Positions 1 through 38,128 of a stretch of DNA of 38,128 nucleotides are shown piece by piece. Every line of letters begins with the position of its first letter. Positions within the stretch are counted from its first letter, which is position 1. The DNA is taken from the NCBI GenBank assembly GCA_015487815.1, contig WFPA01000256.1:1-38128 (forward strand), read 5' to 3'. Made by a program: the position numbers and the translations under genes. The notes under the pieces are model-generated. The model was not told the DNA's origin and made no database searches. It worked only from the letters and a program-made list of their open reading frames with translations. The DNA comes from Albidovulum sp. (GTDB lineage: Bacteria > Pseudomonadota > Alphaproteobacteria > Rhodobacterales > Rhodobacteraceae).

Positions 1-126
1 GCCGGCATATACGAGCGCACCGGAGAGCCCAACCGGGCGCTGACGGCCAACACCAACGGCGTGATCCTCGAAGCGCTCCATTTCCGTGTCTTCGGGCCGC
101 TCCTCTCGGCTGCGGCGGTGGAGTGA
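1..126 (+). CDS. C-terminal end of a probable DUF3131-domain protein (partial)
   Basis: Frame 1 is open from the window edge to a TGA and encodes 41 residues. They contain TGEPNRALTANTNGVILEAL followed by an HFRVFGPLL tail. Asn-rich TANTNGVILEAL endings are, from memory, typical of DUF3131 proteins, which are predicted glycoside-hydrolase-like or cell-surface polysaccharide proteins. The start and most of the gene lie outside the window, so neither localisation nor function can be judged. The 249 bases between this stop and the transaldolase show no convincing gene. The family call rests on one short motif and is moderate at best; that this is the real 3' end of a gene is more secure. Confidence 0.5.
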   Translation, partial: AGIYERTGEPNRALTANTNGVILEALHFRVFGPLLSAAAVE

Positions 127-375
127 GCGGTCGCGCCGCCTCTCGGCGATCCCTGCCCGGAGCGGCCGTGCCGGTTCGCGGATCCAGCGGTGCGAGCGAC
201 GGTGCGGCGCATCCATCTCGAGTCCGAGAAACGGGAACCAGACCGGCTCTTCCGTCCGAAGGTGCACTTCCTGCCGGTTCGAGAGCGCTGCCCTCTTGCC
301 AGCCGGCCGGGGTGGTGAGAGAAGGCATGAGACAACCCGGCGCACCGGCGTTCAGGCATTCAGGGGAGCACCGAG

Positions 376-1029
376 ATGAAATTCTTCGTCGATACTGCCG
401 ATGTCGACATGATCCGGGAACTGGCCGAGCTCGGCATGGTCGATGGGGTGACGACCAATCCGTCGCTCATCCGCAAGTCGGGGCGGGACATCAAGACCGT
501 CACCCGCGAGATCTGCGACATGATCGATGGGCCGGTTTCGGCCGAGGTGGTGGCGACTGATGCCGACGGCATGATCGCCGAAGGGCGGCATCTGGCCGAA
601 ATCGCCCCGAACATCGCCATCAAGGTGCCGCTCACATGGGCCGGTCTCAAGGCCTGCCGCGTGCTGACGGCGGAAGGAAAGATGGTGAACGTGACTCTGT
701 GTTTTTCCGCGGCGCAGGCACTCCTGGCAGCCAAGGCCGGTGCAACCTTCGTTTCGCCCTTCATCGGCCGGCTTGACGACATCAATCTCGACGGGATGGA
801 ACTCATCGCCGAGATTCGCGAGATCTACGACAATTACGACTTCCCGACCGAGATCCTCGCCGCCTCCATCCGGTCGGTGAACCATGTGGTGACGGCTGCT
901 CGCATCGGCGCCGACATTGCCACGATCCCGCCCCAGGTTCTGCGGAAACTGGCCGACCATCCATTGACCGACAAGGGGCTCGCCGCCTTCCTCGCCGACT
1001 GGCGCGAGACGGGGCAGAGCATTCTCTGA
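376..1029 (+). CDS. tal: Transaldolase, TalC/FSA family
   Basis: A 217-residue single-domain TIM-barrel aldolase of the usual length for the small class I family (TalC, fructose-6-phosphate aldolase). It transfers dihydroxyacetone units between sugar phosphates in the non-oxidative pentose phosphate pathway in the cytosol. The Schiff-base lysine is K83 in AIKVPLT, and the phosphate-binding GVTTNPSLI lies near residue 24. Aligned by eye with E. coli FSA, the positions of Gln59 and Tyr131 are Glu57 (SAEV) and Phe129 (SPFIGR), the pair expected of a true transaldolase rather than a fructose-6-phosphate aldolase. The ATG follows AGGGGAGCACCGAG, a good ribosome site. It is transcribed alone, with a long gene-free gap downstream. 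Confidence 0.93.
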
Positions 1030-1577
1030 AGCGGGAAGTGCTCCGACTGGAAAGCGCTGTGGCTGGGCGCTGACCGCCCGCCCGCCGGGCGAGAGCAGCG
1101 TTCCGGGCTGGTTCCCCGGGGCAACTCCGTCATGGTTGCACGGCCGCGGCTGGCCGAAAACGGCCCGCCTTTTCCCTCAAGAGCCGTCTTCCTGATGCTC
1201 AATGCTCATGTGAGGCGCGGGATCGGCGGAGGTGTGCCGGCCGCCGCGAGGGCGATCCCTGCACGCTCCGCTGAGCGATCCCCCGCCTTCACGCTTGCGC
1301 ACGAGATACCGCCCGCTTGTCCGGGCAGGGGCGTTCATTCTGCGCAACGGAACAGGGACTTCTCACCCTCGCATCGCGCGCCGTATCCTCCCGCCTCGCC
1401 AAGGCGGGCCTGCAGGCGCTCGAGTGGCAAGGCGGCACCGCTCCGGCCTCGGGCATCCGCGCCGTCATGGAAGGCCGTGACTTGGCCGCATTGTCTTCGG
1501 CGCAGGGGGAGGATAGCTTCGATCTGCCCTTCCGACAGGGGATGAAGACGGGCGGCGGGATGCCGGGGAGAAACAGG
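1030..1577. other. Gene-free stretch between tal and the TPR gene
   Basis: This 548-base gap holds no gene I can support. The TPR reading frame stays open upstream to about 1317, but the added sequence has no domain, hydrophobic segment or conserved look, and the good ribosome site and signal peptide sit at 1578. Other open frames here are rich in Arg, Pro and Ala, as expected of shadow frames in GC-rich DNA. The tal-side hairpin is at 1068-1100. The promoter for the TPR-ispE unit must lie in this gap, but I could not pick a convincing -35/-10 pair. Confidence 0.5.
1068..1100 (+). terminator. Possible hairpin terminator downstream of tal
   Basis: CGCTG (1068-1072) pairs with CAGCG (1096-1100), and inside it GCCCG (1076-1080) pairs with CGGGC (1086-1090) around a five-base loop. 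It lies 38 bases after the tal stop. There is no T-run after it, so rho-independent termination is uncertain; it could equally be an mRNA 3' stabiliser. Confidence 0.3.
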
Positions 1578-3362
1578 ATGGTGACGAAACGGCTCAAGGC
1601 GGCATGTGCAGGAGCGGTCGTGGTGCTGGCGGTGGCATTTGCCCCCTCCGTCCGCGCGGAGCAATTTCCTGCCGGTGCCTATCTTGCGGCGCGGGCTGCC
1701 CTCGATGCAGGCGATTTCGCCAAGGCGGCATCGCTCTTTTCCGAAACCATCGCGGCCGATCCCGACAATGCCGACCTTGTTCGCAACGGGCTGATCTCTG
1801 CCGTGGGGGCCGGCAACATGGCCATGGCGCGCGCGCTGGCGCTCAGGCTCGAAGCCCTCGACCCGGCCAATCCGGTCGCCTCACTCGTGATCGTCACAGA
1901 TCAGGTGAAAAGGGGGCGCTTCGCCAAGGCCCTTGCCACGCTTCGCAAGCTCGAGGGTGAGAGACGTGGCTTCGAAAGGCTGGTCGAAGGCTGGCTTCTT
2001 GTCGGCGAAGGGCGCATGCGCGAAGGGCTCGAGGTCTTTGCCGGCGAGTCGAAGGAACTCGGGGCACTGGCCGATTATCAGCGGGCGCTGGCCCTTGCCC
2101 TTGCGGGTGATTTCGAAGCGGCTGCCAGGGTCTTCGATGAATCGAAGGCACTGCGATCGGGAGGCAGCTGGTTCCTGCCCGCGCGCATCGAGATTCTCGC
2201 CGCCGCCGGACGCGAGGAGGAAGCGCTGAAGCTGGCGCGAGATGCGCAGGCCGATGCGCCGTCTCCCCGGATTGCTGCGCTCGTCGACGCCCTTTCCTCC
2301 CGGAAGGATCTGTCCTTCGACATCATCGCCTCGGCGAAGGACGGGCTGGCCGAGGCCCAGCTGCTCCTGGCCCGCCTGCTCGAGAACCGGAGCGGCAATG
2401 AGCGCGCTGCCCTGCTCTATGCCCGACTTGCCGAATATCTGCGACCCGAAGATGCCCGCACCCATCTCGCCGTGGCGCGGATCCTGTCGAACATCGGACA
2501 GGCGAGACTGGCCCTCGCCGCCCTCGGCAAGGTGCCGGAAGATGCGGCCGAATACGAAGAGGCGATGCGCCTCAAGGCATCGATCCTGAGCGATGCGGGG
2601 CAGGTGGATGAAGCGGTTGCCACGCTCGATACCCTTCTCGAGAAGATGCCCGACGATCTTCCCGGCTGGTGGAGCAAGGGGGACGTTCTGCGTCGGGCCG
2701 AGCGTTTCGAAGAGGCACGGCGCGCCTATGACAGGGCGATCGCCCTCATTGCGAAACCCGAGCCGCGGCACTGGACGCTTTTCTATGCCCGTGGCATCAC
2801 CGAGGAGCGCACCGGCGCCTGGAAGAAGGCCGAGGCCGATTTCAGGCAGGCCCTTGCCCTCAACCCGGACCAGCCCGCCGTGCTCAACTATTATGGCTAT
2901 TCCCTGCTGGATCGGCAGGAGAAGGCCCGGTATGCCGAAGCCCTCGACATGATCCGCCGGGCGGCGAAGAAGCGGCCGAATGACGGCTACATCGCCGACT
3001 CCCTTGGTTGGGGGCTCTATCTCACCGGCCGGCTCGATGAGGCGGTGAAGCAGATGGAGCGGGCCATTCAGCTCGTGCCCTTCGATCCGGTGATTTCGGA
3101 CCATCTGGGGGATGTCTACTGGGATGCGGGTCGGCGCTGGGAAGCGCGGGTGCAGTGGCGCCGGGCATTGTCGCTCGAGCCCGAACCCGAGGCAGCCGCG
3201 CGGATCCGCCTCAAGATCGATAAGGGGCTCGATGCCGTCCGGGCCATGAGCCCCGCCGAAATCGAGGCCGCCATCCGCAAGGCGGAAAGGAGTGCGGCCG
3301 GGCAGGGGAGTGATGCCAGACATGCCACCGGCAGAAAAGGGGAACGGAATTCCGGTGGCTGA
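1578..3362 (+). CDS. Secreted tetratricopeptide-repeat protein
   Basis: Starting at ATG 1578 the product has 594 residues and opens with a classic Sec signal: KRLK, a hydrophobic run AGAVVVLAVAFAPS, and a likely cleavage after SVRA (residue 27). The rest is helical TPR repeats throughout, for example DAGDFAKAASLFSETIAADPDNADLV near the N terminus and several clear repeats near the C terminus (ALALNPDQPAVLNYYGYSLL, then the repeat ending AIQLVPFDPVISDHLGDVYW). Such proteins act as periplasmic scaffolds. The start was chosen because GGGGAG lies seven bases before ATG 1578; an in-frame extension to 1317 exists but looks non-coding. The 3' end overlaps ispE, implying coupled translation. The precise partner is unknown. 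Confidence 0.85.
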   Translation: MVTKRLKAACAGAVVVLAVAFAPSVRAEQFPAGAYLAARAALDAGDFAKAASLFSETIAADPDNADLVRNGLISAVGAGNMAMARALALRLEALDPANPVASLVIVTDQVKRGRFAKALATLRKLEGERRGFERLVEGWLLVGEGRMREGLEVFAGESKELGALADYQRALALALAGDFEAAARVFDESKALRSGGSWFLPARIEILAAAGREEEALKLARDAQADAPSPRIAALVDALSSRKDLSFDIIASAKDGLAEAQLLLARLLENRSGNERAALLYARLAEYLRPEDARTHLAVARILSNIGQARLALAALGKVPEDAAEYEEAMRLKASILSDAGQVDEAVATLDTLLEKMPDDLPGWWSKGDVLRRAERFEEARRAYDRAIALIAKPEPRHWTLFYARGITEERTGAWKKAEADFRQALALNPDQPAVLNYYGYSLLDRQEKARYAEALDMIRRAAKKRPNDGYIADSLGWGLYLTGRLDEAVKQMERAIQLVPFDPVISDHLGDVYWDAGRRWEARVQWRRALSLEPEPEAAARIRLKIDKGLDAVRAMSPAEIEAAIRKAERSAAGQGSDARHATGRKGERNSGG

Positions 3363-4206
3363 AGGCGGGCACGTGGTCGAGCAGGCGCCGGCGAAGATCA
3401 ACCTCGCGCTTCATGTCACCGCCCGGCGGGAGAACGGTTATCACGAGCTCGACAGCCTCGTGGCACCGGCCGCAGTGGCCGATCTGATCGAGGTGAGGGC
3501 GGCGGAAGCATTTTCCCTCGTGGTCACACCCGAAGGAGCGGTGCCGGCGGGGAGGGACAATATCGCCCTCCGGGCCGCGATGCATTACGGGCGCCTTGTC
3601 GGACGCAAGGGAGCGCGTATCCGCCTCGAGAAGCGCCTGCCGGTCGCGGCCGGGATCGGCGGCGGATCGAGCGATGCCGCCGCCGTCATCCGCGCCCTCT
3701 CCCGCCTCTGGAACACGCCGTTGCCTCCGGCCGAGGCGCTTCTGCCGCTCGGGGCCGATGTGCCCGTCTGCCTGACGCCGCGCCCCTGGCGGATGAGGGG
3801 GGTGGGCGAGAGGCTGACGCCGGCGCCATTGCCGCGGTTCGATCTCGTCCTCGTCAATCCGCGTCGCCCGGTGCCGACAGGGGCGGTCTTCCGCCGTCTC
3901 GCGCGGGCCGACAACCCGCCGCTGCCGCCGCTGCCGCAGGAGCCGCGACGTGAGATCTGGTTCGACTGGCTCTCCCGCACCCGAAACGACCTCGAACCCG
4001 CTGCCAGGGCGGCCTTCCCCGAAATCGGGGCCGTGGCCGCCGCGCTCGAGGGCTGCGGCGCGCCGCTTCTGGTGCGGATGTCCGGGTCGGGAGGGACGGT
4101 CTTCGCCATCCATGCCGACGCCCGGGCCGCACAGAGAGCCGCCGAGATGATCCGGGCCGCCTGTCCCGGCTGGTGGGTGGTGGCAACGCACACACTGGAA
4201 GGCTGA
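3322..4206 (+). CDS. ispE: 4-diphosphocytidyl-2-C-methyl-D-erythritol kinase
   Basis: This GHMP-family kinase phosphorylates CDP-methylerythritol in the non-mevalonate isoprenoid pathway. The 294-residue product has APAKINLALHVTARRENGYHELDSLV at the N terminus, with the catalytic lysine in PAKINL. The ATP loop LPVAAGIGGGSSDAAA is in the middle and the catalytic-Asp region LGADVPVCL follows. The start is uncertain: ATG 3322 lies 11 bases after GGGGAG, but ATG 3313 and GTG 3373 are in frame too. All but the last overlap the end of the TPR gene, so the two are probably co-translated. The isoprenoid theme continues with the convergent polyprenyl synthase 25 bases downstream. Confidence 0.92.
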   Translation: MPPAEKGNGIPVAEGGHVVEQAPAKINLALHVTARRENGYHELDSLVAPAAVADLIEVRAAEAFSLVVTPEGAVPAGRDNIALRAAMHYGRLVGRKGARIRLEKRLPVAAGIGGGSSDAAAVIRALSRLWNTPLPPAEALLPLGADVPVCLTPRPWRMRGVGERLTPAPLPRFDLVLVNPRRPVPTGAVFRRLARADNPPLPPLPQEPRREIWFDWLSRTRNDLEPAARAAFPEIGAVAAALEGCGAPLLVRMSGSGGTVFAIHADARAAQRAAEMIRAACPGWWVVATHTLEG

Positions 4207-4231
4207 AGGAAGCGCGGCACCAACGCGCCGG

Positions 4232-5233
4232 TCAGCTCACCCGGGCGACGACGAAATCGGCGACTCCCGCCAGATGATCCCGGATCGGATGGGGCGGCAG
4301 GGCGGCAAGGGCGTCGCGCGCCCGGGTGCTCCAGTCGAGAGCGGCCGCGCGCGTGGCTTCGAGGGCGCCGTGACGGTTCAGGAGTGCGAGGGCCTCCTCG
4401 AGGTCGCCCTCCTCCTGCCGTCCCTTCTCGATCGTTCGCTGCCAGAAGCCGCGTTCGGTTTCGTCGGCGGCGGCTAGGGCCTTGATCAGCGGCAAGGTGA
4501 TCTTGCGTTCGCGGAAATCGTCGCCGACATTCTTGCCGAGGGTGCCGGACGCGCCGCCATAATCAAGCAGGTCATCGACGATCTGGAAAGCGATGCCGAG
4601 GGCGTCACCATAGGCCCGGAGAGCGGCAATCTCTTGTTCGGGCCGTCCGGCGATCACGCCGCCGACCTCGGTGGCGGCGGCAAAGAGCGCCGCCGTCTTG
4701 CCGCGGATGACCTGAAGATAGGTGTTCTCGTCGGTCGCGAGATTCCGCGCGACGGTGAGCTGCAGCACTTCGCCCTCGGCGATGGTCGCGGCGGCATCGG
4801 CGAGGATGTCGAGCACGCGCAGCGAGCCGGTCTCGACCATCAGCTGGAAGGAGCGGGCGAAGAGATAGTCCCCCACCAGCACCGACGACTTGTTGTCCCA
4901 CAGGAGATTGGCGGTGGGTCGGCCACGGCGCCGGTCGCTCTCGTCCACAACGTCGTCATGCAGGAGCGTGGCCGTGTGGATGAATTCGACGGTTGCGGCA
5001 AGCCGGATATGGTTCTCGCCCTCATAGCCGCACATGCGGGCGGCGGCGAGAGTGAGCAGCGGCCTGAGCCGCTTGCCGCCTGCCTCGATCAGATGCGCCG
5101 AGATCTCCGGGATCCGCGGTGCGTGCTCCGACGACATGCGGGCGCGGATCAGCCGGTTGACCGCCTCCATGTCCTCGGAAAGGAGATTACGCAGGGCATC
5201 GACCGGCGAGGTCACCAAGTCTTGACGGTTCAC
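4232..5233 (-). CDS. ispB: Polyprenyl diphosphate synthase (octaprenyl/decaprenyl type)
   Basis: This long-chain trans-prenyltransferase makes the side chain of ubiquinone by adding isopentenyl diphosphate units. The 333-residue product carries GGKRLRPLL (about 52-60), the first Asp-rich motif LLHDDVVDESDRRRG (DDVVD at 93-97) and the second motif QIVDDLLDYGG (Asp 220, 221 and 224), in the order and spacing of IspB/DdsA proteins. The start is taken as GTG 5233 because GAGGAGA lies about seven bases upstream on the minus strand; upstream in-frame sequence overlaps the divergent DUF2007 gene and is not conserved-looking. Alphaproteobacteria mostly make Q-10, so a decaprenyl product is likely, but chain length cannot be read from the sequence. 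Confidence 0.93.
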   Translation of the reverse strand: MNRQDLVTSPVDALRNLLSEDMEAVNRLIRARMSSEHAPRIPEISAHLIEAGGKRLRPLLTLAAARMCGYEGENHIRLAATVEFIHTATLLHDDVVDESDRRRGRPTANLLWDNKSSVLVGDYLFARSFQLMVETGSLRVLDILADAAATIAEGEVLQLTVARNLATDENTYLQVIRGKTAALFAAATEVGGVIAGRPEQEIAALRAYGDALGIAFQIVDDLLDYGGASGTLGKNVGDDFRERKITLPLIKALAAADETERGFWQRTIEKGRQEEGDLEEALALLNRHGALEATRAAALDWSTRARDALAALPPHPIRDHLAGVADFVVARVS

Positions 5234-5281
5234 TGGCGCTCTCCTCTCGACAAGGTGGACGCGGCCGCCCATGGATAGGGC

Positions 5282-5506
5282 ATGAAGATCGTGATGCAGA
5301 CGAACGATCCGGCCGCGCTGGCCTTTGCCCAGGCTCTGCTTGATGGCGAGGGTATAGCCTTCTTCGTGCTCGACGTCCACATGAGCAGCCTCGAAGGATC
5401 GATCGGCATCCTGCCGCGTCGGCTGGCCGTGCCCGACCGGGATGCGGCGCGGGCGCGGGAAATACTGACCGAAAACGGTCTCGAGACCGTGGAGGGCGCC
5501 GGATGA
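5282..5506 (+). CDS. DUF2007-family small protein
   Basis: A 74-residue protein starting MKIVMQTNDPAALAFAQALLDGEGIAFFVLDVHMSS. That is the beta-alpha-beta pattern of DUF2007, annotated as a putative signal-transducing domain, with the VPDRDAARAREIL segment near the end. No enzyme motif is visible. It is divergent from ispB with 48 bases between the start codons, and its stop overlaps the start of the methyltransferase by four bases (ATGA), so the two are surely one transcription and translation unit. The ispB / DUF2007 / methyltransferase arrangement is, from memory, common in Rhodobacterales. The biochemical role is unknown. Confidence 0.85.
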   Translation: MKIVMQTNDPAALAFAQALLDGEGIAFFVLDVHMSSLEGSIGILPRRLAVPDRDAARAREILTENGLETVEGAG

Positions 5507-6270
5507 GCAGGCCCGCGCGCAGTGAGGAGGGGTTGACGCGGGACTGTCTTCTCGGCGGACGGGTGACGCTGCTGCAGCCGCGGAGGGGCTATCGGGCGAC
5601 CACGGATCCGCTCCTTCTTGCCGCCGCCGTGCCGGCGCGGCCGGGGGACAGCGTGCTCGAGCTCGGATGTGGCGTCGGCACGGCGGCGCTGTGTCTCATG
5701 CGGCGGGTGCCGGGGGCGCGGGTGACCGGTGTCGAGCTGCAACCGGACTATGCGGCGCTGGCGCGGCGAAACGCGGCGCTCAACGATCTGCCGCTCGAGG
5801 TGGTCGAAGGAGATGTGGCCGATCTGCCCGAGAGTGTGAGGCAGCGCCAGTTCGATCATGTGATGGCGAACCCGCCCTGGTTCCCCGCAGGAGGGGGGGC
5901 GCCGGCGGTGCGGGACGACAGGGAGCTGGGGCGGCGCGAGGCGACGCCGCTTGCGGTGTGGATCGATACCATGCTTCGGCGCCTGCGCTCCGGCGGGCAC
6001 CTGGTACTCATCCAGCGCACCGAACGGCTGCCCGATGTGCTGGCGGCGCTCGGCACGCGGCTCGGCGCGGTGCGGGTGCTGCCGCTGGTCGGGCGGGCCG
6101 GTCGGCCGGCGGAGCGTTTCATCCTTCTCGGCCGCAAGGATCTGCGCACCCCCTTCCGCCTTCTGCCGCCCTTCATTCTCCATGAAGGGGCGCGACATGT
6201 CGCCGATCGCGACGACTTCACCGCCGAAGCCCGGGCGATCCTGCGCGGGGGCGGAGCGCTCGATATCTGA
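5503..6270 (+). CDS. SAM-dependent N6-adenine-type methyltransferase (TrmN6/YfiC-like)
   Basis: A 255-residue Rossmann methyltransferase. Motif I is LELGCGVGTAALCL (about residues 52-65), followed by the acidic end of strand 2 in VTGVELQPDYAALARRNA. The catalytic motif IV is VMANPPWF, where NPPW is typical of enzymes methylating exocyclic amino groups such as adenine N6. The N-terminal GGRVTLLQPRRGYRATTDPLLLAA is the substrate-side signature seen in tRNA1(Val) adenine-37 N6-methyltransferase homologues. The actual substrate is inferred. It overlaps the DUF2007 gene by four bases. Its stop lies 15 bases from the convergent potI stop, leaving no room for separate terminators. Confidence 0.85.
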   Translation: MSRPARSEEGLTRDCLLGGRVTLLQPRRGYRATTDPLLLAAAVPARPGDSVLELGCGVGTAALCLMRRVPGARVTGVELQPDYAALARRNAALNDLPLEVVEGDVADLPESVRQRQFDHVMANPPWFPAGGGAPAVRDDRELGRREATPLAVWIDTMLRRLRSGGHLVLIQRTERLPDVLAALGTRLGAVRVLPLVGRAGRPAERFILLGRKDLRTPFRLLPPFILHEGARHVADRDDFTAEARAILRGGGALDI

Positions 6271-6285
6271 AGTCGTCCTCCGCCC

Positions 6286-7086
6286 TCAGCCTCCGGTCTC
6301 GTCCGTGCGGGCTAGGGCAGAGCGTTTCGAGAAGATCGAGGTGGTGATGACGCCGATCGTCACCAGGGTGATGAGGATGGTCGAAAGGGCGTTGATTTCG
6401 GGGCTCACGCCGAGGCGGATCTGCGAGAATACCCGCATCGGCAGGGTGGTCGCCGCCGGCCCCGACACGAAGGAGGCGATCACCAGATCGTCGAGCGACA
6501 GGGTGAAGGAGAGCAGCCAGCCCGACACCACCGCCGGAGCGATCACCGGCAAGGTGACGAGGGAAAAGGCCTGAAAGGGCGTGGCGCCAAGGTCGAGCGC
6601 TGCTTCCTCGAGCGCCCGGTCGAAGGTGATGAGACGCGAGGAAACCACTACCGCCACATAGCACATCGAGAAGGTGGCATGGGCAATGATGATCGTCGTC
6701 ACGCCCCGGTCGACATTCATGGCAATGAAGAGGAGAAGCAGCGACAGGCCGAGGATGACGTCGGGGATCACGAGGGGGGCGAAGATCATCCCCGAGAACA
6801 GCGTCCGCCCCGGAAAGCGGCTGATGTGCACCAGCACCCAGGCCGCCATCGTGCCGAGCACGGTTGCGATGCTGGCCGATGCGAGCGCGACCTTGAGGGT
6901 GACGAGAGCCGCCTGAAGGAAGGCCTCGTCATGGAACAGCTTGACATACCAGCGGGTCGAGAAGCCGGCCCAGACCGTCACCAGCTTCGAGGCGTTGAAG
7001 GAATAGATCACCAGCACCAGGATCGGCAGGTAGAGGAAGGCGAAGCCGAGAGTGAGCGAGACGATGTTGAAACGCGAGAGCTTCAT
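6286..7086 (-). CDS. potI: Polyamine ABC transporter permease PotI
   Basis: A 266-residue inner-membrane permease with about six transmembrane helices, starting with FLYLPILVLVIYSFNAS. The conserved EAA loop that docks on the ATPase reads LEEAALDLGATPFQAF (about residues 155-170). It pairs with PotH to form the channel for putrescine or spermidine import. ATG 7086 was chosen because it overlaps the potH stop by four bases (ATGA) and gives the normal family length; longer in-frame sequence runs inside potH. It is the last gene of the potFGHI operon. Specificity for polyamines is inferred from the gene set and the PotF-like binding protein. Confidence 0.93.
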   Translation of the reverse strand: MKLSRFNIVSLTLGFAFLYLPILVLVIYSFNASKLVTVWAGFSTRWYVKLFHDEAFLQAALVTLKVALASASIATVLGTMAAWVLVHISRFPGRTLFSGMIFAPLVIPDVILGLSLLLLFIAMNVDRGVTTIIIAHATFSMCYVAVVVSSRLITFDRALEEAALDLGATPFQAFSLVTLPVIAPAVVSGWLLSFTLSLDDLVIASFVSGPAATTLPMRVFSQIRLGVSPEINALSTILITLVTIGVITTSIFSKRSALARTDETGG

Positions 7087-8021
7087 TCGTCGGCCCTCCG
7101 TTGCTGGCGCTCGGCATGGCGCTGGAAGAGGAGGATCGGCAGCACCAGGATCAGGAGCAGCACCACCGCCACGGCGGAAGCCAGCGGCCAGTCGCGATTG
7201 GCGAAGAACTCGTCCCACAGCACCTTGCCGATCATCAGTGTGCGCGAGCCGCCGAGGAGCGAGGGGATGACGAACTCGCCTACCGCCGGAATGAACACGA
7301 GAAGGCAACCGGCGATGATGCCGGGGCGCGAGAGCGGCCAGGTAACCAGCCAGAAGGCCTGAAGGCGCGAGCATCCCAGATCGAGCGCCGCCTCGATCAG
7401 CGAACGGTCGAGCCGGTCGAGGCTGGAGAAGATCGGCAGCACCATGAAGGGCAGATAGGCATAGACGATGCCGATATAGACCGCGACGGGCGTGCCGAGG
7501 ATCACCAGCGGCGAATCGATCAGCCCGAGCCCCATCAGCAGCTGGTTGAGAAAGCCGTTCTGGCCGAGGATCCCCATCCATGCATAGACGCGGATCAGGA
7601 AGGAGGTCCAGAAAGGCAGGATCACCAGCATCAGGAGGATCGGTCGCCAGCGCTCGGGCGCCCTGCTCATCGCATAGGCGATCGGATAGCCTGCAAGCAG
7701 GGTCAGAAGGGTGGAGAGTGCGGCGATCTGGAGCGAGGAGAGATAGGCCCGCCAGTAGAGATCGTCCTCGGTCAGCCAGACATAGTTCTCGAGATCGAAG
7801 GCGCGGAACATCGCCACGACGCCCTCCCAGCCGCGGGAAAGGTCGAGCGTGGGCGTGTAGGGCGGGATGGCGAGAACGCTGTCGGAGAGCGAGATCTTGA
7901 GGACGATGACGAAGGGGGCGAGGAAGAAGAGCCCGAGCCAGAGATAGGGCACGGCGATGAGCAGGGCGCGCCGGAGCCGCTCTCCTGGATTGCCCGTTCT
8001 GCCGCTTGCCGTGTCGCTCAT
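7083..8021 (-). CDS. potH: Polyamine ABC transporter permease PotH
   Basis: A 312-residue inner-membrane permease. A hydrophilic N terminus is followed by the first helix in LLIAVPYLWLGLFFLAPFVIVL, and the EAA loop is SLIEAALDLGCSRLQAFWLV. The segment YTPTLDLSRGWEGVVAMF resembles the periplasmic stretch after the first helix in PotH/PotB proteins. It forms a heterodimer with PotI. ATG 8021 overlaps the potG stop by four bases and its own stop overlaps the potI start by four bases, so the three genes are translationally coupled. Hydrophobic helices and gene order potF-G-H-I match the E. coli operon. Confidence 0.93.
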   Translation of the reverse strand: MSDTASGRTGNPGERLRRALLIAVPYLWLGLFFLAPFVIVLKISLSDSVLAIPPYTPTLDLSRGWEGVVAMFRAFDLENYVWLTEDDLYWRAYLSSLQIAALSTLLTLLAGYPIAYAMSRAPERWRPILLMLVILPFWTSFLIRVYAWMGILGQNGFLNQLLMGLGLIDSPLVILGTPVAVYIGIVYAYLPFMVLPIFSSLDRLDRSLIEAALDLGCSRLQAFWLVTWPLSRPGIIAGCLLVFIPAVGEFVIPSLLGGSRTLMIGKVLWDEFFANRDWPLASAVAVVLLLILVLPILLFQRHAERQQRRADE

Positions 8022-9178
8022 CGGGTCAGCACCAGGCCGGCGGTTTCGTCGAAAGCGAACCAGACCCGGTCTTCCCAGCTGAATTCGCGCCGGGCGATAC
8101 GGCGACGATTGGGACTCTGGACCTTGAAGCGCATCCCGGCCGGTCCGGTGATGTGATAGGTCGAGAGATTGCCGAGATAGCCGATATCCTCGATCCGGCC
8201 CTGCCAGGCATTGACCAGGCCTTCGGGTCTCTCGGCGCTGACCGCGATCTTCTCGGGCCGGATGGCGAAGGTCACCCGCGTGCCGACCGGGGCATCCACG
8301 TCGGAGCGGGTCAGGATGGGCGCGGCGCCCTCGGCCCATTCGATGGTGAGGCGCCCCCTCTCGGCAGAGGTCACAACGCCTTCGATCAGGTTCACCTCGC
8401 CGATGAAATCGGCGACGTAGCGCGAATTGGGTTGTTCATAGATCTCCTCGGGCGTGCCAACCTGCACCAGCCGCCCGTGGTCCATAACCGCGATGCGGGT
8501 GGCCATGGTCATCGCCTCCTCCTGATCATGGGTGACGATGATGAAGGTCGTGCCGAGCCGCTCCTGGATGTCCACGAGCTCGAACTGGGTCGCGGCTCTG
8601 AGCTTGCGGTCGAGGGCGGCGAGGGGCTCGTCGAGCAGCAGGATGCGCGGCCGGCGGGCAAGCGCCCGCGCAAGCGCCACGCGCTGGCGCTGACCGCCCG
8701 AGATCTCGTGCGGGCGGCGGTGCGCGAACTTCTCGAGCTGCACCAGCCGCAGCATCTCGGCCACGCGATCGGCGATCTCGGCCTTGGGCAGCCCGGCGCG
8801 CCTGAGGCCGAAGGCAATGTTGTCGGCCACGGTCAGGTGGGGAAACAGGGCATAGGACTGGAACATCATGTTGACCGGTCGCCGGTTGGGCGGGATCGGG
8901 ACGAGATCCTCGCCGCCGAGGAGGATTCGCCCGGCGCTCGGCGTCTCGAAGCCGGCGATCATTCGCATGAGCGTTGTCTTGCCGCAACCCGAGGGGCCGA
9001 GAAGGGCGAAGAACTCTCCCTCGTGGATGTCGAGCGAGAGATCGGCGATGGCGGTGAAGTCGCCGAAGCGCTTGGTGACGTTCTCTAGCCGGATCAGCGG
9101 CTCTGCCGCCGGGTCCTGCCAAGGAGGCAGGGCTGCCGTCTCGCCGCTGGCTGATGCTTGAGCCTTGGCCGTGTCCAT
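8018..9178 (-). CDS. potG: Polyamine ABC transporter ATP-binding protein PotG
   Basis: A 386-residue ABC ATPase with every motif in place: Walker A GPSGCGKTT (61-69), Q-loop MMFQSYALFPHLTV (near 107), signature SGGQRQR (160-166), Walker B RILLLDEP (178-185) and the switch histidine in IIVTHDQEEAMTMA. A C-terminal TOBE-type regulatory domain begins near residue 290 (VTFAIRPEKIAV). It powers the PotH-PotI channel from the cytoplasmic face. The N terminus carries about 25 extra residues rich in Ala, Ser and Pro before LIRLENVTKRFG, as in E. coli PotG. A 71-base spacer with a strong hairpin separates it from potF. Confidence 0.94.
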   Translation of the reverse strand: MDTAKAQASASGETAALPPWQDPAAEPLIRLENVTKRFGDFTAIADLSLDIHEGEFFALLGPSGCGKTTLMRMIAGFETPSAGRILLGGEDLVPIPPNRRPVNMMFQSYALFPHLTVADNIAFGLRRAGLPKAEIADRVAEMLRLVQLEKFAHRRPHEISGGQRQRVALARALARRPRILLLDEPLAALDRKLRAATQFELVDIQERLGTTFIIVTHDQEEAMTMATRIAVMDHGRLVQVGTPEEIYEQPNSRYVADFIGEVNLIEGVVTSAERGRLTIEWAEGAAPILTRSDVDAPVGTRVTFAIRPEKIAVSAERPEGLVNAWQGRIEDIGYLGNLSTYHITGPAGMRFKVQSPNRRRIARREFSWEDRVWFAFDETAGLVLTR

Positions 9179-9220
9179 GAGACATCGTCCCCGACAAGAG
9201 GCCCGCGCAGGGGCGATGAA

Positions 9221-9243
9221 GGGAGCGGCGCCGGGCCGCTCCC
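9221..9243 (-). promoter_or_regulatory. Stem-loop between potF and potG
   Basis: GGGAGCGGC (9221-9229) pairs perfectly with GCCGCTCCC (9235-9243) around a five-base loop. It lies seven bases past the potF stop and before the potG start in transcript direction. No T-run follows, so it probably works as a 3' stabiliser or attenuator rather than a full terminator. Hairpins in this place are known in other ABC operons to keep binding-protein mRNA in excess over the membrane parts. Confidence 0.6.
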
Positions 9244-9249
9244 GGAGGG

Positions 9250-10356
9250 TCAGTGCCCGGTCTTGATCCGGGTCCAGATGCGGGTCACCAGCCGCTGGGT
9301 CTTCAGGTCATAGGGTGTGGTGACGTAGAGCTTCTTCAGCGTCGCCTCGTCGGGATAGACCGCGGTATCGTTCAGGATCTCCGGGTCGATGTATTTCTGG
9401 CTTTCCTTCACGCCGTTGGCATACCAGACGTAGTTGGTGTTGTCGGCGGCGATCTTCGGGTCGAGCATGAAGTTGATGAAGGCATGCGCCCCTTCGGGGT
9501 TTGGCGCGTCGGCCGGGATCGCCATCTGGTCGAACCACATCACCGCCCCTTCCTTCGGGATCGAATAGGCGATGTGAACGCCGTTGTCGGCCTCGTCGGC
9601 CCGATCCCTCGCCTGCAGCACGTCACCCGACCAGCCGATGGCCACGCAGATGTCGCCATTCGCGAGGGCGTTGATGTACTCGGACGAATGGAACTTGCGG
9701 ACATAGGGACGCACCGCCATCAGCACCGGCTCGGCCTTCCTGATGACGGCCGGGTCGTGGCTGTCGGGATCCTCGCCGATGTAGTTGAGCGCGGCCGGGA
9801 TCATCTCCGTGGGCGCGTCGAGGAAGTGCACGCCGCATTCGGCGAGCTTCTTCATGTATTTCGGGTCGAAGACCAGCGCCCAGCTGTCCACAGGCGCATC
9901 ATCGCCCAGCACCTCCTTGACCTTGTCGATGTTGTAACCGATGCCGGTGGTGCCCCACATGTAGTTGACCGAATACTGGTTGCCCGGATCGTAGGCCGCA
10001 ACGCGCTGGGCGATCTCGGGCCAGACATACTTCAGGTTGGGCAGCTTCGACTTGTCGAGCTTTTGGAACACCCCGGCCTGGATCTGCCGGGCAAGGAAGG
10101 TCGCCGAGGGCACGACGACATCGTAGCCGGTATGGCCGGTCAGCAGCTTGGTCTCGAGGATCTCGTTCGAATCGAATGTGTCATAGATCACCTTGTAGCC
10201 CGTGGCCTTCTCGAACTTCTCGAGCACCCCTTCGCCGATATAGTCCGACCAGTTGTAGACATGGACTTCGCTCTTCTCTCCGCCGGCGAGGGCTGCGGTG
10301 CCAAGGGCGGCGCTTGCGGCGAGCGCGGCCGCGAATGCGATAGCCGTCTTCTTCAT
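9250..10356 (-). CDS. potF: Periplasmic putrescine/polyamine-binding protein PotF
   Basis: A 368-residue extracellular solute-binding protein. It starts with a Sec signal (MKKTAIAFAAALAASAALG, likely cleavage after ALA near residue 24). The mature N terminus contains VHVYNWSDYIGEGVLEKFEK, the PotF/PotD ligand-site motif (NWSDY). AIGWSGDVLQARDRA and AVMWFDQMAIPADAPNPEGAHAFINFML are the other ligand-contacting and conserved segments. It delivers polyamine to PotGHI in the periplasm. It is divergent from the GntR gene; the 123-base gap between them holds a TTGATCAA palindrome. Putrescine rather than spermidine is inferred from its closeness to PotF and the neighbouring putrescine aminotransferase. 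Confidence 0.94.
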   Translation of the reverse strand: MKKTAIAFAAALAASAALGTAALAGGEKSEVHVYNWSDYIGEGVLEKFEKATGYKVIYDTFDSNEILETKLLTGHTGYDVVVPSATFLARQIQAGVFQKLDKSKLPNLKYVWPEIAQRVAAYDPGNQYSVNYMWGTTGIGYNIDKVKEVLGDDAPVDSWALVFDPKYMKKLAECGVHFLDAPTEMIPAALNYIGEDPDSHDPAVIRKAEPVLMAVRPYVRKFHSSEYINALANGDICVAIGWSGDVLQARDRADEADNGVHIAYSIPKEGAVMWFDQMAIPADAPNPEGAHAFINFMLDPKIAADNTNYVWYANGVKESQKYIDPEILNDTAVYPDEATLKKLYVTTPYDLKTQRLVTRIWTRIKTGH

Positions 10357-10413
10357 CGTGCTTTCTCCATCCTCCGAATTCAGCGGGCCTTCTGGTGAGG
10401 CATCATTTCCAAG

Positions 10414-10421
10414 TTGATCAA
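10414..10421. promoter_or_regulatory. Candidate GntR operator, potF side
   Basis: TTGATCAA in the potF/gntR divergent gap; one more A follows, giving TTGATCAAA. The same core recurs upstream of the aminotransferase at 11202-11209. Short palindromes of this form suit dimeric FCD-type GntR proteins such as the one encoded next to it. Position relative to the two promoters is not known. Regulation is an inference. Confidence 0.5.
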
Positions 10422-10479
10422 AGTCGGCGGTGCTGGCAAGTGTTTTTTGGAGAGAACGCTAAGCGGGCGAGGCAATGCG

Positions 10480-11169
10480 ATGATCCAGGACAGGGGCCCG
10501 GAGGCGGATGAAGGCGCGGCCCGCCCGTCCCTGCCGCGGCACGAGGCCGTCTGGCGCGCCTTGCGGGAGATGATCGTGACGGGGGCTTTCGCGCCGGGCG
10601 AGGCCGTTACCATCCAGGCTCTGGCCACGCGCTTTTCCGTCTCGATGACGCCGGTGCGCGAGGCGTTGCGGCGCCTCGTGGCAGAAGGGGCGCTCGAGAT
10701 GCTCGGCAACCGGCGGGTGCGCCTGCCCGAGATCGACCGGGCACGGATGGTCGAGCTGGCCATCGCCCGCCGCGCTCTGGAGCCGCATCTGGCAGAAATG
10801 GCCGCCGCGCGGGCCGATGAGGCGCTGATCGCGCGGCTCGAGGCGCTGGATGATGCCGTCGATGCCGCGATCGAGAAAGGCGATGTGCCGGCCTACATGC
10901 GTGCCAACCACGCCTTCCATTTCACCATCTACCGCGCAGCGCACTCCACCGTTCTCTTGCCGATCGTCGATGGGCTGTGGCTGCGGTTCGCCCCGCTTTA
11001 CCGGATCGTCGCCGGCAAGCAGGGCACCGACCGGCTGGTCGATCAGCACGAGGCCGCAATCCGCGCGCTGCGGGCCGGCGACGCGCCGGCGGCGCGACGG
11101 GCGGTCGCTGCCGATATCGACCAGGGAATTCAGCTCGTCTGCTCCGCCCATGGCTGGGGCGGGATCTGA
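10480..11169 (+). CDS. GntR-family transcriptional regulator (FCD subfamily)
   Basis: A 229-residue regulator. Residues 20-85 are a winged helix-turn-helix: LPRHEAVWRALREMIVTG, then the recognition region TIQALATRFSVSMTPVREALRRL. Residues 92-215 form the all-helical FCD ligand domain, with N143, H147 (ANHAFHFTIY) and H190 (LVDQHEAAI) at the places of the family's metal and ligand residues. The start chosen, ATG 10480, has only a weak ribosome site (GCGAGG); a longer frame to 10414 would begin inside the palindrome and is less likely. Lying between the potFGHI operon and the putrescine aminotransferase, it probably senses a polyamine or breakdown product and represses both. The ligand is unknown. 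Confidence 0.88.
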   Translation: MIQDRGPEADEGAARPSLPRHEAVWRALREMIVTGAFAPGEAVTIQALATRFSVSMTPVREALRRLVAEGALEMLGNRRVRLPEIDRARMVELAIARRALEPHLAEMAAARADEALIARLEALDDAVDAAIEKGDVPAYMRANHAFHFTIYRAAHSTVLLPIVDGLWLRFAPLYRIVAGKQGTDRLVDQHEAAIRALRAGDAPAARRAVAADIDQGIQLVCSAHGWGGI

Positions 11170-11198
11170 CGCCCTGCGGGGAGCGAAGTCGGGCTTGC

Positions 11199-11212
11199 AA
11201 TTTGATCAAATT
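11199..11212. promoter_or_regulatory. Candidate GntR operator, aminotransferase side
   Basis: A perfect 14-base palindrome, AATTTGATCAAATT, in the 82-base gap between the GntR gene and the aminotransferase, 39 bases before the latter's ATG. It shares TTGATCAA with the site at 10414. A/T-rich symmetry of this kind stands out in this GC-rich DNA. Confidence 0.6.
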
Positions 11213-11251
11213 TCCGACAGGCAGGGGCGAGGATCAGCAAGGGAGCCTTCG

Positions 11252-12649
11252 ATGACAGGAGCGCGCAATCATCCGCCCACCGGGAGCATGCAGGCAGCCG
11301 ATGCCGCACATCATCTGCACCCCTTCACTCATCATCGTGAGCTTGCCGGAAAGGGCGTGCGGGTGATCACGCGGGCCGAAGGGGCGTGGATCTTCGACTC
11401 GGAGGGCAACCGCATTCTCGACGCCATGGCCGGGCTGTGGTGCGTCAATATCGGCTACGGGCGTCACGAACTGGCCGATGCGGCGGCGCGTCAGATGCGC
11501 GAGCTCCCTTATTACAACACCTTCTTCCAGTCGGCCCATCCGCCGGTGATCGCCCTTGCCGAAAAACTCGCGCAGCGCGCGCCCGATGGGCTTGATCACG
11601 TGTTCTTCGCCACGGGTGGTTCCGATGCGAACGATACCAACATCCGCCTCGTGCGACATTACTGGGCGCGCAAGGGAGAGCCGCAGCGGCGCATCATCAT
11701 CTCGCGTCACAACGCCTATCATGGCTCGACCATGGGGGCCGCCTCGCTCGGAGGCATGGCGCCGATGCACGGGCAGGGCGGGTTGCCGATCGCCGACATC
11801 GTCCACATCATGCAGCCCCACTGGTGGGCCGAGGCCGAGGAGGGAGAGGGGCGCGAGGAATTCGGTCTGCGGGCCGCGAGGGCACTCGAGGCCGAGATCG
11901 AACGTCTCGGGCCGGAAAACGTCGCCGCCTTCATAGGTGAGCCGGTCCAGGGAGCCGGAGCGGTGATCGTGCCGCCCGAAAGCTACTGGCCCGAGATCCA
12001 GCGCATCTGCCGCAGATATGGCATTCTCCTGATCGCCGACGAGGTCATCACCGGCTTCGGCCGCACGGGGCGCTGGTGGGGGTCCGAGAGCTTCGGCATC
12101 GCTCCCGACATCATGACCATCGCCAAGGGGCTGAGCTCGGGCTATGCGCCGATCGGCGGGTCGATCGTCTCGCGCGAGATCGCAGAAACCATCGCCGACG
12201 AGGAATTCTTTCACGGCTATACCTATTCGGGGCATCCGGTGAGTGCCGCCGTGGCGCTCGAAAATCTGCGCATTCTCGAGGAGGAGGGCATCATCGACCG
12301 GGTGCGGGAGGAAACCGGCCCCTATCTGGCCGAACGCTGGCGGGAACTCATGGATCATCCGCTTGTCGGCGAGGTGCGGATCCGCGGCTTCATGGCGGCG
12401 GTGCAGCTCACCCCCGACAAGGCTCGCCGTGCGTCCTTCGCCGCGCCCACAGGCACTGTCGGGCTGATCGGTCGCGAGAAGGCGATCGCAAACGGCATCG
12501 TCATGCGCCATATCGGCGACAGTCTCGTGATCTCGCCGCCGCTCATCCTCTCGCGCGAGGAGATCGACCTCATGATCGCCCTTGCCCGCCGGACACTCGA
12601 CGACACGCTCGCCGAGGTCCGCGCTCAGGGGCTGATGGAGGCGGGCTGA
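11252..12649 (+). CDS. spuC: Putrescine-pyruvate aminotransferase (class III)
   Basis: A 465-residue PLP-dependent class III aminotransferase. It closely follows Pseudomonas SpuC as I recall it: HHLHPFTHHREL at the N terminus, GNRILDAMAGLWCVNIGYGR (about 52-71), FFATGGSDANDTNIRLVRHYW, HNAYHGSTMGAASLGG, IADEVITGFGRTGRWWG with the cofactor Asp263, and the Schiff-base lysine K292 in TIAKGLSSGYAPIGG. It converts putrescine plus pyruvate to 4-aminobutanal and alanine, the first step of putrescine use for carbon and nitrogen. ATG 11252 follows AAGGGAG at good spacing. Location next to potFGHI and a GntR regulator supports the substrate; beta-alanine or another omega-amino compound remains possible. 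Confidence 0.88.
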   Translation: MTGARNHPPTGSMQAADAAHHLHPFTHHRELAGKGVRVITRAEGAWIFDSEGNRILDAMAGLWCVNIGYGRHELADAAARQMRELPYYNTFFQSAHPPVIALAEKLAQRAPDGLDHVFFATGGSDANDTNIRLVRHYWARKGEPQRRIIISRHNAYHGSTMGAASLGGMAPMHGQGGLPIADIVHIMQPHWWAEAEEGEGREEFGLRAARALEAEIERLGPENVAAFIGEPVQGAGAVIVPPESYWPEIQRICRRYGILLIADEVITGFGRTGRWWGSESFGIAPDIMTIAKGLSSGYAPIGGSIVSREIAETIADEEFFHGYTYSGHPVSAAVALENLRILEEEGIIDRVREETGPYLAERWRELMDHPLVGEVRIRGFMAAVQLTPDKARRASFAAPTGTVGLIGREKAIANGIVMRHIGDSLVISPPLILSREEIDLMIALARRTLDDTLAEVRAQGLMEAG

Positions 12650-12892
12650 GTGCCTGTCGGAGGTGTGCGCTTCCCGTCTGGGACGTTGGCGGTAATGTGT
12701 CCCGCCGGCCGATCCTGACCGTGGTTCCGGTCGTGTTCTTTCCGCTTCGACGCCCGACCAGACGAGAAGGGGCTGGCTTGCCGGCTGCGGCAGCTCCCTA
12801 TCCCCGGGAAAGACAAGAGAGCTGCACATATTCCCGCACCGCCCATCCCGGGCGTGAAAAGGTTGCCCTTTCATCGGGCGTCCGGGGTGGCG
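12650..12892. other. Gap between spuC and the convergent unknown gene
   Basis: These 243 bases hold no gene I can support. A hairpin TGAAAAGG / CCCTTTCA with one mismatch lies at 12855-12873, framed by two direct copies of CGGGCGT (12849-12855 and 12875-12881); it could end transcription of the minus-strand gene at 12893. A weak GGGAC/GTCCC stem follows the spuC stop. Neither has a T-run. Confidence 0.35.
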
Positions 12893-13264
12893 TCAGTGCA
12901 TCACCACGCCGAGGGCCTTCCGCCCGTCGCGCACCAGCACATGGGGTCGGCCGAACCGGTTTCGCAGCTCGGCGAAGTCGTGGCCGAGGAAGCGGAAGGA
13001 GCACAGGACGACGCCGGATCCTTCGGCGATCAGGCTCAGCCTGCCGTCGATGAAACCGACAAGAAAGCCCTTGCGGGCCAGCCGCTCGGAAAGCTCCTCC
13101 CAGCTTTCGGCTGCTTCGATGTCCGGTGCCAGCCAGGCGCGCAGCATGGCGGCGGTTTCCACATCGAGCCCGCCGCACGGCTCTGCCTGCCGGGCATTCC
13201 ATGTCGCCGCCACGGGGCCGGCCACATGTGCTTCTCTTCCAGTGTCTGCCTGTATCAGCCTCAT
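12893..13264 (-). CDS. Uncharacterised protein, 123 residues
   Basis: I do not recognise a family with certainty. The product has no signal peptide or membrane helix. The N-terminal third is variable-looking (QADTGREAHVAGPVAATWNARQ). The rest has an ordered alternating pattern: ESWEELSERLARKGFLVGFIDG, then LSLIAEGSGVVLCSFRFLGHDFAELRNRFGRP. The W..L...L...G.......G.vlc s...lg..f..L..RfG pattern faintly recalls repeats in the C-terminal parts of plasmid relaxases, but that is only an impression. Upstream on its strand is AAGGAGAGGG, about a dozen bases before ATG. It stands alone, convergent to spuC and divergent from the 6S RNA. Confidence 0.65.
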   Translation of the reverse strand: MRLIQADTGREAHVAGPVAATWNARQAEPCGGLDVETAAMLRAWLAPDIEAAESWEELSERLARKGFLVGFIDGRLSLIAEGSGVVLCSFRFLGHDFAELRNRFGRPHVLVRDGRKALGVVMH

Positions 13265-13419
13265 CGCACTTTCCCTCTCCTTTGCCGCGCCTCTCCCTGT
13301 GCCGGCGCGGCTTCGGTTTCAGGGCCCGGGCTTGCCGGATCTGGAATGCCTCTTGTGCCCATCACCGAGACTGATTCGTGAATCGCGCCATAATCGGCAT
13401 CTCTTCGGGGCAAGATCAT

Positions 13420-13450
13420 GGCAATTGCCCTTGAAGAGACCGTTAACGGT
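13420..13450. promoter_or_regulatory. Two perfect palindromes upstream of the 6S RNA promoter
   Basis: GGCAATTGCC (13420-13429) and ACCGTTAACGGT (13439-13450) are perfect palindromes whose centres are exactly 20 bases apart, about two helical turns, so dimers bound to them would share one face of the DNA. They lie 45-75 bases upstream of the -35 box of the 6S RNA promoter. Binding protein unknown; the two cores differ, so they may serve different factors or be chance. Confidence 0.35.
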
Positions 13451-13494
13451 GCGAATTTGATCGATTTCCATCGGCTGCCCTCAGCTCGGGCTGC

Positions 13495-13523
13495 TTGCAG
13501 GTCCGGGTGCTTCTCCCTATCTT
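13495..13523 (+). promoter_or_regulatory. Sigma-70-type promoter of the 6S RNA
   Basis: TTGCAG (13495-13500), a 17-base spacer, then TATCTT (13518-13523). The expected start is about seven bases further, near 13530, which is three bases before the outer closing stem of the predicted RNA. The agreement between the promoter and the independent fold is the main support. Confidence 0.65.
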
Positions 13524-13529
13524 CGCACG

Positions 13530-13690
13530 AGGCGGGCTCTGCCCGGTGCGTGAGAGGCCCAATTCCAGTGGCCACAAATCATCTCGAGGGAGCTGGCTCT
13601 GCCGGAACCGTGGTTCCGGTATCCCGGCGCCCACCTGGGTAACCAGGCTCTCGGGAATTCGACGCCTCCACGGCCGGTGCGGACCCGTCG
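13530..13690 (+). ncRNA. ssrS: 6S RNA (ssrS)
   Basis: The segment folds by eye into the long irregular rod of 6S RNA, which binds sigma-70 RNA polymerase as an open-promoter mimic. Outer stem: 13533-13536 with 13684-13687, then TCTG 13538-13541 with CGGA 13680-13683. Next CCGG 13543-13546 pairs with CCGG 13674-13677, CGTG with CACG 13669-13672, and GAGG with CCTC 13665-13668. After a bubble, AATTCC 13561-13566 pairs with GGAATT 13654-13659. A large open 5' side around 13567-13587 is followed by the terminal stem GGGAGC-TGG with CCAGGCTCTC, enclosing the hairpin CCGGAAC-CGTG-GTTCCGG. About 155-160 nucleotides is a normal size. Placement just before the 5-FTHF cyclo-ligase gene repeats the classic ssrS-ygfA linkage. 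Ends are approximate. Confidence 0.72.
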
Positions 13691-13738
13691 TCCATTCGTC
13701 GGCTTCCGACGCGCGATTGCCCACAGGGAGCGGCTGCC

Positions 13739-14383
13739 ATGGCCGAGACCGCAGGCGCAGATGAGGGTGGCATTGCCGCCGCCAAGGCGCGGCTGAGGCG
13801 CGAAGCCCTCGCCCGGCGTCGGGTGTTGCGGACAGCGGAAGATGCAGCGGCACGCGAAGCCCGGTTCAATCACCATCTTTTCGCATTGTTTGAACGTCTT
13901 GCCCGGCCGGGCACGGCGCCGATTTCGACCTATCTGCCGATCGGCACGGAAATCTCGCCATTGCCGGCCATGAGGCGGCATGTGGCGCGTGGTGGGCGGA
14001 TCTGCCTGCCGGTGATGCAGGGAGCGGACCGGCCGCTGGCCTTTCGCCCCTGGGAGCCGGATGCGCCTCTGGCCAGGGGAGCTTTCGGCGTGATGGAACC
14101 GGTCGAAGGGCCATGGCTGACGCCGGCGGCGCTTCTTCTCCCCCTTCTTGCCTTCGACCGGCAGGGACGGCGCCTCGGCTATGGCGGCGGCTATTACGAC
14201 CGCACCCTTGCCGCGCTGCGCGCCAAGGCTGCACCTCTTGCCATCGGTCTGGCCTGGGCCGGGCAGGAGGTCGCGGCCGTGCCCGCCGAAACCACCGACG
14301 CCCCGCTCGACGGCGTTCTGACCGAGGAAGGCTTCCTGCCGCTCACGCCGGCCGCGATTGCGCTCGGGGAAGGGATCGCCTAA
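13739..14383 (+). CDS. fau: 5-formyltetrahydrofolate cyclo-ligase
   Basis: A 214-residue enzyme that uses ATP to turn 5-formyl-THF into 5,10-methenyl-THF, recycling a stored folate. The N-terminal Arg-rich helix KARLRREALARRRVL is typical; the central STYLPIGTEIS and the signature LLPLLAFDRQGRRLGYGGGYYDRTLA (near 137-162) form the ATP and folate site. The ATG has GGGAG nine bases upstream. It directly follows 6S RNA, the same order as ssrS-ygfA in E. coli, where both are transcribed together. The ymdB-like gene begins nine bases after its stop, so the two are an operon. Confidence 0.94.
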   Translation: MAETAGADEGGIAAAKARLRREALARRRVLRTAEDAAAREARFNHHLFALFERLARPGTAPISTYLPIGTEISPLPAMRRHVARGGRICLPVMQGADRPLAFRPWEPDAPLARGAFGVMEPVEGPWLTPAALLLPLLAFDRQGRRLGYGGGYYDRTLAALRAKAAPLAIGLAWAGQEVAAVPAETTDAPLDGVLTEEGFLPLTPAAIALGEGIA

Positions 14384-14392
14384 AGCGCCGTC

Positions 14393-15217
14393 ATGCGTAT
14401 TCTCTTTCTTGGTGACGTGATGGGCCGGGCCGGGCGGCAGGCCGTGATCGACAATCTCGCGCGCTTGCGGGCCGAATGGCGGCTCGATTTCGTCATCGTC
14501 AATGCGGAGAACGCCTCCGCCGGCCGCGGCATCACCGGCAAGCATGCCGCGCAGCTGCTCGAAGCCGGCGCCGACATGCTCACCCTCGGCGATCATGCCT
14601 TCGATCAGAAGGACATGCTTTCCTTCATCGAGAGCGAGCCGCGGGTGCTGCGCCCCCTAAACTATGCCCGCGAAGCACCGGGAAGCGGAGCGCGGGTCTT
14701 CACCACGGTCGGCGGACGGAAGGTGCTCGTCCTTCAGGCTCTTGGACAGGTCTTCATGAGCCGCTGCTATGACAACCCCTTCCCGATCGTCGATCAGGTG
14801 CTGAAGGCCCATCCGCTCGGCGCGGCGGTCGATGCGATCGTGCTCGACATCCATGCCGAGGCCACCTCCGAGAAGATGGGAATGGGGCACTGGTGCGACG
14901 GGCGCGCAAGCCTCGTTGTCGGCACCCACACCCATGTGCCGACCGCCGACACGATGATCTTCCCGAAGGGCACGGCCTATCAGAGCGATGCCGGCATGTG
15001 CGGAGACTACAACTCCGTCATCGGCATGACACCGCTCGAGCCGGTGCGCCGGTTCGTCACCGGCATGGTCCATGGCCGCTTCGAGCCGGCGCGGGAGGAG
15101 GCGACGCTGAGCGGCGTGCTGGTCGAGACGGAGGATGCCACCGGTCTGGCGCGGGCGGTGCATCCGGTGCGCCTTGGAGGATGCCTGTCGGAAGCGCTGC
15201 CCCCGCTGAAGGATTGA
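14393..15217 (+). CDS. YmdB-family metallophosphoesterase
   Basis: A 274-residue member of the TIGR00282 family, named after Bacillus YmdB, a cyclic-nucleotide phosphodiesterase linked to biofilm and motility decisions. Metal-site motifs are in order: LFLGDVMGRAGR at the start, VNAENASAGRGIT, TLGDHAFDQKD, DIHAEATSEKMGMGHW and GTHTHVPTADTMI. The length is normal. It has a binuclear metal centre in the cytoplasm; the physiological substrate in alphaproteobacteria is not established. It lies nine bases after the cyclo-ligase stop and 121 bases before the SLC13 carrier, a combination I recall from Rhodobacteraceae. Confidence 0.9.
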   Translation: MRILFLGDVMGRAGRQAVIDNLARLRAEWRLDFVIVNAENASAGRGITGKHAAQLLEAGADMLTLGDHAFDQKDMLSFIESEPRVLRPLNYAREAPGSGARVFTTVGGRKVLVLQALGQVFMSRCYDNPFPIVDQVLKAHPLGAAVDAIVLDIHAEATSEKMGMGHWCDGRASLVVGTHTHVPTADTMIFPKGTAYQSDAGMCGDYNSVIGMTPLEPVRRFVTGMVHGRFEPAREEATLSGVLVETEDATGLARAVHPVRLGGCLSEALPPLKD

Positions 15218-15338
15218 CGGGCGGGGCCGTCCGCCCGATGCCCACGAAATCCCTTGCCTCTTCCGGTCCGGGACCGAAGAATGCCCCGGCTGCTCGTGCA
15301 GAGTCGGCGCCGCTGTCACAGCCAGGGATCGACCCGAG

Positions 15339-17141
15339 ATGTCGAACTTCGTTCCCATAGCCGCCCTTCTGCCGCCGCACGTGACGGCGGGGCTCGGGCT
15401 CGTGATCGTGGCGGTGATGTTCATGCTCTTCATGCGCGATCTCTGGTCCCCCGAGGTGGTGGCGCTGGGCGGGGCGGCGGCGATGCTGCTTCTTGGCTTC
15501 CTGCCCTACGAGAAGGCCCTTGCCGTCTTCTCCAACCCCGCTCCCTGGACCATCGCGGCCATGTTCATCCTCATGGGGGCGCTGGTGCGGACCGGGGCGC
15601 TCGACTGGCTGCTCTCGCGCATCATCAGCCATGCCGAGGAGCGGCCGCGGCGCACCCTTGCCTTGCTGATCGGCTTCGTGGTGGTGGCCTCGGCCTTCAT
15701 CAACAACACGCCGGTGGTGGTGGTGATGATCCCGGTCTTCATGCGGCTGGCACGCCTTCTCGGAGTTGCCCCATCCAAGCTGCTGATCCCGCTCTCATAT
15801 GCGGCCATCCTCGGTGGCACGCTGACACTGATCGGCACCTCGACCAATCTGCTGGTCGATGGCGTGGCCCGGACCCACGGCCTCGCCCCCTTCGGCATCT
15901 TCGAGATCACGCCTCTCGGGCTGGTGCTGGTGGCCTGGGGCATGGTCTATCTTCATTTCATCGGCCGTCATCTGCTGCCTGAGCGTGATTCTCTCGCCAA
16001 TCTGGTCTCGGACCGGTCGCGGATGAAGTATTTTACCGAGGTGGCCATTCCCGAAGGTTCGGCGCTCATCGGGGAAAAGGTGCTTGATGTCGATCTCTTC
16101 AAGCGCCGCGGCGTGCGGGTGATCGACGTGATCCGCGGCGACGAGTCGCTCCGGCGCGACCTTGGCGCCGTCACCCTCGAGGCCGGGGACCGGGTGGTGC
16201 TCAGAACCGACATGAGCGAGCTTCTGAGTCTGCACGAGAATCCCGAGCTCAGGGCGGTGGACAAGCTGTCCTCGGTCGAGACCACGACGGTCGAGGCGCT
16301 GATCACCCCCGGCTGCCGGCTCGTCGGCCGCCGGCTCGGCGATCTGCGGCTCAGGCGCCGCTACGGCGTCTATCCCCTCGCGGTGCACCGGCGGAACCAG
16401 AACCTCAGCTCCAGGCTCGACGACGTGATCGTGCGCGTGGGCGACACGCTGCTTCTCGAAGGGGCCCCGGCCGACATCCGTCGCCTCGCCCAGGACATGG
16501 AGCTCGTCAACATCACCGCGCCGACGGCCCGGGCCTACCGGCGGGCCCATGTGCCGCTGGTCCTGGCGGCGATGGCGATGGTGGTGATCCTCTCGGCGCT
16601 CGGTGTCGCCCCGATCTTTCCGCTGGCGGTGGTGGCGGTGGCCTTCGTGCTCCTGACACGATGTATCGACGCCGACGAGGCCTTCTCCTTCGTCGAGGGC
16701 CGCCTCCTGGTGCTGATTCTTGCCATGCTCGCCGTAGGCGCCGGGCTCGATGAGGCAGGTTCGGTGCATCTGGTGGTCGAGGGGATGAAGCCGCTCCTGG
16801 CCGCCGCGCCGCCTCTGCTCGTGCTCTGGGCGGTCTACCTTCTGACCTCGCTGATGACCGAGCTCGTCTCCAACAATGCCGTTGCCGTCATCCTGACGCC
16901 GGTGGCGATCGAGCTGGGCCGCTCCCTCGGGCTCGATCCGCGCCCGCTGGTGGTGGCGGTGATGGTGGCGGCCTCGGCCAGCTTCGCCACACCGATCGGT
17001 TATCAGACCAATACGCTGGTCTTCGGGCCCGGCGGCTATCGCTTTTCCGATTTTCTCAAGGTCGGCCTGCCGCTCAATCTCTCGCTCGGTATCGTGGCCG
17101 TGCTGGTGATCCCGCTGCTCTGGCCCCTGACCGGCGACTGA
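15339..17141 (+). CDS. SLC13-family anion carrier with two TrkA-C domains
   Basis: A 600-residue inner-membrane transporter. The N-terminal half has several helices, with FINNTPVVVVMIPVF and GGTLTLIGTSTNLLVDG; TNLL plus NNTP are the cation/substrate loops of divalent-anion:Na+ symporters. A cytosolic insert at roughly 225-390 holds two TrkA-C-like domains (GSALIGEKVLDVDLF...AGDRVVLRTD and GCRLVGRRLGDLRLRRRYGVYPLAVHR...VGDTLLLEG). The C-terminal half mirrors the first with ELVSNNAVAVILTPVA and SFATPIGYQTNTLVFGPGGY. Substrate could be sulfate, dicarboxylate or another anion; the RCK-like insert suggests nucleotide gating. The ribosome site is weak. The stop is followed by a hairpin before convergent purK. 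Confidence 0.88.
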   Translation: MSNFVPIAALLPPHVTAGLGLVIVAVMFMLFMRDLWSPEVVALGGAAAMLLLGFLPYEKALAVFSNPAPWTIAAMFILMGALVRTGALDWLLSRIISHAEERPRRTLALLIGFVVVASAFINNTPVVVVMIPVFMRLARLLGVAPSKLLIPLSYAAILGGTLTLIGTSTNLLVDGVARTHGLAPFGIFEITPLGLVLVAWGMVYLHFIGRHLLPERDSLANLVSDRSRMKYFTEVAIPEGSALIGEKVLDVDLFKRRGVRVIDVIRGDESLRRDLGAVTLEAGDRVVLRTDMSELLSLHENPELRAVDKLSSVETTTVEALITPGCRLVGRRLGDLRLRRRYGVYPLAVHRRNQNLSSRLDDVIVRVGDTLLLEGAPADIRRLAQDMELVNITAPTARAYRRAHVPLVLAAMAMVVILSALGVAPIFPLAVVAVAFVLLTRCIDADEAFSFVEGRLLVLILAMLAVGAGLDEAGSVHLVVEGMKPLLAAAPPLLVLWAVYLLTSLMTELVSNNAVAVILTPVAIELGRSLGLDPRPLVVAVMVAASASFATPIGYQTNTLVFGPGGYRFSDFLKVGLPLNLSLGIVAVLVIPLLWPLTGD

Positions 17142-17145
17142 GAGA

Positions 17146-17163
17146 GGCCGCGCATCGGCGGCC
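17146..17163 (+). terminator. Possible terminator after the SLC13 gene
   Basis: GGCCGC (17146-17151) pairs with GCGGCC (17158-17163) across a six-base loop, five bases after the stop codon. A second small GGGG...CCCC stem follows. No T-run. It sits between convergent genes and may stop transcription from the SLC13 side. Confidence 0.35.
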
Positions 17164-17236
17164 CCATGAGGGGGCACACAGCCCCGACCCACGAGGCCAC
17201 CGCTGCCGCGGATGCGCGCTCCGGCCGTGGTGCGGC

Positions 17237-18325
17237 TCACCCCCGGCCCGGTGGCACGATGCGGGTGTAATGCCCCATCTTGCGCCCTGGCCGGATCTCG
17301 GCCTTGCCGTAGAGATGGAGCCGCAACCACGGCTCGCGCGCAAGGCGCGGCGCTTCCAGCACCTCTTCGCCGAGAAGGTTGACCATCTCGGCATCGGCGA
17401 TGCGCTCGCCCCGGCCGAGCGGCCAGCCGGCGATGGCGCGGATGTGCTGCTCGAACTGGTCGATGGGGCAGACGGCTTCGGTCCAGTGCCCCGAATTGTG
17501 CACCCGTGGTGCGACCTCGTTGACGACAAGCCCGCCCTGGGTGACGAACATTTCGACCGCCAGCACGCCGACATGGTCGAGCGTTTCGGCTACCCGGGCG
17601 GCCATCGCCCGTGCGCGATCGGCAAGAGCGGGAGGGATGGTCGCCGGAACCTTCGACAGTTTGAGAATACCGTCTTCATGGAGATTCTCGGCCGGGTCGA
17701 AGGCCGCCATCGCGCCGTCGCCGCCGCGGGCGATGACGACGGAGATTTCCTTCTCGAAGGGCACCACCGCCTCGAGGACCGCCGGCGCCCGGCCGATGGT
17801 CTCCCAGGCCCCGGCCAGATCGTCCTGTCGCACGATCCGCACCTGCCCCTTGCCGTCATAGCCGAGTTCGCGGGTCTTGAGGATTGCCGGCAGTCCGATG
17901 CGGCGCACCGCCTCCTCGAGTGCCGCCATGTCATCGACCGGGGCATGGGGGGCGACGGCAAGACCGCTTTCCACGAGGAAGGTCTTTTCCTTCAGCCGGT
18001 CGCGGGTGGTGACAAGGGAGCGGCGGGAAGGGCGGATCGGCGCTCGGCTTTCGATCACGTCGAGCGCGGCCGGCGGAATGTTCTCGAACTCGTAGGTGAC
18101 GACATCCACCGCCTCGGCGAAGCGGGCGAGTGCCGCCGCGTCGTCATAGGGCGCGGCGGTGTGTTGCAGTGCCGTCTCGCGGGCGGGCGCGGCCGGGTCG
18201 GGATCATAGACATGGGCGTGGAAGCCGAGCCGAGCCGCGGCCATGGCCAGCATCCGGCCGAGTTGCCCGCCGCCCAGGATGCCGATGGTGCTGCCGGGGA
18301 CAAGCGGCTCTGCGGGCTCAGTCAT
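17237..18325 (-). CDS. purK: N5-carboxyaminoimidazole ribonucleotide synthase
   Basis: A 362-residue ATP-grasp enzyme that carboxylates AIR with bicarbonate and ATP in de novo purine synthesis. The N-terminal nucleotide fold is [51 protein letters not shown] (the ATP lysine region) and [20 protein letters not shown] (the metal and substrate loop) follow in family order. ATG 18325 was chosen because it gives the usual length; longer in-frame sequence lies within purE. The start overlaps the purE stop by eight bases, so both products of this two-step conversion are made together. Confidence 0.95.
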
Positions 18326-18818
18326 CCTGCGGCACCTCCGGCACGGATGCGGCAAGCGCCGCCCGCCAGGCATCGAGCCGCGCGGCAAGATCGGGGTCGG
18401 TCGTGGCGAGGATCGCGGCGGCGTAGAGCCCGGCATTCACCGCGCCGGCCGGGCCGATGGCCATGGTGCCGACGGGAAAGCCCCGCGGCATCTGCACGAT
18501 CGAGTAGAGCGAATCGAGCCCCTTGAGCGCCCGGCTCTCGACTGGCACGCCGATCACCGGCAGCGAGGTCTTCGAGGCCATCATGCCCGGCAGATGGGCC
18601 GCGCCGCCCGCCCCGGCGACGATGACCCTGAGGCCCCGTTCGCGGGCCGTGCGCCCATACTCCCACAGCCGGTCCGGGGTGCGATGGGCCGAGACGATCC
18701 GTGTCTCGAAGGGGATGCCGAGTTCCTCGAGCACTTCGGCCGCGCCCTTCATTGTCGGCCAGTCGGACTGGCTGCCCATGATGATGCCCACAAGGGGCCG
18801 GGAGGCGGTGGACGGCAT
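18318..18818 (-). CDS. purE: N5-CAIR mutase (class I PurE)
   Basis: A 166-residue class I PurE that moves the carboxyl group of N5-CAIR to carbon 4, giving [17 protein letters not shown] near residue 11 is the phosphate-binding start; [15 protein letters not shown] carries the catalytic histidine, and [28 protein letters not shown] plus [20 protein letters not shown] are the remaining active-site stretches of the octameric enzyme. It is translated just before purK, with which it overlaps. Class I type fits the presence of PurK, since class II PurE does not need it. Confidence 0.96.
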
Positions 18819-18854
18819 GGCAATCTCCTTTGCCCGGGGAAAGGCGACGGGAAC

Positions 18855-19070
18855 TCAGGCGATGATGTCGGGAGTCAGCTGATCCTCGATGCGCGCAATG
18901 AGATCCTTCAACATCAGCTTCTTCTTCTTGAGCCGTTTGATGGTGAACGGGTCGCCACGGCCGGACTGCTCGAGCGCCGTGATGGCGGCGTCGAGATCGC
19001 GATGTTCGCAGCGCAGCGCTTCAAGGCGCACGCGCAGCATTTCCTCCGCGTCGATGGTCCTTGCGGTCAT
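18855..19070 (-). CDS. DUF465 (YdcH-type) small protein
   Basis: A 71-residue helical protein starting MTARTIDAEEMLRVRLEALRCEHRDLD. The DPFTIKRLKKKKLMLKDLIARIEDQL segment is the hallmark of DUF465, a short antiparallel coiled coil of unknown function that is widespread in proteobacteria. ATG 19070 gives the normal family length and has GGGGA upstream; the longer in-frame stretch to 19226 overlaps the hsp20 promoter and looks non-coding. It lies 36 bases upstream of purE on the same strand and may be co-transcribed with purE-purK. Confidence 0.9.
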   Translation of the reverse strand: MTARTIDAEEMLRVRLEALRCEHRDLDAAITALEQSGRGDPFTIKRLKKKKLMLKDLIARIEDQLTPDIIA

Positions 19071-19199
19071 GACCTGTCCCCAAGCTTGCCCCCGTTTTAG
19101 GCGAAACGGCGCGAAACCGGAAGGCTTGGAGCGCATCCGGGGAGCGGCGCTCTGTCGCTTCACCGAAGCGCCGATCACCCTGCGTCTTCCCGGCAACGT

Positions 19200-19228
19200 C
19201 TTGATATGACGGGGGAAGACCCCCATAT
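19200..19228 (+). promoter_or_regulatory. RpoH (sigma-32) heat-shock promoter of hsp20
   Basis: CTTGATAT (19200-19207) and CCCCATAT (19221-19228) match the sigma-32 pattern CTTGAAA / CCCCATnT, with 15 bases between the six-base -35 core and the -10. This element lies about 65 bases before the Hsp20 ATG and points at it. The CCCCAT -10 is very specific to heat-shock sigma. Confidence 0.72.
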
Positions 19229-19293
19229 CTTCATCGTCGGCTGCCTCGAGGAGGGGCCGATGCCAAGTGTCGCTTCAGGAAAGGACCGAAGAA

Positions 19294-19710
19294 ATGAACA
19301 AGATGTCTCTTGCCCAGCACCCGTTCCTGCTCGGTTTCGAGGAACTCGAGAAGTTTCTCGAGCGCATGTCGAAGAGCGGAAATGACGGCTATCCGCCCTT
19401 CAACATCGAGCAGACCGGGAAGAATTCCTACCGCATCACCCTCGCGGTCGCCGGGTTCTCGGAAGACGATCTCGAGATCGTCGTCGAGGACAACCAGCTG
19501 ATCGTGCGCGGCAGGAAGAAGCCGGAGGATGACGAGGGTCGTGTCTTCCTTCATCGCGGGATCGCCTCGCGCCAGTTCGAGCGTCGCTTCGCGATCGCCG
19601 ACGGGGTCGAGGTCAAGGGGGCCACGCTCGAAAACGGGCTCCTGCATGTCGATCTCGAGAAGGAGGAGCCGGAGCCGGTCGTCCGCAAGGTGGAAATCAG
19701 GAAGAGCTGA
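19294..19710 (+). CDS. Small heat-shock protein Hsp20 (IbpA-like)
   Basis: A 138-residue ATP-independent chaperone that holds unfolding proteins in the cytoplasm. The short N-terminal arm (MNKMSLAQHPFLLGFEELEKFLERMS) is the alphaproteobacterial IbpA/HspD type. The alpha-crystallin domain spans about 42-132: YPPFNIEQTGKNSYRITLAVAGFSEDDLEIVVEDNQLIVRGRK, then FLHRGIASRQFERRFAIADGVEVKGATLENGLLHVDL. ATG 19294 was chosen because AGGAAAGGA precedes it; a GTG at 19267 is in frame but less likely. A sigma-32 promoter lies upstream, and a DUF1150 gene starts 44 bases downstream, a pairing I recall as common in Rhodobacterales. Confidence 0.94.
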   Translation: MNKMSLAQHPFLLGFEELEKFLERMSKSGNDGYPPFNIEQTGKNSYRITLAVAGFSEDDLEIVVEDNQLIVRGRKKPEDDEGRVFLHRGIASRQFERRFAIADGVEVKGATLENGLLHVDLEKEEPEPVVRKVEIRKS

Positions 19711-19754
19711 ACGCTTGTGCCGTCGCTGACGGTGCGTTCAGGGAAAGGGAGCAG

Positions 19755-19985
19755 ATGAACGAGAAATACGAACTTGATGTCGGCGGCGAAGGCGAACGGA
19801 TCGTCTATGTCCGGCCGGTGAAGGTCGAGGATCTGCCCCCGGAGATCCGCAAGGAGGCGGAAGGGCTCGACACGCTCTACGCCGTCCATGCCCCGGACGG
19901 GCAGCGCCTCGCGCTGGTGCGGGACCGCAATCTCGCCTTCGTGCTTGCGCGCAAGCACGATTTCGCACCGGTCAACGCGCATTGA
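19755..19985 (+). CDS. DUF1150-family protein
   Basis: A 76-residue protein with YVRPVKVEDLPPEIRKEAEGLDTLYAVHAPDGQRLALVRDRNLAFVLARKHDFAPVNAH. Its second half (LYAVHAPDG..LALV.DR..AF.LAR..D..PV..H) is the DUF1150 core. No signal peptide or enzyme motif. It follows hsp20 by 44 bases with no terminator between, so it is probably heat-induced with it. Function unknown; a stress-related helper role is only guessed from the linkage. A strong two-way terminator follows. Confidence 0.88.
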   Translation: MNEKYELDVGGEGERIVYVRPVKVEDLPPEIRKEAEGLDTLYAVHAPDGQRLALVRDRNLAFVLARKHDFAPVNAH

Positions 19986-20055
19986 GGCTGCCGCAGGACC
20001 GCGCCTTCGGGCGGCTGGCCCGCAGGGAGGCTGAACGAAGGGCGCAGATGCGAAA

Positions 20056-20091
20056 CGAAAAGGGGCCCCGCCTGGTGCGGGGCCCCTTTCG
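20056..20091. terminator. Strong bidirectional terminator
   Basis: The 10-base arms GGGGCCCCGC and GCGGGGCCCC pair around a five-base loop and are extended by A-rich and T-rich flanks that pair too (CG-AAA with TTT-CG). Both strands end the stem in a short T-run, so it can serve hsp20-DUF1150 from the left and the convergent sulfate gene from the right. Confidence 0.85.
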
Positions 20092-20112
20092 CATGAGAGG
20101 GTGGCGGATCGT

Positions 20113-21825
<1,713 letters not shown>

Positions 21826-22006
21826 CGCTCACTCCGGCACTGGTCGCCCTGAAGGGCTCTAGGGGCGAATACCGGCGCGCTTTTGCGCTGAAATCGTGAC
21901 CCGATCAAGGCCGCGGGCCGGCGAAAGAGCGGATTTTCGCATGAATGGGCGATTCCGCGACGGCATGGGCACCCCGCGGCAAGCGAGGGCCCCTTCTTGT
22001 CCTTAT

Positions 22007-22037
22007 GAAAGGGGGAGGCCGACGCCTCCCCCCTTTC
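22007..22037 (-). terminator. Terminator downstream of trxB
   Basis: GAAAGGGGGAGGC pairs with GCCTCCCCCCTTTC, with one bulged C and a four-base loop. It starts 41 bases after the trxB stop on the minus strand and ends in a short T-run in that direction (CCCCCTTTC), so it most likely ends the trxB transcript before the sulfate gene. Confidence 0.75.
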
Positions 22038-22077
22038 CTTGTCAGCTGCTTTTCTCGTCAAGCTTCGACGCAAGGTC

Positions 22078-23037
<960 letters not shown>

Positions 23038-23317
23038 TCAGATGAATGACAATGTGCGCCATGATTCATTCGCGGGTGCGAATATTTCCCAAGACATATA
23101 GGAGCCCCTGCCGTTGCTGGAAAGGGGGGAGGCCCCCGCGTGCTGCCACAGCGCATCGCCTGACGGAAGACGATGTTTTGTTGCGCAGGAGAGAAAGAAT
23201 ATTGCGCTATCGATTGGCCGAGGGTAAGTTGTCGCAAAGCCGCGCGGTTACGGGGCGCAGGCGCTCTTGCGTCCGTTCGGCCCGTGGCCGGTGCCTATCA
23301 TCATGACGGAGGATGCG

Positions 23318-23821
23318 ATGCCCGGATCGAGGCTCGATGCAATCGACCGAAAGATCCTCGCCGAATTGCAGGCCGACGGGCGGATGACCAATGTCGAGCT
23401 CGCACGGCGGGTGGGGATCTCGGCGCCGCCCTGTCTGCGGCGGGTGCGCAATCTCGAGGAGCAGGGCTATATCCGCGGCTATCACGCCGATGTCGATGCT
23501 CGCAAGCTCGGGTTCGAGGTCCATGTCTTCGCCATGGTCGGGCTGCACAGCCAGGCTGAGGCCGATCTGCGGGCCTTCGAGGAGCAATGCCGGTCCTGGC
23601 CCTTGGTACGCGAGTGTCACATGCTCAACGGCGAGATCGACTTCCTGCTCAAATGCGTCGCTCCCGACCTCTCGACCTTCCACCGGTTCCTGACCGAGGA
23701 GCTGACGGCGGCGCCCAATGTCGCCTCGGTGAAGACCTCGCTCGTCATCCGCGACGCCAAGGATGAACCGGGTATCCCCTTCGAGGTGCTCGAGGAGCGC
23801 GTGGCCGCCGAGGAGGGCTGA
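23318..23821 (+). CDS. Lrp/AsnC-family transcriptional regulator
   Basis: A 167-residue regulator. The N-terminal helix-turn-helix (about 8-55) reads LDAIDRKILAELQADGRMTNVELARRVGISAPPCLRRVRNLEEQGYIRGYHADVD. The C-terminal RAM/effector domain starts LGFEVHVFAMVGLHSQAEADLRAFEEQC and includes VRECHMLNGEIDFLLKCVAPDLSTFHRFLTEEL, the amino-acid-sensing fold. ATG 23318 is preferred since GGAGG lies five bases before it; ATG 23303 in the same frame is an alternative. Divergent from trxB. The effector is unknown; Lrp relatives mostly sense amino acids. Confidence 0.93.
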   Translation: MPGSRLDAIDRKILAELQADGRMTNVELARRVGISAPPCLRRVRNLEEQGYIRGYHADVDARKLGFEVHVFAMVGLHSQAEADLRAFEEQCRSWPLVRECHMLNGEIDFLLKCVAPDLSTFHRFLTEELTAAPNVASVKTSLVIRDAKDEPGIPFEVLEERVAAEEG

Positions 23822-23860
23822 GGGGCGAGTGCTCCCGGCAGGGTGCGGGCCGCAGGGGCC

Positions 23861-24061
23861 TCAGGCCGAAAGCCGGGCATGCCGGGCGGCGCGGCGTTCC
23901 TTCTCCGCGGTGGTGCGGCTGCCCTCTTCCGTCCGCAGCCTGACCTGCCGAGACGGCTGGCGCGACATCCGCTCGGCTTCCTCGATCACCCGTTCCAGCC
24001 AGCGATGGCGCATCCTCTTGCCCATGACATGATACTCCCGCAACATTTCCGGCGGCCCCAT
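23861..24061 (-). CDS. Small basic protein of unknown function
   Basis: A 66-residue product, very rich in Arg, His and Glu, with the compact core REYHVMGKRMRHRWLERVIEEAERMSRQ. I recall similar short proteins (HVMGxRMRHRWLERVI) in Rhodobacterales genomes, without any named function. No membrane segment or Cys-based metal site. The longer start ATG 24061 has AAAGGG five bases upstream; ATG 24046, giving MLREYHVMG, is possible too. It lies 142 bases downstream of pgeF on the same strand and is convergent with the Lrp gene 39 bases away. A nucleic-acid-binding role is a guess from charge alone. Confidence 0.62.
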   Translation of the reverse strand: MGPPEMLREYHVMGKRMRHRWLERVIEEAERMSRQPSRQVRLRTEEGSRTTAEKERRAARHARLSA

Positions 24062-24203
24062 TGCCGCCCTTTTCTCGATGGCGACAGAATGAGGCGAGGA
24101 TGGGTCGCCAATCGCAAGATTTCGGGAAAAATGCTGGGCATCGCGCGGCCCGGCTCCCTTTCCCGGCCGGTGGTGGCGCGTCCGGCCCCGATCGGAAGGG
24201 TGC

Positions 24204-24962
24204 TCAGAGGCGGATGGCGGAGATCAGACGGCCGTAATCGGCCTCCCCTTCGTGGCAGGCGCGGCGATAGGAGAAGAAGCGCACCGGGTCGTCATAGGTG
24301 CAATGGCCGGTCCACTCGGCATGACCCACCCCGGCTTCGCGCAGAAGGTGGAGGCCGAGACCGGGCAGATCGAACAGGTAGCGGTCGCCCGTGCCGTTGG
24401 CGAAGAAGCGCGAGAAGGCGGGATCCTCGGTCATGAAGGCGTCGAGGATCTCCGGCCCGACCTCGTAATTGCGCTGGGAGATGGTCGGTCCGATGATGGC
24501 GGCGATCCGCTCGCGCCGGGCGCCAAGCCCCTCCATCGCCGCGACGGATGCCTCGATCACCCCGGCGAGGGCACCGCGCCAGCCGGCATGGACGGCGGCG
24601 ATCACCCCGGCTTCGGCGTCGCCCATCAGGATAGGCTGACAGTCGGCAGTCAGCACCCCGATCGCGAGGCCGGGCGTGGCGGTGACGAGGGCATCGGCCT
24701 CGGGCTCCTTCCCCCGCAACGGCCCGTCCACCCGGATCACCCGCGGCGAATGCACCTGCCGCACGGTGACGAGATTTTCCGGCGCGACGTCCAGCGCCGC
24801 GGCGACGATGGCCCGGTTGCGGGAGACGATCTCGCTCATGTCCTGGGAGCCGATGCCGCAATTGAGGCTTTCATAGACCCCCGAGGACGCCCCGCCCTTG
24901 CGGGTGAAGAACCCGTGTCGGAAGGCCGAAAGCGGCTTGGCGGTGACGATCTCGAGGCTCAT
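24204..24962 (-). CDS. pgeF: Laccase-domain purine nucleoside phosphorylase (YfiH/PgeF)
   Basis: A 252-residue multicopper-oxidoreductase-domain protein, once called polyphenol oxidase and now known in the family to act on purine nucleosides and implicated in peptidoglycan precursor editing in E. coli. Family motifs are in order: HGFFTRKGGASSGVYESLNCG, VRQVHSPRV, LTADCQPILM with the metal cysteine, VHAGWRGAL with the metal histidine, and IGPTISQRNYEVGPE. HCTYDDPVRFFSYRR near the end completes the active site. It is third in the lgt-midA-pgeF operon, 21 bases after midA. Confidence 0.93.
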   Translation of the reverse strand: MSLEIVTAKPLSAFRHGFFTRKGGASSGVYESLNCGIGSQDMSEIVSRNRAIVAAALDVAPENLVTVRQVHSPRVIRVDGPLRGKEPEADALVTATPGLAIGVLTADCQPILMGDAEAGVIAAVHAGWRGALAGVIEASVAAMEGLGARRERIAAIIGPTISQRNYEVGPEILDAFMTEDPAFSRFFANGTGDRYLFDLPGLGLHLLREAGVGHAEWTGHCTYDDPVRFFSYRRACHEGEADYGRLISAIRL

Positions 24963-24983
24963 CGGCTCTCTTCCGAACTGGCA

Positions 24984-26075
24984 TCACATGGCCGGCGGCA
25001 GCCCCGGCGGCGGGCCGAGGCGGTCATGAACCGCCATGACCTTGAACAGGGTTCCCATTTCCTCGGGCGAGGTCAAGCGGCGGATGGCGGTGCGATGGTT
25101 CTCGAGTGCCGCCCCCTTCAGCCGGCGCGCGAGGGTGGCGGCGCGAGCCCCGATGCCGAGTGCTTCGAGAAAGGCCCCCTGAGGGGTCATCGCCGAATGC
25201 TGCGCCCCCCCTTCCTGCGCGGCGGCTGCAAGCGCGGCGAAATCGACATGGGCGGTGAGATCGGCCATGCCGGGGCGGGCCAGCGGATCGACCGGCGCAT
25301 GGTTCTCGACCGCCTGGAAAGTGTCGCCCAGGGAGCGCCAGCCGCCATAGTCGATGAGGATGGCGACCCCGCCCGTGGCGGCGATCCGGGCGCCGAGGGT
25401 GCGGGCGACGGCACGCGCCGGCAGCGAGATCTCGACGATGTCGCCTTCCCGCGTGTCGGCCAGCCGCTCGGCGAGGAAGGAGGGCGGCATCTCGCCGGAA
25501 AGGCCGAAGGCGAGTCTCCCGGCCCCGTCGAGCCCTATCATCCGCTCGCGCCAGGCGGTTTCGGTACGGACGAACTGGCGGATCGGCAGGGCGTCGAAGA
25601 ATTCGTTGGCGACGAAGATGAGCGGCAGATCGGCATGGCGGGAAAGTGCCTCGTCGACGGTGTCCATCCATTCCGCTTCGTGACCGGAGAGGGTCTTGCG
25701 CTGGCGGGCCTGCATTGCGGGGCTCGCCTCGACGAGCACGAGCCGCATCGCCTCGTGAAAGCCGGGGACAATGCGCGTCGCCCGAAGGATGTCGGCCATC
25801 AGCGTGCCGCGGCCAGGGCCGGCCTCGACAAGAAGAAAAGGGCCGGGTCGGCCGCGGTCGACCCAGCTCTGGGCAAGGGCGAGGCCGACAAGTTCGCCGA
25901 AGACCTGACTGATCTCGGGGGCGGTTATGAAGTCCCCCCGGGCGCCCAGGGCCTGGCGGCGGGTATAGTAGCCATGTTCGGGGTGGAGCAGGCAGATGCG
26001 CATGAAGTCGGCCAGCGTCATCGGCCCTTCGGCACGAATGCGCCGGGCAATGATCTCGGTCAGGGGCGTCGTCAT
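24984..26075 (-). CDS. MidA/NDUFAF7-family SAM-dependent methyltransferase
   Basis: A 363-residue protein of the DUF185 family. Its eukaryotic relative NDUFAF7 dimethylates an arginine of the 49-kDa complex I subunit during assembly. Key segments: MTLADFMRICLLHPEHGYYTRRQALGARGDFITAPEISQVFGELVGL at the N terminus, FLLVEAGPGRGTLMADILRAT (motif I, SAM binding), and VANEFFDALPIRQFVR (motif IV). ATG 26075 overlaps the lgt stop by four bases, fixing the start. In bacteria the target is unproven; NADH dehydrogenase is a reasonable candidate. Confidence 0.92.
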   Translation of the reverse strand: MTTPLTEIIARRIRAEGPMTLADFMRICLLHPEHGYYTRRQALGARGDFITAPEISQVFGELVGLALAQSWVDRGRPGPFLLVEAGPGRGTLMADILRATRIVPGFHEAMRLVLVEASPAMQARQRKTLSGHEAEWMDTVDEALSRHADLPLIFVANEFFDALPIRQFVRTETAWRERMIGLDGAGRLAFGLSGEMPPSFLAERLADTREGDIVEISLPARAVARTLGARIAATGGVAILIDYGGWRSLGDTFQAVENHAPVDPLARPGMADLTAHVDFAALAAAAQEGGAQHSAMTPQGAFLEALGIGARAATLARRLKGAALENHRTAIRRLTSPEEMGTLFKVMAVHDRLGPPPGLPPAM

Positions 26076-26974
26076 GGCCGTGCACGAGCCCGTTTGCGTG
26101 CCCAGAACATGATGGCCAGCCCTGCGAGGATCATCGGCAGCGAAAGGAGCTGCCCCATCGAAAGGCCGGCCCCGCCGAGGCGCACCACATGGCCGAGGGG
26201 GTTGTCGGGAGTGATGAATTGCGGATCGGCTTCGCGGAAGAATTCGACGATGAATCGCGAGAGGCCGTAGCCGGCGAGGAAGAGGCCGATCGAGAAGCCC
26301 GGCGTCCTGAGCGTGCCCTTGCGGAAGGCGAGCCATGCCAGCACCGCCCCGAGCAGCAGGCCCTCGAGCCCCGCTTCATAGAGCTGCGACGGGTGCCGGG
26401 CGCAGAGGCCGGCCCCGTCTTTGGCGCATGGGGCGCCGGGAAACACCATCGCCCAGGGCACATCGGTCAGCCGCCCCCACAGTTCGCCATTGATGAAATT
26501 TGCGATCCGGCCGAGGAACAGGCCGATCGGGGCGGTGACCGCCAGCGCGTCACCGAAGGAAAGCGGGTCGATTCTCCGCTTGCGGGCGAAGAGCCAGGCG
26601 GCCGCAACCACGCCGAGAAAGCCTCCATGGAAGGACATGCCCCCCTTCCACACGGCGAGGATCTCGCCCGGATTGGCGAGAAAGTAGTCGGGCCGGTAGA
26701 AGAGGACATAGCCGAGCCGACCGCCCAGGATGATGCCGACGATCGCCCAGGCGAGGAAGTCCTCGATGTCGCGCTCCGCCATGGCCGGCCTGTCATTCGG
26801 CCAAAGATGCGGCCTACGCAGCATCGCCACGATCATCCGCCATGCAAGGAGAATGCCGGCGATATAGGCCAGTGCATACCAGCGGATGGCGATGCGCACC
26901 GGCCCGATGTCGATGCCGAAGATTTCCGGATCCATGTCGGGATAGGGAATGACAAGGGCGATCTGGCTGAGCAT
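26072..26974 (-). CDS. lgt: Prolipoprotein diacylglyceryl transferase
   Basis: A 300-residue inner-membrane enzyme with about seven helices that adds diacylglycerol to the lipobox cysteine, the first step of lipoprotein maturation. IRWYALAYIAGILLAW (helix 1), LGYVLFYRPDYFLANPGEILAVWKGGMSFHGGFLG with the catalytic histidine region, and the PROSITE-type signature GRIANFINGELWGR are all present. HPSQLYEAGLEG and YGLSRFIVEFFREAD complete the family pattern. It is first in the operon with midA and pgeF and divergent from ubiK across 163 bases. Confidence 0.96.
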   Translation of the reverse strand: MLSQIALVIPYPDMDPEIFGIDIGPVRIAIRWYALAYIAGILLAWRMIVAMLRRPHLWPNDRPAMAERDIEDFLAWAIVGIILGGRLGYVLFYRPDYFLANPGEILAVWKGGMSFHGGFLGVVAAAWLFARKRRIDPLSFGDALAVTAPIGLFLGRIANFINGELWGRLTDVPWAMVFPGAPCAKDGAGLCARHPSQLYEAGLEGLLLGAVLAWLAFRKGTLRTPGFSIGLFLAGYGLSRFIVEFFREADPQFITPDNPLGHVVRLGGAGLSMGQLLSLPMILAGLAIMFWARKRARARP

Positions 26975-27084
26975 GGGGCCTCCTCGGTTGCCCCAGCCAT
27001 TTCAGCGGCTCCTTCCCCTGTCAAGCAGCCGGAGATGGCGATTGCGTGAGATTCGCCAATGCCGGTGCTTCAGCTGCCCCTCTC

Positions 27085-27113
27085 TTGGCATTCGGGCGAG
27101 GGGATTGCATAGA
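27085..27113 (+). promoter_or_regulatory. Candidate promoter of ubiK
   Basis: TTGGCA (27085-27090), 17 bases, CATAGA (27108-27113). The expected start, about 27120, would leave a leader of about 18 bases containing the AAGGAG ribosome site. The -10 is weak. Confidence 0.4.
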
Positions 27114-27137
27114 AGGGGCAGCAAGAAGGAGTGTGCC

Positions 27138-27539
27138 ATGCAGGGCCGCGGCAGGATTTTTGACGATCTCGCCCAGATCATCAACAATGCGATGGGTGTC
27201 GCCCAGGGGGCGAAGGCGGAAGCCGAAACTGCGCTCAGGAGCTGGTTCGAACGCTGGCTGGCCGATCGCGATCTCGTCACCCGCGAGGAGTTCGAGGCGG
27301 TGCGCCGCATGGCCGAGAAGGCCCGCGAGGAGAATGACGCGCTCTCGGCTCGGCTCGACGCGCTCGAAAAGGAAGTGGAGATGCTCCAGGCGCTCGTTGC
27401 CGGGAAGGATGCCGGCAAGGCGAAGGGGGGGCGGACGCGAAGCACCACGAAGGCCGCCGGCGGCAGGAGCCCGAAAACACGTCGCAAGGCGGCATCCGGG
27501 GTGGATGCGGACAAGGGCGGGGCGAAGGACGACGGCTGA
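27138..27539 (+). CDS. ubiK: Ubiquinone biosynthesis accessory factor (BMFP domain, UbiK-like)
   Basis: A 133-residue protein. The first 85 residues form the BMFP/DUF526 domain: GRGRIFDDLAQIINNAMGVAQGAKAEAETALRSWFERWLADRDLVTREEFEAVRRMAEKAREENDALSARLDALEKEV, an amphipathic helix plus coiled coil that trimerises. Known relatives help the aerobic ubiquinone complex and bind membranes. The last 50 residues are a low-complexity Lys/Gly/Arg-rich tail, also common in alphaproteobacterial versions. ATG 27138 follows AAGGAG at seven bases. Ubiquinone fits the ispB gene elsewhere in the window. A hairpin with T-run follows. Confidence 0.87.
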   Translation: MQGRGRIFDDLAQIINNAMGVAQGAKAEAETALRSWFERWLADRDLVTREEFEAVRRMAEKAREENDALSARLDALEKEVEMLQALVAGKDAGKAKGGRTRSTTKAAGGRSPKTRRKAASGVDADKGGAKDDG

Positions 27540-27593
27540 AGTGCCGTTCGCGGAAAGCCCGCGCTGTGTCATCGACGGGACCGGCCGCGTCTG

Positions 27594-27612
27594 AAGGGCG
27601 AGGGTCGCTCTT
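27594..27612 (+). terminator. Terminator after ubiK
   Basis: AAGGGCGA (27594-27601) pairs with TCGCTCTT (27605-27612), one G-T pair, three-base loop. A TTTTT run comes nine bases later, further than ideal. Confidence 0.45.
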
Positions 27613-27651
27613 GACGCTGTTTTTCCAAGAACCCCACCGCCCTGCTGCGAT

Positions 27652-27675
27652 GCAGGGAGCGGTGAGCCGCTCTGC
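27652..27675 (-). terminator. Possible terminator of the minus-strand membrane gene
   Basis: GCAGGGAGCGG pairs with CCGCTCTGC with a bulged G around a TGAG loop. It lies 34 bases past the stop of the gene at 27709. The minus-strand side lacks a clear T-run. Confidence 0.4.
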
Positions 27676-27708
27676 CTGACCGCCGCTTGTCCGGGTCCGT
27701 GGCGAGGA

Positions 27709-28239
27709 TCAGTCCTCGGGGCGGGCCTTGCGCCGCTCCTCGAGCATGAGGGCGATCACGTCGGCCATTTCGCGGGCCATGCGGCTGGGCGTCGTGCCGC
27801 CGATGCCGAGCCGGCGGCCGAAGCGCCACCAGAGCCCGGGCGCCCAGGCGAAATCCCCCTTCTCCTTCAGGATCAGCACGAAGCCATTGGCCGGGCGGAT
27901 GGCGAAGAAGCCGCGCTCGACCCTTTCGATCTCGTCGATCCGGGCGAGAAGGCGGCCTTCGGTGTCTTCGATCCGGTCCTCGTGAAGCACGATGCCGACG
28001 GCGCTTGCCCGCCAGTTGCGCCAGGCGAGCCAGAGCGCGCCGAGCCCGGCGACGAGCAGCACCACCATCCAGACCGGCTCGGCCGGTGGTGCCAGGGCCA
28101 GCACCTCGAGACAGATCACCCCGAAAAGCGCGACGATGGCGGCGGCGATGATGCGCCGCGCGAGGCTCGGCCTCAATATCATCACGAAGGGGCGTGTTGT
28201 CCCGTCCCTTTGTCCGGTTCGATCCGTTGTCCCGTTCAT
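27709..28239 (-). CDS. Membrane protein with a PH-like cytosolic domain, function unknown
   Basis: A 176-residue product. After a short hydrophilic N terminus ([15 protein letters not shown]) come two hydrophobic helices, [23 protein letters not shown] and [18 protein letters not shown]. The C-terminal domain begins [47 protein letters not shown], a beta-rich pattern of bacterial PH-type domains, and ends with [30 protein letters not shown]. The HEDRI....GRLL....I..V.R.....R..NGF sequence is familiar from Rhodobacterales hypothetical proteins. ATG 28239 has GGGGAGA six bases upstream. Divergent from lepA. Real gene very likely, role unknown. Confidence 0.82.
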
Positions 28240-28327
28240 GCCGGTCTCCCCTGTCGCATCTGCTTCTTTCCCATCGCATGTTCGGTCGCCGGATGCGAGG
28301 GTGGCCGAGATGGCAGCTTCGCCTAGC

Positions 28328-28356
28328 TTGACCGGGGCGGCGATCTCGCCCATACC
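28328..28356 (+). promoter_or_regulatory. Candidate lepA promoter, possibly giving a leaderless mRNA
   Basis: TTGACC (28328-28333), 17 bases, CATACC (28351-28356). The -10 is weak, but a start seven bases later falls at 28363-28364, directly on the lepA ATG, and no Shine-Dalgarno sequence lies before that ATG. Confidence 0.45.
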
Positions 28357-28363
28357 CCGCCCC

Positions 28364-30163
28364 ATGACCGAGCTTGAGCGCATCCGCAACTTTTCCATCG
28401 TCGCCCATATCGACCACGGCAAGTCCACCCTTGCCGATCGGCTGATGCAGGCCACCGGCGCCGTTTCCGAGCGCGAGCTCAAGGAGCAGATGCTCGATTC
28501 GATGGAGATCGAACGCGAGCGCGGCATCACAATCAAGGCCCAGACCGTGCGGCTTCGCTACAAGGCGAAGGATGGCAACACCTACATCCTCAACCTGATC
28601 GACACGCCCGGCCATGTCGATTTCACCTACGAGGTCAGCCGTTCGATGCGGGCGGTCGAAGGCTCGCTCCTCGTGGTCGATGCCACCCAGGGGGTCGAGG
28701 CGCAGACGCTGGCCAATGTCTGGCAGGCGATCGAGGCCGATCACGAGATCATCCCCGTGCTCAACAAGATCGACCTGCCTGCCGCCGAGCCCGACCGGGT
28801 GGCGGAGGAGATCGAGGAAGTGATCGGGATCGACGCCACCGACGCGATCCACGTCTCGGCCAAGACCGGTTATGGCATCGACGAGCTGCTCGAGGCGATC
28901 GTGGAGCGTCTTCCCGCCCCGAAGGGGGAGCGTGACGCCCCCCTCAAGGCGATGCTGGTGGACAGCTGGTATGATCCCTATCTCGGTGTGGTGGTGCTCT
29001 TCCGGGTGATCGACGGCGTGATCCGCAAGGGCGACCGTATCCTGATGATGCAGACCGGGGCGCGCTATACGGTGGATCGGATCGGTGTCTTCACCCCGAA
29101 GATGGAGAGTGCCGACGAGCTCGGCCCCGGCGAGATCGGCTTTCTCACCGCTTCCATCAAGCAGGTGCGAGACACGCGGGTGGGCGATACCATCACCCAT
29201 GAAAAGCGGCCCACCGCCGAGCCGCTCCCCGGCTTCAAGCCGGCTCAGCCCGTCGTGTTCGCAGGGCTCTTCCCGGTGGACAACGCCGATTTCGAGGATC
29301 TGCGCGAGGCGATCGAGAAGCTTGCCCTCAACGATGCTTCCTTCACCTACGAGATGGAAAGCTCGCCCGCTCTCGGCTTCGGCTTTCGCTGCGGCTTTCT
29401 CGGCCTTCTCCATCTCGAGGTGATCCGCGATCGGCTCGAGCGCGAATTCGGTATCGATCTCATCACCACGGCGCCCTCGGTCGTCTATCATGTCCATCTG
29501 CGCGACGGGAGAATGATCGAGCTGCACAATCCGGCCGACATGCCCGACCCCTCGACCATCGACCGCATCGAGGAGCCGCGCATCAAGGCCACGATCATGG
29601 TCCCCGACCAGTTTCTCGGCGATGTTCTCAAGCTCTGCCAGGACCGCCGCGGCATCCAGCTCGAGCTGACCTATGCCGGCAACCGGGCGATGGTAGTCTA
29701 TGACCTGCCGCTTGCCGAGGTGGTGTTCGACTTCTACGACCGGCTCAAATCCGTCACCAAGGGCTATGCCAGCTTCGATTACCAGATGATCGGCTACCGG
29801 CCGGACAACATCGTCAAGATGACGATCCTCGTGAACGGCGAACCGGTGGACGCCCTGTCGGTGATGGTTCATCGCGACCGGGCCGAGCAGCGCGGCCGTT
29901 CGATGGTCGAGAAGCTCAAGGAGCTGATCCCGCGTCACATGTTCAAGATCCCGATCCAGGCGGCGATCGGCGGGCGCATCATCGCCCGCGAGACCATCCC
30001 GGCCCTGCGCAAGGACGTGACCGCCAAGTGCTATGGTGGCGACATCACGCGCAAGAAGAAGCTCCTGGAGAAGCAGAAGGCCGGTAAGAAGAAGATGCGC
30101 CAGTTCGGCAAGGTTGACATTCCCCAATCGGCCTTCATCAATGCGCTGAAGATGGACGACTGA
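28364..30163 (+). CDS. lepA: Elongation factor 4 (LepA)
   Basis: A 599-residue translational GTPase that acts on the ribosome, aiding initiation or back-translocation under stress. GTPase motifs: G1 AHIDHGKST (14-22), G2 region [12 protein letters not shown]3 DTPGHVDF, G4 NKIDLP, G5 SAKTG. The LepA-specific C-terminal domain ends [33 protein letters not shown]. Length is the family norm. ATG 28364 fits the conserved [20 protein letters not shown] start; a longer frame to 27992 overlaps the divergent membrane gene and is not used. No ribosome site precedes the ATG. A cytochrome b561 gene follows 18 bases downstream. Confidence 0.97.
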
Positions 30164-30181
30164 CCGGCAGGGAGATTTCGG

Positions 30182-30640
30182 ATGCCGCGAAGCTACGCAC
30201 GGGTGCAGATCTGGCTGCACTGGATCATCGCCGCGCTTGTGGGCCTCGAATATGCCACTTCGGAACTGGTCGAGGAAGGAGGGGCGTTCCTTGCCGGGCT
30301 GCATGTCTGGCCGGGGGTGGCGATCCTCGTGCTCATGCCTGTCCGCCTTGTCCTGAGGCTGGTGCTGGGGGCGCCGGAGCCGCCCGAGAGCGAACACCCG
30401 TTCCTGCGCAAGGTGGCTGTCTGGACTCATTGGGCGTTCTATGTGCTGCTGGTCATCATCCCCGCCGGCGGCCTCGCTGCGATGTATGGCGGCTGGAAGG
30501 GCGGGCAGCTTCTGCATGATGCGGGCGAGCCGGTCTTCTTCGTGCTGTTCTGGCTCCATGCCGGTGCCGCACTGGTTCATCATTTCATCTTCCGCACCGA
30601 CGTGCTGACCCGCATGGTGCCTCTTCTCGCCCGCCGCTGA
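30182..30640 (+). CDS. Cytochrome b561-family membrane protein
   Basis: A 152-residue protein with four transmembrane helices. Haem-ligand histidines are in the usual places: H13 (QIWLHW), H41 (GLHVWPGVAIL), and H126 plus H133/H134 (FWLHAGAALVHHF); VWTHWAFYVLLVIIPAGGLAAM is helix 3. It moves electrons in the inner membrane, often from ubiquinol to oxygen or superoxide. It is shorter than most E. coli YodB/CybB relatives, mainly in loops. GGGAG lies about seven bases before the ATG. It starts 18 bases after lepA and is probably co-transcribed. Partner and substrate unknown. Confidence 0.9.
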   Translation: MPRSYARVQIWLHWIIAALVGLEYATSELVEEGGAFLAGLHVWPGVAILVLMPVRLVLRLVLGAPEPPESEHPFLRKVAVWTHWAFYVLLVIIPAGGLAAMYGGWKGGQLLHDAGEPVFFVLFWLHAGAALVHHFIFRTDVLTRMVPLLARR

Positions 30641-30768
30641 TGCAGCTTCCGTGCCCGGGCCGGAGCGGTGCCGACGCGGCTCCGACCGGCTCTCGCGTGC
30701 GGAGCCGTCTGCGGGGTGAAGACGCTTTACACTGGCGGCATCGGTCTGCCGGCAATCGTTGCGCCCCC

Positions 30769-30796
30769 TTGTGCCCTCTTCGCTTGTGACTATAAC
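30769..30796 (+). promoter_or_regulatory. Candidate sigma-70 promoter of carB
   Basis: TTGTGC (30769-30774), 16 bases, TATAAC (30791-30796), a good -10. It would start about 68 bases before the carB ATG. The remaining gap from 30641 shows nothing else. Confidence 0.55.
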
Positions 30797-30870
30797 CACC
30801 GCGAACCGGCCGCGCGCTCCGGCAGCGGGGTGACGGCCTGCGCCATTCACGGACGACCATCGAGGGCTCC

Positions 30871-34116
<3,246 letters not shown>

Positions 34117-34200
34117 TCTGCGGGAGGGCGCGCACCCTCGTGCGTGCATGAACCGGACCGGGCCGGCGGTCCCGGCGGCTGTTTCCTCGCACTTCCGGGC

Positions 34201-35640
34201 TCAGAGCCCCTTCGAGCGGTAGCTCAGGGCAATGCGTTCGATGGCGATGATATAGGCCGCCATGCGCAGATCGGGCACATCGCCGCGCCCGTGCCACAGA
34301 TCGCGCATGGCCTGGTAGGTGCCGCGCATGGTATCGTCGAGTCCCGATCGCACGAGCTCGAGTTCGTCCGCTCCCTTCAGGTAACGGCGGACGAAATCGT
34401 CGGAGAGGCCGGTTGCGAGCCCGGCTTCCGAGATGATCCGCTGCAGTTCGGCGACGAGCAGGGCGTGGCGCGCTTCTTCCTGACGGCGCTGGAGCCGGCC
34501 GAAGCGGATGCGCGAGAGGTTCTTCACCCATTCGAAGTAGGAGACGATCACCCCGCCGGCATTGGCGAAGAGATCGGGGATGATGACCTTGCCGCGGGAG
34601 CGCAGGATCTCGTCGGCGCCGGCGGTGATCGGACCGTTGGCGGCCTCGACGATGAGCGGTGCGCGGATCCGGTCGGCATTGGTCAGGTTGATGACCCCCT
34701 CGATCGCCGCCGGAATGAGGATGTCGCATTCGGCCTCGAGCGTGGCGAGCCCGTCCCTGACGAAGCGGCCGCCGGGGGCGCCCTTCACTCCGCCGGTTTC
34801 CCTCAGATGCGCGGCCACGGCCTCGACGTCGAGCCCTTCCCTTTCGCCTTCGGCGAGGATGGCGCCGTCGCGTTCGATGATGCCGATGATCCGCGCGCCC
34901 CCCTCCTCGGAGAGGAATTTCGCCGCGTGATAGCCGACATTGCCCAGGCCCTGGACGATGATCCGCTTGCCGGCAAGGCCGCCATCGAGCCCGGCCCTGG
35001 CCACGTCCTCGGGATGGCGGAAGAATTCCTGGAGCGCATAGAAGATGCCGCGGCCCGTGGCCTCGGTGCGGCCGTGAATGCCGCCCATGTGCAGCGGCTT
35101 GCCGGTCACGCAGGCCTCGGCGTGGATGTCGGTGGTATGCATGCGGCGATACTGGTCGGCAATCCAGGCCATTTCCCGCTCGGAAGTGCCCATGTCCGGG
35201 GCGGGCACGTTCTGGGACGGGTTGATGAGATCGCGCTTGATGAGCTCGTAGGCGAAGCGGCGGGTGATCTGTTCGAGCTGGTGCTCGGCATATTTCCTCG
35301 GGTCGATCCTGAGTCCGCCCTTCGAGCCGCCGAAGGGCACTTCGACGAGAGCGCACTTGTAACTCATCAGCGCCGCCAGCGCCTCGACCTCGTCCTGATT
35401 GACCGCGAGGGCGTAGCGGATGCCACCCTTCACCGGCTCCATGTGCTCCGAATGGATCGCCCTGTAACCGGTGAAGGTGCAGATCTCGCCGTCGAGCCGC
35501 ACGCCGAAACGCACGGTGTAGGTGGCATTGCAGACGCGGATCTTTTCCTTCAGGCCCGGAGAAAGGTCGATCAGCTGCGCCGCACGGCTGAAGATGAGAT
35601 CGACGGACTGGCGAAAGCTCGGCTCGACAGGAAGGCCCAT
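34201..35640 (-). CDS. Glu/Leu/Phe/Val-type dehydrogenase, probable glutamate dehydrogenase
   Basis: A 479-residue NAD(P)-dependent amino-acid dehydrogenase. The substrate side carries PVKGGIRY, YKCALVEVPFGGSKGGLRIDP with the catalytic lysine, and NVPAPDMGTSEREMAWI with the catalytic aspartate. The dinucleotide fold is GKRIIVQGLGNVGYHAAKFLSEEG, and IVEAANGPITAGADEIL with LFANAGGVIVSYFEWVKNL finish the family set. The WVKNLSRI segment and the length favour glutamate dehydrogenase over leucine or phenylalanine enzymes; cofactor not assigned. AAGGAG lies seven bases before the ATG. The upstream region carries a cluster of AAAAC repeats. Confidence 0.93.
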   Translation of the reverse strand: MGLPVEPSFRQSVDLIFSRAAQLIDLSPGLKEKIRVCNATYTVRFGVRLDGEICTFTGYRAIHSEHMEPVKGGIRYALAVNQDEVEALAALMSYKCALVEVPFGGSKGGLRIDPRKYAEHQLEQITRRFAYELIKRDLINPSQNVPAPDMGTSEREMAWIADQYRRMHTTDIHAEACVTGKPLHMGGIHGRTEATGRGIFYALQEFFRHPEDVARAGLDGGLAGKRIIVQGLGNVGYHAAKFLSEEGGARIIGIIERDGAILAEGEREGLDVEAVAAHLRETGGVKGAPGGRFVRDGLATLEAECDILIPAAIEGVINLTNADRIRAPLIVEAANGPITAGADEILRSRGKVIIPDLFANAGGVIVSYFEWVKNLSRIRFGRLQRRQEEARHALLVAELQRIISEAGLATGLSDDFVRRYLKGADELELVRSGLDDTMRGTYQAMRDLWHGRGDVPDLRMAAYIIAIERIALSYRSKGL

Positions 35641-35968
35641 GACGCGCTCCTTGGACTGGAAAGGGGCAAAACGGATGTTTTCAAAACCGATTCGGCGCCT
35701 GCGACGTTTTGTCCCTCATAGCGCATTGTCCGCGCATGTGAAGCCCAAAAGAAGCCGGCCCCGGCAAAGTTCCGCCGGCACGGGGAGAAATCACCAATCC
35801 GGCGTGATGGCGCCACATTCCCGCCCTCATCCGCCCCTCCAATAACGCAGGGCAGAATGCGATTCCCGCAGTCCGCGCCGACCGGCTCTCCGCAGAGGAA
35901 GCCGGTCAGCGAGGCAATGCCATGACCCGGTTCGGGTCTGGCGGCGCTCGATGCAAGCGGAGGGGCAG
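35641..35968. other. Divergent regulatory gap, dehydrogenase / VWA gene
   Basis: These 328 bases hold no gene I can support. The dehydrogenase ribosome site (35648-35653) and a cluster of CAAAAC/GTTTTG hexamers (35667-35711) occupy its left end. The rest, to the GGAGGGG ribosome site of the VWA gene, shows no clear promoter pair or hairpin beyond short GC-rich stems. Confidence 0.5.
35667..35711. repeat. AAAAC hexamer cluster upstream of the dehydrogenase
   Basis: CAAAAC at 35667-35672 and 35682-35687, GTTTTC at 35677-35682, and GTTTTG at 35706-35711. GTTTTCAAAAC (35677-35687) is a perfect odd-length palindrome. Four A/T hexamers in 45 bases are unusual in this GC-rich DNA and lie 27-71 bases before the dehydrogenase start, a place suited to an operator. 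Confidence 0.5.
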
Positions 35969-37444
35969 ATGAAAGGGCGTTCCTTGAAGGAAGCGGCCGC
36001 AAGGCGGGGCTGGGCGATCGGGCAGTCCGCCATCCGCCGCCGCCTGGTCCGGCGCCTGCGGGCGCGGCTCGCCGAGGAGGAGGGGTCGGTCCTGTCCTTC
36101 GCCATGATCCTTCTCATCGTCATGCTGATGGTTGGTGGCATGGCGGTGGACGTGATGCGCTACGAGAACACCCGCGCCGAGCTGCAATCCACCCTCGACC
36201 GGGCTGTTCTCGCCGCCGCCTCCCTCGACAACACCCTCGATCCCCGGGATGTGGTCAACAGTTACTTCGCCAAGTCCGGCCTCGAGGGCTACAGGCTGAG
36301 CGTCGATGTCTCCCAGGGCCTCAATTTCAAGACCGTGAAGGCGACGGCTTCGGCCCCGATGCCGTCCATGTTCCTCAACATGCTCGGGATCAACCGGCTG
36401 AAGGTGCAGGCGAAGGGCGGGGCCGAGGAGCGGATCAACAAGGTCGAGATTTCGCTCGTGCTCGACATTTCGGGCTCGATGCAGGGGCGCAAGCTCGAAC
36501 TGCTCAAGGATGCCGCCAAGGATTTCGTCGATTCGCTTCTCACCGAGCAGAGCCGCGACATGATCTCGATCACCATCGTGCCCTATTCGGGCCAGGTGAA
36601 TGCCGGCAAGATGCTCTTCGACGCGTTCAACGTGACGAAGAGCCATGACTATTCCTACTGCATCGAATTCGACAGCGACGAGTTCGGCGATGCCGCGCTC
36701 GACTTCGCCCGCGCACGCAAGCAGGTGCAGCATTTCGAATATTCTTCCTACTCGTATTCGCCGATCCGGAGGCCGGTCTGCCCCGCCGGGGAACAGAGCA
36801 CCGCCGGAGATGGTGCCGGAAACGAGAAATTCGCCATCACCGCCTTCGAGCAGGACAAGGCGACGCTGAAGGACAGGATCGACGAACTCGAGGCCATCAG
36901 CTCCACCGGCACGCAGTATGGCGTGAAATGGGGGCTCGGGCTTCTCGACCCGAGTGCGCGCGACGCGGTCGCGACACTTGTCCGGAACGGCAAGGCCGAT
37001 CCGGCCTTCATCGGCCGGCCGCTGGCCTGGGACGACCCGGAGACGCTCAAGGTGCTGATCGTGATGTCGGACGGCGAGAATACCGACCAGTATCGCATTT
37101 CGGACTGGGCCTATGACAGTTCCGAGGAAATCGAGCTGTGGAACGGCTCCACGCTCTGGCATTACCTCTACTACAATGTCTGGTATCCCTACTGGGGCTA
37201 TTTCTATCACCGGATCGTCCGGGCATCGCAGGCCGATGCCGACATGCTCAAGGCCTGTTCGGCGGCGAAGGAGAAGGGCGCGGTGGTCTTCACCATCGGT
37301 TTCGAGACCACGTCCCATTCGGCCGATGTTCTCGAAGAATGCGCCACCTCGCCGGCCCATTACTACGATGTGGACGGCATCGAGATCTCCGAGGCCTTCA
37401 GCGCCATCGCCGCCACCGTCCAGAAACTGAAACTGATCGAGTGA
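35969..37444 (+). CDS. Tad-type pilus-assembly-like protein with a von Willebrand A domain
   Basis: A 491-residue protein. A basic N terminus (residues 1-38) leads to one helix, VLSFAMILLIVMLMVGGMAVDV (41-62), preceded by EEEGS, like TadE/TadG pseudopilins. DVMRYENTRAELQSTLDRAVLAAASLDN follows, as in TadG. The von Willebrand A domain starts near 159 with the metal site D166-I-S-G-S170; D368 in VLIVMSDGENTD is the later metal-site residue. A loop at 391-413 has twelve Trp, Tyr or Phe residues. ATG 35969 has GGAGGGG six bases before it. It overlaps the next gene by one base (TGATG). Probably membrane-anchored with the domain outside. Confidence 0.86.
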   Translation: MKGRSLKEAAARRGWAIGQSAIRRRLVRRLRARLAEEEGSVLSFAMILLIVMLMVGGMAVDVMRYENTRAELQSTLDRAVLAAASLDNTLDPRDVVNSYFAKSGLEGYRLSVDVSQGLNFKTVKATASAPMPSMFLNMLGINRLKVQAKGGAEERINKVEISLVLDISGSMQGRKLELLKDAAKDFVDSLLTEQSRDMISITIVPYSGQVNAGKMLFDAFNVTKSHDYSYCIEFDSDEFGDAALDFARARKQVQHFEYSSYSYSPIRRPVCPAGEQSTAGDGAGNEKFAITAFEQDKATLKDRIDELEAISSTGTQYGVKWGLGLLDPSARDAVATLVRNGKADPAFIGRPLAWDDPETLKVLIVMSDGENTDQYRISDWAYDSSEEIELWNGSTLWHYLYYNVWYPYWGYFYHRIVRASQADADMLKACSAAKEKGAVVFTIGFETTSHSADVLEECATSPAHYYDVDGIEISEAFSAIAATVQKLKLIE

Positions 37445-38019
37445 TGGTCATGGCATGTGAAAGGGACAGGACGGGCAATGAAAGGCGTCGCGGCCTCTTG
37501 CGCCTTCTCGCCTGCCTCGCAGGGGAAAGGGGGGCAGCGACGATCGAATTCGCCATCATCTTCCCGGTTCTGTTCGCGGTCTTCGCCTCGACGCTCGAGC
37601 TCGGTATCTACCTCACGCGGCAGGTAATGCTCGATCGGGCCGTCGATCTCACCGTTCGCGCCATTCGTCTTTCGAGCAATCGCGACGCCATCACCCATGA
37701 TGCGGTGAAGCAGATGATCTGTGACAATATCGGCATCGTCAGCAACTGCACCCGTTCGGTGCGGGTGCGGCTCGATGTGGTCGATCCTGCCACCTGGCAG
37801 TTCCCGGACACGCCGGTGAGCTGCGTCGATCGGACGGCGAAGATCCAGCCGGTTGTCACCCTGACGCCCGGCAAGTCCGGCGACATCATGCTGATGTCGG
37901 TCTGTCTCGTGGTTGATCCGCTCCTGCCCGGCGCGACGCTGGGGTTGAGGCTCAAACAGGATGCCTCCGGCGGCGTGTATATCTACAGCCGCACCGCCTT
38001 CGTGAACGAGCCGGCATGA
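37444..38019 (+). CDS. TadE-like pseudopilin protein
   Basis: A 191-residue protein with the TadE prepilin motif: GERGAATIEFAIIFPVLFAVFASTLELGIYLTRQVMLDRAVDLTVRAIRL (about 27-76). The conserved Glu in TIEF sits near the start of the membrane helix, as in Flp/TadE proteins cut by a TadV-type peptidase. The rest is predicted extracytoplasmic, with four cysteines (ICDNIGIVSNCTRS, VSCVDR, VCLVVD) that may form disulfides. Its ATG overlaps the VWA stop in TGATG, so expression is coupled. Minor pilin or assembly scaffold, by family; no pilus ATPase or secretin is visible in this window. Confidence 0.85.
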   Translation: MVMACERDRTGNERRRGLLRLLACLAGERGAATIEFAIIFPVLFAVFASTLELGIYLTRQVMLDRAVDLTVRAIRLSSNRDAITHDAVKQMICDNIGIVSNCTRSVRVRLDVVDPATWQFPDTPVSCVDRTAKIQPVVTLTPGKSGDIMLMSVCLVVDPLLPGATLGLRLKQDASGGVYIYSRTAFVNEPA

Positions 38020-38032
38020 GGAGGGCAGGGAC

Positions 38033-38128
38033 ATGAGACGCATTCTCGCCAGCCTCGCGCGGTTCCGCCAGGATGTGAGCGCGGCCGTGTCGGTCGAGTT
38101 TCTCCTGGTGCTGCCGGTGCTGCTTGCC
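38033..38128 (+). CDS. Second TadE/TadG-like protein (partial, cut by window end)
   Basis: The first 32 residues are present: a basic start (MRRILASLARFRQDV) and SAAVSVEFLLVLPVLLA, the TadE-type motif with the key Glu before the hydrophobic run. GAGGAGGG lies shortly before the ATG, which begins 13 bases after the preceding stop. With the two genes before it, this makes a three-gene run of TadE/G-like proteins in one operon. The rest lies beyond the window. Confidence 0.75.
   Translation, partial: MRRILASLARFRQDVSAAVSVEFLLVLPVLLA

Follow-up and report, generated by a model that had tools for sequence, protein, structure and literature searches.

A predicted helical, aromatic-rich insertion with a variable patch in the von Willebrand A domain of a TadG/CpaL-like minor pilin

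The window (the whole 38,128-nucleotide stretch of DNA analysed here) encodes a 491-aa TadG/CpaL-like minor pilin with a von Willebrand A (VWA) domain (35969-37444, forward strand). Just past the third motif of its metal-binding MIDAS, this domain carries a 58-residue aromatic-rich insertion at the position of ARM2 in known pilus-tip adhesins. We favor, at roughly two chances in three, the interpretation that the protein is a Tad-pilus tip minor pilin of the TadG/CpaL type whose ARM2, beside the MIDAS, bears a variable contact patch. The pilin and the adjacent TadE-like pilins would jointly cap the Tad pilus, with the VWA domain displayed at its tip. In this view the aromatic segment forms the body of ARM2, inserted between strand β4 (which ends at D368-G369) and helix α4. 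A conserved aromatic and aliphatic frame of Y382, W391, Y399, L400, V404 and F412, with an aromatic residue at 413 in most homologues, would hold the three short helices together as a compact arm next to the MIDAS, and the third-helix segment 405-411 (WYPYWGY) would be the part most likely to meet a surface or ligand jointly with the metal. The tip location, adhesion and a shaping of the MIDAS cleft by the arm are suggested by analogy with PilB, CpaL and Mfa5.

The gene starts at an ATG (35969) preceded by GGAGGGG, with another in-frame ATG at 35951. The translated open reading frame matches Pfam Tad (PF13400, 7.2e-11, residues 39-85) and VWA (5.5e-11). The end of a class III prepilin-like leader (G39-SVLS-F44) and a long N-terminal helix were identified at 36083-36220 on the forward strand (model helix 5-49, which is 40-84 of the protein). 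The G-X4-F motif of this leader matches the pattern given for CpaL (PMC12607857). The MIDAS is complete (DxSxS, T, D), and its residues D166, S168, S170, T313 and D368 are invariant across 73 aligned homologues. Motif 1, D166-x-S168-x-S170, lies at 36464-36478 (in the aligned construct D131, S133 and S135), the candidate motif 2, T313 in TGTQYG, at 36905-36907 (T278), and motif 3, where D368-G369 closes β4, at 37070-37075 (D333 and G334, both invariant; model strand 324-332), all on the forward strand. The protein had earlier been described, from its sequence only, as an exported VWA protein of adhesin type, and its Tad/TadG-like character, pilin helix and complete MIDAS bear this out. Although sugar binding had been suggested in the sequence-only reading, no recognisable match to a carbohydrate-binding family was found in the protein with Pfam and NCBIfam. 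There is a weak match to NCBIfam NF050141 (the CLIBASIA_04065 family) at residues 423-470, far under the cut-off, which probably reflects merely common VWA C-terminal sequence. A second insertion, at the ARM1 position (residues ~222-285; 36632-36823, forward strand), was identified from the alignments and contains invariant Cys231 and Cys271 and the motifs HxYSxC and QxQHF. The VWA domain also has invariant Cys430 and Cys458, and the four cysteines could possibly form two disulfides.

The sequence-only reading had drawn attention to the aromatic residues of this protein, and its count is correct. Twelve of the 23 residues at 391-413 are Trp, Tyr or Phe (37139-37207, forward strand; translation WNGSTLWHYLYYNVWYPYWGYFY). 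This is the most aromatic 23-mer of the 491-aa product, the runner-up elsewhere in the protein having six. None of 20,000 shuffled versions of the protein matched this density, and any other ORF longer than 150 aa, in all frames of the window, reaches at most seven. The segment had been placed directly after the SDGENTD strand (residues 367-373). It does lie downstream of this metal-site strand, but it begins 18 residues past D373 and is thus in the middle, not at the start, of the insertion (residues 372-429; 37082-37255, forward strand). Two near relatives retain the aromatics of the segment, with the sole exception of a Tyr-to-Asn change in one of them (L003).

An AlphaFold2 prediction made with the 73 aligned sequences as input (model m8b323663c7eb; overall pLDDT 92.9, pTM 0.84) places the insertion between model strand 324-332 (β4) and model helix 384-400, just past D368. 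The predicted order of ARM2 is a strand (374-377), three helices (385-393, 396-403 and 406-411) and a closing strand (413-417), with pLDDT values of 94-97 in its blocks and with α4 beginning at 419. The earlier term "loop" is therefore replaced by a strand-helix-helix-helix-strand module, and a floppy low-complexity loop is ruled out by the compact, high-confidence model and by column conservation. Since ARM2 is a folded mini-domain predicted with high confidence, several aromatics of the segment (W391, Y399 and F412) probably belong to its core. That ARM2 borders the MIDAS would follow from chain connectivity and from the parallel with Mfa5.

A Foldseek search of the PDB returned pilus-tip adhesins as the best structural matches: SpaC, Mfa5 (second-best), RrgA and GBS104. 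Mfa5 is also the best sequence-profile match (E 8.9e-15), with an alignment that spans the ARM2 insertion, whereas a single-sequence search of the PDB gave no match. The name ARM2 is used in Mfa5, RrgA and GBS104 for the insertion that separates strand 4 from helix 4, and in all three the MIDAS cleft is covered by a lid of extra loops (PMC7835359). Mfa5 of Porphyromonas gingivalis (6TNJ, 6TO1) is a VWA tip adhesin with its ARM2 insertion at the same site as in the window protein, but this ARM2 has 98 residues, is proline-rich and holds a calcium site, and the protein belongs to a type V fimbria and has no pilin helix. SpaC, RrgA and GBS104 share the VWA domain with MIDAS, and in RrgA and GBS104 also arms around it; they differ in being parts of Gram-positive sortase pili with Ig-like stalks, and RrgA and GBS104 have a 123-residue ARM2. 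PilB of Streptococcus sanguinis (7B7P, 7BA2), a structural match of a long-ARM2 relative, is a bimodular type IV minor pilin with a VWA domain and two arms around the metal-binding MIDAS (PMC8179133). Its second arm, however, is a four-stranded β-sheet, in contrast to the three short helices and two closing strands predicted for the window protein, and it belongs to a different pilus class from Tad.

CpaL and TadG have been proposed as minor pilins of the Tad tip and share with the window protein an N-terminal pilin-like module, a G-X4-F/E processing motif and a VWA domain with full MIDAS (PMC12607857, PMC12075869). CpaL of Caulobacter crescentus differs in having, at the ARM1 position, two β-barrel domains that point away from the MIDAS (PMC12607857), and the portions of its description available to us make no mention of an aromatic helical arm past the third MIDAS motif. 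Deletion of cpaL in Caulobacter increased rather than decreased surface attachment (PMC12607857); the principal role could therefore be something other than adhesion.

The ARM2 described here is not peculiar to the window. A relative is encoded in 316 of the 397 searched genomes of the window's family, and the named relatives belong to Rhodobacteraceae and Roseobacteraceae/Paracoccaceae in current taxonomy. Insert lengths in 130 aligned sequences fall mostly into two groups, of 56-60 residues (48 with exactly 58) and 103-180 residues. A homologous, aromatic-rich short ARM2 of 56-60 residues was identified in about 62 Rhodobacteraceae TadG homologues, and the longer type in 53. The aromatic fraction is 0.22 in the short-group insert and 0.18 in the long-group insert, compared with 0.07-0.08 in the remainder of the proteins. 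When both arms were left out of the columns used for tree building (by a quick method only), the short aromatic type grouped in a single cluster with moderate support (SH-aLRT 82), made up of 65 short and 2 intermediate rows (67 in all). Three sequences with inserts of 57-59 residues (L125, L126 and L132) were rejected as members, as they resemble the type in length only, have few aromatics and lie elsewhere in the tree. The segment had been thought atypical of TadG proteins, and its absence from close homologues had been considered. It is present in them, with similar aromatic content across a large Rhodobacteraceae subfamily, which rules out a lineage-specific oddity.

The long-ARM2 proteins, such as those of Ruegeria (L116) and Sediminimonas (L112), are TadG proteins of the same family as that of the window. 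A model of the Ruegeria protein has the same frame as the short type, from the first strand through the three helices to the last strand, and a β-sheet subdomain lies between the first strand and the first helix. Thus the long type, at 103-180 residues compared with 58 in the window, carries an extra subdomain in the modelled case. Of the 53 long inserts, 46 contain in the equivalent region a loose motif, [EDGQ]-[LVIM]-[WFY] (compare E389-L390-W391), which is only suggestive.

Column statistics from 65 rows with inserts of 56-60 residues (62 homologous, 3 not) separate a conserved frame from a variable part. R376 and Y382 are invariant and W occupies position 391 in 62 of the 65 rows. The aromatic share is 92% at 399, 95% at 412, 71% at 413 and 57% at 397. 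Five of the twelve aromatics of the segment (W391, W397, Y399, F412 and Y413) therefore belong to the family framework, and dozens of marine relatives retain the framework of the arm. The other seven (401, 402, 405, 406, 408, 409 and 411) are aromatic in just 6-31% of rows, and most of these seven fall within 405-411. Conversely, positions 394, 398, 403, 414 and 417 are usually aromatic in the family and non-aromatic in the window protein. These shares indicate that the aromatic total is a family trait and its distribution is lineage-specific.

The hypervariable part, by per-column entropy and in eight species pairs, is 405-411 (37181-37201, forward strand). Across the eight independent pairs this patch differs at 31 of 55 sites and the VWA core at 277 of 1509, a threefold faster divergence of the patch (Fisher p 9e-10, a value to be read with the caveat that sites inside one species pair are not strictly independent); the adjoining 412-418 differs at 9 of 57. 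The patch is identical in three near-relative sequences of the window's own genus, a point against the preferred reading, and in this genus pN/pS for the insertion is 0.16-0.38, a sign of purifying selection from small counts. The placement of ARM2 as in known pilus-tip adhesins and the hypervariability of 405-411 between species together make a role in binding or specificity, as proposed in the sequence-only reading, plausible.

These observations bear on three other explanations. ARM2 could be a structural or assembly element, whose aromatics serve as a core or as the contact face for TadE-like partner pilins of the tip complex and meet no outside ligand. The high pLDDT and the conservation of W391, Y399, L400, V404 and F412 suggest a packed core, the TadG and TadE genes adjoin, and TadEFG pilins have been modelled as tip complexes (PMC12075869). 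However, one would look for such an interface on the pilin module, yet ARM2 emerges at the MIDAS end of the VWA domain, and 405-411 evolves too quickly relative to the core to fit easily; we regard this explanation as unlikely, although it is the strongest of the three. It is less probable still that ARM2 is mainly a mechanosensing lid, which would cover the MIDAS, open under pilus tension and govern the response to a surface rather than specificity. The lid formed by the arms of Mfa5 (PMC7835359) and the proposal that CpaL is a mechanosensor (PMC12607857) speak for it, but a pure lid offers no cause for rapid change limited to 405-411. Functionless drift of the aromatic stretch in a tolerant surface loop is very improbable: it would fit the seven lineage-specific aromatics and the free variation of part of the insertion among species, but not an insert length held at 56-60 residues in about 62 homologues, the aromatic enrichment over the remainder of the protein (0.22 against 0.08), the nearly invariant W391, Y399 and F412 and invariant Y382 and R376, the low pN/pS or the confident predicted fold.

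The genomic context of the window protein is that of a Tad pilus. The next gene (37471-38019, forward strand) encodes a TadE-like minor pilin (Pfam TadE, 3.6e-10). It is followed by the start of a third pilin-like gene of TadE/F type, recognised from sequence (38034-38128, forward strand) and cut by the contig end; this gene is complete in the relative L003 (3571-4122), where it has no Pfam match. Homologues of both downstream genes occur close to TadG in 104 loci. Elsewhere in the window's genome, contig C139 encodes a Tad ATPase and two T2SSF (TadB/TadC-type) proteins, and the single congeneric relative, G001, has genes for CpaB, a pilus secretin, an AAA/TadZ-like protein and the ATPase in a row. 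PF04964 identified no Flp major pilin in the window's genome (G000), in G001 or in three of the four further family genomes tried, and a Flp-query search of the window's genome, which is in 304 contigs, gave only weak candidates (E ~0.01). The lack of a PF04964 match weighs against the preferred reading. The major pilin may be divergent.

Upstream, a Glu/Leu/Phe/Val dehydrogenase gene (Pfam; 34201-35640, reverse strand) adjoins and diverges from tadG. Across many Rhodobacteraceae this arrangement recurs in 68 homologues, of which 41 are of the short type and 27 of the long type, the long type thus often sharing the chromosomal site of the window gene, and so both ARM2 types look like occupants of one ancestral site. 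More speculatively, and in our view doubtfully, the Rhodobacteraceae ARM2 could serve as a specificity cassette of the Tad tip, in which a constant aromatic frame carries either a small hypervariable helical patch (short type) or a β-sheet subdomain (long type); as both types occur at this dehydrogenase-side site, lineages might have swapped or remodelled their tips to suit different surfaces, for example those of algal partners.

The combination of pilin, VWA domain and arms is already known. We found no description in the open-licence literature of an ARM2 that is helical, rich in aromatics and fixed in length and that bears a fast-changing patch, nor any ligand test or tip localisation for a homologue with a short aromatic ARM2. 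Many members of the Roseobacter group have Tad pili, for which a link to life on phytoplankton has been reported (PMC8383342); a literature search found nothing on surface choice by Roseobacter Tad pilus tips. The seven-residue patch, set in a conserved frame and, by analogy, beside a metal site, provides a concrete testable site that may decide what the pilus adheres to, and the family is big enough for the patch to be compared with host or surface preference.

A second gdh-tadG-tadE copy is present in the window's genome on contig C137 (L002, 3552 bp), with 91% protein identity to window positions 34201-38128. It was rejected as a paralogue; given that it has the same neighbours and stops at the gene position where the window contig also stops, it looks like a co-binned near relative that breaks the assembly. 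Two to three TadG paralogues per genome were identified in other members of the family (L032, L033, L060 and L050; genomes G250, G319, G291 and G393). Some are in tandem and some differ in ARM2 length, and these paralogues may be a counterpart to the exchangeable tips described for the Kil pilus of Myxococcus (PMC12075869).
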